Assembly: GCF_001571265.1 (NCBI RefSeq)
Contig: NZ_BCTL01000020.1
Location: 1-64,000, forward strand
Origin: Cedecea neteri NBRC 105707 = ATCC 33855
Lineage (GTDB): Bacteria; Pseudomonadota; Gammaproteobacteria; Enterobacterales; Enterobacteriaceae
DNA length: 64,000 bases
Reading direction: 5' to 3'
This document shows positions 1-64,000 of this stretch, piece by piece; positions within the stretch are counted from its first letter, which is position 1, and every line of letters starts with the position of its first letter. The translations under genes and the position numbers were made by a program. The notes beneath the pieces are model-generated. The model was not told where the DNA came from, ran no database searches, and was given only the letters and a program-made list of their open reading frames with translations.

Positions 1-198
1 CGAGGCGATTTAAGCCGGAACCAAGCCTCGCTTTAAACCCGCAGCCACGCCCTTGTCACCGTTCCTGAACGCACAGGGGAAATCGATCTACAGGTGAACG
101 GAAAAAATATCGACTAACATTTATCGTCCCAGGACAGGCTCAAAGGATGATTAGGATACGAGCTAGTTCTGAACTGTAGAGAGCTTATCCTTTCTCTG
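1..198. other. Upstream stretch without a recognisable gene
   Basis: No complete gene is visible here. In the first forward frame a stop lies at 34-36, followed by 26 open codons (37-117) ending in TAA. These read like a protein C-terminus but have no ATG and only one late GTG. It could be the end of a decayed or frameshifted gene, or chance. In E. coli proY precedes malZ; I do not recognise a ProY C-terminus here. The rest (118-198) has no clear promoter. Confidence 0.3.
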
Positions 199-221
199 CC
201 TCCACCCCTCCCATCCTCCCC
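199..221 (-). promoter_or_regulatory. Two MalT-box-like sequences upstream of malZ
   Basis: On the minus strand, 208-199 reads GGGGTGGAGG and 221-212 reads GGGGAGGATG. Each matches 9 of 10 positions of the MalT box GGGGA(T/G)GAGG. They are tandem, in the same orientation and 13 bp apart, 80-100 bp before the malZ start. malZ is a MalT-regulated gene in E. coli, so the site fits; binding itself is inferred. Confidence 0.6.
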
Positions 222-301
222 CAAATTAACCCGGAATGATGAGTGATAAAGCCTTATGCTGTGGCAAGGTGGCGTCATTTTTAAGCGATGGGAAAGTTAC
301 T

Positions 302-2119
302 ATGTTGAATGCCTGGCACCTGCCGGTAACACCGTTTATCCAGAAACGGGAACAAAGCCTTGTCATCACTCTATGGCTGGCGGGGGATGACCTGCCGGAA
401 AAAGTGATTCTGCGCGGCGAAAAAGATAACGAAGAGATTTCCCTGGCCATGACGCGCCAGAAACACGCGCCCCTGGAGGGCGTTGTCGCCTGGAAAGTCA
501 CCCTTGATACTGCCGAAGGGCAGCCGCGCCGTCGCTATAGTTTTAAGCTGCTCTGGCAGGACCGACAGCGCTGGTACACGCCCCAGGGCTTTCAGAAGAC
601 ACCGCCGGCTCGTCTGGAACAGTTCGCTTTTGATACGCCGGATGATGGCCCGGACTGGGTGCAGGATCAGGTGTTTTACCAGATCTTCCCGGATCGTTTT
701 GCGCGAGGATCGAATCGCCAGCCGGGGCAGGATAACGTTTATTTTCATCATGCGGCCGGGCGGGAGATCGTCCGCCGGGAATGGGATGAGCCTTTAACCG
801 GGGAGGCCGGAGGGTCGACCTTTTACGGGGGCGATCTTGACGGCATCAGCGAGAAATTGCCTTACCTGAAGAAGCTCGGCGTGACGGCGCTTTATCTGAA
901 CCCTGTTTTCACCGCGCCCAGCGTGCATAAGTACGACACTCAGGATTACCGTCAGGTGGACGAGCAGTTTGGCGGTAACGCCGCTTTCCTGCGGCTGCGG
1001 GAAAACACGCGCAGGCAGGGGATGAAACTGATGCTGGACGGCGTCTTTAACCACAGCGGCGATACGCACGCCTGGTTTGACAGGCATCAGCAGAACGGCA
1101 GCGGCGCCTGCCATAACCCGCAGTCACCGTGGCGCGACTGGTACAGCTTCTCCGACGAGGGGCTTGCGCTGGACTGGCTGGGCTATTCCAGCCTGCCTAA
1201 GCTGGATTATCGCTCGGCTACTCTGGTGGACGAAATCTATCGCGGCGAGCAAAGCATTGTGCGGCACTGGCTGCGCGAGCCCTGGGGCATCGACGGCTGG
1301 CGTCTCGATGTGGTGCATATGCTGGGTGAAGCGGGCGGGGCGAAAAATAACCTGCTGCACGTCAGCGGCATTACCCGGGCGGCAAAAGAAACAAAAGCGA
1401 ATGCTTACGTCCTGGGCGAGCACTTTGGCGATGCCCGGCAATGGCTGCAGGCCGATGCCGAAGATGCCGCCATGAACTATCGCGGTTTTACTTTCCCGCT
1501 GTGGGGATTTTTAGCAAACACCGATATCTCCTACGAGCCGCAGGATATTGACGCCCAAACCTGTATGGCGTGGATGGAAGAGCATCGTTCGGCGCTTTCC
1601 CATCAGCAGCAATTGCGGATGTTTAACCAGCTCGACAGCCATGATACCGCCCGATTTAAGTCGATTCTTGGTAAAGATGTTGCCCGCTTGCCGCTGGCCG
1701 TTATCTGGCTGTACGCCTGGCCCGGCGTGCCCTGTATTTATTACGGCGATGAGGTGGGGCTGGATGGCAACAACGATCCTTTCTGCCGCAAGCCTTTCCC
1801 GTGGAAGCAGCAGGATCAGGACTCAGACCTGCTGGCGCTCTATCAGCGTTTAGGCAAACTGCGTAAGCAAAGCCGGGCGCTCCGCCAGGGCGGCTGCCGG
1901 GTTATCTATGCGGAAGGTGATGTTGTGGTATTTGTTCGTGCTTATCAAAACGAGCGCGTGCTGGTGGCTATAAACCGCGGCAGCGAGGTTCAGGTAACGC
2001 TGCCGTGGGATGCCCTGCTGAGCGGCAGGGCCTGGACGCAGCTCGAAGGCGAGGCCGGTCTCGATAACCGTGAATTGACCCTGCCTGCCGTCAGCGCTGC
2101 CGTCTGGCGTAGCCTGTAG
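302..2119 (+). CDS. malZ: Maltodextrin glucosidase MalZ
   Basis: Cytoplasmic GH13 enzyme that removes glucose from the reducing end of short maltodextrins in the maltose system. The protein has 605 residues from the ATG at 302, the same as E. coli MalZ. An in-frame ATG at 236 would add 22 residues unlike the family, so 302 is preferred, with GGGAAAG just upstream. An N-terminal domain covers about residues 1-115. The GH13 signatures follow: DGVFNH (246-251), GWRLD with nucleophile Asp336, GEH with acid Glu373, and DSHD with Asp448. There is no signal peptide. Two MalT-like boxes lie upstream. A convergent LysR gene begins 24 bp after the stop, with a GC-rich inverted repeat (2125-2163) across the junction. 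Confidence 0.97.
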
Positions 2120-2143
2120 CCTAAAGCTCCGGCGGGTAGCTAT

Positions 2144-3061
2144 TTAGCTATTCGCCGGGAGCTGATAAAGCGAATTCACTAAATCCCCTTCGATGATCTT
2201 CTCTCGCCACCAGCGAGCGGCCAGGCCTTCGCCACGGTTGTGCCAGCCGATGTAGGTCACGTCCGTCTGGCGGAACGATACAACCGGTTTTTCAATCAGT
2301 TTGCCGCTGTTCAGGAGCGGCTGGGCGATATGGCGGGGTAAAAATCCGCAGGCCAGACCGGCGACCAGAATCGCGACCTTACTGGGGAAGTCGTACACCA
2401 CCACGCGCTCTTGCTCTTCAATGTAATTGGTATTGATGGGATGACAGTAGCGCGCCGTATCACCGATGATGGCCGCACGATGTCGGCAAACTTCGTCGCT
2501 GGAAAGCACGTGTTCAGCTTTTGCCAGCGTGTGACCTGGTGAGACGACAAAGACGTTGTCGAGCGTGCCCAGCATCTTGTAGGAATACTCAGAGGAGGTG
2601 GGCGGCTCGTTAATCGCGCCGAGAATAATGTGGGCGCCGTTATGGGTCAGCTCTTCCCATGCGCCAGCCAGCGTATGGTGGGTAAAATTGAGCGTGGTTT
2701 GCTGACCGAGGGCGTAGAACTCGTTCATCAGCGGCAGCAGCAAATGAAACGGAAACGATCCGTCCAGGGCGATGGTGAGCGTTTTTTCCCAGCCGGAGGT
2801 TGAGCGCAATGCCTGGCTTTCCAGATCCTTCGCAGCGCTGAGCACCATGCGCCCTTTTTCCAGCACGATCCTACCGGTGTCGGTGAATTTGGCTCTGTGC
2901 CCCGATCTGTCCAGCAGTTTGATATTCAGATCGTTTTCCAGCTTCTGCACCATATAACTCAGCGCTGCGGGGGTTTTAAACAGCGATTCAGCGGCGGCGG
3001 CAAAACTTCCGTGCTTGTCTAAAGCATCAAGAATAAGCAGAACATCTAAATTCACACGCAT
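2144..3061 (-). CDS. LysR-family transcriptional regulator
   Basis: A 305-residue LysR-type regulator. The winged HTH is in the first ~65 residues (GSFAAAAESL, ALSYMVQKLE, LLDRSGHRAKFT), followed by a substrate-binding effector domain to the C-terminus. The HTH resembles E. coli YhaJ more than metabolic LysR proteins, but I cannot assign an orthologue. It is divergent from the isochorismatase gene across 163 bp (3062-3224), the usual arrangement for a LysR protein controlling its neighbour. The three-gene unit at 3225-6367 is therefore its likely target. E. coli K-12 has no regulator at this point between malZ and acpH. The effector is unknown. Confidence 0.9.
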   Translation of the reverse strand: MRVNLDVLLILDALDKHGSFAAAAESLFKTPAALSYMVQKLENDLNIKLLDRSGHRAKFTDTGRIVLEKGRMVLSAAKDLESQALRSTSGWEKTLTIALDGSFPFHLLLPLMNEFYALGQQTTLNFTHHTLAGAWEELTHNGAHIILGAINEPPTSSEYSYKMLGTLDNVFVVSPGHTLAKAEHVLSSDEVCRHRAAIIGDTARYCHPINTNYIEEQERVVVYDFPSKVAILVAGLACGFLPRHIAQPLLNSGKLIEKPVVSFRQTDVTYIGWHNRGEGLAARWWREKIIEGDLVNSLYQLPANS

Positions 3062-3224
3062 AGCGATAGTCCATTCAGGCCTTTTTCCCGCCAGAGTCTA
3101 GCACCAAAAAATTAAATAAGACGTTAGAAAATTCCGGCTATCAACCCTGCGCCTGTATGCAGAGAATAAGGGCGTCATCCAGAGATGGATACCTTAATAA
3201 CTCATTGATAGCTGAGGGAATAAA

Positions 3225-3866
3225 ATGTCTATTCGTGAATTGATTGACCCAAAAAACTCTGCCCTTATTTTTATCGATCACCAGCCGCAAATGGCTTTCG
3301 GCGTGGCGAATATCGATCGCCAGACCCTGAAAAATAACACCGTGGCGCTGGCGAAGGCGGGCAAAATATTTAACGTACCGACGATTTATACCTCCGTCGA
3401 AACCAAAAGCTTCAGCGGCTATATCTGGCCTGAATTGTTGGCCGTTCACCCTGAAATTAAGCCGATTGAGCGCACCTCGATGAATTCCTGGGAAGATAAA
3501 GCGTTTGTTGAGGCGGTGAAGGCAACCGGCCGTAAAAAGCTGATTATTTCTGCGCTGTGGACCGAAGTATGCCTGACCTTCCCGGCGCTGATGGCACTGG
3601 AAGAAGGCTTTGAAGTTTATGTGGTGACCGACACTTCTGGCGGGACTTCTGTGGATGCCCACGAGCGCGCTATTGACCGCATGGTACAGGCCGGTGCCGT
3701 GCCGGTGACCTGGCAGCAGGTCCTGCTGGAGTACCAGCGCGACTGGTCACGCAAAGAGACTTACGACGCGGTGATGAGCCTGGTTCGTGAGCACAGCGGG
3801 GCTTACGGCATGGGCGTCGACTACGCTTACACCATGATTCACGGCGCGCCGGAACGTAAAGCCTGA
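3225..3866 (+). CDS. Isochorismatase-like cysteine hydrolase (YcaC type)
   Basis: A 213-residue member of the isochorismatase-like hydrolase family, closest in layout to YcaC, whose substrate is unknown. The fold markers are the early Asp18 in IFIDHQ and the nucleophile Cys116 in TEVCLTFPA, followed by a VVTDTSGGTS strand-loop. No signal peptide, so cytoplasmic. The start is supported by GAGGGA seven bases upstream. It is first in a three-gene run with 66 bp to the next gene, divergent from a LysR regulator. It probably hydrolyses an amide, or an intermediate made by the neighbouring amidohydrolase, but no substrate can be read from sequence. Confidence 0.9.
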   Translation: MSIRELIDPKNSALIFIDHQPQMAFGVANIDRQTLKNNTVALAKAGKIFNVPTIYTSVETKSFSGYIWPELLAVHPEIKPIERTSMNSWEDKAFVEAVKATGRKKLIISALWTEVCLTFPALMALEEGFEVYVVTDTSGGTSVDAHERAIDRMVQAGAVPVTWQQVLLEYQRDWSRKETYDAVMSLVREHSGAYGMGVDYAYTMIHGAPERKA

Positions 3867-3932
3867 TGAATCACTCCCGGAGCGGGTTCACCGCTCCGTT
3901 TTCTCTCCCCATTCTGACTCAGGAATTGCGGC

Positions 3933-4478
3933 ATGGCCGACAACAATACCGTTACGCTGGTGATAACCCACGCAATCCGGCCCGGCGAGGCCGCTCGCTA
4001 CGAGCAGTGGCTGGAAAAAATTATGCCGACCGCCGCCCGTTTCCCCGGCCACCTTGGGGTACACGTGATTCGCCCCACAACCGGGAACGACACCTATAAC
4101 GTGGTGATTCGTTTCGACACGCTCGAGCATCTCAATGCCTGGACTGATTCCCCTGAACGCCATCGCCTTGTGGAAGAGATTAAATCCTCTCTCGCCGACG
4201 ATGACAAAGTGCAGGTGCACACCGAAACCGCCTTCTGGTTTACCCCGGAGAGTGCCACGGTGAAGCGCCCGCCGCAGTGGAAGCAGTTCTTGATTACTTT
4301 ACTGGTTATCTTCCCCAGCACCAACCTTGTGCCGTGGGTGACGGGCATGCTGTTCCCTGGTTTGCGCGGCACGCTCCCCGGACACCTGCTTAACGATGCC
4401 TGCGTGGTGGCGCTGGTGGTCTGGCTCTGGATGCCAATGGTGACGAAGCTGTTTGCCGGTTGGTTAAAAAAAGCATGA
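3933..4478 (+). CDS. Antibiotic biosynthesis monooxygenase-fold protein with membrane tail
   Basis: A 181-residue protein. Residues ~1-100 have the ABM (dimeric alpha-beta barrel) pattern: TLVITHAIRPGEAARYEQWL, then FPGHLGVHVIRP and YNVVIRFDTLEHLNAW. The remaining ~75 residues are hydrophobic with two likely membrane helices (FLITLLVIFPSTNLVPWV and ACVVALVVWLWMPMV), and the end is basic (GWLKKA). The barrel would sit on the cytoplasmic side. Members often oxidise quinol-like aromatics without a cofactor, but many are uncharacterised. It follows the isochorismatase gene, and the amidohydrolase starts 20 bp after it, so the three are probably co-transcribed. Confidence 0.85.
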   Translation: MADNNTVTLVITHAIRPGEAARYEQWLEKIMPTAARFPGHLGVHVIRPTTGNDTYNVVIRFDTLEHLNAWTDSPERHRLVEEIKSSLADDDKVQVHTETAFWFTPESATVKRPPQWKQFLITLLVIFPSTNLVPWVTGMLFPGLRGTLPGHLLNDACVVALVVWLWMPMVTKLFAGWLKKA

Positions 4479-4498
4479 TTTCTCAGGAGTACCTGATT

Positions 4499-6367
4499 AT
4501 GTCTCAACATGCCTCACTGATTTTGACTAACGGCCAATTCCACACGCTGGATAAAGAGAATCCTCTGGCCGAAGCGGTAGCGATTAAAGACGGTAAAATT
4601 CTGGCGGCGGGCACCACCGCGTATGTGATGAGCTTTGCCGGAGAAGGCAGCCAGATGGTCGATTTGAAAGGCCACACGGTTATCCCCGGCCTGAACGATT
4701 CGCACCTGCACCTGATCCGGGGCGGCCTGAACTACAACCTTGAGCTGCGTTGGGAAGGCGTGCCTTCGCTTGCTGATGCCTTACGGATGTTAAAAGAACA
4801 GGCGCTGCGTACGCCATCCCCGCAGTGGGTTCGCGTGGTGGGCGGCTGGACAGAGTTCCAGTTTGCCGAACGCCGTATGCCAACCATCGAAGAGCTTAAC
4901 GAGGCCGCGCCGGATACGCCGGTGTTCGTTCTGCATCTGTACGACAGAGCTTTGCTCAACCGCGCGGCCCTGAAAGCCGTAGGCTACACCAGAGAGACGC
5001 CGAATCCGCCGGGCGGAGAAATCGTTCGTGACGGCAACGGCAATCCTACGGGGATGCTGGTGGCGAAGCCTAACGCGATGATTCTTTATTCCACCCTGGC
5101 TAAAGGGCCGAAGCTGCCGCTGGAACTGCAGGTGAACTCTACGCGGCAGTTTATGCGCGAGCTGAACCGCCTGGGCGTGACCAGCGCGATCGATGCGGGC
5201 GGCGGTTTCCAGAACTACCCCGAGGATTACCAGGTCATCGACGAGCTGCACGGTAAAAAGCAGATGACGGTGCGCATTGCCTATAACCTGTTTACCCAGC
5301 GCCCTCAGCATGAGCTGGAAGATTTCGAAAAATGGACCGATATGCTGACGCCGGGGCAGGGGACTGATTTCTATCGCGCCAACGGGGCCGGTGAGATGCT
5401 AGTGTTCTCGGCGGCGGACTTTGAAGACTTCCTGCAGCCGCGCCCGGATCTGCCGGACGGCATGGAGCAGGAGCTTGAGCGCGTGGTGCGCCATCTGGTT
5501 GAACACCGCTGGCCGTTCCGCCTGCATGCAACCTACAACGAGTCCATCAGCCGCATGCTGGACGTGTTCGAAAAGGTGGACCGCGATATTCCGTTCAACG
5601 GCCTGCACTGGCTGTTTGATCACGCGGAGACGATTACCGAGCGCAATATAGACCGTGTTAAGGCGCTGGGCGGTGGGATCGCGGTCCAGCATCGTATGGC
5701 CTTCCAGGGGGAATATTATGCGGAGCGTTACGGGCTGGAGGCGGTAAAACAAACGCCACCGGTGGCGAAAATGCTTGCCGCAGGCGTGCCCGTAGGCTTG
5801 GGCACCGACGCCACGCGCGTGGCCAGCTACAACCCTTGGACGGCGCTTTACTGGCTAGTGTCCGGGCGCACGGTGGGCGGTATGCAGATGTACGACGAGA
5901 ATAACCGTATGTCCCGCGATGTCGCCCTTGAGCTATGGACCGCCGGCAGCGCCTGGTTCTCTAACGAGCAGGGTAAGAAAGGGCGGATTCAGGCGGGACA
6001 ACTGGCCGACCTGGTCGTGCTGTCTCAGGACTACTTCAGCGTGCCGGAAGAGGCAATCAAGGGTATTGAATCGGTAATGACCGTAGTGGATGGGAAAGTG
6101 GTTTACGCTACCGGCGCCTTTACTCCTCTGGCTCCGCCTGCCATTCCTGTTCTGCCTGACTGGTCACCAGTGGTGACCGTGCCGGGGCATTACCGTTCCG
6201 CCCCGCCTGCGGCGGCAAAAGTGGGGATGATGGCAGCGGTTCATCAGTGCTGCGGCAGCTGTAGCGTCCACGGGCATCAGCACGAGGTGGCACGGAACTC
6301 CTCGATTCCCGTTGGCGATGAGACGGCGTTCTGGGGCGTGATGGGCTGTTCCTGCTTCGCCTTCTGA
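4499..6367 (+). CDS. Amidohydrolase (YtcJ-like) with Cys/His-rich C-terminal tail
   Basis: A metal-dependent amidohydrolase of the YtcJ-like family, 622 residues from the ATG at 4499 with AGGAG 10 bases before it. An upstream in-frame ATG at 4460 would overlap the preceding gene and lacks a good site. Seen: the HxH metal motif (NDSHLH, His69/His71), HWLFDHAE in the barrel, and GLGTDATRVAS near the C-terminal end of the barrel. The family cleaves C-N bonds of small amides or N-acyl compounds; the substrate is unknown. The last 42 residues are unusual, with CCGSC, a run of four His, and a terminal GCSC, which suggests a metal or redox site. No signal peptide is visible. It is the last gene of the LysR-flanked unit. 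Confidence 0.88.
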   Translation: MSQHASLILTNGQFHTLDKENPLAEAVAIKDGKILAAGTTAYVMSFAGEGSQMVDLKGHTVIPGLNDSHLHLIRGGLNYNLELRWEGVPSLADALRMLKEQALRTPSPQWVRVVGGWTEFQFAERRMPTIEELNEAAPDTPVFVLHLYDRALLNRAALKAVGYTRETPNPPGGEIVRDGNGNPTGMLVAKPNAMILYSTLAKGPKLPLELQVNSTRQFMRELNRLGVTSAIDAGGGFQNYPEDYQVIDELHGKKQMTVRIAYNLFTQRPQHELEDFEKWTDMLTPGQGTDFYRANGAGEMLVFSAADFEDFLQPRPDLPDGMEQELERVVRHLVEHRWPFRLHATYNESISRMLDVFEKVDRDIPFNGLHWLFDHAETITERNIDRVKALGGGIAVQHRMAFQGEYYAERYGLEAVKQTPPVAKMLAAGVPVGLGTDATRVASYNPWTALYWLVSGRTVGGMQMYDENNRMSRDVALELWTAGSAWFSNEQGKKGRIQAGQLADLVVLSQDYFSVPEEAIKGIESVMTVVDGKVVYATGAFTPLAPPAIPVLPDWSPVVTVPGHYRSAPPAAAKVGMMAAVHQCCGSCSVHGHQHEVARNSSIPVGDETAFWGVMGCSCFAF

Positions 6368-6374
6368 CAAAAAC

Positions 6375-6402
6375 AAAAAAGGCCGCATTCGCGGCCTTTT
6401 CT
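6375..6402. terminator. Bidirectional terminator between the amidohydrolase gene and tsaA
   Basis: The stem GGCCGC/GCGGCC with loop ATTC is flanked by an A-run on the left and TTTT on the right. It can serve the forward amidohydrolase unit and the convergent tsaA. Confidence 0.85.
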
Positions 6403-6419
6403 TCGAGCTTGCTTAGCGA

Positions 6420-7022
6420 TTACAGCTTAGCAACGTTCTCGCTCAGGTACTTAGCCACGCCGTCCGGAGACGCGTTCATGCCTTCTTTCCCTTTTTCCCA
6501 CTGAGCCGGGCACACTTCGCCGTGCTCTTCGTGGAACTGCAGCGCGTCAACCATACGCAGCATTTCGTCGATGTTACGACCCAGCGGCAGATCGTTCACA
6601 ACCTGGTGGCGAACGATACCGGCTTTGTCGATCAGGAAGGAGCCGCGCAGCGCAACGCCAGCTTCCGGGTGTTCGATACCGTAGGCTTGCTGGATTTCAC
6701 GTTTGATATCAGCAACCATCGCGTATTTCACTTCGCCGATGCCGCCTTTATCAACAGGGGTTTTACGCCACGCGTTGTGCACGAACTCGGAGTCAAAAGA
6801 TACACCAACGACTTCTACGCCGCGCTTCTGGAATTCTTCGTAACGCTTGTCGAACGCGATCAGTTCAGACGGGCACACGAAGGTGAAGTCCATCGGCCAG
6901 AAGAAGACCACGGTAGCTTTACCGTTGGTGTGTTTTTTGAAGTTGAAGTTTTCAACGATTTCGCCATTGCCCAGGACGGCAGCAGCGGTAAAGTCAGGGG
7001 CTGGACGAGTAACCAGGACCAT
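6420..7022 (-). CDS. tsaA: 2-Cys peroxiredoxin TsaA
   Basis: A typical 2-Cys thiol peroxidase that reduces H2O2 and alkyl hydroperoxides in the cytoplasm. The protein has 200 residues from the ATG at 7022, which has AGGAG five bases upstream. An in-frame extension to 7118 would add 32 unlikely residues. Peroxidatic Cys50 is in FTFVCPSE and resolving Cys171 in GEVCPAQW. A GGIG motif is present, but the C-terminus (VAKL) lacks a YF motif, as in peroxiredoxins that resist over-oxidation. Salmonella has tsaA next to acpH, as here; E. coli K-12 lacks the gene at this place. An OxyR-like site lies ~80-120 bp upstream. Confidence 0.92.
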   Translation of the reverse strand: MVLVTRPAPDFTAAAVLGNGEIVENFNFKKHTNGKATVVFFWPMDFTFVCPSELIAFDKRYEEFQKRGVEVVGVSFDSEFVHNAWRKTPVDKGGIGEVKYAMVADIKREIQQAYGIEHPEAGVALRGSFLIDKAGIVRHQVVNDLPLGRNIDEMLRMVDALQFHEEHGEVCPAQWEKGKEGMNASPDGVAKYLSENVAKL

Positions 7023-7099
7023 ATGTACTCCTGTTAATTTTGTTAAAGTGAATGTTAACGCAACGGGGGGAGTATAGGGGCTCCATTCCATGTAGCTCA

Positions 7100-7138
7100 A
7101 TGGCATCTTGCCAATCAATCAGATAGGTTTTGGCTATC
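7100..7138 (-). promoter_or_regulatory. OxyR-like operator upstream of tsaA
   Basis: An exact ATAG-N7-CTAT unit lies at 7123-7137. Seven bases away is a second, weaker dyad with the same geometry (7101-7115, TGGC...GCCAAT). OxyR consensus sites are tandem ATAG-N7-CTAT units spaced by seven bases. The position before a peroxiredoxin gene makes OxyR control likely; the second half is degenerate. Confidence 0.55.
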
Positions 7139-7222
7139 AAAAAGACGCATATATTGATGCCGGTAACCAAGATAGCCCTTTTTAGAAAAAGGGCAAGTTG
7201 TTCTAACGTGAACCGGGAACGA

Positions 7223-7804
7223 TCACAAACTTTTTTGTTCGGCCATCGCCATCATGCGCGGGTAGAACTGCCAGAACAATTCCTCCAGCCGATCATAATG
7301 GGCGTCGAGATCGTGCCAGGAGTCTCGCAAGGCATCGAGTTTTGGTCTACGGCTCGCCATCCCGTTGAGAACGTTAGCAATAAAGTCCATGTCCTGGTAG
7401 CGTTCCAGCCAGCGTTCACGCCATAAATAGTTATTGAGGTTAATGAAACGCGGCGGCGTGTCGGCAAGCCTGGGCTCAATTTGCCCGCGTGCATAGGCGA
7501 CAAAATCTTCAAGCTCGATATCCGGGCAGACTTTATCCCAGTGACGTGACAGGAAGTGGTCCCACATAACGTCCAGCGAAATAGGCGAAACGCGCCGCGT
7601 TTTGGGGCCAAACCAGCCTCGGGCGAGAGCGACCTCCGGCAGGCCGTCCGTGAGGGCATCCACCCGGCGGTGCATATAAATGCCGGCCACGACTTCGGGC
7701 GAAAAGCTGTCGTCCGGGTTGCCGCGCACGAAATCCGCCAGCAAATTTCCCAGCAGTGAACTTTGGGCCAGATGGGCAAGATGCAGGTGGGCGAGAAAAT
7801 TCAT
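7223..7804 (-). CDS. acpH: Acyl carrier protein phosphodiesterase AcpH
   Basis: Removes the 4'-phosphopantetheine arm from holo-ACP, giving apo-ACP. The protein is 193 residues, equal to E. coli AcpH (YajB). The N-terminal [11 protein letters not shown], the HRRVDALTD segment and the [10 protein letters not shown] segment carry the His/Asp residues typical of this Mn-dependent family. It is divergent from queA across 114 bp, the same arrangement as in E. coli. It is separated from tsaA by 200 bp, so the two are probably transcribed from separate promoters. Confidence 0.95.
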
Positions 7805-7918
7805 CGAATAGTTATTCCATTTATGGCTTTAAAACGGCCTGAGCGGGGTAAACGTGTTGCAGGGAAAGCCCCCTGCCACTAGACTAAGCCGCCTGTTTTT
7901 AAGTCTGAGTGCTATACC

Positions 7919-8989
7919 ATGCGCGTTGCTGATTTTTCCTTTGAACTGCCTGAATCCCTGATTGCTCATTATCCGCAAGCCGAGCGCAGCAGCTGTCGTT
8001 TGCTGTCTCTGGACGGGCCGACGGGCGCGCTGACGCATGGCACTTTCACCGATTTACTCGACAAGCTCAACCCCGGCGACCTGCTGGTGTTCAATAACAC
8101 CCGCGTTATCCCGGCTCGTCTGTTTGGCCGTAAAGCCAGCGGCGGGAAAATTGAAGTTCTGGTCGAGCGTATGTTGGATGATAAACGCATTCTGGCACAT
8201 ATTCGCGCTTCTAAAGCGCCAAAACCCGGCGCCGAGCTGCTGCTGGGCGATGATGAAAGCGTACACGCCACCATGGTTGCACGCCACGATGCGCTGTTTG
8301 AAGTTGAGTTTAACGACGAACGCGCCGTGCTGGATATCTTAAATAACATCGGCCATATGCCGCTACCGCCGTACATCGACCGACCTGATGAAGAGGCCGA
8401 CCGCGAGCTTTATCAAACGGTTTATAGCCAGAAGCCGGGTGCCGTTGCCGCGCCAACGGCGGGCCTGCACTTTGACGAGCCGCTGCTGGAAAAGCTGCGT
8501 AATAAAGGCATAGATATGGCGTTCGTCACGCTGCACGTTGGCGCTGGGACGTTCCAGCCGGTGCGCGTCGACAGCATTGAAGACCACATCATGCACTCTG
8601 AGTATGCCGAAGTGCCTCAGGATGTTGTGGACGCGGTGCTGGCCTGCAAAGCTCGCGGCAACCGCGTTATCGCGGTAGGGACAACGTCGGTACGTTCGCT
8701 GGAAAGCGCCGCTCAGGCGTCGAAAAACGATCTGATCGAGCCGTTCTTCGGCGATACCCAAATCTTCATCTACCCGGGCTATCAGTACAAAGTGATCGAC
8801 GCGCTGGTGACGAATTTCCACCTGCCAGAGTCTACGCTGATTATGCTGGTCTCGGCATTTGCCGGATATAAAAACACAATGCACGCCTACCATGAGGCGG
8901 TGAAAGCGGAATATCGCTTCTTTAGCTACGGCGATGCGATGTTTATTACCTGCAATCCGCAGGCGATAAACGAACGCCCGGGGGAGTAA
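7919..8989 (+). CDS. queA: S-adenosylmethionine:tRNA ribosyltransferase-isomerase QueA
   Basis: Transfers and isomerises the ribosyl part of AdoMet onto preQ1 in tRNA, making epoxyqueuosine at wobble position 34. The 356 residues equal the length of E. coli QueA. Family blocks are evident: [12 protein letters not shown] at the start, [11 protein letters not shown], the APTAGLHF segment, [11 protein letters not shown], and NFHLPESTL near the end. First gene of the queA-tgt-yajC-secD-secF run. A 216-bp gap with a REP-like palindrome separates it from tgt. Confidence 0.98.
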
Positions 8990-8992
8990 TTT

Positions 8993-9122
8993 CCCCTCAC
9001 CCTGACCCTCTCCCCAAGGGGGAGAGGGGATAATAAAGGGTCAACCTCTCTCCTGGGGAGAGGGAATAATGCAGGTCTTATTTTCTCCCTCTCCTTTCCA
9101 GGGAGAGGGTTGGGGTGAGGGT
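8993..9122. repeat. REP/BIME-like palindromic repeat cluster
   Basis: A compound of CCCTCACCCTGACCCTCTCC at the left and its near inverse (GGGAGAGGGTTGGGGTGAGG) at the right, with further CTCTCC/GGAGAGG units inside. The same core recurs at 20403-20440 and 26352-26438. It lies just after the queA stop. It can form a long hairpin and may protect or end the queA transcript. Confidence 0.85.
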
Positions 9123-9148
9123 CAAACCTCCCCAATATTCCGCCGTGA

Positions 9149-10333
<1,185 letters not shown>

Positions 10334-10354
10334 TTTAATAATGAGGGAATTTTA

Positions 10355-10687
10355 ATGAGCTTTTTCATTTCTGATGCGGTAGCTGCAACAGGTGCTCCAT
10401 CGCAGGGTAGCCCGTACTCTTTGATTCTTATGCTGGTGGTGTTCGGTCTGATTTTCTATTTTATGATCCTGCGTCCGCAGCAAAAGCGCACCAAAGAGCA
10501 TAAAAAACTGATGGACTCCATCTCCAAAGGTGATGAAGTGCTGACCAACGGTGGTCTGGTTGGCCGCGTGACTAAAGTAGCTGAAACTGGCTACATTGCT
10601 ATCGCGCTGAACGATACCACCGAAGTGGTTATCAAACGTGATTTCGTAGCTGCCGTTCTGCCGAAAGGCACCATGAAGGCGCTGTAA
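10355..10687 (+). CDS. yajC: Sec translocon accessory subunit YajC
   Basis: A small inner-membrane protein of the SecDF-YajC complex. At 110 residues it matches E. coli YajC. One membrane helix (~residues 20-40, SLILMLVVFGLIFYFMILRP) is followed by a basic QQKRTKEHKK stretch and a cytoplasmic beta-rich domain (GDEVLTNGGLVGRV). It is located between tgt and secD as in E. coli, with 21 bp before and 27 bp after, so it is co-transcribed. Confidence 0.97.
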   Translation: MSFFISDAVAATGAPSQGSPYSLILMLVVFGLIFYFMILRPQQKRTKEHKKLMDSISKGDEVLTNGGLVGRVTKVAETGYIAIALNDTTEVVIKRDFVAAVLPKGTMKAL

Positions 10688-10714
10688 TTTTCGTTTTCCC
10701 TAAGGGAACTACAC

Positions 10715-12562
10715 GTGTTAAACCGTTATCCTTTGTGGAAGTACATCATGCTGATCGTCGTGCTGGCGATTGGCCTGCTGTATGCGCTTCCCAACCTGTA
10801 TGGTGAGGATCCGGCCGTTCAATTAACTGGCGTGCGCGGTGCCGCCGCCAGTGAACAAACGCTGATCCAGGTCGAAAACACCTTAAAACAAGAAAAAATC
10901 ACCGCTAAGTCTGTGGCGCTGGAAGAGGGCGCTATTCTCGCTCGCTTCGACTCTACCGATACCCAGCTGCGTGCGCGTGAAGCGCTGATGAGCGTGCTGG
11001 GCGACAACTATGTCGTGGCGCTTAACCTTGCTCCTGCCACTCCTCGCTGGATGTCGACTATCGGTGCGAACCCGATGAAGCTTGGCCTTGACCTGCGCGG
11101 TGGCGTTCACTTCCTGATGGAAGTGGATATGGACACAGCGCTTGGCAAACTCCAGGAACAAAATATCGATGGCCTGCGCAGCGATCTGCGTGACAAGGGC
11201 ATTGCCTACACTAACGTGCGTAAAGCGGACAATTACGGCGTAGACATCGTCTTCCGTGATTCGAGCGCACGCGACTCCGCAAGAGATTACCTCTCCTCTC
11301 GTCATCGCGATCTGGTGTTCTCTAACCAGGGTAGCAATACGCTGCGTGCCGTGATGAGCGATGCTCGCCTGAGCGAAGCGCGTGAATACGCGGTACAGCA
11401 GAACATCAATATCCTGCGTAACCGTGTGAACCAGCTTGGCGTAGCCGAACCGCTGGTACAGCGTCAGGGTGCTGACCGTATCGTGGTTGAACTGCCGGGT
11501 ATTCAGGACACCGCTCGCGCGAAAGAAATTCTGGGTGCGACCGCGACGCTGGAATTCCGTCTGGTTAACACGAATGTGGATGCCTCTGCTGCAGCCTCTG
11601 GCCGCGTGCCGGGTGACTCCGAAGTGAAGCAGACTCGCGAAGGTCAGCCGGTTGTGCTGTACAAGCGCGTGATTCTGACCGGTGACCACATCACAGACTC
11701 CACGTCCAGCATGGATGAATACAACCAGCCACAGGTAAACATTTCCCTGGACAGCGCTGGCGGTAACATCATGTCTAACTTCACAAAGGACAACATCGGT
11801 AAGCCGATGGCGACCCTCTTTGTGGAGTACAAGGACAGCGGTAAGAAAGACGCGAATGGCCGTTCTGTTCTGATGAAAGAAGAAGAAGTTATCAACGTGG
11901 CGAACATTCAGTCTCGCCTGGGTAACAGCTTCCGCATCACCGGGATCAGCAACCCGAATGAAGCCCGTCAGCTGTCTCTGCTGCTGCGTGCCGGTGCGTT
12001 GATCGCGCCAATTCAGATTGTTGAAGAACGTACCATCGGTCCAACGCTGGGTCTGGAAAACATCAAGCAAGGCCTGGAAGCATGTCTGGCGGGTCTGGTG
12101 GTGTCCATCATCTTCATGCTGTTCTTCTATAAGAAGTTTGGCCTGATCGCGACCACGGCACTGCTGGCTAACCTGGTGCTGATTGTGGGGATTATGTCTC
12201 TGTTGCCGGGCGCAACGCTGACCATGCCGGGTATCGCGGGGATCGTCTTAACCCTTGCGGTTGCGGTGGATGCCAACGTGCTGATCAACGAGCGTATCAA
12301 AGAAGAGATCAGCAACGGTCGTACGGTCCAGCAGGCGATTGATGAAGGCTACAAAGGCGCGTTCAGCTCCATTTTTGATGCCAACATCACCACGCTTATC
12401 AAAGTTATTATCCTGTATGCCGTAGGCACCGGGGCAATCAAAGGCTTTGCTATCACCACCGGTATTGGTGTCGCAACCTCGATGTTTACCGCAATTGTCG
12501 GGACTCGTGCCATTGTGAACCTGTTGTACGGCGGCAAACGCATCAACAAGCTGTCTATCTGA
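10715..12562 (+). CDS. secD: Protein translocase subunit SecD
   Basis: An RND-type membrane protein that uses the proton-motive force to help release proteins on the periplasmic side of SecYEG. The protein has 615 residues with a GTG start at 10715. TM1 is at ~8-27, and a large periplasmic region contains the [10 protein letters not shown] block. The C-terminal five-helix membrane domain starts near 450 ([19 protein letters not shown]) and contains the conserved [15 protein letters not shown]. secF starts 10 bp after the stop; the two subunits pair directly. Confidence 0.98.
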
Positions 12563-12572
12563 GGAGTGCGTT

Positions 12573-13544
12573 GTGGCACAGGAATATACTGTTGAACAAT
12601 TGAACCACGGCCGTAAAGTCCACGACTTTATGCGCTGGGATTACTGGGCCTTTAGTATCTCCGGTATCCTGCTGATCCTTTCCGTCGTCATTATCGGCGT
12701 GAAAGGCTTCAACTGGGGTCTGGATTTTACGGGCGGAACGGTAATCGAAATCGGGCTGGAAAAACCAGCCGATCTTGATGCGATGCGTGCTTCCCTGCAG
12801 AAAGCAGGCTTTGAAGAGCCGCTGGTGCAGAACTTTGGCAGCAGCCGCGACATCATGGTGCGCATGCCGCCTGCCAAAGGTGAAGCAGGTGGTCAGGTGC
12901 TGGGCAGCAAGGTTGTGAGCGTGATTAACGAAGCAACCAACCAGAATGCCGCAGTGAAACGTATTGAGTTTGTTGGCCCGAGCGTCGGTGCCGATTTGGC
13001 TCAAAACGGTGCGATGGCGCTGCTGGTGGCGCTGATTTCCATCCTGGTTTACGTCGGTTTCCGCTTTGAGTGGCGCCTGGCAGCCGGTGTGGTTATCTCG
13101 CTTGCGCACGACGTGATTATCACGATGGGCGTGCTCTCGCTGTTCCACATCGAGATTGACCTGACTATTGTCGCGTCGTTGATGTCGGTTATTGGCTACT
13201 CGCTGAACGACAGCATCGTGGTTTCGGACCGTATTCGTGAAAACTTCCGCAAAATTCGTCGCGGGACGCCTTACGAAATCTTTAACGTCTCCCTGACCCA
13301 GACGCTGCACCGTACCTTGATCACCTCAGGCACCACGTTAGTGGTTATCCTGATGCTGTATCTGTTTGGTGGGGCACTGCTGAAAGGCTTCTCCCTGACG
13401 ATGCTTATCGGTGTGACCGTCGGTACGGCTTCTTCTATCTACGTCGCCTCTGCGCTGGCGTTGAAGCTGGGCATGAAGCGCGAGCACATGCTGCAGCAAA
13501 AGGTAGAGAAAGAAGGGGCGGATCAGCCGTCCATTCTGCCGTAA
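12573..13544 (+). CDS. secF: Protein translocase subunit SecF
   Basis: Partner of SecD in the proton-driven translocation complex. It has 323 residues, equal to E. coli SecF, with a GTG start. TM1 is at ~20-40, then the periplasmic loop beginning [12 protein letters not shown], then five helices with the signature [17 protein letters not shown], equivalent to the SecD motif. The C-terminus [14 protein letters not shown] is the family's. A strong terminator follows, so the tgt/sec operon ends here. E. coli has yajD next; here it is absent. Confidence 0.98.
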
Positions 13545-13563
13545 TAGCGTTTAGCGTTTGATG

Positions 13564-13594
13564 AAACCGCAGCCTTCGTGCTGCGGTTTTTTTT
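13564..13594 (+). terminator. Rho-independent terminator after secF
   Basis: The stem CCGCAGC/GCTGCGG (13567-13573 with 13580-13586) is followed by an eight-base T-run. Confidence 0.9.
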
Positions 13595-13608
13595 CATCCG
13601 GTGTTTTT

Positions 13609-13659
13609 CTCCTGACAGTATGCTGTCAGGAGGGGGTCAGTAGACTCGTGGTTACTGAC
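13609..13659 (+). promoter_or_regulatory. Two inverted repeats before the VOC gene: candidate operators
   Basis: The perfect dyad CTCCTGACAG-TATG-CTGTCAGGAG (13609-13632) is followed four bases later by GTCAGTA-N10-TACTGAC (13636-13659). Both contain CTGAC/GTCAG cores. The second ends 18 bp before the ATG of the VOC gene. A WYL-domain regulator is encoded just downstream, so these are probably its binding sites; no T-run follows the first, which argues against a terminator. Confidence 0.6.
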
Positions 13660-13676
13660 AACACAGGAGAAAAACA

Positions 13677-14042
13677 ATGAGCACACTCATCAACTGGTTT
13701 GAGATCCCCGTTTCCGATATGGAACGTGCGGTCGCTTTTTACCAACGAGTACTGAACGCTGAATTTCGCCGCGAGACGATGGCCGGCGTGGAAAATGCTG
13801 TATTTTCGTATGACCAACCTGCCACCGGCGGCGCTTTGGTGAAGGGAGATCGGTTTATCCCCTCAGATAAAGGCGCGGTGATTTACCTGTATACGCCCGA
13901 TATCACCCTGGCATTGCAGCAGGTAGAAGCGGCGGGAGGCCGTCTGGACTTTGGTCCTCAGGTGCTGCCGTATGATATCGGCACGATTGCGTTAATGATT
14001 GATAGTGAGGGGAATCGGGTGGGGTTGCATCAGCCTGTTTAA
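13677..14042 (+). CDS. VOC-superfamily (glyoxalase/dioxygenase-like) protein
   Basis: A 121-residue single-domain vicinal-oxygen-chelate protein. The pattern is visible: NWFEIPVSDMERAVAFYQRVL at the start, then the second betaalphabeta unit YLYTPDITLALQQVEAAGG, and the end MIDSEGNRVGLHQPV. Small proteins of this type are often called PhnB/glyoxalase-like; the substrate cannot be told. It lies between two dyads upstream and a WYL-type regulator downstream, suggesting a small inducible unit. E. coli K-12 has yajD here instead, so this is an accessory insertion. Confidence 0.9.
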   Translation: MSTLINWFEIPVSDMERAVAFYQRVLNAEFRRETMAGVENAVFSYDQPATGGALVKGDRFIPSDKGAVIYLYTPDITLALQQVEAAGGRLDFGPQVLPYDIGTIALMIDSEGNRVGLHQPV

Positions 14043-14060
14043 GCCTCAATACTTAAAAAC

Positions 14061-14087
14061 GCCTGCCGTTTTGGCAGGCTAATTTTT
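14061..14087 (+). terminator. Possible terminator/attenuator between the VOC and WYL genes
   Basis: The stem GCCTGCC/GGCAGGC with loop GTTTT is followed by TAATTTTT. It may lower expression of the regulator relative to the VOC gene. Confidence 0.6.
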
Positions 14088-14098
14088 CCCGGAAACCC

Positions 14099-14800
14099 AT
14101 GAGCCGAAGAGCCGACCGATTATTTCAGATAGTGCAAATCCTGCGCGGCAGGCGCCTGACAACGGCTGCACAGCTTGCCGAACGGCTGGAAGTCTCAGGG
14201 CGAACTATCTACCGAGACATTCAGGATCTCTCTCTATCCGGCGTGCCGATCGAGGGGGAGGCGGGCTGCGGCTATCGCCTGCTCGCCGGGTACGATCTTC
14301 CTCCGCTGATGCTGACGACAGGAGAGGTGGAGGCGGTGATTGCGGCGTTAAGAATGGTGCAAACCTGGAGCGGAGAATCGCTGGCCAAATCTGCCGAGTC
14401 CGTGCATGAAAAACTCCTCGCAGTGCTCACTCCGGAAAAGCGCCGGGTTGCCGAACGCAGTCGTATCATTTCGCCTAATTTTAATAAATTCCCGCAGGTG
14501 AAAGCCCGATTCGATCTGCTTCATGCCGCCATCGACAAATGCCAGATTGTTCATCTGCTGTACGAAGATGAAAAAGGGGAATTGACGGAGCGGGATATCC
14601 ACCCACTGGGGCTGTCATTTTGGGGAGAGGTCTGGCTGCTGGTGGCCTGGTGCGAGGCACGGAATGATTATCGTAGCTTCAGGCTGGATCGCTGTCGGGA
14701 TATTCATTTAACCGGGAATGTGTTTCAGGAGCGCCACGATCGTTCTCTGCAGGCTTTTATTACCCTTCAAAGGGCTAAAGGTTACCTGCCTGAGAAATAA
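14099..14800 (+). CDS. YafY-like HTH/WYL-domain transcriptional regulator
   Basis: A 233-residue regulator. The N-terminal HTH_11-type winged helix (RRADRLFQIVQILRGRR ... AAQLAERLEVSGRTIYRDI) is followed by a WYL domain at ~135-210 (IVHLLYEDEKGELTERDIHPLGL, WLLVAWCEARNDYRSFRLDR). WYL proteins bind a ligand, often nucleic acid or a nucleotide, and control neighbouring genes. Start after GGAAA. It is 56 bp downstream of the VOC gene, and candidate operators lie upstream of that gene. It is convergent with tsx across a shared terminator. Confidence 0.9.
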   Translation: MSRRADRLFQIVQILRGRRLTTAAQLAERLEVSGRTIYRDIQDLSLSGVPIEGEAGCGYRLLAGYDLPPLMLTTGEVEAVIAALRMVQTWSGESLAKSAESVHEKLLAVLTPEKRRVAERSRIISPNFNKFPQVKARFDLLHAAIDKCQIVHLLYEDEKGELTERDIHPLGLSFWGEVWLLVAWCEARNDYRSFRLDRCRDIHLTGNVFQERHDRSLQAFITLQRAKGYLPEK

Positions 14801-14826
14801 AAAACCGGCCAGCGGGCCGGTTTTTT
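14799..14826. terminator. Bidirectional terminator between the WYL regulator and tsx
   Basis: The stem CCGGCC/GGCCGG is flanked by an A-run on the left and TTTTTT on the right. Confidence 0.9.
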
Positions 14827-14840
14827 ACAGGTGGTGGCGA

Positions 14841-15719
14841 TTAGAAGTTGTAACCTACCACGAAGTAGCCACCCCAGCCGGTTGCGCGAACGGTTTCAGT
14901 CATCCAGTTCAGCTGGGTGCCGTCGTTCCACTGGCCGCCGTTATGGAAGTAACGGGCAACGATTGAGTAATGCAAGTGATCATAGTTCAGCGACAGGATG
15001 TGGCTGGAAGCGATGGAGTTGCTGGTACGCTGCTTCAGACCGTTAGTGCCGTAGTCGCTGTCTTTGCCCAGATCTGAACCCCAGTCAAAGTTGGTGAAAC
15101 CGATATAGCTCAGGTTACCGCCCCACAGGGAAGTAATCGGCACGAAGTATTTCACCTTGAAGCGGTAGCCATCCCACTCGTTTTCGTTGGTCGCTTTATA
15201 GTTCTGCCACTGGTACTTGGCATACACGTTCAGGGACAGACTCATCGGCAGGCCGGTATCGATGTCGGTACCCAGACCCATGTACCAGGTGCTTTGGCGA
15301 CCCGTTGCGTTGCGGCCCATGTCGTAAATGTAGTTGTTCGCGAAGTACCACTCTTTGAACGGACCAAAGCTCAGATCGGTCCCGGTCAGCTTATCGATGG
15401 AGAAGCGAGGTTCGATTTCCATAAACAGTGGGGAACCGTGGTTCCAGATGCCTTTCGCCTGGGTGTTACCGCCGAAGAAGACTGGCGCATCCATATAGCC
15501 GTAGAAATCGAACCAGTCTTTTTTGGCGAACGCTTCGTATTCCAGGTAGGTATCGTTACGCAGCTGCGGCCCGAAACGGGTGTGGTAGCTGCCGACAACG
15601 TTAACGCTCTGGTGCCACCAGTCGGAGAGGTATTCGCTGTTTTTTGCTTCTTCTGCGCTGGCAGAGAAAGAGCTGGAAAGCGCCAGAACGGTGCCGGCTG
15701 CCAGAATAATTTTTTTCAT
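14841..15719 (-). CDS. tsx: Nucleoside-specific outer-membrane channel Tsx
   Basis: A twelve-stranded beta-barrel that lets nucleosides and deoxynucleosides through the outer membrane. From the ATG at 15719 it has 292 residues (E. coli Tsx 294); an upstream in-frame GTG at 15731 is possible. The signal peptide [17 protein letters not shown]...SASA has a cleavage site near residue 22. The block [21 protein letters not shown], the [15 protein letters not shown] stretch and the C-terminal Phe (VVGYNF) needed for barrel assembly are all present. It has a long regulatory leader (15720-16081). Tsx also serves as a phage and colicin receptor in E. coli. Confidence 0.97.
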
Positions 15720-16081
15720 ATTTTTAGCCACTGTTTACGTAATTTTGGTGCGATGCGGATGTGAGATGTCATCCCTGGCCGCCGGTCTCAGGGGAAGGAC
15801 CATTGCAGCGCGACTATTATAGAAATCCCTGCTCACAAAAATATGTTCTATTTCACATTCTTCTCATATGCGTAATCGATTGCGTTCACGTTTGCGCACA
15901 TTAAAAACGGCGTGATTGTACCTGCTTCGTCAAATTACGCAAACGTATGCCGGGTTGTTACATCTAAGTGTGACGCGGATCACGATAAAGACAGGGTGAT
16001 AATAGGGGTTTTGCTTCACATATTGTGCGAGGCGTGTGAAAGAGTGTGACAAGCTCCCTCGCCTGGCAAGGGAGTTAAAGG
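15720..16081 (-). promoter_or_regulatory. tsx control region with CRP-like and PurR/CytR-like sites
   Basis: A 362-bp gap without a gene. It contains a good CRP-like site, TGTGA-CGCGGA-TCACG (15969-15984); a LacI-family-like dyad, ACGCAAACGTATGC (15937-15950), close to PurR boxes; a partial copy, TTCACGTTTGCGCA (15885-15898); and a weak CRP-like match (15842-15857). E. coli tsx is controlled by CRP, CytR and DeoR, so this architecture fits. Which LacI-type protein binds is inferred. Confidence 0.55.
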
Positions 16082-16642
16082 CTATTGCGCTGGCGCTGGC
16101 CGTGCGGCAGAAACCGGCTGAATATCGTGTACCCGTACAAATCCTAATTGATCGGGCGTGATGCCGGACAGGCGCAGCGGAATCGACACATCGCTGGGGG
16201 CAAGGATGCTGGCCGGGGCGTCTATTTGCTGAGTCTGCACGTTAACTTCCTGGAAGCTGTCGGTGGTGCCCTGGATCTGCCCCCATTCTACTTTACCGCT
16301 GAATGCCGGCAGCGGATCGTTAGACTCCCCCTGAATCAGCAGGGTGGCACGGGTCCCGTTGGCTTCGGCCGCAATGTTGGTCAACGACATTTTCAGGTTA
16401 CCAATCTGACTGTTAAGACGCGCGGCCGTGTTTGAACCTGGCAGCAGGTAAACGCCGCTAGTGGACTTCGCGTTCAGGGCATTTTGCTGAGTAAGCTTTA
16501 CCGTTTGCTGGCTAAGTTTGGTCATTTCCTGATTTAACGAACCAATTTGACTGCGCATCTGACGCATTTCAGTTTGCTGGGCGCAAGCGGTCAGGCTCAT
16601 CAGACTTGAAACCAGGATGATTCTTAAGTAAGTCTTTGTCAT
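16082..16642 (-). CDS. yajI: Lipoprotein YajI (DUF3251)
   Basis: An outer-membrane-type lipoprotein of unknown function, 186 residues from the ATG at 16642 (AAGGA ten bases upstream); E. coli YajI has 179. The signal peptide ends in the lipobox LTAC, with Cys at ~residue 20. A heptad-like stretch (QMRSQIGSLNQEMTKLSQQT) suggests a short coiled coil, followed by a beta-rich domain (FSGKVEWGQIQGTTDSFQEV). The extra C-terminal residues after HDIQPV are Ala/Pro-rich. It lies divergent from nrdR, upstream of tsx on the same strand. Confidence 0.93.
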   Translation of the reverse strand: MTKTYLRIILVSSLMSLTACAQQTEMRQMRSQIGSLNQEMTKLSQQTVKLTQQNALNAKSTSGVYLLPGSNTAARLNSQIGNLKMSLTNIAAEANGTRATLLIQGESNDPLPAFSGKVEWGQIQGTTDSFQEVNVQTQQIDAPASILAPSDVSIPLRLSGITPDQLGFVRVHDIQPVSAARPAPAQ

Positions 16643-16711
16643 GGTTAGTTTTTCCTTGTTAAGGTTCGCTGATTTAAGCGTAGTTCTTCGTGCTTGAAAA
16701 GTCATATTTGA

Positions 16712-17244
<533 letters not shown>

Positions 17245-17245
<1 letters not shown>

Positions 17246-18369
17246 TGCCGATGTCCCTTGATGAACAGTTTATGGCTCGTGCGCTGGAGCTGGCTAAGCG
17301 CGGGCGTTTTACTACTGCACCGAACCCGAATGTCGGCTGTGTGATTGTCAAAGACGGCAAGATTGTGGGCGAAGGGTTCCACTTTCGCGCCGGTGAACCT
17401 CATGCAGAAGTTCACGCTTTACGTATGGCAGGCGAGGATGCCCGGGGCGCAACGGCTTATGTCACGCTAGAACCTTGCAGCCACCATGGCCGCACGCCAC
17501 CGTGCTGCGATGCTTTAATTGCCGCAGGCGTATCTCGCGTTGTTGCCGCCATGCAGGATCCCAATCCGCAGGTTGCCGGACGAGGCCTCTATCGTCTGCA
17601 GCAGGCGGGTATCGAAGTCAGCCACGGCTTAATGATGAACGAGGCCGAAGCGTTGAACCGTGGGTTCCTCAAGCGTATGCGCACCGGTTTTCCGTTTATC
17701 CAGCTTAAACTCGGCGCCTCGCTGGATGGCCGTACCGCAATGGCGAGCGGTGAGAGTAAGTGGATTACTTCTCCACAAGCGCGTCGCGACGTTCAACGCC
17801 AGCGTGCACAAAGTGCCGCTATTCTCTCAAGCAGCGCAACCGTGCTGGCAGATAATCCGTCATTAACGGTTCGCTGGGATGAACTGGATAGCGCCAGCCA
17901 GGCCATCTATGCTCAACAGGATTTGCGTCAGCCGATTCGTATTGTAGTTGACCGCCAAAACCTCGTGACACCGCAGCATCAAATTGTCGCTAACCCAGGT
18001 CAAACCTGGCTTGCCCGCAGCCATGCCGATGAGCAAAACTGGCAAGAAGGCGTTGAGCAACTGCTGGTGCCTGAACATAACGGCCATCTTGATTTGGTGG
18101 TGCTAATGATGCAGCTTGGCAAACGCCAGGTGAATTCTGTCTGGGTGGAGGCAGGGGCGACACTTGCCGGCGCCCTATTGCAGGCAGGCCTGGTGGATGA
18201 GCTTATTGTCTACGTCGCGCCAAAATTATTAGGCAATGATGCCCGCGGATTGTGCGAGCTTCCTGGCCTTGAAAAACTTGCTGATGTGCCGGAGTTCAGC
18301 TTTAGCGAAGTCCGCCAGGTCGGCCCTGATTTGTGCCTGCATTTGACGCCCATTTACGGACGCCAGTAA
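17245..18369 (+). CDS. ribD: Bifunctional riboflavin deaminase/reductase RibD
   Basis: Carries out the second and third steps of riboflavin synthesis: deamination of the GTP-derived pyrimidine and reduction of its ribose. It has 374 residues (E. coli 367). The N-terminal deaminase domain (~1-148) has the zinc motifs PHAEVHA and PCSHHGRTPPC; the C-terminal NADPH reductase domain follows (KLGASLDGRTA, WVEAGATLAGALLQ). The ATG at 17245 overlaps the nrdR stop (TAATG); a second ATG six bases later is also possible. It heads the rib genes of an operon running into ribH. Confidence 0.96.
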
Positions 18370-18445
18370 AACGTAAGCAGTCACGAAAAGATTATGATAA
18401 AATCCGCCCCCCTGCGGGGCTAAACAGAACCCGTAAAGGAAGATT

Positions 18446-18916
18446 ATGAACATTATTGAAGCTGCCGTTGCTACTCCTGACGCTCGCGTCGCCATCACCA
18501 TCGCGCGTTTTAACAACTTCATCAATGACAGCCTGCTGGAAGGTGCTATCGACGCCCTGAAACGTATCGGCCAGGTGAAAGACGAAAACATCACCGTCGT
18601 TTGGGTGCCGGGCGCTTACGAGCTGCCGCTGGCCGCTGATGCGCTGGCGAAAACCGGTAAATACGATGCCGTTATCGCGCTGGGAACCGTGATTCGCGGA
18701 GGCACTGCACACTTCGAATACGTTGCCGGCGGTGCCAGCAACGGTCTGTTAAGCGTAGGCCAGGACAACGGCATTCCCGTTGCCTTCGGCGTGCTGACCA
18801 CTGAAAGCATTGAACAAGCCATCGAACGTGCTGGCACCAAAGCCGGTAACAAAGGTGCAGAAGCTGCACTGACCGCGCTTGAAATGATTAATGTATTGAA
18901 AGCCATCAAGGCCTGA
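18446..18916 (+). CDS. ribH: 6,7-dimethyl-8-ribityllumazine synthase
   Basis: Condenses the RibD-derived pyrimidine with 3,4-dihydroxy-2-butanone 4-phosphate; the enzyme usually forms a 60-subunit shell. It has 156 residues, equal to the E. coli protein (gene called ribE or ribH). Seen: the substrate-binding [15 protein letters not shown], the loop [25 protein letters not shown] with the catalytic His, and [11 protein letters not shown]. The ribosome site AAGGAAG is clear. nusB follows after 20 bp. Confidence 0.98.
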
Positions 18917-18936
18917 TTTTTTGTAAGGGGAAATCC

Positions 18937-19356
18937 GTGAAACCTGCTGCTCGTCGCCGCGCCCGTGAGTGTGCCGTCCAGGCGCTCTACTCCTGGCAGT
19001 TGTCTAAAAACGACATCGCTGATGTCGAATACCAGTTCCTGGCGGAACAGGACGTCAAAGACGTTGACGTTGTCTATTTCCGCGAGCTGCTGAGCGGCGT
19101 GGCTACTAACAGCGCGTATCTGGATGGGCTGATGAAGCCTTACCTGTCCCGTCTGCTGGAAGAGCTGGGTCAGGTGGAAAAAGCGGTACTGCGCATTGCG
19201 CTGTTTGAACTATCCAAACGTGACGATGTGCCGTACAAAGTGGCCATCAACGAAGCGATTGAGCTGGCGAAAACCTTCGGTGCCGAAGACAGCCACAAGT
19301 TCGTTAACGGCGTTCTCGACAAAGCCGCTCCAGCTATCCGTCCCCACAAGAAGTAA
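18937..19356 (+). CDS. nusB: Transcription antitermination factor NusB
   Basis: An all-helical RNA-binding protein that joins NusE (S10) on boxA RNA for rRNA antitermination. At 139 residues it equals E. coli NusB, with a GTG start after AAGGGG. The Arg-rich start [20 protein letters not shown] forms the boxA-binding surface. The C-terminal half has the [10 protein letters not shown] end typical of the family. Downstream, a hairpin with a T-run (19363-19389) partly separates it from thiL. Confidence 0.98.
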
Positions 19357-19362
19357 TCTCCT

Positions 19363-19389
19363 GGCCGGGTTTTCCCGGCCTTCTTTTTT
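19363..19389 (+). terminator. Hairpin with T-run between nusB and thiL
   Basis: The stem GGCCGGG/CCCGGCC with loop TTTT is followed by TTCTTTTTT. It may be only partial, since thiL is 62 bp downstream on the same strand. Confidence 0.75.
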
Positions 19390-19418
19390 CTGCAACTGAC
19401 ATTCCTGAGGTATCACGC

Positions 19419-20390
19419 ATGGCATGCGGTGAGTTTTCCCTGATTGCCCGTTACTTCGATCGCGTAACAAGTTCTCGTCGTGATGTGGAAGCCGGTATTG
19501 GCGACGACTGTGCGTTGCTGTCGGTACCCGAAAAACAACTGCTGGCGATCAGCACCGATACGCTGGTCAGCGGCAATCACTTCCTGCCGGATATCGATCC
19601 GCGCGATTTGGGCTACAAAGCACTGGCGGTGAATTTAAGCGATCTGGCCGCAATGGGCGCAGATCCGGCCTGGCTTACGCTTGCAATAACACTCCCTGAA
19701 GTGGATGAAGCGTGGCTGGAGGCATTCAGCGACAGTTTGTTCGAGCAGCTGGATTATTACGATATGCAGCTGATTGGCGGCGACACAACCCGTGGCCCAC
19801 TTTCCTTGACGTTGGGCATTCACGGCATGATCCCTGCTGGACGGGCGCTCAAGCGCAGCGGTGCGAAGGCCGGAGACTGGATTTATGTCACCGGCACGCC
19901 GGGTGACAGCGCGGCTGGCCTGGCAATTTTGCAGCAACGTCTGCAGGTTGCGAATGCGCAGCATGCTGATTATCTGCTCAAGCGACATTTGCGCCCAACG
20001 CCGCGTGTTTTGCACGGCCAGGCGCTGCGAGATCTGGCTAACAGCGCTATCGATCTGTCAGACGGCTTGATTTCCGATCTCGGCCATATCCTGAAGGCCA
20101 GCGACTGCGGGGCTCGTATCGATCTCGATTTGCTGCCGTATTCCGAAGCGTTGCGCGAGCATGTCGAACCAGAGCAGGCCCTGAAATGGGCGATGTCCGG
20201 CGGCGAAGACTATGAGCTGTGCTTTACCGTGCCGGAGCTAAACCGTGGCGCGCTGGAAGTGGCTATCGGCAATCTGGGCGTGCCTTATACCTGCATTGGG
20301 CAGATTGTTTCTGCGTCTGAAGGGCTGCAGTTTACCCGCGAAGGGAAGCCGGTGACGCTTGAGATGAAGGGTTACGACCACTTTTCGTAA
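19419..20390 (+). CDS. thiL: Thiamine-monophosphate kinase ThiL
   Basis: Phosphorylates thiamine phosphate to thiamine diphosphate, the last step of cofactor synthesis. The protein has 323 residues (E. coli 325). Motifs: GIGDDCALL, the Asp-rich [30 protein letters not shown], and SGGEDYEL near the C-terminus. It ends at GYDHFS, two residues short of the E. coli end, exactly where pgpA would overlap in E. coli. Here pgpA is absent and a REP-like repeat follows. Confidence 0.97.
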
Positions 20391-20402
20391 TGGATGGTCA
20401 TG

Positions 20403-20440
20403 ACCCTCACCCAACCCTCTCCCTAAAAGGGAGAGGGAGC
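20403..20440. repeat. REP-like palindrome after thiL
   Basis: One unit: CCCTCACCCAACCCTCTCCC, four A residues, then GGGAGAGGG. It has the same core as the elements at 8993-9122 and 26352-26438. It occupies the position of the missing pgpA gene. Confidence 0.85.
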
Positions 20441-20480
20441 AAAACCCCAGCTGATAACGTTGACCAGCAAGGGGAGGGCA

Positions 20481-21455
20481 TTATTTATATCCCGCCACGG
20501 GATGGCGCTGATAAAGCGTCTCCAGCTCGGCAATCTCCTGCGGTTTCAGCGTTAAATCTACGGCACCCAGTAAATCATCCAGCTGTTCCTGCCTTGATGG
20601 GCCGATAACAGGCGCGGCGATACCCGGTTTGCTGAGCAGCCATGCCAGCGCGACCTGCGCGCGTGAAGCGCCTTTATCGGCCGCGACGTTTGCCAGCCGT
20701 TCAGCGATAAGCGCGTCGTTTTCGTTATTCGTCTGGTACAGCGATTTCCCAACTTCATCTGAGACAGATCTTGCCGTGGTATCTCCCCACGGACGAGTCA
20801 GCTTGCCGCGCGCGAGCGGGCTCCAGGGGATCACCGCAATTTTTTCTTTGTAGCACAGCGGCAGCATTTCCAGCTCTTCTTCGCGGTAAATCAGGTTGTA
20901 ATGATCCTGCATGCTAACAAAGCGCGCCCAGCCTGCCTGAGACTGCAAAGCCAGGGCCTGTGCGAACTGATCGCTGCGCATTGAAGAGGCGCCGATGTAG
21001 CGTGCTTTACCGGCCTTAACCACATCGTTAAGCGCCTCAAGCGTCTCTTCAATGGGCGTATCGTAGTCCCAGCGGTGGATTTGCAGCAGATCGACATAGT
21101 CGGTGCCGAGGCGTTTCAGGCTGTCGTCAATCGAACGCAGGATCTGTGGACGGGAAAGGCCCTGAGGCAAATCGCCAACTTTGTTGTAAACCTTCGTGGC
21201 AACCACAACGTCCTGGCGGCGGGCAAAATCGCGCAGCGCGCGACCCAAAATCTCTTCGCTGCTGCCGTCGGAGTAATTATTCGAGGTATCGAAGAAGTTA
21301 ATCCCTTTATCCAGCGCGTGGCGGATAATTTCCCGGCTGCTCTCTTCGGGGAGCGTCCATGCGTGGCTGCCGCGATCGGGTTCGCCAAAGGTCATGCAGC
21401 CGAGGCAAAGACGAGAAACCTTAAGGTCGGTGGTGCCTAACGGGGTGTATTGCAC
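20481..21455 (-). CDS. yajO: Aldo-keto reductase YajO (1-deoxyxylulose-5-phosphate synthase type)
   Basis: An NADPH-dependent aldo-keto reductase of 324 residues, equal to E. coli YajO. The catalytic tetrad is visible: Asp/Tyr in FDTSNNYSDGSSEE, Lys in VVATKV and His in LLQIHRWD. The Gln/Ser-rich cofactor motif IGPSRQEQL is near the C-terminus. E. coli YajO has been reported to help make 1-deoxyxylulose 5-phosphate from ribulose 5-phosphate, which fits its place beside dxs. An ERIC element separates the two genes. Confidence 0.95.
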   Translation of the reverse strand: MQYTPLGTTDLKVSRLCLGCMTFGEPDRGSHAWTLPEESSREIIRHALDKGINFFDTSNNYSDGSSEEILGRALRDFARRQDVVVATKVYNKVGDLPQGLSRPQILRSIDDSLKRLGTDYVDLLQIHRWDYDTPIEETLEALNDVVKAGKARYIGASSMRSDQFAQALALQSQAGWARFVSMQDHYNLIYREEELEMLPLCYKEKIAVIPWSPLARGKLTRPWGDTTARSVSDEVGKSLYQTNNENDALIAERLANVAADKGASRAQVALAWLLSKPGIAAPVIGPSRQEQLDDLLGAVDLTLKPQEIAELETLYQRHPVAGYK

Positions 21456-21508
21456 GATGTCGCTCCTGCTTATGTTGTAGGGTTATCCTAAAAGCATAGC
21501 AGGCCGTA

Positions 21509-21630
21509 CACGTCATACTTCAAACCACAGCGGTGTTGGCGGCGCTCTCATACCCGAATCACTTACCTGAGTAAGCTCATCGGGATATGTTCACTTGCCG
21601 TCGTGCTGTGGATTGAATTATTTAGTGTAC
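21509..21630. repeat. ERIC element between yajO and dxs
   Basis: An imperfect ~122-bp palindrome. The ends are CGTCATACTTCAAACCACAG and CTGTGGATTGAATTATTTAGTG, and the core TCACTTACCTGAGTAAGCTCAT matches the central ERIC sequence. It ends nine bases from the dxs stop. A second copy is at 59918-60044. Confidence 0.85.
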
Positions 21631-21638
21631 GGATGAAG

Positions 21639-23501
21639 TTAACTTACCCAGCTCCGAATCTTAGCTTCGATCCCGGTGGCATCGAGGCCAATCGCGGCGC
21701 GTGCTTCTTCCTGGGTGCCCTGAGGAATGAAGAAATCAGGCAGGCCGAGGTTGAGTACGGGAACTGGTTTACGGTGCGCCATCAGCACTTCGTTCACGCC
21801 GCTGCCAGCCCCGCCCATAATGGCGTTTTCTTCAATCGTTACCAGTGAATCGTGGCCTGCAGCAAGCTCCAGAATCAGGGCTTCATCCAGCGGCTTAACA
21901 AAACGCATATCGACAAGCGTGGCGTTCAGCGCTTCGGCGGCGGCGGCGGCTTCAGGCAGCAAAGTCCCAAAGTTCAGCAGCGCAATTTTTTCGCCTTCGC
22001 GTTTCACTATCCCTTTACCAATCGGCAGTTCAGAAAGCGGTATCAGCTCTGCGCCGGTACCCGTGCCACGTGGATAGCGTACGGCGCTTGGGCCTGCGCT
22101 GTAGTGGTAGCCGGTATGCAGCATCAGGCGGCATTCGTTTTCATCGCTCGGGGTCATGATAACCATGTCCGGGATGCAGCGCAGGAAGGAGATATCAAAG
22201 GCGCCCTGGTGCGTCTGGCCGTCAGCGCCAACAATCCCGGCGCGGTCGATGGCAAACATCACCGGCAGCTTTTGAATGGCCACGTCGTGAATCACCTGGT
22301 CGTAAGCGCGCTGGAGGAAGGTGGAGTAAATAGCGACAACCGGCTTGTAGCCGCCGATCGCCAGGCCCGCCGCGAAGGTCACCGCGTGCTGCTCGGCAAT
22401 CGCCACGTCAAAATACTGGGAAGGATACTGACGCGAAAACTCCACCATGCCGGAGCCTTCACGCATGGCCGGGGTGATGGCCATCAGCTTGTCATCGTGG
22501 GCTGCGGTTTCGCACAGCCAGTTGCCAAAAATCTTCGAGTAGCTCGGCAGGCCACCGGTGCTTTTCGGCAGCGTTCCGCTCTGAGGATCGAACTTCGGCA
22601 CCGCGTGGAAACTGATCGGATCTTTTTCGGCTGGCGCGTAGCCACGCCCTTTTTTGGTCATGATATGCAGGAACTGCGGGCCTTTCAGGCTGCGCATGTT
22701 CTTCAGCGTATTCACCAGGCCAATCACATCATGGCCATCTATTGGGCCGATGTAATTAAAGCCGAGTTCTTCAAACAGCGTACCCGGCACGACCATGCCT
22801 TTGATATGTTCTTCGGTGCGCTTCAGCAGCTCTTTAATCGGTGGTACGCCGGAGAAGACCTTCTTGCCGCCTTCGCGCAGTGTCGAATAAAGCTTGCCGG
22901 AAAGCAGCTGCGCCAGATGGTTGTTCAGCGCGCCTACGTTCTCGGAAATCGACATCTCGTTATCGTTAAGCACGACCAGCATGTCCGGGCGAATATCGCC
23001 CGCGTGGTTCATCGCCTCGAAGGCCATACCGGCGGTGATTGCGCCGTCGCCGATCACGCAGACGGTTTTACGGTCTTTCCCTTCCTTTTCTGCAGCAACG
23101 GCGATCCCGATGCCTGCGCTAATGGAGGTGGAAGAGTGGCCCACGCTCAGCACGTCGTACTCGCTTTCCGCGCGCCACGGGAACGGATGCAGGCCACCTT
23201 TCTGGCGAATGGTGCCAATCTTATCGCGGCGGCCGGTCAGAATTTTGTGTGGGTAGGCCTGGTGGCCTACGTCCCAGATGAGTTGATCAAACGGCGTGTT
23301 ATAGACATAGTGCAGCGCCACGGTCAGTTCGACCGTGCCGAGGCCGGAGGCAAAGTGCCCGCTGGAGCGGCTTACGCTGTCGAGCAGATAACGGCGCAGC
23401 TCATCGCAAAGCTTAGGTAAGCTCTCTTTAGGCAGCACTCGCAGATCCGGGCTGGCATCCACCAGAGCGAGGGTCGGGTATTTGGCGATATCAAAACTCA
23501 T
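21639..23501 (-). CDS. dxs: 1-deoxy-D-xylulose-5-phosphate synthase Dxs
   Basis: The thiamine-diphosphate enzyme that joins pyruvate and glyceraldehyde 3-phosphate to start the MEP isoprenoid pathway; its product also feeds thiamine and pyridoxal synthesis. It has 620 residues, equal to E. coli Dxs. The TPP motif [18 protein letters not shown] begins near residue 152. The catalytic Glu is in [13 protein letters not shown], and [12 protein letters not shown] is typical of Dxs. It is the last gene of xseB-ispA-dxs, 29 bp after ispA. Confidence 0.98.
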
Positions 23502-23530
23502 CAGAAATCTAAACTCATCGTTGTTATACG

Positions 23531-24430
23531 TTATTTATCACGGTGGATAATGTAGTTGGCTAACGCTTCCAGTGCCGCCGTGTCCAGCGACAACTCAGCA
23601 AGCTCGGCCAGAGCCTGCAGTGCTTCCTGATAAAGATCCTGCGCTTTTGCCTGCGCCTGTTCAAGCCCCAGCAGCGCCGGATAGGTACTTTTGCCCAACT
23701 GCTGGTCGGCGCCCTGGCGTTTGCCCAGGGTGGCTGTATCGCCGATCACGTCCAGAATGTCATCCTGAACCTGGAAAGCGAGGCCGATGCTTGCGGCATA
23801 GCGATCCAGAATCGGCAGGGCTTTCCGGCCTGCTTCACCGGCACTCAGCGCACCCAGGCGAACGGCGGCGCGAATCAATGCCCCGGTTTTATGGCGGTGA
23901 ATACGCTCCAGGGAAGCCAGGTCTACTTGCTTGCCTTCGGCTTCTAAATCCAGCGCCTGGCCGCCACACATCCCGGCAACGCCGCTGGCGGTTGCCAGTT
24001 CTGAAACCATGGCTAAGCGATCGGCAATCTCAACGCCCGGCATTGGCGCATCACTCAGTATAGAAAATGCCAGCGTTTGCAGGGCATCGCCAGCCAGAAT
24101 GGCGTTCTCTTCGCCAAATTTAATGTGGCAGGTTGGCTGACCGCGACGTAAATCATCGTTGTCCATCGCCGGTAAATCATCGTGGATCAGGGAGTAAGCG
24201 TGAATACATTCCACGGCAGCGGCTGGTGCATCCAGCGCTTCGTCCGCTACGCCAAACATTTCGCCGGTGGCGTACACCAGGAATGGACGCAGGCGCTTGC
24301 CGCCCAATAGTGCGCCATAGTGCATCGCTTCAACCAGTGGACTGTTCTGAAACGGCAGTGGCGCCAGAAAACGCGCAATAGCGTCGTTAACCCGCACAAC
24401 ATGGGCCTGAAGCTGTTGATTAAAATCCAT
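23531..24430 (-). CDS. ispA: (2E,6E)-farnesyl diphosphate synthase IspA
   Basis: Makes geranyl and farnesyl diphosphate from IPP and DMAPP for quinone, undecaprenyl and heme O side chains. It has 299 residues, equal to E. coli IspA. The first Asp-rich motif is in [10 protein letters not shown], the second in [22 protein letters not shown] and the KTGALI segment are the other substrate-binding blocks. Its ATG is one base after the xseB stop, and dxs follows, so the three are one operon. Confidence 0.98.
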
Positions 24431-24431
24431 A

Positions 24432-24674
24432 TTACTCGGCGTCCGGGCTAAAGGGAGTCAGAGGGGCGTCTTCGCTGTCGCTCAGTAAGATCTGTACGCG
24501 CTGCTCTGCCTGCTGGAGTTTCACTTGCCCCTGGCGAGCCAGCTGCACGCCGCGCTCAAATTCGTTTAACGCCTCTTCAAGGGCGAGATCGCCGCTTTCC
24601 AGACGAGTAACTATTTGTTCCAGTTCGACCAGTGCGGTTTCGAAGCTGGCCGGAGATTCGGTTTTTTTCGGCAT
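24432..24674 (-). CDS. xseB: Exodeoxyribonuclease VII small subunit XseB
   Basis: The small subunit of the single-strand-specific nuclease ExoVII; several copies wrap the XseA subunit. It has 80 residues, as in E. coli. It is almost all helical ([40 protein letters not shown]), with an acidic C-terminal tail. First gene of the operon; divergent from thiI across 221 bp. Confidence 0.96.
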
Positions 24675-24784
24675 GGTGAATGTCTGACTCTGTTTTTATT
24701 CGACGCCGACATGGTAGCGGAGTCAATGTGATTATCAAGCAGGCTCGTGCAAGTCGGTTAAGGTGCGCAGTCTTTGTGGGATGG

Positions 24785-24793
24785 TGGTATACT
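24785..24793 (+). promoter_or_regulatory. Extended -10 promoter candidate for thiI
   Basis: TGG-TATACT (TG at 24785-24786, TATACT at 24788-24793) forms an extended -10 element about 100 bp before the thiI ATG. There is no good -35, which extended -10 promoters tolerate. Confidence 0.5.
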
Positions 24794-24895
24794 TCCGCGC
24801 CTCGGATGCAGGTGGCATTACGCCGCTGCAAGTACTTCTTTTTATGCCCGCGTGCTGCGCAGTCAGCCCGGCTGACTAAACGAACCCTTACCGCC

Positions 24896-26344
24896 ATGAA
24901 GTTTATCATTAAATTGTTCCCGGAAATCACCATCAAGAGCCAATCTGTGCGCATTCGCTTTATTAAGATGCTCACCGGGAATATTCGTAACGTTTTAAAA
25001 CACTACGATGAGAGCCTGGCGGTTGTTCGCCACTGGGACAACATTGAAGTTCGCGCCAAAGATGAAAACCAGCGTATCACCATTCGTGAAGCGCTGACCC
25101 GCATTCCGGGTATCCACCACATTCTTGAAGTTGAAGATGTGCCGTACACCGACATGCACAATATCTTTGAGCAGGCGCTGGAACTGTACCGCGACAAGCT
25201 GGAAGGCAAAAGCTTCTGCGTGCGCGTCAAACGCCGTGGGAAACATGAATTTAGCTCCATTGAAGTTGAGCGCTACGTTGGCGGCGGCCTGAATCAGCAC
25301 ATCGAATCCGCGCGCGTTAAGCTCAACGATCCGGACGTGACGGTTAACCTTGAGATCGAAAACGATCGCCTGCTGCTGGTTAAAGGCCGCTATGAAGGCA
25401 TCGGCGGTTTCCCTATCGGAACTCAGGAAGACGTACTGTCGCTGATTTCCGGTGGTTTTGACTCCGGCGTTTCCAGCTATATGCTGATGCGCCGCGGCTG
25501 CCGCGTGCATTACTGCTTCTTTAACCTTGGCGGTGCCGCGCACGAAATCGGCGTTAAGCAGGTGGCTCACTACCTGTGGAACCGCTTCGGCAGCTCTCAC
25601 CGCGTGCGCTTCGTCGCGATCAACTTTGAGCCAGTGGTCGGCGAGATCCTCGAGAAAGTGGAAGATGGCCAGATGGGCGTGGTGCTGAAACGTATGTTTG
25701 TGCGTGCCGCCTCCCAGGTTGCCGAGCGCTATGGCGTTCAGGCTCTGGTGACCGGCGAAGCGTTAGGCCAGGTGTCCAGCCAGACGCTGACCAACCTGCG
25801 CCTGATCGATAACGTTTCCGATACGCTGATTCTGCGTCCGCTGATCTCTCACGATAAAGAGCACATCATCGATCTGGCGCGCGAAATCGGTACCGCGGAT
25901 TTTGCCCGCACCATGCCGGAGTACTGTGGCGTAATCTCGAAAAGCCCAACCGTAAAAGCGGTGAAGGCGAAGATTGAAGAAGAAGAGCAGAAGTTCGACT
26001 TCTCTATTCTGGATCGCGTGGTTGCGGAAGCGACCAATATCGATATTCGCGATATTGCGACCCAGACCCAGCAGGAAGTGGTGGAAGTCGAAACGGTTAA
26101 AGCGTTTGGGCCAAACGAAGTGCTGCTGGACATCCGTTCTAACGACGAAGTGGACGAGAAACCTTTTATGCAGGAAGGCGTTGAGGTTGTGGCGCTGCCG
26201 TTCTACAAGCTGAGCACTAAGTTTGGCGATCTCGACCAGAGCAAAACCTACCTCCTGTGGTGTGAGCGTGGCGTGATGAGCCGCCTGCAGGCGCTGTACC
26301 TGAGCGAGCAGGGCTTTAAGAATATTAAGGTGTACCGCCCGTAA
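24896..26344 (+). CDS. thiI: tRNA 4-thiouridine synthase / thiamine sulfurtransferase ThiI
   Basis: Transfers sulfur from IscS to uridine-8 of tRNA and to the thiamine thiazole pathway. It has 482 residues from the ATG at 24896, equal to E. coli ThiI; a longer open frame from 24680 has no family support. Domains are an N-terminal ferredoxin-like and THUMP domain (~1-165), a PP-loop pyrophosphatase ([13 protein letters not shown]), and a C-terminal rhodanese domain with the catalytic Cys in [10 protein letters not shown] (~456). The ribosome site is weak, and a 17-nt palindrome (24861-24877) lies just upstream. Confidence 0.97.
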
Positions 26345-26351
26345 AGGACTG

Positions 26352-26438
26352 ACCCTCACCCCGGCCCTCTCCCTAAAAGGGAGAGGAACACCGTTCTGGT
26401 TCCCTCGCCCCTTTGGGGAGAGGGTTAGGGTGAGGGGC
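26352..26438. repeat. REP/BIME-like palindrome between thiI and yajL
   Basis: CCCTCACCCCGGCCCTCTCCC at the left (26354 on, less than two turns) mirrors GGGGAGAGGGTTAGGGTGAG at the right, with an internal CTCTCC/GGAGAGG hairpin. It starts 8 bp after the thiI stop and ends at the yajL stop; the genes converge here. Confidence 0.85.
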
Positions 26439-26440
26439 TA

Positions 26441-27037
26441 TTACTGATAATCCCTGAAGCTATAAATCCCTGCCGCCAGCACCAGCTGCTGCGACACTTC
26501 ATGAGCCTTCTCGCGGCTCACCAGCAGGTCGATAATCTTCAACGCAAAATCAATCGCGGTTCCCGGCCCCTGGCTGGTGAGCAGATTAACTCGTGGGTCC
26601 CAGACAACGCGTTTGTCCTGCCATTGTCCTTCGGGAATCGTGTCCTTCAGGCCTGGAAAACCGGTCATGTTGCCTATCGGGAACAGCTCGTGCGGGACCA
26701 GCACCGTCCCGGCAGCCGCGCAAATCGCCGCCACAATACGGCCAGATAGATGAAACTGACGCACGGTCTCAACCAACAGCGGGCTATCGCGGAAGCATTC
26801 GGCACCTTTCAGGCCGCCGGGGAGCACCACGATGTCGAAGTCTCCATCGGCCACTTCAACCAGAGGCGCATCCGCCAGTAATTTCACGCCGCGTGAGCAA
26901 ACAATTTTCAGGTCGCCGTCGGGGGCTACGCTTGCCGTCGTCACCTTGATTCCGGCGCGAACCAGCAGGTCAATAGTGGTGACCGCTTCGGTCTCTTCAG
27001 TGCCAGGTGCCAGGCAGACCAGCGCTTGTGCGCTCAT
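26441..27037 (-). CDS. yajL: DJ-1/PfpI family protein YajL
   Basis: A DJ-1-superfamily protein linked in E. coli to oxidative-stress protection, as a chaperone and deglycase-like activity (the latter debated). It has 198 residues (E. coli 196). The nucleophile-elbow Cys lies at ~residue 106 in [10 protein letters not shown], where E. coli has AAICAAPATV. Acidic partner: the Glu in [10 protein letters not shown]. The ATG at 27037 has AGGAG eight bases away; another ATG two codons earlier is too close. It overlaps panE by 41 bp, as a coupled pair. Confidence 0.95.
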
Positions 27038-27914
27038 ATTCATTCTCCTTACGTTTAACCTGCTCATAGAGGCGGGCATTCACCGGCACAGGGACGCCGT
27101 GAGCTCTCGCTCTGCGCAGCAGATAGCCGGTGATATAGTCAATTTCCGTGTGGCGCTCCAGGCGGATGTCCTGCAGCATCGATGAGGTGTTTTCTGCCGT
27201 GCTTTCAATGACCTGCCCGACATAATCTAACAGGCTTTCGGGCGAGGTATGGTGGCCCTCACGCGTCATTACCTGCGCGACTTCTTCACAAATGCTGGCA
27301 ATTTCTTCTGCGTGGTTTTTCAGTTCGCCGTTAGAACAGTCGTACAGCGCGGTCAGTGGGTTAATTACGCAGTTTACCGCAAGTTTGTTCCAGCTCGCCG
27401 GCTGGATATTATTGTGCCATGCGACGTCCGGCAGCGCGGCATGCAGCATATCTGCAAGGTAGCTGTAGTCGCTGGCTTTAGCGTTACCTGGGCCGATGTG
27501 GGTGATGCCGGAAGCGACGTGAACAATCACATTCCCGTCTCTTTTTGCCGCCTGAGTGGTTAACCCGAGCAACAACGGTTGGGGCAGCCCGCTTAGCTCA
27601 TCCAGCGTTCCCATCCCGTTATGCAGCAGCAATATCGGGCAGCTTGAAGGTAGCTGGGTGGCAAGCGTGCGCACGGCATCGGAAACCTGCCACGCCTTAA
27701 GCGTCACTAACAGGAGATCGCTGGTCGCGAGAAATTCGGGATCGTTAGCCGTGAAGGACTCGTTAAAGACGCTGCCATCGGTGTGATCGAGCAGATTGAC
27801 GTGGCAATACGGCTGCGGCACACGCAGCCAGCCCTGAAGCTCATGCCCTTGCTTGTGAAGTGCGGTCAACCAGAGCTGACCCAGCGCACCGCAACCCAGC
27901 ACGGTAATTTTCAT
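26997..27914 (-). CDS. panE: 2-dehydropantoate 2-reductase PanE
   Basis: NADPH-dependent reduction of ketopantoate to pantoate, for pantothenate and coenzyme A. It has 305 residues (E. coli 303). The N-terminal Rossmann motif is [10 protein letters not shown]. The catalytic Lys is in [17 protein letters not shown] (~176). The C-terminal helical domain has the [19 protein letters not shown] active-site segment. The 3' end overlaps yajL. Divergent from yajQ. Confidence 0.97.
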
Positions 27915-28054
27915 TATTGCCTCCCCATTCGCTCACTACGCGAATGCTAAACTTACTTTCTATTATAGCGTTATCGGCTTTCCGGCTCTTTAACAGGTTG
28001 TTTTGCGCAGCCCAGCGGGTATTATGCAACGCAAACCAGAGAGGGAGAAAACAC

Positions 28055-28546
28055 ATGCCATCTTTTGATATCGTTTCTGAAATCGACCTGCAGGAAGTGA
28101 ACAACGCGGTAGAGAACGCCGAGCGCGAGCTGGCGACCCGTTTTGACTTCCGTAACGTGCCGGCGAGCTTTGAGCTGAATGAAAAAAATCAGACCATTAA
28201 AGTCGCCAGCGAATCTGACTTCCAGGTAAACCAGCTGCTGGACATCCTGCGCGCCAAGCTGCTGAAGCGCGGCATCGAAGGCAGCTCTATTGATGTGCCT
28301 GAGGAGTTTGTTCACAGCGGCAAAACCTGGAGCGTGGAAGCTAAGCTGAAACAGGGTATTGAAGCAAGCGTTGCTAAGAAAATCATTAAGCTGATTAAAG
28401 ACAGCAAGCTAAAGGTTCAGACCCAGATCCAGGGCGAAGAGATCCGCGTGACGGGTAAAGCTCGCGATGATTTACAGGCCGTGATGGCGCTGATTCGTGG
28501 CGGTAATCTGGGGCAGCCGTTCCAGTTTAAGAACTTCCGCGACTGA
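28055..28546 (+). CDS. yajQ: Nucleotide-binding protein YajQ (UPF0234)
   Basis: A small cytoplasmic protein of two ferredoxin-like folds. Homologues bind c-di-GMP or other nucleotides and affect virulence in Xanthomonas; the role in enterobacteria is not settled. It has 163 residues from the ATG at 28055 with GAGGGAG upstream; an open extension to 27917 overlaps the panE promoter and is not family sequence. Conserved start [11 protein letters not shown] and end [13 protein letters not shown]. Confidence 0.96.
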
Positions 28547-28553
28547 CGATTTG

Positions 28554-28571
28554 AGGGGCGTTTACGCCCCT
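28554..28571. terminator. Hairpin at the yajQ/yajR junction
   Basis: The stem AGGGGCG/CGCCCCT with loop TTTA is followed by only TT. It overlaps the yajR stop codon. It may terminate both convergent genes, but the short T-run makes it weak. Confidence 0.5.
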
Positions 28572-29926
28572 TTCACCACCTGCTCAATTTCATATCTGTT
28601 CGTCAGCTTGCTGTCGATTTTCACATACGCGCTGCGTTCTTCCGGAATGATGTTCGCTTCGCTAACGCCTGGCTGAGCCAGCAGTCTTTCCCGTAAATTC
28701 TCGTCATTCACGCTGCTTTCCGGTAGCTCAATACGCAGGCTACTGACGTACGGCGGCTCCTGCATTGTCCAACTGACGAATAGCCAGACCATTGCGAGCA
28801 CCGCGCCCGCCAGGAAGACGGTTTGTGAATCAAACAGCCCGTTAAGCCAGCCGCCGAGCGACCCGCCGATAGCCACGCCGATAAACTGGCTGGTGGAGTA
28901 GATACCCATTGCGGTGCCTTTGTAGCCCGCCGGGGATTCTTTGCTGATAAGCGAGGGCAGAATGGCTTCCATCAGGTTAAATGCCAGGAAGAACAGCTGC
29001 ACGCCAATCACCAAATCCCAGAAATGCGGGCCGGCGCCCCAAAGCACGATCTCGGCAATTAGCAGGACCGCTACGCAGCCAACAAACACGTGCTTCATGC
29101 GGCGTTTAACTTCGGCATAGATGATAAACGGCACCACCGAAACAAACGAAATCAGCATGGTGCAAAGGTACACTTTCCAGTGCTGAGCTGCTGGGAAACC
29201 GGCCTGCTCAAGCTGGCCCGGCAGGGCGACAAAGGTGGACATCAGCATGATATGCAGGCACATGATGCCGAAATTCAGCTTCAGCAGCTTCGGCTCCATC
29301 ATCACTTTGCGGAAGCAGCCTTTGACCATCCCCGACTCGCGGTTTAGCACGTGCGTTTCGGTATTCGGGACCAGCCAAATCGTAATCAGAATGCCGCAGG
29401 TGGCTAAGACGGCAATCATCCAGAACAGCGCCTGCAGGCCAAGCGCCTGAGTAATTATCGGGCCGAGCACCATCGCGATAGCGAACGTCACGCCGAAGCT
29501 GACGCCGATAAAAGCCATCGCTTTGGTGCGGTTCTGTTCACGTGTTAGATCGGAGAGTAACGCCATGACAGCGGCGGCGATTGCGCCAGAGCCCTGCAGC
29601 GCACGGCCTAAAATTACGCCCCAAATGGAGTCGCTTAGGGCGGCAATAACGCTGCCGAGCACAAAGATAGCCAGCCCACCGACGATCAGCGGCTTGCGGC
29701 CAATACGGTCAGAAAGCAGGCCAAACGGGATCTGGAAGACGGCCTGCGCGAGGCCATAGATGCCAATAGCAAGGCCAATCAGCGCTTCACTTGCGCCCTG
29801 CAGCGCCATACCCCAGGTGGTAAGAACCGGCAGTACCATAAACATGCCCAGCATGCGCAGGGAAAAGACGGTGCCTAAACCCCACGTCGCACGCAGCTCG
29901 ACGGGCGTCATTTTGTAATCGTTCAT
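28562..29926 (-). CDS. yajR: MFS transporter YajR
   Basis: A 12-helix major-facilitator protein with an added cytoplasmic ferredoxin-like YAM domain at the C-terminus (~390-454, SLRIELPESSVNDENLRERLL). It has 454 residues from the ATG at 29926, equal to E. coli YajR; an in-frame GTG two codons earlier is less likely. The MFS signature motif A is GLLSDRIGRKPLI after TM2. The transported substrate is unknown. Convergent with yajQ; separated from the cyo operon by a terminator. Confidence 0.96.
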   Translation of the reverse strand: MNDYKMTPVELRATWGLGTVFSLRMLGMFMVLPVLTTWGMALQGASEALIGLAIGIYGLAQAVFQIPFGLLSDRIGRKPLIVGGLAIFVLGSVIAALSDSIWGVILGRALQGSGAIAAAVMALLSDLTREQNRTKAMAFIGVSFGVTFAIAMVLGPIITQALGLQALFWMIAVLATCGILITIWLVPNTETHVLNRESGMVKGCFRKVMMEPKLLKLNFGIMCLHIMLMSTFVALPGQLEQAGFPAAQHWKVYLCTMLISFVSVVPFIIYAEVKRRMKHVFVGCVAVLLIAEIVLWGAGPHFWDLVIGVQLFFLAFNLMEAILPSLISKESPAGYKGTAMGIYSTSQFIGVAIGGSLGGWLNGLFDSQTVFLAGAVLAMVWLFVSWTMQEPPYVSSLRIELPESSVNDENLRERLLAQPGVSEANIIPEERSAYVKIDSKLTNRYEIEQVVKGA

Positions 29927-30033
29927 TACCACCTCAGATAAAAAGTCGGCCTTAGTGTAGTGCGAGGGCAGGGGAGGGTAAATCGTTAGTTATTTAACAG
30001 ATATTACAGGGCGGGTGCTTTGATGATACTGAT

Positions 30034-30059
30034 AAAAAAGGGCACCGAGGTGCCCTTTT
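30034..30059. terminator. Terminator downstream of the cyo operon
   Basis: The stem GGGCACC/GGTGCCC sits between an A-run on the left and TTTT on the right. It ends cyoE transcription on the minus strand; it lies upstream of yajR on the same strand. Confidence 0.85.
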
Positions 30060-30073
30060 ATGCTTTTCGCGAC

Positions 30074-30961
30074 TTACCAGACGTAAGTCAGCAGATTATG
30101 TGAGTCTGGCACCATAAAATCGACCGACATCATGACGCTCAACGAGGTAATGGCCACGATAGAGAAGATGAACAGCTTGCGCGCCCAAACTTTATCGTCT
30201 TCCACTTTATAGCCCCGCAGCGCCATGCCCAGCCACCAGACGCTGACCGCCGCGGCGACGATCAGGTATTTGTATCCGGCATAACCGCCCAGAGAAAGCA
30301 TCAACGTTGCCACCGCAAAAGCGATGATGTACAGCGTTATATGGTTCTTGGCGACGGAAATGCCTTTTACCACCGGCAGAACCGGGATGTTGGCGGCCTG
30401 GTAATCTTTAAAGCGGAAGATGGCAATCGCGTAGGAGTGCGGCATCTGCCACAGGCTAAAGATAGCCAGCAGGATAGCGGCGCCGGTGTCGAACTCGTTG
30501 GTCACGGCGCAGTAGCCGATAACCGGAGGAGCCGCGCCGGACAGGCTGCCGATGAGCGTGCCGTAGACCGAGTGGCGTTTCATGTAGAGGCTATACACCC
30601 CGACATACACCACGAAGCCCATTACGGCCAGCCACATCGCCAGCGGGTTAGCACCAAACCACAGCAGCATGAAGCCAGCAATACCCAACACGGTGGCGTA
30701 CACCAGCGAAATTTTCGGTGAAATCAGGCCCTTAACCAGCACCCGATTCTTCGTTCTCTCCATCTTCTGGTCGATATCGCGGTCGATAAAGTTGTTATAG
30801 ACACAACCCGATGCGACCACCAGTGATACGCCAACCAGCGTATAGAGGAACAGTGGGTAATTAATGCTGCCCTTCGAGGCCAGTAAAAATCCCCCAATGA
30901 CAGAAATTAAATTACCGAAAATAATTCCTGGTTTCGTTACTTGCAGGTATTGCTTAATCAT
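30074..30961 (-). CDS. cyoE: Heme O synthase (protoheme IX farnesyltransferase) CyoE
   Basis: An inner-membrane UbiA-type prenyltransferase that adds a farnesyl group to heme B, giving heme O for the bo3 oxidase. It has 295 residues from the ATG at 30961 (E. coli 296). The diphosphate-binding Asp motif is [15 protein letters not shown]; a second is in [12 protein letters not shown]. About nine membrane helices. It lies 11 bp after cyoD, the last gene of the operon. Confidence 0.97.
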
Positions 30962-30972
30962 ACATGCCGCTC

Positions 30973-31301
30973 TTAGTGAACCATCATGTTCAGGTTGAGG
31001 TTCCACATAATCCAGATCGAGCCGACCACCAGAATGGCAATAATCAGCACCGTAAAGGCAAAGGCCACCAGGTTCCAGCGCTCACTCGAAGAGGTGTTCA
31101 GATGCAGGAAGCACACAAGGTGCACCAGAATCTGGACAACTGCAGTCACCAGGATCACGGCAAGCATAGTGCCGTGAGAGGCCGTGCCTTCCATGACAAT
31201 CCAGAACGGGATAGCCGTCAGGATGATAGACAGGATAAAACCTGTCATGTAGGTCTTCACGCTACCGTGGTGGGCGCCGCTGTGTTCAGTTGAATGACTC
31301 A

Positions 31302-31302
<1 letters not shown>
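30973..31302 (-). CDS. cyoD: Cytochrome bo3 oxidase subunit IV CyoD
   Basis: A small three-helix subunit that helps assemble the copper site. At 109 residues it equals E. coli CyoD. A His-rich hydrophilic start ([11 protein letters not shown]) is followed by helices beginning [33 protein letters not shown] and [15 protein letters not shown]. Its ATG shares one base with the cyoC stop (TAATG), so translation is coupled. Confidence 0.97.
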
Positions 31303-34873
<3,571 letters not shown>

Positions 34874-35415
34874 TTAACGACCTCAATTCCAGGGAGCTCT
34901 ATTGTCGTTTAAAGTGTGCCGGCATTTTACGGGAAGGTTACATTACTGTAAACATGAATGGCTCAGTGTCAGTAGGGTGTTACTGGGTTCTGCCTACGAT
35001 GTCACACAGAATGCAACAAACTGTAAAATCTAGCGTTGGTGCGTGGGGGCCGCAGGTTATAACGAAAACCTATGTTGGCGGAAATAGTCCGGGGAAATGA
35101 GTATAACCAGCCAAATTGAAATACATTTAATTAACAATGCGGCATCATTTGTCACATATTACCAACAAATATTAATTTCTCACCGGGCTGAATCGTTAAG
35201 GATAATCTTTTAATGCTTATTGAACAAAGTAATTAAAGAAAACTGTATTTAATTACGATAAATAGTCCTCGACGGTAACACTTAACGACCTGAGTAATTA
35301 ATAGACAATAAAAGTAACTATCCGGTATTAATTACTTCATCTTAATGACAAACATCGATGAATACGGCGGGATTGAGGGCGCTGAATATCCATCACTCTT
35401 CACAGGGATAAGGTA
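34874..35415. promoter_or_regulatory. cyoA-hscC divergent control region, AT-rich with four GTAATTAA boxes
   Basis: A 542-bp gap with no ORF of note. The cyoA side (34874-35090) is of mixed composition with no clear promoter I can fix. The hscC side (35100-35350) is AT-rich and contains GTAATTAAA-N10-TTTAATTAC (35229-35256) and GTAATTAATA-N32-TATTAATTAC (35294-35345), both perfect inverted pairs. ArcA recognises GTTAATTA-like direct repeats and H-NS binds AT-rich DNA; neither assignment is proven. Confidence 0.6.
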
Positions 35416-37116
35416 ATGACAGGACACGTATCACCCATTATTGGCATCGATCTTGGCACCTCCAATAGCGCAGTCTCCTGGTTCAGCGAGGGCGCAGCGA
35501 CGCTGGCTTTAGGCCAAAAAGGTGAGCGCTTAACGCCTTCCGTTGTTGGGCTTGATGATGAAGGGCATCTGCTGGTAGGCGAGGCGGCAAAGGCTCGACT
35601 GGTTAGCCATCCTCATCTGACGGTTGCCAGTTTTAAGCGCTATATGGGCACCGAGAAAGTTTTCACCCTCGGCAAACAGTCATTTCGTGCCGAAGAGCTT
35701 TCCGCATTAGTGCTGCGAAAATTAAAAGCCGATGCCGAAGTTGCGCTTGGTTGTGAAGTCACGCGTGCGGCTATTACCGTTCCGGCTTATTTCAATGACT
35801 CCCAGCGCAAAGCAGTTAAAGCCGCAGGGCAAATGGCCGGACTCGAGGTTGAACGCCTCTTAAACGAGCCTACTGCGGCAGCACTGGCCTACGGATTAGC
35901 CGACAGCCGCGAGCAAAAATTCCTGATCTTCGACTTAGGCGGCGGTACATTTGATGTTTCCATCGTGGATATGTTCGAGGGCGTGATTGAAGTTCGTGCC
36001 AGCAGCGGCGATGCCTGGCTTGGCGGCGATGATTTTACCGAAGCCCTGCGCCAGTGGATGCTGAGCTGCTATCCCCAGCTGACGCTGGATAACCCAGAGC
36101 TTGCCGCTGACCTGACCCGCCAGGCCGAATCCCTGAAACAGCAGCTCAGCAGTCAGGACAGAGCCAGCGCGAAGCTGGTTCATGCAGGGGAAGAATTTAG
36201 CTGGGATCTCAACGAAGAGACTTTCCAGAAGTGCTGCGGCGCGCTGCTGTCCCGCCTGAAAAAACCGGTTGTTCAGGCGCTGCAGGATGCGCAATTCGAC
36301 GTTGCGCAACTCGATCACGTTATTCTGGTGGGCGGCGCAACGCGAATGCCTCTGGTACGCCAGTTGGTGACCCGAATGTTTGGTCGCTTCCCGCGTAATG
36401 AACTGAATCCCGATGAAGTTGTGGCGCTGGGGGCTGGCGTTCAGGCCGGGCTTATTGCAGAAGACAAAGCCCTGGACGACGTGGTGCTTACCGACGTCAT
36501 GCCTTACTCACTGGGTATTGCCGTATCGCGTCGAAACGGCGACAGAGTCGAAGAAGGCTTTTTCTCGCCGCTGATCGAGCGTAATGCTTTTGTGCCGGTA
36601 AGCGTGATGCAGACCTTCAGCACCATGAACGACAACCAGCGGCAGATAGATATTGAGGTCTACCAGGGGGAATCGCGCAAAGTCAGCGACAACCTGCTGC
36701 TGGATAGCATGTCGATTAAGATCCCGACGCGCAAAGCGGGAGAGGTGAGCGTGGATGTACGCTTCACCTATACCCTCGACGGCATTCTGGAAGTGGAATG
36801 CAAGATTAGCGGCGAGCAAAGCGCCTCGACAATGGTGATTGAAAAAGCGCCGGGCACGCTCAGCGCCGAGGAAATTGCGAAGCGTTTAAAACAGCTTGAT
36901 GCCCTTAAACAGCATCCTCGTGATGTGCCCGAAAACCGCCAGCTGGCTGCCGAGGCGTCAAAACGCTATGAGCAGACGCTGGGAGACAGACGCCAGATTA
37001 TCGATCATTACGCCACGCAATTTGAACAAGCGCTGGACCGCCAGGACCTGCGAATTATTGCCGCCGCGCGGGACGAACTGCGTCGGGTGCTAGACCAGCT
37101 TAACGACGGACTGTAA
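35416..37116 (+). CDS. hscC: Hsp70-family chaperone HscC-like
   Basis: A 566-residue Hsp70, shorter than DnaK (638), with length and motifs close to E. coli HscC (556). Nucleotide-binding domain: GIDLGTSNSAVSW (~10), NEPTAAALAYG, FDLGGGTFDVSIVD, VGGATRMPLVRQ. Substrate-binding beta domain at ~385-490 (PYSLGIAVSRRNGDR, VYQGESRKVSDN). The lid is short and lacks the DnaK C-terminal EEVKDKK-type tail. In E. coli HscC modulates sigma-70 activity and works with a DjlB/DjlC J-protein; here a J-protein gene starts two bp later. In K-12 hscC lies elsewhere on the chromosome. Confidence 0.88.
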   Translation: MTGHVSPIIGIDLGTSNSAVSWFSEGAATLALGQKGERLTPSVVGLDDEGHLLVGEAAKARLVSHPHLTVASFKRYMGTEKVFTLGKQSFRAEELSALVLRKLKADAEVALGCEVTRAAITVPAYFNDSQRKAVKAAGQMAGLEVERLLNEPTAAALAYGLADSREQKFLIFDLGGGTFDVSIVDMFEGVIEVRASSGDAWLGGDDFTEALRQWMLSCYPQLTLDNPELAADLTRQAESLKQQLSSQDRASAKLVHAGEEFSWDLNEETFQKCCGALLSRLKKPVVQALQDAQFDVAQLDHVILVGGATRMPLVRQLVTRMFGRFPRNELNPDEVVALGAGVQAGLIAEDKALDDVVLTDVMPYSLGIAVSRRNGDRVEEGFFSPLIERNAFVPVSVMQTFSTMNDNQRQIDIEVYQGESRKVSDNLLLDSMSIKIPTRKAGEVSVDVRFTYTLDGILEVECKISGEQSASTMVIEKAPGTLSAEEIAKRLKQLDALKQHPRDVPENRQLAAEASKRYEQTLGDRRQIIDHYATQFEQALDRQDLRIIAAARDELRRVLDQLNDGL

Positions 37117-37118
37117 AC

Positions 37119-38444
37119 ATGGCGACGATATGGGATGTGCTGGGCATTGAGCCCACAACGGATGAACGTGAAATTCGTCGCGCTTATGCCCGCGAGTTAA
37201 AGCTGCGACGGCCGGACAAAGATCCGCAGGGCTTTCAGGCGTTGCGCGAGGCGTTTGATAGTGCCAAACGCTATGCCAGTTCTACGCGAGAAACGCTCTG
37301 GATAGACGCGCGGGATACCGTGTTAGTCGATGAGCCTGGCCCTGAGTTTATTGAGGAAGACACCCCGCCTTCTACACAAGCTGAAGTGTCGGAGGAAGGC
37401 TGGAATAGAAATGAACTCTGGCAGCAGGCGCAGGTGTTCGCCGCGCTGTTACTCAGGGATGAAACCACGGGTTTTGGCGAGTTACACCACTACCTTGAGC
37501 AAGAGATTCCCGATTCACTGACGGCCGGGAAAACTTTTAGTCTGATGCTTGCCGAAGCGCTCAGCGAGCAGCCCTGGCTTTACCGCAGCCTGTTGAATGA
37601 AGTCTCTTCGATTATGGGCTGGCAGATTGATAACTACCGCTCATCTCAACTGCCTGACTGGCTGATACATGCTCTCGACGTCCAGATTGCCAATACCGAG
37701 CAAGAAAACTACTGGTTAATTCTGAGCCGGCAATACGATGGCGGTATGCTGGCCCAACTTAAATGGCGATTGTTAACAGAAAAGGGTGCCGGCATCCCCT
37801 GGTGGGCGTGGCTGGTACCGGATTTTATTCAGCAATTAAGAAATCAGGTTATCGAGGTGCGGCAGCGGTTTCCTTTATTACAGGAGCGGCTTAACCCTGC
37901 CCTGCTCGAGGCGGTTGATAAACCCAGACTGGTGCTCAGTTGGGAAACCATTATTACCGTGGTTTTCTGGGGGTATACGGCCTGGTTACCGGGTCATGAG
38001 TCGTTGAAAATGGCCGCGCATGCCGTGGCTATGTTGGGGGTTGTGGCTCTCTATCTCTGGGGATATCCGGCTTTAATGCGCCTTTGTAGGCAGCACCCGG
38101 GGCGATTAGAGAGGGTTGAGTCCTACTTTTGGCTGATTTCGTTAGTTATTCTGTTTTCCCCCTTTTATAAACTGTTCCATCACTTGTATTACTTAGATAA
38201 CAAAGCCAGTTCAGGTCTGACGCGTGTGCTGATGGTGGCGGCTATTTTGCTGGTTCCACTGGGTTTTACTCTGTGGGAAAAACGTAGCCGCTGGAGGACG
38301 CTTCCGCAGAGCATTGTGAAGACTATTATCGTTTTCCCTGTCAAAGTCATTCGCGACCTTCCGCCGTTGGTTAATGTGCTGGCTGCGATATTGCTGCCCA
38401 TGCTTTACGGCATCATTATCGAAATGGTCTATTTCATAAAATAA
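37119..38444 (+). CDS. Membrane-anchored J-domain protein (DjlB/DjlC-like)
   Basis: A 441-residue co-chaperone candidate. The J-domain occupies residues 1-52 (IWDVLGIEPTTDEREIRRAY). The HPD motif reads Arg31-Pro-Asp, so its His is replaced; I recall DjlB/DjlC proteins as similar but cannot verify. Residues ~60-270 are soluble and mostly helical. The C-terminal ~170 residues hold four to five membrane helices (IITVVFWGYTAWL, YFWLISLVILFSPF, VLMVAAILLVPLGF, VLAAILLPMLYGII). Two bp after the Hsp70 gene, so co-translated and probably its dedicated partner at the membrane. Ends at a strong terminator. Confidence 0.85.
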   Translation: MATIWDVLGIEPTTDEREIRRAYARELKLRRPDKDPQGFQALREAFDSAKRYASSTRETLWIDARDTVLVDEPGPEFIEEDTPPSTQAEVSEEGWNRNELWQQAQVFAALLLRDETTGFGELHHYLEQEIPDSLTAGKTFSLMLAEALSEQPWLYRSLLNEVSSIMGWQIDNYRSSQLPDWLIHALDVQIANTEQENYWLILSRQYDGGMLAQLKWRLLTEKGAGIPWWAWLVPDFIQQLRNQVIEVRQRFPLLQERLNPALLEAVDKPRLVLSWETIITVVFWGYTAWLPGHESLKMAAHAVAMLGVVALYLWGYPALMRLCRQHPGRLERVESYFWLISLVILFSPFYKLFHHLYYLDNKASSGLTRVLMVAAILLVPLGFTLWEKRSRWRTLPQSIVKTIIVFPVKVIRDLPPLVNVLAAILLPMLYGIIIEMVYFIK

Positions 38445-38473
38445 AAAAGCCCCCGGTATACGCCGGGGGCTTT
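38443..38473. terminator. Bidirectional terminator between the J-protein and DASS genes
   Basis: The stem GCCCCCGG/CCGGGGGC is flanked by AAAAAA on the left and TTT on the right. It serves both convergent genes. Confidence 0.85.
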
Positions 38474-38491
38474 CACATCAAGCGCCGTGCA

Positions 38492-40003
38492 TCAGAACAT
38501 CAGCACCATCCACGGATAGCTGATAAGCATCAGCGAACACAGGAAGATGGCGCCAAAGATGGTGCCCATTCGCCAGTAGTCTTTGGTTGGCAGGTAGCCG
38601 CTACCGTAGTAAATCGGGCTTGGGCCGGTGCCGTACGGAGTAATGATCCCCATCACGCCCAGTGACGTCACCATCATCAGGCAGAAGACCGGCATATTAA
38701 TCCCCGGAATAGACGCGGCAATGGTCAGGGTCGCTGGCAGCAGGGCGGTGGTGTGCGCCGTGGTGCTGGCAAAAAGATAGTGCAGCAGGTAGAACGCCAC
38801 CAGCAGCATCACCGCCGATACCTGTGGGTCGAAGCCGTGCAGCAGGGCGGCACCTTCTTTCCCCAGCCAGGCGATAAAGCCCACGCGTGCCAGACCATCG
38901 GCCAGCGCCACCAGGGTGGCAAACCAGGCAAAGGTATTCCAGGCTGGTTTATTGCTGATAATGTCGTTCCAGTTCAGCACGCCGGTCCACAGCATCAGGA
39001 TGATAACCAGCAGGGCAGCCATCGCTGGCTCAATCCACGCGGCGGCAAAAATCCACATCAGCAGGGCGCTACACACGAACAGCAGCAGCAGGATTTCGTT
39101 GCGCGACAGTTTGCCCAGTTTTTCCAGCTCTGCGGCGGCCCATTTCGGCACTTCGTCATTCACCTTCACTTCCGGCGGATAGAACCAGTAGGCCAGCAGC
39201 GGCATGGTAAGGATCAGCAGCACGCCCAGCGGCAGGAAGGCCAGGAACCACATCCCCCAGGAGATCTCGAAGCCAATGATGCTTTTCACCAACGCCAGCG
39301 CCAGCAGGTTTGGTGCCAGCGCGGAGAGGAACATCGAGCTGGTGATACAGGCGGCGCTGATTGCGACCCACATCAGGTAAGAGCCAATTCTGCGCGAGCT
39401 TGGATCGTTCGGCAGAGAGCCATAAAGCGGCGGCAGGTTGGCAATAATCGGGTAGATGGTACCCCCGCTGCGTGCGGTGTTAGACGGCGTGAACGGGGCG
39501 AGCAGCAGGTCGGCGAAAGTTATTGCGTAGCCCAGCGTCAGGCTGCGTCGGCCCAGATACTTCACCAGAATCAGCGCCAGTCGACGGCCAAACTGCGTTT
39601 TGTCGTAGCCAGCGGCAAACATAAAGGCGCCGAAGATCAACCACACGGTGGAGTTGCTAAAGCCGCTGACCGCCCACTGGAAGGACTGGCTGGCAAGCTT
39701 AAATTTAGGATCAGCCAGCTCGGCCGGGCTGAACAACAGCCACTGGCTGAACAGCGCAATAACCACGATGCCCGTCAGCCCGATAACTGCCCCAGGTAAC
39801 GGTTCGAAGATCAGCCCGACAATCACGCCGACGAAAACGGCAAAGAAGTGCCATGCATAGGGTTCTAGCCCCGCAGGAACCGGAAGCAATAATATAATGA
39901 TGCTGATCAGGATCGGTAAAAATAGCAGTATCAAGCGCTTTTTATTCCCCGCATCTGGAGGCGGTGCTTTCGCTGTCGCGCTTATTGTTGAGGTGTTAGT
40001 CAT
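38492..40003 (-). CDS. DASS-family di/tricarboxylate transporter (CitT/TtdT-like)
   Basis: A 503-residue inner-membrane transporter with ~12-14 helices. The paired substrate/ion motifs are TPSNTARSGG (N-terminal half) and ASTTAHTTALLP plus TPYGTGPSPIYYG (C-terminal half), as in divalent-anion:Na+ symporters and exchangers such as CitT and TtdT. The family moves succinate, fumarate, malate, tartrate, citrate or 2-oxoglutarate; the exact substrate cannot be read. It is divergent from the three-domain flavoprotein across a 644-bp region, which suggests the two handle the same carboxylate. Confidence 0.9.
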   Translation of the reverse strand: MTNTSTISATAKAPPPDAGNKKRLILLFLPILISIIILLLPVPAGLEPYAWHFFAVFVGVIVGLIFEPLPGAVIGLTGIVVIALFSQWLLFSPAELADPKFKLASQSFQWAVSGFSNSTVWLIFGAFMFAAGYDKTQFGRRLALILVKYLGRRSLTLGYAITFADLLLAPFTPSNTARSGGTIYPIIANLPPLYGSLPNDPSSRRIGSYLMWVAISAACITSSMFLSALAPNLLALALVKSIIGFEISWGMWFLAFLPLGVLLILTMPLLAYWFYPPEVKVNDEVPKWAAAELEKLGKLSRNEILLLLFVCSALLMWIFAAAWIEPAMAALLVIILMLWTGVLNWNDIISNKPAWNTFAWFATLVALADGLARVGFIAWLGKEGAALLHGFDPQVSAVMLLVAFYLLHYLFASTTAHTTALLPATLTIAASIPGINMPVFCLMMVTSLGVMGIITPYGTGPSPIYYGSGYLPTKDYWRMGTIFGAIFLCSLMLISYPWMVLMF

Positions 40004-40647
40004 AGCCTGTGCCTTAGAGTTATCATGATGAATTCGATTAATATTCCCTGCAAAACCTGTTTCCCGACTTTTATTTCCACCTCATCTTTTATAGGCAGAA
40101 TTTTATGCATTCATGATAGTTTTTTTAACCGGTGCAAATCTGACCGCTCATCGCACCCGATCCCAGCCCCCATATAACCTTATATTTATTGAGTGATAAG
40201 CGATTGTTTCTTTAATCCTTCATCATACTGAAACAATGGGGGATTATCCCTTCTTTTGCGTTCCTATTGGCCGTGCCAGGTATTTGATTTTGGTTTCTGT
40301 ATAGCAAAAAGCCAACGTTTTTATTTAACTAAAAAATTCGCATCATTTATATCCATAGTCTTTAGGTGGTTAAAGATCAAATCGTAACCTGATGTAAATA
40401 AGCCGCTTCGTTGATTGCCACCGACTATTCAGCATAAGCAAAGCGATATAAACCTTTTGTTATTTATGGTTATTATTTGTATTTGCTTTTTTTAAGGCGT
40501 TGACTAACATTCGAAAAATATATTCCGCAAAATTGCCGTTTCTGTTCCCTAATTCAAATTACGTTACTCCCTGATAATTGTGTTGCCTGCCGGGGCTATT
40601 CATTGAGTGCCGGACAATGTCGACCTCACCTGCTGGAATGATAAAGA
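40004..40647. promoter_or_regulatory. Divergent control region between the DASS and flavoprotein genes
   Basis: A 644-bp gap without a credible gene. It is AT-rich, most strongly from 40300 to 40560. Repeated TTATTTATGGTTATTATTTG (40460-40480 region) resembles ArcA-type direct repeats, and partial TTGAC/TTGAT half-sites could be FNR-like, but no complete FNR box is visible. No clear -35/-10 pair could be fixed. The length suggests several regulators act here. Confidence 0.4.
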
Positions 40648-43425
40648 ATGAACTCCAAAACTCCGATCCTGAAGCCACTCACCTTGCCCAACGGCGCGGT
40701 GCTGAAAAACCGCCTGATCATGGCGCCTATGACCACCTGTACCGGTTTTTACGACGGTAGCGTGCCGAGTGATTTGGTTGAGTATTACCGCGAACGTGCG
40801 GGTACCATCGGCACCGTTATCGTCGAATGCTGCTTTATCGATCCTAAAGGCCCCGCTTTCCCCGGCGCGCTGGCTATCGACAGTGACAACAAAATTCCTG
40901 GCCTGGCGCGAATTGCCAGCGCAATTAAATCCCGGGGTTCTAAAGCCATTCTCCAGATTTATCACGGCGGCCGAATGGTTGAGCCGGAGCTGATTGGCGG
41001 CAAGAAGCCCGTCGCGCCAAGCGCCATTGCCGCGCCGCGTGAAGGGGCCACGACGCCAGAAGCCCTGACCGCTGAAGAAGTGGATGTGATGATCACCAAA
41101 TTTGGTGACGCCGTGAACCGTGCCATTAAAGCCGGGTTTGACGGTGTGGAGATCCACGGTGCAAACACCTACCTGATCCAGCAGTTCTATTCACCAAACT
41201 CCAACCAGCGTGACGATAAATGGGGCGGTAGCCGCGACAACCGCGCTCGCTTCCCGCTGGAAGTGCTCGAAATCACCCACAAAATGGCCAGCCGCTTCGC
41301 CGATGCTTCCTTTATTATCGGTTACCGCTTCTCGCCGGAAGAGATTGAGGTACCGGGCATTCGCTTTGACGACACCATGTACCTGCTGGAAAAGCTGGCG
41401 GAAAGGGGCGTGGATTACCTTCACTTCTCCGTGGGCTATTTCAAGCGCGCTTCGATAGTCGATACTAAAGACCCGACTATGCTGATCAACAAGTATCTGA
41501 CCATGCGTTCTGAAACGCTGGCGAAAGTGCCGGTTATCGGGGTGGGTGGGGTTGTTAACCGCAGCGATGCCGAAGAAGCGCTGGGCCTGGGTTACGACCT
41601 GATTGCCGTCGGTAAAGCCTGTATTGCCTATCCGGACTGGGCCGATCGCATCCTGAAAAACGAAACGCTGGATCTGTTCATCGACAGCACCAGGCGCGAA
41701 GAGTTGTTGATCCCCGAGCCGCTTTGGCGCTTCTCGCTGGTCGATGCCATGATCCGCGACACCAGCACCACTGGCCGCAAATACAAAGCCGGGGTCTTCC
41801 AGGAAAAAGTGGAGGCCGAAGCGCTCAAACTCAAAATCAGCGTCACCCTCGACACTGACCGTATCACCGACATTACCCTGGTGCAGGATGATTCGGTGGA
41901 TGTTGATTTCACTCCAAGCTTCGAGATCCTGCGTTCTCGCATGCTGGTGGCCAACAGCCCGTATGTTGATGCGGTGACCGGGGCAACGGCGCAAAGTGAG
42001 GCCCTGAAGAAAGCGGTATCACGCGCGATGACTACCTCCAGCAAAGAGCACGTTATCGAAGAAGGCGGCAATCCGGACGCGCCGCAAAGCTACGACGTGG
42101 CGGTAATCGGCAGCGGCGGTGCAGGCCTGGCGGCGGCGATTCGTGCCTCTGATGCCGGCGCCCGCGTGGTGATTATTGAGAAGATGCCAACCATCGGCGG
42201 GAACACCATTAAAGCCTCCGTGGGCATGAACGCCGCGGAAACTCGCTTCCAGGCGATGAAGGGCATCAAAGACAGCAAAGAGCTGTTCTACGATGAGACG
42301 CTGAAAGGCGGTAAGTTCAGAAACAATACCGAGTTGCTGAAAGAGTTCGTCGAGCGCGCGCCTGGCGCCATTGACTGGCTGGCAAGCCTGGATATCGTTC
42401 TGAACGACATCACCATCACCGGCGGGATGAGCATCGATCGTACCCACCGTCCTGCAGATCGTTCGGCGGTAGGCGGCTTCTTAATCAGTGGTCTGGTGAA
42501 CAACGTTAACCAGCGCAGCATTGACGTTCTGCTGGATACCACCGTGGAAGAGATCCTGCATGAAAACGGCGTGGTAACCGGGGTTAAAGTCGCTAACGAA
42601 TATAACGAACACCATATTCTGCTGGCGAAAAGCGTCGTTGTGGCCACCGGCGGCTTCAGCGCCAACCGTAAAATGGTGGTCCACTACCGTCCTGAGCTGA
42701 AAGGCTTTGTGACCACCAACCATAAAGGTGCAACCGGGAGCGGTATCGCTCTGCTGGAGAAGATCGGCGCAGGTACGGTGGACATGGATCAGATCCAGAT
42801 CCACCCGACCGTGGAGCAAACCACTTCTTATCTGATCTCCGAGTCCATTCGCGGCGGCGGGGCTATCCTGGTTAGCCAGGAAGGGCAGCGTTTCTTCAAC
42901 GAACTGGAAACGCGTGACAAGGTTTCGGCGGAGATCATCGCCCTGCCTGAAAAGAGCGCCTGGATCCTGTTTGATGAGCAGGTACGCCAGAACAACAAAG
43001 CGGCGGATGAATACATTGCCCGCGGGTTTGTGATAAGCGCCTCAACGGCGGAAGAGCTGGCGGTGAAGCTGAATATGGATGCTCACGCGCTGCAGCAAAC
43101 GCTGGATCGCTACAACGGCTTTGTGAAACAGAAAAAGGACGAGGACTTTGGGCGTACCACCGGGATGCGTTTCCCGCTGGACACCGGGCCTTACTACGCG
43201 ATCCGCATTGCGCCGGGGGTTCACCACACGATGGGCGGTGTCACTATTAACACCAGCGCAGAAGTGGTAACCGAACAGCATCAGGTGATTCAGGGCGTCT
43301 GGGCTGCGGGTGAAGTGGTGGGCGGTATTCACGGTGCCAACCGCATCGGCGGTAACGCGGTCGCCGATATCATCATCTTCGGTACGCTCGCCGGGCAAAA
43401 CGCGGCGGCACACGCGCTGACTTAA
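40648..43425 (+). CDS. Three-domain flavoprotein reductase (OYE + FMN_bind + FAD_binding_2), NADH:fumarate reductase-like
   Basis: A 925-residue cytoplasmic flavoenzyme. Residues ~5-345 are an Old-Yellow-Enzyme barrel (VEIHGAN, His170/Asn173), the likely NADH:FMN site. Residues ~380-460 are an FMN_bind domain with DAVTGAT, whose Thr447 would carry FMN attached by ApbE. Residues ~482-920 are a flavocytochrome-c-type FAD domain (VIGSGGAGLAAA at ~486). Fumarate-reductase residues are kept: His719 in IHPTV, Arg756 in TRDKVS, His859/860 in GVHHTMGG and Arg899 in GANRIGGNA. No signal peptide, no heme motifs. A Klebsiella enzyme of this layout is a soluble NADH:fumarate oxidoreductase; related ones reduce acrylate- or cinnamate-type enoates. 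No apbE is nearby. Confidence 0.88.
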   Translation: MNSKTPILKPLTLPNGAVLKNRLIMAPMTTCTGFYDGSVPSDLVEYYRERAGTIGTVIVECCFIDPKGPAFPGALAIDSDNKIPGLARIASAIKSRGSKAILQIYHGGRMVEPELIGGKKPVAPSAIAAPREGATTPEALTAEEVDVMITKFGDAVNRAIKAGFDGVEIHGANTYLIQQFYSPNSNQRDDKWGGSRDNRARFPLEVLEITHKMASRFADASFIIGYRFSPEEIEVPGIRFDDTMYLLEKLAERGVDYLHFSVGYFKRASIVDTKDPTMLINKYLTMRSETLAKVPVIGVGGVVNRSDAEEALGLGYDLIAVGKACIAYPDWADRILKNETLDLFIDSTRREELLIPEPLWRFSLVDAMIRDTSTTGRKYKAGVFQEKVEAEALKLKISVTLDTDRITDITLVQDDSVDVDFTPSFEILRSRMLVANSPYVDAVTGATAQSEALKKAVSRAMTTSSKEHVIEEGGNPDAPQSYDVAVIGSGGAGLAAAIRASDAGARVVIIEKMPTIGGNTIKASVGMNAAETRFQAMKGIKDSKELFYDETLKGGKFRNNTELLKEFVERAPGAIDWLASLDIVLNDITITGGMSIDRTHRPADRSAVGGFLISGLVNNVNQRSIDVLLDTTVEEILHENGVVTGVKVANEYNEHHILLAKSVVVATGGFSANRKMVVHYRPELKGFVTTNHKGATGSGIALLEKIGAGTVDMDQIQIHPTVEQTTSYLISESIRGGGAILVSQEGQRFFNELETRDKVSAEIIALPEKSAWILFDEQVRQNNKAADEYIARGFVISASTAEELAVKLNMDAHALQQTLDRYNGFVKQKKDEDFGRTTGMRFPLDTGPYYAIRIAPGVHHTMGGVTINTSAEVVTEQHQVIQGVWAAGEVVGGIHGANRIGGNAVADIIIFGTLAGQNAAAHALT

Positions 43426-43431
43426 GGCGAT

Positions 43432-43464
43432 AAAAAAGCCGGCAGGGATAACCTTGCCGGCTTT
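43432..43464. terminator. Bidirectional terminator between the flavoprotein gene and ampG
   Basis: The stem GCCGGCA/TGCCGGC lies between AAAAAA on the left and TTT on the right. The genes converge here. Confidence 0.8.
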
Positions 43465-43488
43465 CTCAGCCCGGTTTTTTTATTCTTA

Positions 43489-44964
43489 TCAGATAAGCGC
43501 CGTTTTGCGCAGGGCGAGGAAGTCCAGCACGCCGCCAAACAGAATCCCACCGATGGCGAACAAAGCGCCCCATTCCAGAAGCTGTAAATCAAACGCCCAC
43601 TCGGTTAACCCCAGCGCATTACAGATAATCACTACCAGCCATGCCGCCAGCAGCAGGCAGCCAAAGCTTAGAGTACGCAGCGCCAGGCGATAGGCCGGAG
43701 CAAATTCACTGCGCGACATAAAGGTTTCGGTTTGTTGAGTGAATTCCAGCGTGCTTTTGCACACCAGCAGTAAAAGGATCCCCGGCACCGCCGCAACGAC
43801 CGAAAACAGGTAGAAGGTTGGCCAGCCGTGCGCCTCTACAAACCAGCCGGCAATCGGGCCGACATAGACGCGCCCCACGGCGGACAGCGCAGAAAGCAGC
43901 GCAAACTGGGTGGCGGAAAATGACTTATTGCACAGCGTCATCAGCAGCGCCACGAAGGCTGCAGTGCCCATGCCGCCGCAAAGATTCTCGAAGAACACCG
44001 CGCTCGCCATGGTAATCATGTCCTTATCCGTTACCGACAGCAGCCAGTAACCGGCGTTGGACACGCCCTGCAAAATGCCAAAAATCAGCAGCGCGCGGAA
44101 CAGCGTCAGCTTTTGCATCAGCATTCCGCCAAGCAGCGCCCCGATAATGGTGGCACACAGCCCAAGGGTTTTATTCACCATACCCACTTCACCGGCATCA
44201 AAGCCGACGCCGCGAATCAGAAACGTCGTAGTCAGGCTCATGGCAAAGGCATCGCCCAGCTTATAAAGCACGATCAGCAGCAAAATTAGCCAGGCGTTGT
44301 TGCGGCCAAAGAAGTCACGCAGCGGCTCAACGACGGCGCGTTCCAGGCTTTTAGGCACCGGGATTGCGTTCGTTGGTTCAGGCGCTAAAAAGGTGGCGAT
44401 AATGCAAGGTACCAGCAGGGCTGCCATCAGCCAGTAGGTTGCCTGCCAGCCTAAATAGCGGTCCGCAATCCATAGCGCAAGGCCGCCGGAAACCAGCATC
44501 GCCAGACGGTAGCCCAGCACGCTGATGGCGGCGCCGGTGCCGCGCTCTTCGGCAGACAAAACGTCGGTCTTCCAGGCATCAAAGACGATATCCTGAGAGG
44601 CTGAACAGAAGGCGATGATCACCGCCAGGGCAGCCATCCAGCGCAGCTGAGAGGTGGGTTCAAGGAACCCCATGGCGGCAATCGCCACCAACAACAGAAT
44701 TTGCGTAATTAACAGCCAGCCGCGACGACGCCCGAGCAGCGGCGGGGTGTAGCGGTCCATTACCGGCGACCAAAGAAACTTAAAGACGTAGGCCTGGCCC
44801 ACAAGCGAGAAGAAACCGATGGTTTTCAGGTCGATATTTTCGACGGTCATCCAGGCCTGAAGCGTGCCTGAAGTCAGGGCTAAAGGCAGACCGGACGCAA
44901 AGCCCAGAATCAGTAAAATGGCTGATTTCGGCTGCTGAAAGATGCGCAGATAATGATTGGACAT
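43489..44964 (-). CDS. ampG: Muropeptide permease AmpG
   Basis: An inner-membrane MFS-type permease that imports GlcNAc-anhydroMurNAc peptides for peptidoglycan recycling; it thereby feeds AmpR-controlled beta-lactamase induction where ampC/ampR exist. From the ATG at 44964 it has 491 residues, equal to E. coli AmpG; the five-residue longer start at 44979 is less likely. Conserved blocks: LILGFASGLPLALTSGTLQA, FKFLWSPVMDRY, CSASQDIVFDAWKTD, LYKLGDAFAMSLTTTFL. The ribosome site is poor. yajG lies 57 bp upstream on the same strand. Confidence 0.97.
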   Translation of the reverse strand: MSNHYLRIFQQPKSAILLILGFASGLPLALTSGTLQAWMTVENIDLKTIGFFSLVGQAYVFKFLWSPVMDRYTPPLLGRRRGWLLITQILLLVAIAAMGFLEPTSQLRWMAALAVIIAFCSASQDIVFDAWKTDVLSAEERGTGAAISVLGYRLAMLVSGGLALWIADRYLGWQATYWLMAALLVPCIIATFLAPEPTNAIPVPKSLERAVVEPLRDFFGRNNAWLILLLIVLYKLGDAFAMSLTTTFLIRGVGFDAGEVGMVNKTLGLCATIIGALLGGMLMQKLTLFRALLIFGILQGVSNAGYWLLSVTDKDMITMASAVFFENLCGGMGTAAFVALLMTLCNKSFSATQFALLSALSAVGRVYVGPIAGWFVEAHGWPTFYLFSVVAAVPGILLLLVCKSTLEFTQQTETFMSRSEFAPAYRLALRTLSFGCLLLAAWLVVIICNALGLTEWAFDLQLLEWGALFAIGGILFGGVLDFLALRKTALI

Positions 44965-45021
44965 AGGGGAATTGTACAAACTCTGTTGTTGGCCCGCGTG
45001 AGCAGGCCAACGGGGTAAAAA

Positions 45022-45600
45022 TTAACGAGCGTTCTGCTTAACGAAGTCGTGAACGCTGGTGTCCTGAGCCATATCCGCAATGGTATCGGTCAGCACGGAG
45101 TTAACCGCGTCAGCGATATTTTTATTGGTAGCCTGGAACGCGCCTTCGACGTTATAGCTGGAGCGGTAGTTCTTGGTCATCTTGTTGCCGTTCTTCGCGG
45201 TCGCAATGATGGAGATATCCGCTTTGGTGGCGATGTTGTAGCGCACGTTACCCTGGGAAACGTCGGCGTACAGCTGGTTAACGATGATCTGCAGGTCAAC
45301 CGGGCTGTTCGGCCCAATCATATAACCGCGAGCGGTCATCTGCTTCTCCAGCACTTCCTGCAGCAGGAAGCGCAGATCGCGGGATGGCGTCAGCGTGACA
45401 AGCTGATTGTCGCGGGTCACTTTCGCCAGCGCCTGGCTGGTACGCTGATCGGCACCGTTGATGCTTAGCGTAACGCCCATCAGGCTTGGATCCTGCTGTG
45501 GCAGGGTGATTTTTGGCGACACTTCAATAGTGGTTGGCGGTGTTGCACAGCTGGCCAGCATAAACATGGCAACCAGCGGGAAAAGTAATTTTTTTAACAT
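45022..45600 (-). CDS. yajG: Lipoprotein YajG
   Basis: An outer-membrane-type lipoprotein of unknown function. It has 192 residues, equal to E. coli YajG. The signal peptide MLKKLLFPLVAMFMLASC ends in the lipobox LASC. The mature part is a YajG/lipo-type alpha-beta domain (TLSINGADQRTSQALAKVTR, LQEVLEKQMTARGYM). It precedes ampG on the same strand, an arrangement kept from E. coli and seen as one transcription unit. Divergent from bolA. Confidence 0.95.
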   Translation of the reverse strand: MLKKLLFPLVAMFMLASCATPPTTIEVSPKITLPQQDPSLMGVTLSINGADQRTSQALAKVTRDNQLVTLTPSRDLRFLLQEVLEKQMTARGYMIGPNSPVDLQIIVNQLYADVSQGNVRYNIATKADISIIATAKNGNKMTKNYRSSYNVEGAFQATNKNIADAVNSVLTDTIADMAQDTSVHDFVKQNAR

Positions 45601-45905
45601 GTTCGCTTTCTCAATGTACTCAAAGGGCAGGCTGATAAAAAATCACGCCATCATAACACTGCGGCCGTTCAGGGGAAGTGCTTAACGCACGGAATTTCAT
45701 CGCGTTGCCATTTTTCCGGGCCTCAGCAAAACCTTCTGACACTTTTCATTCGGTTTAGTGCCTTAACCCTATGAACGTTCTGATTACCGGGTGAGGAACC
45801 GCCCGCGAAAGTTAAATTTTTGTTGTGTTCAAAGCAAAATCTGGCTAAAAGCGGCTAACATTTAAAGGGATGAGTGGCATCTCTACGTTGTCGAGGAGAA
45901 AGTTC
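45601..45905. promoter_or_regulatory. yajG-bolA divergent region with gearbox-like bolA promoter
   Basis: A 305-bp gap. About 47 bp before the bolA ATG lies CGGCTAAC (45852-45859), close to the gearbox -10 CGGCAAGT that drives stationary-phase bolA expression in E. coli. The matching -35 (CTGCAA) is not well preserved. A clear GAGGAG ribosome site follows at ~45893. The yajG side has no promoter that I can define. Confidence 0.4.
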
Positions 45906-46223
45906 ATGCTGATACGCGAGCAGATAGAAGAGAAGTTAAAAGCCGCCTTTACCCCCGCGTACCTGGAAGTCGTGGATGAAAGCTATCGTCACAATGTCCC
46001 GGCGGGCTCTGAAAGCCATTTCAAGGTGGTGCTGGTTAGCGATCGTTTTACCGGCGAGCGCTTTTTAAACCGGCACCGTATGATTTATGGCACGTTGAGT
46101 GAGGAACTGGCAGGCCCGGTACACGCGCTGGCGCTGCATACCTATACCGTAAAAGAGTGGGAAGGTCTGCAGGACACGGTGTTTGCCTCCCCAAACTGCC
46201 GTGGCGCGGGCAGCATCGCTTGA
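45906..46223 (+). CDS. bolA: Stress-response morphogene BolA
   Basis: A small class-II-KH-fold protein that affects cell shape and biofilm genes and pairs with monothiol glutaredoxin Grx4 via a [2Fe-2S] cluster. It has 105 residues from the ATG at 45906, equal to E. coli; an upstream in-frame ATG at 45870 precedes the ribosome site and is rejected. Conserved: [20 protein letters not shown] and the cluster/partner His in [12 protein letters not shown]. Followed by a terminator. Confidence 0.96.
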
Positions 46224-46290
46224 TTTACCGCTAAGCGTTTGCAACTAAGGGAACTTTTCCGTTATGTTGCGGTATGTATACTGCGTTTCC

Positions 46291-46318
46291 AAAAACGGCC
46301 TGCGGGCCGTTTTGTTTT
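46291..46318 (+). terminator. Terminator after bolA
   Basis: The stem ACGGCC/GGCCGT with a TGC loop lies between AAAA and TTTTGTTTT. Confidence 0.85.
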
Positions 46319-46402
46319 GTCTGCCTCTTCAAGAGAGCGGGCAAAAAAGAATAAATGACAAAGAAGTGTGAAAAAGGCCGCAGCCGAGCGCTATTGCCGT
46401 TC

Positions 46403-46431
46403 TCGACTCACCCCAGCGATGCCGCTATAAT
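46403..46431 (+). promoter_or_regulatory. Sigma-70 promoter candidate for tig
   Basis: A perfect TATAAT (46426-46431) with TCGACT (46403-46408, 4 of 6 to TTGACA) at a 17-bp spacing. The leader to the tig ATG is ~130 nt. The remaining part of the 348-bp bolA-tig gap holds the bolA terminator and nothing else I can define. Confidence 0.6.
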
Positions 46432-46562
46432 GCTGCGTCTTATTTTTTGAATGTCTTCGGGATGATTCTGACGACAGGGAATGTGTTTCTGATTCAGAGA
46501 ACATCCTGGTTCTGTGAAGCCAGCCGGGCTTCCAGAGTTGACCGAGCACTGTGATTTTTTGA

Positions 46563-47870
<1,308 letters not shown>

Positions 47871-47907
47871 GTGCTTTTGGCTAATTAGCCAAAAACCGCT
47901 GTATCAG

Positions 47908-47938
47908 GCCCGTCACCTTTTGGTGGCGGGCTTTTTTT
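47908..47938 (+). terminator. Terminator after tig
   Basis: A ten-bp stem, GCCCGTCACC/GGTGGCGGGC, with loop TTTT is followed by a T-run of seven. Confidence 0.93.
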
Positions 47939-48011
47939 ATTGCTAAATCACACGATAAGCCATCAATAAATCCCTATTTCAGGGTTAGCGTAACAACAAA
48001 AGGTTGTTATG

Positions 48012-48040
48012 CTTGAAACAGGGCAAATCATCCCCATTAT
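48012..48040 (+). promoter_or_regulatory. Sigma-32 heat-shock promoter for clpP
   Basis: CTTGAA (48012-48017), a 14-bp spacer, then CCCCATTAT (48032-48040). This matches the sigma-32 consensus CTTGAA-N13-17-CCCCATNT at nearly every position. It lies ~125 bp before the clpP ATG. clpP is a known heat-shock gene. Confidence 0.85.
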
Positions 48041-48164
48041 TCGGGTGAGGTTCCATTAACAATCCCTGACTGACTCCGTCCAGAATCGGCGCAAGGAACA
48101 TAGTCAATATCCTGCGTCTCAAGTAGAATCAGTACAGTAGGCTTAATTACTCCAGGAGACGGAC

Positions 48165-48788
48165 ATGTCATACAGTGGCGAACGAGATCAATTAGCACCC
48201 CATATGGCCCTGGTGCCGATGGTTGTTGAACAAACATCCCGCGGCGAACGTTCATACGATATCTATTCTCGTCTGCTTAAGGAGCGCGTCATCTTCCTGA
48301 CCGGTCAGGTAGAAGATCATATGGCTAACCTGATTGTGGCGCAGATGCTGTTTCTGGAAGCAGAAAACCCGGAAAAAGATATCTATCTTTACATCAACTC
48401 TCCGGGTGGCGTAATTACGGCCGGGATGTCGATTTACGACACCATGAAGTTTATTAAGCCGGACGTCAGCACCATTTGTATGGGCCAGGCTTGCTCTATG
48501 GGTGCATTCCTGCTGACCGCTGGGGCAAAAGGTAAGCGTTTCTGCCTGCCTAACTCCCGCGTCATGATTCACCAGCCGCTGGGCGGCTATCAGGGCCAGG
48601 CGACGGATATCGAAATCCACGCTAAAGAGATCCTGAAAGTAAAAGCACGTATGAACGAACTGATGGCGGAACATACGGGCAAATCGCTTGAACAAATCGA
48701 GAAAGACACCGAGCGCGATCGTTTCCTCTCCGCAAGCGAAGCGGTAGAGTACGGTTTAGTTGATTCGATCCTGACTCACCGTAACTAA
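48165..48788 (+). CDS. clpP: ATP-dependent Clp protease proteolytic subunit ClpP
   Basis: A serine peptidase forming a double seven-membered ring used by ClpX and ClpA. It has 207 residues, equal to E. coli, including a ~14-residue propeptide. The catalytic triad is Ser111 (QACSMG), His136 (MIHQPLG) and Asp185 (ERDRFL). One oddity: the residue before the nucleophile is Cys110, where E. coli has Ala. RBS AGGAG. clpX follows after 131 bp that include a GGCCGCTA/TAGCGGCC hairpin and another dyad. Confidence 0.98.
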
Positions 48789-48875
48789 TGCCCGAAGCTT
48801 TGGGCCGCTATACTATAGTCAAAGTAGCGGCCTGACTTAACGCTTCACTACCGGCTGCGCCGTAGAATGGCACTT

Positions 48876-48894
48876 GTGCTACCGGTGGTAGCAC
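48876..48894 (+). other. Perfect hairpin just upstream of clpX
   Basis: GTGCTACC-GGT-GGTAGCAC, eight-bp perfect arms, ends 25 bp before the clpX ATG. There is no T-run, so it is not a terminator; it may set mRNA processing or translation of clpX relative to clpP. Confidence 0.6.
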
Positions 48895-48919
48895 ACAGAA
48901 AAGAGAAGAGGTTTTACTG

Positions 48920-50194
48920 ATGACAGATAAGCGCAAAGACGGTTCAGGCAAACTGCTGTACTGCTCTTTTTGCGGCAAAAGCCAGCATGAAGTGCGCAAG
49001 CTGATTGCCGGGCCGTCAGTGTATATCTGCGATGAGTGCGTCGATTTATGTAACGACATCATTCGCGAAGAGATTAAAGAAGTTGCGCCGCATCGTGAAC
49101 GCAGTGCGTTGCCAACGCCGCACGAAATTCGCCACCATCTTGACGATTATGTCATCGGCCAGGAGCAGGCAAAAAAAGTGCTGGCGGTGGCGGTTTACAA
49201 CCACTACAAACGTCTGCGTAACAGCGATACGTCCAACGGCGTTGAACTGGGTAAAAGCAACATTCTGCTGATCGGCCCGACCGGTAGCGGTAAAACGCTG
49301 CTGGCAGAAACGCTGGCTCGCCTGCTGGATGTGCCATTTACCATGGCGGACGCGACCACGCTGACCGAAGCAGGTTACGTGGGCGAAGACGTTGAAAACA
49401 TCATTCAGAAACTGCTGCAGAAATGCGACTACGACGTACAGAAAGCCCAGCGCGGCATCGTGTACATCGATGAGATCGATAAAATTTCCCGCAAATCTGA
49501 TAACCCGTCCATCACCCGCGACGTTTCCGGTGAAGGCGTGCAGCAGGCGCTGCTGAAACTGATTGAAGGCACCGTGGCTGCCGTTCCACCTCAGGGCGGC
49601 CGTAAGCATCCGCAGCAGGAATTCTTGCAGGTTGATACCTCCAAGATTCTGTTTATCTGCGGCGGCGCATTTGCTGGCCTGGATAAAGTTATCGCTAACC
49701 GCGTGGAAACGGGTTCCGGTATCGGCTTTGGCGCAACGGTAAAAGCGAAATCTGAAAAAGCGAGCGAAGGCCAGCTGCTTGGCCAGGTAGAACCAGAAGA
49801 TCTGATCAAGTTTGGTCTGATCCCTGAGTTTATCGGCCGTCTGCCGGTGGTTGCTACGCTCAGCGAATTGAGCGAAGACGCGCTGATTCAGATCCTGAAA
49901 GAGCCGAAAAATGCCCTGACGAAGCAGTATCAGGCATTGTTCAATCTGGAAGGCGTAGAGCTGGAATTCCGTGATGAAGCGCTGGATGCCATTGCCAAGA
50001 AAGCGATGATCCGTAAAACCGGTGCTCGCGGCCTGCGTTCCATCGTGGAAGGCGCGCTGCTGGACACCATGTACGATCTGCCCTCTATGGATGACGTGGA
50101 AAAAGTGGTCATTGACGAGTCCGTCATCGCTGGCCAGTCCAAGCCGCTATTAATTTATGGTAAGCCGGAAGCGCAACAGGCATCCGGTGAATAA
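48920..50194 (+). CDS. clpX: ATP-dependent Clp protease ATP-binding subunit ClpX
   Basis: A hexameric AAA+ unfoldase that feeds ClpP. It has 424 residues, equal to E. coli. The N-terminal zinc-binding domain has four Cys (YCSFC and CDECVDLC). Walker A is [10 protein letters not shown] (~119), Walker [10 protein letters not shown], and the pore loop lies in AGYVGEDVE. The IGF loop region that docks ClpP follows (ISGF-equivalent in IGFGA). Sensor-2 Arg in TGARGLRSI. Terminator at 50225-50256. Confidence 0.98.
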
Positions 50195-50224
50195 TTCGCC
50201 AGAATAACCAGTCAGTTAATAAGA

Positions 50225-50256
50225 AAATGGGGGATTTTATCCCCCATTTATTTTTC
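50225..50256 (+). terminator. Terminator after clpX
   Basis: The stem AATGGGGGAT/ATCCCCCATT with a short T-rich loop is followed by TATTTTT. Confidence 0.88.
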
Positions 50257-50269
50257 CTGCATTCCCACA

Positions 50270-50298
50270 GTTGAATGTCCGGGAAACAGCCCCATATA
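50270..50298 (+). promoter_or_regulatory. Sigma-32 heat-shock promoter for lon
   Basis: GTTGAA (50270-50275), a 14-bp spacer, then CCCCATATA (50290-50298). It has the same spacing as the clpP promoter and closely resembles the E. coli lon heat-shock promoter. Leader to ATG ~65 nt. Confidence 0.85.
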
Positions 50299-50370
50299 CT
50301 GATTTACTTGTTGGTGGAGCGGAAGCGTTCACCAAATCACCTGGCGGACATTAAACTAAGAGAGAGCTCT

Positions 50371-52725
50371 ATGAATCCTGAGCGTTCTGAACGCATTGAA
50401 ATCCCCGTATTGCCGCTGCGCGATGTGGTGGTTTATCCGCACATGGTTATTCCACTGTTTGTCGGGCGTGAAAAATCCATTCGCTGCCTGGAAGCTGCAA
50501 TGGACCATGATAAGAAAATCATGCTGGTGGCGCAGAAAGAGGCTTCGACGGATGAGCCAGGTGTTAACGACCTGTTCACTGTAGGTACCGTTGCTTCAAT
50601 TCTGCAGATGCTGAAACTGCCGGACGGCACGGTAAAAGTGCTGGTTGAAGGCCTTCAGCGCGCGCGCATCACCAAGCTGTCTGACAACGGCGAGCATTTC
50701 TCAGCACAGGCTGAGTACCTGGAATCGCCGGCGATTGAAGAGCGCGAGCAGGAAGTGCTGGTCCGCACCGCAATCAATCAGTTTGAAGGCTACATCAAGC
50801 TGAACAAAAAAATTCCGCCGGAAGTGCTGACGTCGCTGAACAGCATCGACGATCCTGCACGTCTGGCCGATACCATTGCCGCCCATATGCCGCTGAAGCT
50901 GTCGGACAAGCAGTCTGTGCTTGAAATGTCCGATATCAACGAGCGTCTTGAATACCTGATGGCGATGATGGAATCGGAAATCGATCTGCTGCAGGTTGAG
51001 AAACGCATTCGCAACCGCGTCAAAAAGCAGATGGAAAAAAGCCAGCGCGAGTACTATCTGAATGAGCAGATGAAGGCCATTCAGAAAGAACTGGGCGAAA
51101 TGGACGACGCGCCTGATGAAAATGAAGCGCTGAAGCGCAAAATTGACGCGGCGAAAATGCCGAAAGAAGCGCGTGAGAAAACCGAAGCCGAGCTACAAAA
51201 GCTAAAAATGATGTCGCCGATGTCTGCGGAGGCCACCGTTGTGCGCGGCTACATCGACTGGATGGTTCAGGTTCCGTGGAACGCCCGCAGCAAGGTCAAA
51301 AAAGATCTGCGTCAGGCGCAGGAAATCCTCGATACCGACCATTACGGCCTGGAACGTGTGAAAGATCGTATTCTGGAATATCTCGCAGTCCAGAGCCGCG
51401 TGAACAAGCTGAAAGGGCCAATTCTTTGCCTGGTTGGGCCGCCGGGGGTGGGTAAAACCTCGCTGGGCCAGTCCATCGCCAAAGCCACAGGCCGTAAATA
51501 CGTGCGTATGGCGCTGGGCGGCGTGCGTGACGAAGCGGAAATCCGCGGTCACCGCCGGACTTACATCGGTTCTATGCCGGGTAAACTGATTCAGAAGATG
51601 GCAAAAGTCGGGGTGAAAAACCCGCTGTTCCTGCTGGATGAAATCGACAAGATGTCTTCCGACATGCGCGGTGACCCTGCATCTGCTCTGCTGGAAGTGC
51701 TTGATCCAGAACAGAACGTGACTTTTAACGATCACTATCTGGAAGTGGACTACGATCTCAGTGACGTAATGTTTGTGGCGACCTCTAACTCCATGAACAT
51801 CCCGGCACCGTTGCTGGATCGTATGGAAGTGATTCGCCTGTCGGGTTATACCGAAGACGAAAAACTGAACATTGCCAAACAGCACCTGTTGCCGAAGCAA
51901 ATTGAGCGCAACGCCCTGAAAAAAGGCGAGCTGAAGGTGGATGACAGCGCCATTGTTGGCATTATCCGCTATTACACTCGTGAAGCAGGCGTCCGTAGCC
52001 TCGAGCGTGAAATCTCCAAGCTTTGCCGTAAAGCGGTGAAACAGCTGCTGCTCGATAAATCGCTCAAACACATCGAAATCAACGGCGATAACCTGAAGGA
52101 TTACCTTGGGGTACAGCGCTTTGATTACGGCCGTGCCGACAGTGAAAACCGCGTAGGCCAGGTGACCGGACTGGCGTGGACGGAAGTGGGCGGCGACCTG
52201 CTGACCATCGAAACCGCCTGCGTACCGGGTAAAGGTAAGCTGACTTATACCGGTTCTCTCGGTGAAGTCATGCAGGAGTCCATCCAGGCGGCGCTGACCG
52301 TTGTCCGTGCTCGTGCGGAAAAACTGGGTATCAACGGTGACTTCTACGAAAAACGTGATATTCACGTTCACGTACCGGAAGGGGCGACGCCGAAAGACGG
52401 CCCAAGTGCAGGTATCGCAATGTGTACCGCGTTGGTGTCCTGCCTGACGGGAAACCCGGTTCGCGCCGATGTGGCAATGACCGGTGAAATTACCCTGCGT
52501 GGCCAGGTGTTGCCGATTGGTGGCCTGAAAGAGAAGCTGCTGGCAGCGCATCGTGGCGGCATCAAAACCGTGCTTATCCCGGACGACAACAAGCGCGATC
52601 TGGAAGAAATTCCGGACAACGTGATTGCTGACCTGACTATTCATCCTGTGAAGCGTATTGAGGAAGTTCTGGCCCTCGCGCTGCAGAATGAGCCTTCTGG
52701 CATGCAGGTGGTCACCGCAAAATAG
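50371..52725 (+). CDS. lon: ATP-dependent protease Lon
   Basis: A single-chain AAA+ serine protease that degrades misfolded proteins and regulators such as SulA and RcsA. It has 784 residues from the ATG at 50371, equal to E. coli; the open frame back to 50275 runs through the promoter and is rejected. The N-terminal LON domain ([15 protein letters not shown]) comes first. Walker A is [10 protein letters not shown] (~356) and Walker [11 protein letters not shown]. The catalytic dyad is Ser679 in [10 protein letters not shown] and Lys722 in [11 protein letters not shown] terminator precedes hupB. Confidence 0.98.
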
Positions 52726-52757
52726 TGACCTGACGCAAATACAGTCAATAAAATTAG

Positions 52758-52794
52758 GGCTGGTAAGTGAATTGTCACTTGCCAGCTTTTTTTT
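52758..52794 (+). terminator. Terminator after lon
   Basis: The stem GCTGGTAAGTGA/TCACTTGCCAGC (one G-T mispairing position) with loop ATTG is followed by eight T. Confidence 0.93.
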
Positions 52795-52934
52795 GTGTCG
52801 CTAATTTAGTTGCTGGCTGAGCTTATCGTCCACAACTCCTGTTGTAAGGGCATGACGAGCCTGTTATAACTGCTGCGCGGTCGCACCTGAGGGATATCAG
52901 GTGCGATATAAATTATAAAGAGAGGAAGAGAAGA

Positions 52935-53207
52935 GTGAATAAATCTCAACTGATAGACAAAATTGCCGCAGGTGCTGATATTTCTAAAGCCGCGGCTGGA
53001 CGTGCGTTAGATGCTGTTATTGCTTCTGTTACTGAATCTCTGCAGTCCGGGGAAGACGTAGCACTGGTAGGTTTTGGTACCTTTGCTGTTAAAGAGCGTG
53101 CTGCCCGTACTGGCCGCAACCCTCAAACCGGTAAAGAAATCACCATCGCCGCAGCAAAAGTACCAGGCTTCCGTGCTGGTAAAGCGCTGAAAGACGCTGT
53201 TAACTGA
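52935..53207 (+). CDS. hupB: DNA-binding protein HU-beta
   Basis: A nucleoid-associated histone-like protein, forming HU heterodimers with HupA. It has 90 residues, equal to E. coli, with a GTG start after AGAGGAAGAG. The signature [21 protein letters not shown] forms the DNA-embracing arm; the last helix is [15 protein letters not shown] hairpin terminator follows at 53252-53280. The upstream 52795-52934 holds its promoter, which I could not fix. Confidence 0.98.
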
Positions 53208-53251
53208 TTTATTAGCCCCGACTGACTGGGGTAGATGGTGTCAGGTATCGC

Positions 53252-53280
53252 AGGGGCGCATCGTTTGATGTGCCTTTTTT
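53252..53280 (+). terminator. Terminator after hupB
   Basis: The stem GGCGCATC/GATGTGCC with loop GTTT (one G-T pair) is followed by TTTTTT. Confidence 0.88.
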
Positions 53281-53443
53281 ATTGCCTGAAGCCGAATTTT
53301 ACGCAGGTGTTGATGATTTGCAGCGGGTTTCTTGTCACAATACGCCTTTGCGCGCAGCACAGGGCAGCTTGAATCATTAAGGATGCCAGCTTAGCGCCTG
53401 CGCAGGTTTACCAAGTCATACTACAGCGGAGTGTTGTTACACC

Positions 53444-55318
53444 ATGATGGACAATTTACGAGCGGCGGCTAACCATGTCGTGCTCAAGATCATTCTGGGT
53501 TTGATTATCTTGTCATTCGTTCTGACTGGCGTAGGTAGCTACCTGACTGGCGGTAACAATAATTATGCCGCAAAAGTAAATGGCCAGGAGATTGCGCGTG
53601 GTCAGTTCGAAAACGCGGTGGCGAACGAGCGTAATCGCCAGCAGCAACAGCTGGGCGATCAGTTCTCCGTTCTCGCGGGTAACGAAGGCTACATGAAGCA
53701 GATGCGTCAGCAGGTGCTCAACCAACTGATTGATGAGGCGCTGCTCGATCAGTACGCCAAACATCTGGGCCTCGGCATCAGCGACGAGCAGGTGAAAATG
53801 GCGATCTTCAGCCAACCTGCCTTCCAGAATAACGGTAAGTTCGATAACGCTCGCTATAACGCAATCATCGGCAACATGGGATTAACTGCCGACCAATATG
53901 CACAAGCGCTGCGCAATCAGCTCACCACCGACCAACTGATTAAAGCCGTGGTCGGCACCGACTTTATGCTCAACGGCGAAACCGACGAGCTGGCGGCATT
54001 GGTCTCCCAGCAGCGCGTCGTGCGCGAAGCCACAATCGACGTGAAAGCGCTGGCCGCGAAGCAAGACGCTACCGAGCAGGAAATCAACGCCAACTACGAG
54101 CAGAACAAAAACCGCTACATCACCCCTGAACAGTTTAAAGTCAGCTACATCAAGCTGGACGCCGCTTCCATGCAGGAAGAGGCCAGTGATGCGGACGTAC
54201 AGGCATACTACGACCAGCACAAAGATGAATTCACCCAGCCGCAGCGCAACCGCTACAGCGTGATTCAGACTAAAACCGAAGACGAAGCGAAAGCGATTCT
54301 CGACGAGCTGAACAAGGGCGGCGATTTTGCCGCGCTGGCTAAGGCGAAGTCTGCTGACATTATCTCTGCCCGTAACGGCGGCGACATGGGTTGGCTGGAA
54401 GCGTCCACTACGCCTGACGAGCTGAAAAATGCCGGCCTGAAAGAAAAAGGCCAGCTGTCCGGCGTCGTTAAATCCTCCGTTGGCTTCCTGATTGTTCGCC
54501 TGGACGATATCCAGCCTGCCGTTGAAAAACCGCTGGCGGAAGTCCGCGACGGCATCGTGGCTAAAGTGAAGCAGGAAAAAGCCGTTGATGCTTACTATGC
54601 ACTGCAGCAGAAAGTCAGCGATGCCGCGAGCAACGACAACGAATCTCTGGCAAGCGCCGAGAAAGTTGCCGGTGTTAAAGCGGTTGAAACCAGCTGGTTC
54701 GGCCACGACAACCTGCCTGAAGAACTGAACTTCAAACCGGTTGCCGATGCTATCTTCAGCGGTGGTTTGGTGGGTGAAAATGGTTCACCGGGCAGCAACT
54801 CCGATATCATTACCGTCGATGGCGACCGTGCTTTTGTGCTGCGCGTCTCCGAGCATAAAACCGAAGCGGTTAAACCTCTGACTGAAGTGCGTGACCAGGT
54901 TATTGCCGCCGTGAAGCAGCAGAAAGCGGAGCAGCAGGCGAAACTGGATGCCGACAAACTGCTGAGCGCGCTGAAACTGGGCAAAGGCGCTGACGAAATG
55001 AAAGCGGCGGGCCTGAGCTTCGGTGAAGCGAAGACGCTGAGCCGTACCGGGCAGGATCCTATCAGCCAGGCCGCCTTTGGGTTGCCTCTGCCGGCGAAAG
55101 ATAAGCCGAGCTTTGGCGTCGCCAATGACATGCAGGGCAACGTAGTACTGCTGTCGCTGGATGAAGTGAAAGCGGGCTCAATGCCGGACGAGCAGAAAAA
55201 AGCGATGGTGCAGGGTATCACTCAGAACAATGCCCAGATTGCTTTCGAAGCGCTGATGTCCAACCTGCGTAAAGAAGCGAAGATCAAACTGGGCGATATC
55301 ATCGACCGGCAGCAGTAA
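53444..55318 (+). CDS. ppiD: Periplasmic folding chaperone PpiD
   Basis: An inner-membrane-anchored chaperone at the exit of SecYEG. It has 624 residues (E. coli 623). One N-terminal helix (~16-34, IILGLIILSFVLTGVGSYL) is followed by a SurA-like N-domain, then a parvulin domain at ~265-360 (RYSVIQTKTEDEAKAILDEL, ARNGGDMGWL). The parvulin domain in E. coli PpiD has little isomerase activity. A CTTGAA at 53368-53373 could be a sigma-32 -35, but its -10 is poor. Confidence 0.97.
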   Translation: MMDNLRAAANHVVLKIILGLIILSFVLTGVGSYLTGGNNNYAAKVNGQEIARGQFENAVANERNRQQQQLGDQFSVLAGNEGYMKQMRQQVLNQLIDEALLDQYAKHLGLGISDEQVKMAIFSQPAFQNNGKFDNARYNAIIGNMGLTADQYAQALRNQLTTDQLIKAVVGTDFMLNGETDELAALVSQQRVVREATIDVKALAAKQDATEQEINANYEQNKNRYITPEQFKVSYIKLDAASMQEEASDADVQAYYDQHKDEFTQPQRNRYSVIQTKTEDEAKAILDELNKGGDFAALAKAKSADIISARNGGDMGWLEASTTPDELKNAGLKEKGQLSGVVKSSVGFLIVRLDDIQPAVEKPLAEVRDGIVAKVKQEKAVDAYYALQQKVSDAASNDNESLASAEKVAGVKAVETSWFGHDNLPEELNFKPVADAIFSGGLVGENGSPGSNSDIITVDGDRAFVLRVSEHKTEAVKPLTEVRDQVIAAVKQQKAEQQAKLDADKLLSALKLGKGADEMKAAGLSFGEAKTLSRTGQDPISQAAFGLPLPAKDKPSFGVANDMQGNVVLLSLDEVKAGSMPDEQKKAMVQGITQNNAQIAFEALMSNLRKEAKIKLGDIIDRQQ

Positions 55319-55385
55319 CCCTCGCAAATTTTTGCAACGCAGTGTAATTCCTGAAGGCCGCTTTCGCGGCCTTTTCCACATTTAA

Positions 55386-55814
<429 letters not shown>

Positions 55815-55864
55815 GTTTACGTGCTCAGGCTTCCACCTGAAGAGGAAAGTTTGCTACGCTGAGT

Positions 55865-55881
55865 TAGAGGTCATACCAGTT
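55865..55881 (-). promoter_or_regulatory. FadR-like operator upstream of fadM
   Basis: Read on the minus strand, AACTGGTATGACCTCTA matches the FadR consensus AACTGGTCGGACCAGTT across AACTGGT-N2-GACC. It lies ~63 bp before the fadM start. FadR repression of fadM is established in E. coli. Confidence 0.65.
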
Positions 55882-55943
55882 GCTGGTATGGCCTCGCTTA
55901 CCTTCACCTGATGACAACAAAAACAGTACAAGGGCCTCGCGCT

Positions 55944-56345
55944 ATGCAGACACATATCAAAGTTCGTGGATATCACATGGACGTCTACCAACACGTTAAC
56001 AACGCTCGTTATCTTGAGTTTCTCGAGGAGGCCCGCTGGGAAGGGCTGGAAAAAACGACGGGTTTCCAGTGGATGACGGAACACAACATCGCTTTCATCG
56101 TGGTGAACATCAATATCAGCTATCGCCGCCCGGCGGTGCTTGGCGACCTGCTTCGCATTGATAGCAAACTGCAGCAGATTAACGGTAAAAGTGGCGTGTT
56201 GAGCCAGGTAGTGACGCTGGAGCCCGAAGGCGAAGCCGTGGCCGACGCGCTGCTGACTTTCGTCTGCATTGATTTAAAAACGCAAAAGGCCGTTCCGTTA
56301 GAAGGTGAATTGCGTGAGAAACTGGAACAGATGATGGGTGCCTAA
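55944..56345 (+). CDS. fadM: Long-chain acyl-CoA thioesterase FadM
   Basis: A hot-dog-fold thioesterase that clears long-chain acyl-CoA esters poorly handled by beta-oxidation. It has 133 residues from the ATG at 55944 (E. coli FadM 132); an in-frame start at 55911 is upstream of the ribosome site. The catalytic Asp is in YHMDVYQHVNNARYLEFLEEARW. A FadR-like operator precedes it. Confidence 0.96.
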   Translation: MQTHIKVRGYHMDVYQHVNNARYLEFLEEARWEGLEKTTGFQWMTEHNIAFIVVNINISYRRPAVLGDLLRIDSKLQQINGKSGVLSQVVTLEPEGEAVADALLTFVCIDLKTQKAVPLEGELREKLEQMMGA

Positions 56346-56354
56346 AATTGCTGG

Positions 56355-56388
56355 CAAAGAGGGAAAAAGCGTGGTTTTTCCCTCTTTG
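56355..56388. terminator. Long hairpin after fadM
   Basis: A perfect 14-bp stem beginning CAAAGAGGGAAAAA and closing TTTTTCCCTCTTTG, with a GCGTGG loop. A and T runs are within the stem, so it could end transcription from both directions. Confidence 0.8.
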
Positions 56389-56400
56389 TGATTATCAGCC

Positions 56401-56422
56401 GAAAATCAATAAATTGATTTTC
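56401..56422. other. Perfect 22-nt palindrome between fadM and queC
   Basis: GAAAATCAAT-AA-ATTGATTTTC, ten-bp arms, followed by CTGTCTTTTT. It may be a second terminator for fadM, a queC-side terminator, or a protein site. Confidence 0.6.
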
Positions 56423-56488
56423 CTGTCTTTTTACGAACCGTTCGGTGTTTGTTCTATCAACAGAGATTTGTCACCACGCCGTTATGCC

Positions 56489-57184
56489 TTACTTCAGGCC
56501 AGTTTTTTGCTTCATTGCGGCCATGACCGCGGATTTGTTGGCCAGATAGTGGTTCAGGCCATTAGCACGCAGGTTGCAGGCGGCGCATTCGCCACAGCCG
56601 TCTCCCTGAATGCCGTTGTAGCAGGTCAGCGTCTCCTGACGGACTGTTTCCAGACTCTGCCAGTAATCGGCCAGCGCCCAGGTTTCCGCTTTGTCCAGCC
56701 ACATCAGCGGCGTTTCAAACCGGATGTCTCTTGCCATCCCGAGGCTTACCGCGTGGTTCAGCGCTTTAACAAACTCGTCGCGGCAGTCCGGGTAGCCGGA
56801 GAAGTCCGTTTCGCAAACGCCGGTTATCACGGATTCCGCTTCAACCTGGTAAGCGTAAATCGCCGCCAGGGTCAGGAACAGGATATTACGGCCAGGTACG
56901 AAAGTACTTGGGATGCCTTTATCCTCAGGGTTGTAACCCGGTACCGGAATGCTGTCTCGCGTCAGGCTACTTACCGCCAGTTCGTTCAGCAGGGTAACGT
57001 CCAGGACTTTATGCGCACGTGCGCCAAGCTTCAACGATAGCTTTTGAGCGACGTCGATTTCTGCCCGATGGCGCTGACCATAATCAAAGGTTACGCAGTG
57101 GACTTCATCGTATTGCTGTAAGGCCTGGATCAGGCAGGTGGTGGAGTCCTGTCCGCCGCTGAAAACCACGACTGTACGTTTCAT
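56489..57184 (-). CDS. queC: 7-cyano-7-deazaguanine synthase QueC
   Basis: Converts 7-carboxy-7-deazaguanine to preQ0, using ATP and ammonia, in the pathway that feeds Tgt and QueA, encoded ~47 kb away in this window. It has 231 residues, equal to E. coli. The PP-loop is [13 protein letters not shown]. Zinc is held by four Cys in [10 protein letters not shown] and the preceding TCYNG. No queD or queE lies beside it. ybaE lies 75 bp upstream on the same strand. Confidence 0.97.
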
Positions 57185-57259
57185 TCTCTAATCCTGTCGT
57201 TCATAAGAGTGTCTGGAAAAGGGTATGGTAACGCCCCGCCAGGCCGCGAGCCAGCTTCT

Positions 57260-58963
57260 TCACGCCATTCCCGGCGGTGGGAGCCAGGCTTCACAAAAAT
57301 CAAACCAGCCCCAGGCATTCAATTCAATGCCGTTCACGCCGGGTGGGGCGCTTATCTGGTAGCGATAATTAAATAGCGGTGTGACTATGGCCTCCCGCAT
57401 CAGGCCGTGAAAGACTTCTTTCAGGCCTTCATTACGTTCATGAGGATAAGGGTAAGCCTGCACGGCATCCAGCGTGGCCTGCAGGTGGGCGTAATGCCCG
57501 GCGCTTAATAAATTTGGCCACAGCACATCGCTACGAAGCCATTGCTCCAGGGTGTATTCCGGGGCCTCACCAATCAGCCTGTCGCCCATCACGATATCTG
57601 CCTGGCCTAAATCCCCGCAGCCAGCCCAGGTTTTGGCATCGTGAAAAATCACCGTCAGTTCGCAATCGCGCTCTGCTAAATAGCGCTTGAGCTGAAGGGC
57701 CATGGCGTGAAGCTCAACCGGTAAATGGTAAACCAGTGTGAGCTTTTTCGGTAACGCTACGGCTTTGTGTGCACCCCAACCGGGAATTTGCCAGCCAGGA
57801 ATCATCTCTCGATTGGGGGTGATCAGCTCGCTGTTAAGCGGCAGCGTGGCGATCATCTCCGGTTCCCGGACAATTTGCATGATGGTTCTGGCCTGCGCGG
57901 CGCTGAGCCTTCCCTGTGGGCGGATCCCCAGATAGCAGAAGCCCAGGCTGATGCTGCTGCTCACCGGGCGCAGATTCTCCAGCTCATCCTGTTGACCGAT
58001 GGCGATTTGCACCGGATGCAGGCAGCTTGTACCGAGTGCAGTTTCGAAAAGCTGCGGCGTTATCCAGTATTCAATGGCTTTCAGCAGCGGGTGTTTCAGG
58101 TGGTAGCTTTCAAAACTTTCCAGCCGCACCAGATTTGGCTTAAAACTGGCGATGCGGAACGGGCCGCAGCCCAGCTGAGTATCCTGTGGATGCGCCAGGC
58201 GGCTGCAATAGCTCGCCAGCCGGTGCGCGAGCCAATAGTCAGGCCGATGCAAAATAAAGCGCAGGCACTGCGCGTGCGGGATCTCGATGCGTTTGACGCT
58301 GATAAACAGCCGCCGGAGAGCGGGCAGTTCCAGCAACATCATCAGGCGCTGCTGGAGCTGGTGAGTTTCGACGGGTTCGCCGCTGTGCCAGTGAAGCGTT
58401 GAGCGAATAAAAAAGTCCCAGCACAGGCCCTTGTTTGATACTTGCCAGTGATGGGCGAGGTCAGGCTGGGGCTCCGGTCTTTCACGAGTAAAACGCGTGA
58501 GGCCGGAAAACACCTGCCCGGCGAGATGCTGTTCGGCCCGGCCCGGCAGAAAACCAGGGGCAACGGGATCGAGAGGGCGGTAATAAGGAATGCGCAGCGT
58601 TGGAACGTCGTTTTGCCACTGGCCGCCAAGGAACGGCTGTAATAGCTGGCGTAGCTGTTCCGGCGCAAGCTGGGCCAACTCCAGCGCGTTCTGATGCTGG
58701 CCCTTATCGAGAACCTGCTCCATCATGCCGGACCTGACGTTTTCCGGAGAAACCAGAAACGTCAGGTCACCGCGTTTACCGCGGCCAGACTGCGCGCGCC
58801 AGCGCAACCAGCCCGCGTCTTCAAGCTGATTAAGCAGCGTCCTGACGTGACGGTCGCTACAAAAACAGCGTTCGGCCAGCTCGGCAACGGTCACCTGCTG
58901 CGGTTCCCCGCCGGAAGGCTGCCATAAACGCTGGAACTGATTGAGTCGATTCAGAAGCCGCAT
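57260..58963 (-). CDS. ybaE: SgrR-like regulator/solute-binding protein YbaE
   Basis: A 567-residue protein (E. coli YbaE 566). The N-terminal ~115 residues form an SgrR-type winged helix ([32 protein letters not shown]), and the remainder is a cytoplasmic SBP_bac_5-like ligand domain ([45 protein letters not shown]). SgrR, of the same architecture, senses sugar-phosphate stress; the ligand and targets of YbaE are unknown. Divergent from cof across 93 bp. Confidence 0.93.
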
Positions 58964-59056
58964 AATAAACCCGGAACATTTTTTCCCAAGTATTCACTAT
59001 TAGTTCCGTATATTCCAGAGGATACTTTTGCCTGTCACGTAACTTCTGGAGTAACC

Positions 59057-59881
59057 ATGGCTCGTCTGGCTGCATTTGATATGGACGGCACGCTGCTGCT
59101 GCCCGACCATCACCTTGGGGACGCTACCCTGAACACGCTGAAGCGCCTGCGTGAAGAGCGGCAGATAACTCTGGCTTTTGCCACCGGCCGCCACGAGCTG
59201 GAGATGCGCCATATTCTCGGCAAGATCGATCTCGAAGCTTTTCTGATCACCGGTAACGGCACACGCATTCACAGCATGGAAGGTGAATTAATGCACCGTA
59301 ACGATCTCTCGCCGTGGGCGGTAGAGACGGTATTGCACGGTCACTGGGACACGGAAGCCAGCATGCATGCCTTTAATGATTCAGGTTGGCTCACCAGCCA
59401 TGAAATCCCGGAAATGCTTCATGCGCACGTATACAGCGGTTTTCGGCCGCATATCGTCGATCTTCGTACTTTACCGGCTCACGAAGTCACCAAGATCTGC
59501 TTCTGCGGCGATCATGACGATCTGTGTCGCCTGCGCATTCAGCTTAATGAAGCGCTGGGCGATCGGGCATTTATTTGCTTCTCGGCAATGGACTGCCTGG
59601 AAGTGCTGCCGGTGGGCAGCAACAAGGGCGCGGCGCTTGGCGTACTGAGCTCGCATTTAGGTTTCACACTGCAGGATTGCATGGCATTTGGCGACGCGAT
59701 GAACGACCGCGAAATGCTCTCGGCGGTAGGGCACGGCCTGATTATGGGCAACGCCATGCCGCAGCTAAAAGCGGATTTACCCCATCTGCCGGTTATCGGC
59801 CACTGCCGTAATCAGGCGGTCTCGCACTATTTGACGCACTGGCTGGACACTCCACATCTCACCTATTCCCCCGAATATTGA
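59057..59881 (+). CDS. cof: HMP-PP phosphatase Cof
   Basis: A HAD-superfamily (class IIB cap) phosphatase; E. coli Cof hydrolyses the thiamine precursor HMP pyrophosphate and other phosphates. It has 274 residues (E. coli 272). HAD motif I is FDMDGTLLL (nucleophile Asp8), motif II AFATGRH, motif III Lys in GSNKGAAL and motif [12 protein letters not shown]. The ATG at 59057 follows TGGAGTAACC. A terminator and an ERIC element follow. Confidence 0.95.
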
Positions 59882-59893
59882 GACCTTACAGCG

Positions 59894-59917
59894 CCGGGCA
59901 TTTAGCCCGGTTTTTTT
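59894..59917 (+). terminator. Terminator after cof
   Basis: The stem CCGGGC/GCCCGG with loop ATTTA is followed by seven T. Confidence 0.92.
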
Positions 59918-60044
59918 ATACCCGTCATACTTCAAGCCGCAGGTGCGTTGACTGCACCCGTTCACCTCAGTCACATAGTTACCTATGCTCCTGAGGATTC
60001 ACGGTCTTGCCGCCTTCCTGCAACTCGAATTATTTAGGGTATTG
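59918..60044. repeat. ERIC element overlapping the 3' end of the PLP-enzyme gene
   Basis: A complete ~127-bp ERIC. The outer ends are TACCCGTCATACTTCAAG and CTCGAATTATTTAGGGTA, and the centre is CACCTCAGTCACATAGTTACCTATG followed by CTGAGGATTCAC, as in the ERIC core. It abuts the cof terminator. Its right end contains the stop codon (60034-60036) and last codons of the convergent PLP-enzyme gene. Confidence 0.9.
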
Positions 60045-61086
60045 ATATGAGACGAGCAATTTCAGCCTTAAACGGGGCAAGATCGCCGATATGATCGTTC
60101 ACCCAGGCAGAGTTGTAGTAGGACTCAAGATAGCGTTCGCCGCTGTCGCAAAGCAGCGTCACGATAGAACCACTCCGGCCTTCCTCACGCATTCTCGCGG
60201 CAAGTTGCAGCACGCCCCACATATTGGTGCCGGTTGAGGCGCCCACTTTGCGGCCAAGCTGGGATTCCAGCCATTGCATAGTGGCGACGCTGGCGGCATC
60301 CGGAACGCGCATCATCTCGTCAATCACATCAGGAATAAAAGAAGGCTCACAGCGTGGGCGTCCAATACCTTCGATTTTGCTGCCGACATCGCTTTTCAGG
60401 CTGCAGTCACGCTGCTGCCAATAATCAAGAAATACTGAATTCTGCGGGTCGACGACCATTAGCTTAGTATCGTGTCCCTGGAAGCGAAGATAACGGCCAA
60501 TGGTAGCTGAAGTTCCGCCGGTACCCGCGCTCATCACGATGTAATCCGGTACCGGGTGTGGCTCATGGGTCATCTGGCGGAAAATACTGTCGGCGATGTT
60601 GTTATTGCCGCGCCAGTCGGTTGCCCGTTCGGCGTAGGTGAACTGATCCATATAATGACCGTTCAGCTCGCGAGCGAGCATTTCCGAAGCGGCATAGATC
60701 TCGCAGGCGCTGTCTACAAAATGGCAGCGGCCGCCGTAGAATTCAATTTGTTCAATTTTGCGTTTTGCGGTGCTGGCTGGCATCACGGCGATAAACGGCA
60801 AGCCGAGCAGGCGAGCAAAATAGGCTTCAGATACCGCCGTTGAGCCAGAAGAGGCTTCGATAATCGTGGTGCCTTCTTTTATCCAGCCGTTACACAGCCC
60901 GTAAAGAAACAGCGAGCGCGCCAGGCGGTGCTTCAGGCTGCCGGTCGGGTGAGTACTCTCATCCTTCAGATACAGCTGAATACCCGGAAAAGCGGGCAAA
61001 GCCAGGCGGATAAGATGCGTATCCGCAGAGCGTTGATAGTCGGCATTGATCTCGCTGATGGCGTTGGTTACCCAGGTGCTGGTCAT
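60034..61086 (-). CDS. PLP-dependent cysteine synthase-like enzyme (probable cysteine desulfhydrase)
   Basis: A 350-residue fold-type II PLP enzyme. The cofactor Lys52 is in PTGSLKHR, the substrate loop is [11 protein letters not shown], and the phosphate-binding loop is [12 protein letters not shown]. The C-terminal serine for the pyridine nitrogen is in LLCDSGERY. The fold is that of O-acetylserine sulfhydrylase, but insertions and the divergent DecR gene point to cysteine breakdown: DecR (CyuR)-type regulators induce cysteine desulfidases in enterobacteria. E. coli K-12 has no gene here. The last residues come from an ERIC element. Confidence 0.82.
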
Positions 61087-61173
61087 GGAAAATTCTCATT
61101 TATCAATTTGTGCTTAGCGTAATCTAAAGTCAGGATAAAAAAGTTGCCATTTTGCCTGTTTAGCGCTTCCATT

Positions 61174-61190
61174 AGAGAAAATATTTCTCT
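61174..61190. promoter_or_regulatory. Lrp-type dyad between decR and the PLP-enzyme gene
   Basis: AGAGAAA-ATA-TTTCTCT, perfect seven-bp arms, ends 11 bp before the decR start and ~88 bp before the PLP-enzyme start. Lrp/AsnC proteins bind such AT-centred dyads. Probable DecR operator for both genes. Confidence 0.6.
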
Positions 61191-61201
61191 CTGGTGGTCC
61201 T

Positions 61202-61663
61202 GTGATAGATAAAATTGACCAAAAGCTGCTTGCGATGCTGCAGCAGGACTGTACCCTGTCTTTGCAGGCGCTGGCAGATGCCGTTAATCTGACCACCACC
61301 CCGTGCTGGAAACGCTTAAAACGCCTGGAAGACGAAGGCTATATTCGCGGCAAAGTTGCGCTGCTGGATCCGGAAAAACTTGGCCTTGGTCTTACGGCGT
61401 TTGTACTGATTAAAACCCAGCAGCACAGCAGCGAGTGGTACTGCAAATTTGTCTCGGTGGTGGAGGCCATGCCCGAAGTCCTGGGGTTCTGGCGCATGGC
61501 CGGCGAATATGACTACCTGATTCGGGTTCAGGTGGCTGATATGAAGCGGTACGACGACTTTTATAAGCGGCTGGTGAACGGCATCCCGGGATTAAGCGAT
61601 GTCACTTCGAGTTTTGCCATGGAACAGATAAAATACACCACAGCATTACCTCTAACTTCCTGA
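61202..61663 (+). CDS. decR: Lrp/AsnC-family cysteine-responsive regulator DecR
   Basis: A 153-residue regulator (E. coli DecR/YbaO/CyuR 152) with a GTG start at 61202. N-terminal HTH ([35 protein letters not shown]) and C-terminal RAM ligand domain ([36 protein letters not shown]). In E. coli it activates cysteine-detoxifying genes in response to cysteine. Here the PLP enzyme is divergent, so it is the likely target. mdlA follows 74 bp later. Confidence 0.95.
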
Positions 61664-61737
61664 TTCCGCACTGTGCGGAACAGTAGCCTCTACTCTTTTG
61701 CCCTGGCCGGCAGGCAGCATTTCAGGACTTAAACTTC

Positions 61738-63519
61738 GTGCGATTATTTGCTCAATTAAGCTGGTACTTCACCCGCGAGTGGCGACGCTATCTCGGCGCG
61801 GTGGCATTGCTTATTATCATCGCCATTCTGCAGCTCGTGCCGCCGAAAGTGGTGGGCGTGATTGTGGATGGCGTAGTGCAGCAGCGTCTTTCTTCTCAGC
61901 AGGTGCTGATGTGGGTTGGCGTGATGCTGATTATTGCCGTGGTGGTTTATCTGGTGCGCTACGTCTGGCGCGTCCTGCTGTTTGGGGCGTCTTACCAGCT
62001 TGCGGTTGAGCTGCGGGAAAATTATTACCGCCAGCTAAGCCGGCACCATCCTGAGTTTTATCTCCGCCACCGCACCGGTGACCTGATGGCGCGCGCCACT
62101 AACGATGTCGATCGCGTGGTATTTGCCGCGGGGGAAGGGGTGCTAACGCTGGTGGATTCGCTGGTCATGGGCCTGGCGGTGCTAATCGTCATGTCCACCC
62201 AAATCAGCTGGCAGCTTACTCTGCTGGCGCTGTTGCCGATGCCGATTATGGCCGTGGTGATCAAACGCGACGGTGCCCGTTTGCATGACCGCTTCAAAGT
62301 AGCTCAGGCGGCATTCTCGGCCTTAAACGATCGCACGCAGGAAAGCATGACCAGCATCCGTATGATCAAGGCGTTTGGCCTTGAAGATCGGCAGTCGGCG
62401 CTGTTTGCCGCAGAAGCCCAGGATGCAGGGGCGAAAAACATGCGAGTCGCTCGCATTGATGCGCGTTTCGATCCCACCATTTATGTGGCGATTGGGGCAG
62501 CAAACCTGTTAGCCATCGGCGGCGGAAGCTGGATGGTTATCGACGGCACGCTTACCCTCGGGCAGCTCACCAGCTTTGTGATGTATCTTGGCCTGATGAT
62601 TTGGCCGATGCTTGCGCTGGCCTGGATGTTCAATATTGTTGAGCGTGGAAGTGCGGCCTACAGCCGTATCCGTGCGATGCTGGAAGAAGAGCCGGGCGTG
62701 GTTGACGGTGATAAAACGCTGCCGGACGGGCGGGCTGAACTGGTGGCCTCGATTCGCCAGTTCCACTACCCACAGACTGCTCAGCCCACGCTGCAGAACG
62801 TCAACTTCACCCTTAAGCCTGGGGAAATGCTTGGCCTGTGCGGGCCAACGGGCTCGGGGAAAAGCACCATTCTCTCTCTGATTCAGCGTCATTTCGACGT
62901 GGAAGAGGGGGATATTCGCTACCACGATCTCCCGCTCACGGCGCTGAAAATTGACGGCTGGAGAAGCCGCCTGGCTATCGTTAACCAGACGCCATTCCTG
63001 TTCTCTGACACCGTTGCCAGCAACATTGCGCTGGGTAAGCCGGGCGCCACGCAGGAGGAGATTGAGCATGTCGCTCGTCTGGCAAGCGTCCATGAAGATA
63101 TCCTGCGCTTGCCTCAAGGGTACGACACCGAAGTAGGCGAGCGCGGCGTGATGCTTTCCGGCGGGCAAAAACAGCGCATTTCCATTGCCAGGGCGCTGCT
63201 GCTGGACGCCGAGATCCTGATTCTGGACGATGCACTTTCCGCCGTTGACGGCCGTACCGAGCACCAGATTCTGCATAACCTGCGCCAGTGGGGCGAACAC
63301 CGCACGGTCATTATCAGCGCGCACCGCCTGTCTGCGCTAACGGAAGCCAGCGAAATTCTGGTGATGCAGCACGGGCATATCGCCCAACGCGGCAGCCACG
63401 ATAACCTGGCGTCTCAGCCGGGTTGGTACCGTGATATGTACCGTTATCAGCAGCTGGAGGCCGCGCTGGACGAGGCCCCGGAGCAGGAAGAAGTCAGGGA
63501 GAGCGCCAATGAGTCGTAA
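61738..63519 (+). CDS. mdlA: ABC transporter permease/ATP-binding protein MdlA
   Basis: Half of an MsbA/multidrug-like ABC exporter; it probably forms a heterodimer with MdlB. It has 593 residues with a GTG start at 61738 (E. coli MdlA 590). Six membrane helices in ~1-320, then a nucleotide-binding domain: Walker [10 protein letters not shown], signature [10 protein letters not shown], Walker [10 protein letters not shown] (Asp in place of the usual catalytic Glu), H-loop SAHRLS. It overlaps mdlB by 11 bp. The substrate is unknown. Confidence 0.97.
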
Positions 63520-64000
63520 ACAACAGTGGCCTACCATTAAGCGCCTGCTGGCTTACGGATCGCCGTGGCGCAAACCGCTGGGCGGAGCGATGCTCATGCT
63601 TTGGGTCGCGGCTGCCGCGGAGGTTTGTGGCCCGGTGCTGGTGAGCTATTTCATTGATAACCTGGTGGCGAAAAACCAAATGCCGCTTGGCCTCGCGGCC
63701 GGGCTGGCGGTGGCTTATATCCTGCTGTCGATTAGCGCCGCGGGGCTGCACTATCTTCAGGCGCTGCTGTTTAACCGGGCGGCGGTAGGCGTGGTGCAAA
63801 AACTGCGTACCGATGTGATGGATGCCGCGTTGCGCCAGCCGCTGAGCGCATTTGACACGCAGCCGGTCGGGCAATTGATCTCTCGCGTGACGAACGATAC
63901 CGAGGTGATCCGTGACCTGTATGTCACCGTTGTAGCAACGGTGCTGCGCAGCGCGGCGCTGATTGGTGCCATGCTGGTGGCGATGTTTACGCTCGACTGG
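63509..64000 (+). CDS. mdlB: ABC transporter MdlB (5' part, cut by window end)
   Basis: The first 164 codons of the second half-transporter. The ATG at 63509 lies inside the end of mdlA. The visible part is the transmembrane domain ([68 protein letters not shown]), in line with E. coli MdlB (~593 residues). The nucleotide-binding domain lies beyond the window. Overlap with mdlA indicates coupled translation. Confidence 0.96.

Follow-up and report, generated by a model that had tools for sequence, protein, structure and literature searches.

A bare, probably acquired second copy of a Klebsiella-type fumarate-reduction module in Cedecea neteri

Gene content of the locus

The window analysed here is a 64,000 bp stretch of Cedecea neteri NBRC 105707 = ATCC 33855 (contig NZ_BCTL01000020.1, assembly GCF_001571265.1). 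It contains a DASS-family transporter gene on the minus strand (38492..40003, 503 aa; identified by its open reading frame and a profile search) and, divergent from it on the plus strand, an FRD gene (40648..43425, 925 aa) encoding a predicted soluble NADH:fumarate oxidoreductase with three domains. The 644 bp between the two genes (40004..40647, no strand assigned) form a divergent control region. An initial annotation of this DNA described a divergent DASS transporter and a three-domain flavoprotein across 644 bp; the open reading frames lie exactly as described there, and the domains are confirmed by Pfam. Identity with the C. davisae locus L081 is 94%.

The pair is flanked by ampG and cyoA. 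These two genes are adjacent in E. coli K-12, with a spacing of 459 bp; the DASS-FRD pair therefore sits in an insertion. Insertions at the ampG-cyoA site comprise DASS and FRD and, in some Cedecea, also hscC and djlB. The hscC and djlB-like genes separate the cassette from cyoA in the window (35416-38444) and at loci L021, L022, L081, L173 and L174; they are missing in Cedecea L023 and L172, and constitute a second variable insertion at this site. No near match of the window locus was found in the E. coli genomes searched. No tRNA genes are present near the insertion (30000-48000), and only two RNA family matches, both far below gathering scores, were obtained for 38000-44000.

Both genes are under purifying selection. 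By a counting method in which dS (0.24-1.04) is partly saturated, dN/dS within Cedecea is 0.01-0.042 for the window-type FRD (5 pairs), which is similar to the full-copy FRD described below (0.026-0.049), and 0-0.022 for the DASS gene (4 pairs with intact frame); a fifth DASS pair, which includes the split frame of genome G004, gives 0.064. These low values show that the two open reading frames are not a chance pair. The FRD frame of this copy is open in 8/8 Cedecea genomes; the DASS frame is split only in G004, which is compatible with dispensability or with an assembly error.

Domains and predicted substrate of the FRD

The domain order of the FRD is OYE, FMN_bind, FAD_binding_2, which we take to be the order in K. 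pneumoniae KPK_2907 as well. The OYE-like Oxidored_FMN domain (40666..41661, plus strand; residues 7-338, 247 bits in Pfam) carries H170, N173 and Y175, and its FMN site with these residues is the predicted site of NADH oxidation. The FMN_bind domain (41830..42030, plus strand; residues 395-461) scores 26.2 bits against a Pfam cut-off of 22, and the FAD_binding_2 fumarate-reductase domain (42094..43362, plus strand; residues 483-905) scores 270.8 bits in Pfam. Within FMN_bind, the flavinylation motif DAVTGAT (41968..41988, plus strand; residues 441-447) ends at Thr447, the predicted covalent-FMN residue, in agreement with the initial annotation. D441-A-V-T-G-A-T447 matches the form Dxx[ST]GA[ST] given in the available part of PMC12052999, and the D, G, A and terminal T of the motif are kept in 68/68 aligned FRD sequences. 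Judged by eye only, the N-terminus has no hydrophobic stretch. The AlphaFold model of the protein is moderate (pLDDT 73.6, pTM 0.57) and is used for domain folds alone for this reason; FMN_bind is not among the rows of the structure comparison as a domain by itself.

Six residues of the FAD domain (H719, E732, R735, R756, H859 and R899) occupy the active-site positions of flavocytochrome c3 (Fcc3) in alignments; the last two correspond to Fcc3 His504 and Arg545. The other four Fcc3 pocket residues are His365, Glu378, Arg381 and Arg402, according to the accessible text of PMC7921117. The fumarate-reductase active-site residues reported initially are thus all present. All six residues are identical in the Cedecea bare rows (8), the other bare rows (11), the full W-type rows (26) and the type-2 rows (23); this identity across all groups makes fumarate, rather than a new enoate, the likely substrate. 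The acrylate, cinnamate and urocanate suggested initially are not supported: the dicarboxylate pocket is intact, is the same as in DcuSR-linked copies, and has His at the position of the UrdA Tyr.

The Cedecea bare FRD clade has a long stem (0.29-0.31) and 37 clade-specific replacements, none of which falls at any of the six residues. Stem and replacements make some functional change possible, though the listed catalytic positions are all unchanged.

The enzyme type is already known: it is that of the K. pneumoniae soluble NADH:fumarate oxidoreductase, KPK_2907. Since a soluble fumarate-type reductase is established in this homologue, the initial idea of a soluble electron sink is not new. Its NADH-linked, covalent-FMN and membrane-Frd-independent character is upheld by homology with K. 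pneumoniae, and the alternative enoate is not. The genome also encodes membrane Frd (FrdC gene on contig C12).

Transporter

The transporter matches Na_sulph_symp in Pfam (520.8 bits) and TIGR00785 dass (491.4 bits; cut-off 198.6). Among solved structures, only four distinct sequences match it at E up to 0.001: the chloroplast dicarboxylate transporters 1 and 2.1, and two constructs which we take to be LaINDY, as fits the residues. R178, H408 and H417 of the window DASS correspond to LaINDY Arg159, His392 and His401, which sit at or close to the Na1/Na2 positions, given an offset of three in the LaINDY chain numbering, derived by hand. Exchangers conserve these LaINDY residues and cotransporters lack them, as stated in the available part of PMC7553777. 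Their presence suggests that a C4-dicarboxylate is probably swapped for succinate; the window DASS is consequently a probable C4-dicarboxylate/succinate exchanger. The initial annotation was right about the transporter, but the 'import' attributed to it should rather be understood as an exchange against succinate. The name 'sodium-coupled symporter', which comes from the family model, may be misleading for a transporter beside an FRD, given the exchanger residues.

A full copy in the same genome

A second FRD, 71.1% identical to the window FRD, is located on contig C34 of the same genome. Here it is part of a module with a DcuS/MalK-family kinase (NF008298, 806.9 bits; NCBIfam cut-off 520), DcuR (NF007750, 451.6 bits; NCBIfam cut-off 262) and ApbE, and with divergent DASS and FumA-type fumarase genes. 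This DcuR is the only one above the cut-off in the genome. ApbE, fumarase and DcuSR are absent at the window locus; judged by gene content, this second copy of the Klebsiella-type module consists of a bare DASS-FRD pair.

In a sample of 392 genomes of the family, an FRD match at E up to 1e-250 occurs in 94, of which 12 have two. Adding three further Cedecea and the genomes that carry loci L029, L039 and L055 brings the two-copy genomes found to 18, all of which were examined; in 18/18, a bare DASS-FRD pair (its DASS frame split in G004) coexists with a full module. Seven of the two-copy genomes belong to groups g60 (Rahnella) and g25. Hafnia psychrotolerans, a member of genus group g25, is single-copy. 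FRD context was examined for 28 of the 82 single-copy genomes, and ApbE adjoins FRD in 27/28. The exception is G121, in which the only full-length FRD found belongs to a bare DASS-FRD pair. G121 also has a fumarase-DASS-ApbE stretch (L181, 6427-11004) about 740 kb from the bare pair, with no FRD match within 19.5 kb.

The locus type is what is new here: a bare copy without maturation gene, fumarase, sensor or FNR box. The initial annotation was limited to the window and overlooked the second, full copy, the missing ApbE, fumarase and DcuSR, the missing FNR box and the probable horizontal origin. Nothing on the bare cassette or on FNR control of the module was found in the literature covered, which consisted of titles and abstract beginnings, with subscription papers mostly out of reach.

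Control region

Distinct divergent regions of 200-1500 bp were compared, with duplicates and loci without an adjacent DASS dropped. A perfect FNR box, which we take to be TTGAT-N4-ATCAA, is present in 48/51 full W-type and 37/39 full type-2 regions and in 0/19 bare regions; for 85/90 full versus 0/19 bare regions, Fisher p is 5e-17, over loci which are not independent. The same contrast holds within the two-copy genomes, where the box is found in 18/18 full control regions and 0/18 bare ones. In dinucleotide shuffles of the full regions, a perfect box arose in 26 of 9000. The full regions without a perfect box have sites with two mismatches (L026, L027 and L078) or one (L103 and L160).

The window control region has no perfect FNR box; its best site has two mismatches, which is reached by 47% of mononucleotide shuffles. 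The Cedecea bare regions as a group do no better than shuffles, with a best site of two mismatches in 7/8 and three in 1/8. Three one-mismatch FNR-like sites occur in the whole window (1.54 expected), and none of them is in the control region. Such a site is present in 7/11 non-Cedecea bare regions (6/7 from Rahnella and g25, plus L055); by eye, its position is that of the second conserved element of full W-type regions and not that of the FNR box.

A candidate bare-type element, AAAAGCCAA (40307..40315, plus strand), was noticed post hoc and is a lead only. It is exact in 11/19 bare and 0/90 full regions, and present with at most one mismatch in 18/19 bare and 7/90 full regions. No 7- to 9-mer discriminating the bare class was above threshold. 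The 644 bp region contains conserved blocks within Cedecea. The last ~80 bp ahead of the FRD start (40570-40647) are nearly invariant in eight Cedecea sequences and may have a leader function. In 39900-40700, two promoter-like sites were found (2.3 expected) and five terminator-like sites (0.7 in shuffles), three of which are one overlapping site at 40238-40279. By comparison with homologues, we infer that the window copy is under different control from the full copy.

Maturation by ApbE

The genome of the window has two ApbE: one on contig C16, with a lipobox-like start, and one on C34, without an evident signal sequence as judged by eye. A porin-like ORF adjoins apbE on C16. There are three FMN_bind proteins in the genome, namely the two FRDs and one on C9, presumably RnfG. 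Cytoplasmic-type ApbE is present in 8/8 Cedecea genomes and lies beside the full copy in the genomes of L029, L039 and L055; ApbE also adjoins the full copy in all seven two-copy g60/g25 genomes. The ApbE match in G059 has one TAA inside in one search and an open frame in another. In total, a genome-borne cytoplasmic-type ApbE was found in 19/19 bare-copy genomes checked. The ApbE of G121 lies within its FRD-less module, with the only full-length FRD found in the bare pair elsewhere; this separation is as expected if ApbE acts in trans. By analogy with homologues, the bare-copy FRD would be flavinylated in trans.

Origin of the window copy

In a quick FRD tree of 79 rows, the clade of the window copy falls within a W clade of 59 rows (support 100) of which the others are almost all Erwiniaceae-labelled; it is nested two forks deep, with supports of 99 and 84. 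The C34 copy groups with other Enterobacteriaceae. The window copy clusters with Erwiniaceae sequences instead of its paralogue, which makes a horizontal acquisition probable. In another quick tree, built from 68 selected rows with Gilliamella as the root, the Cedecea bare rows again fall in the W clade (100), at an unresolved basal fork, with the Rahnella and g25 bare rows well inside the clade; bare FRD rows form three groups in this tree. The window DASS is likewise in the W clade of a quick DASS tree (support 98), which intermingles bare rows with full Erwinia rows. A single origin of the bare copies, with L146 left out, is neither rejected nor established by the AU test (p = 0.21).

Within-genus duplication was tried as the origin of the window copy by constraining the eight bare rows of Cedecea to group with two C34-type rows of the genus, and was rejected (dlnL 270, p-AU 1.8e-13; quick tree with a long stem to the Cedecea clade). 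An ancient duplication with numerous later losses is a possible alternative to transfer. Base composition gives no sign of transfer: G+C is 57.5% for DASS, 56.9% for FRD, 56.9% for ampG and 54.4% for the window.

With the C34 FRD as query, 90 plasmid records match at E up to 1e-200 (Pantoea 74, Rahnella 12, Duffyella 3, Klebsiella 1), and plasmid carriage is a possible transfer route. An FRD on a contig labelled as a Halomonas MAG (L060) nests among Pantoea, probably through misbinning; two loci with an Enterobacter label, L030 and L050, are likewise nested within Pantoea.

Proposed role and alternative explanations

We consider the window pair likely to be a stripped, probably acquired second copy of the Klebsiella-type fumarate-reduction module, served in trans by ApbE and differently controlled. 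Modules of this type are thought to dispose of surplus NADH by reducing fumarate to succinate, which is swapped out of the cell. For the window pair, catalysis and transport are modelled on homologues: DASS would take up a C4-dicarboxylate of the malate, fumarate or tartrate type from outside and release internal succinate, and fumarate would be supplied by housekeeping fumarase where needed. The OYE-domain FMN would accept hydride from NADH, and electrons would pass to the FMN on Thr447, attached in trans by ApbE from the C34 module, and then to FAD; fumarate would be reduced to succinate, which would exit via the exchanger. With no FNR box and no linked DcuSR, the window copy would be controlled unlike the full copy, although the distant DcuR could act on it. 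Judging from its sequence, the pair is likely to lie outside FNR control, as a copy that is either subfunctionalised or redundant.

The bare copy may instead only add to gene dosage when C4-dicarboxylates are present without oxygen, as for the full copy, via DcuR in trans or another anaerobic regulator such as ArcA, and not be subfunctionalised. This is a real possibility, somewhat short of an even chance: pocket and transporter type are the same as in the full copy, the single genomic DcuR could serve both copies, and one-mismatch FNR-like sites occur in most non-Cedecea bare regions. However, the perfect FNR box separates bare from full regions completely within the same genomes and almost completely across the sample, and the best window site is of a quality that nearly half of the shuffles equal. 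A different substrate, with FRD acting on acrylate, cinnamate, urocanate or a similar unsaturated acid brought in by DASS, as the initial annotation proposed, is quite improbable. Relatives with other unsaturated-acid substrates besides urocanate exist, and the long stem branch with its 37 clade-specific changes would suit such a shift. A urocanate-reducing relative is also described in the accessible part of PMC7921117, and the structure of this urocanate reductase matches the FAD domain of the model. On the other hand, H719, the His specific to fumarate, and the residues of the Glu-Arg proton path (E732, R735, R756) are identical to those of DcuSR-linked copies, whereas UrdA has Tyr and no Glu according to the same source text; furthermore, the homologous module includes a fumarase and a C4-dicarboxylate sensor.

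It is very improbable that the window copy is a relic left by horizontal transfer on which selection is weak or absent. The split DASS frame of G004 and the loss of partner genes would be expected of a relic, but the FRD frame is open in all eight Cedecea genomes, its dN/dS is like that of the full copy, and the control region keeps conserved blocks.

A broader proposal, less likely than not, can be made tentatively: the bare cassette would have spread horizontally in Cedecea, Rahnella, the H. psychrotolerans group and Erwiniaceae as a soluble NADH-to-succinate valve outside FNR/DcuSR control, reliant on the ApbE of the full module already in the genome, perhaps with AAAAGCCAA and a single origin. 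Such a valve would work, for example, with oxygen present or during shifts between conditions. Fumarate reduction is usually regarded as an anaerobic, FNR-controlled trait; two copies in one genome, one with FNR box and apbE and one with neither, offer a clean natural contrast for fumarate reductase use outside anaerobiosis. Two-copy genomes also bear on whether one flavin transferase serves an unlinked client.

Comparison with known systems

K. pneumoniae KPK_2907 is a soluble cytoplasmic, NADH-dependent fumarate reductase which functions apart from the electron transport chain, and its covalent FMN is attached by a cytoplasmic ApbE, as described in the available portions of PMC4348036, PMC12052999 and PMC11325843. 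The K. pneumoniae locus in CP125156.1 resembles the window pair in its three-domain FRD type and divergent DASS partner; we infer that its FRD gene is KPK_2907. Over 807 residues, this FRD shares 71.9% identity with the window copy and 82.8% with the one on C34. Unlike the window locus, the K. pneumoniae locus has ApbE (FAD:protein FMN transferase), DcuR, a sensor kinase and a perfect FNR box. In the record, the transporter is annotated as an anion permease; the FRD match is unannotated (residues 118-925, no stop in the matched part), as is a fumarase-like sequence recognised by eye downstream of the permease. CP125156.1 (L182, 5.37 Mb) was deposited as a plasmid but is evidently a chromosome.

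The closest relatives outside Cedecea are full W-type modules of Pantoea and Erwinia, which share the divergent layout (FRD 79-84% identical, DASS mostly 85-91%). In contrast to the window locus, most of these have fumarase and ApbE, and usually DcuSR. In Gilliamella (L076, L087), FRD and ApbE are followed by a distant DASS on the same strand (35-36% identical), with no divergent partner.

Shewanella Fcc3 shares the FAD domain and active-site residues with the window FRD (40-45% identity in Foldseek alignments), but it has a haem domain in place of OYE and FMN_bind according to the accessible text of PMC7921117. The structure of UrdA matches the fold of the FAD domain in the predicted model of the window FRD with a Z of 41.2. 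From the same portion of PMC7921117, UrdA likewise bears covalent FMN; it differs in being periplasmic, in having Tyr373 where the window FRD has the fumarate-type His719, and in lacking the Glu of the fumarate-reductase proton path, the His versus Tyr difference separating fumarate from urocanate reductases. For the transporter, the closest known systems are LaINDY and the chloroplast dicarboxylate transporters 1 and 2.1, and the window DASS keeps the Arg and two His of exchangers.
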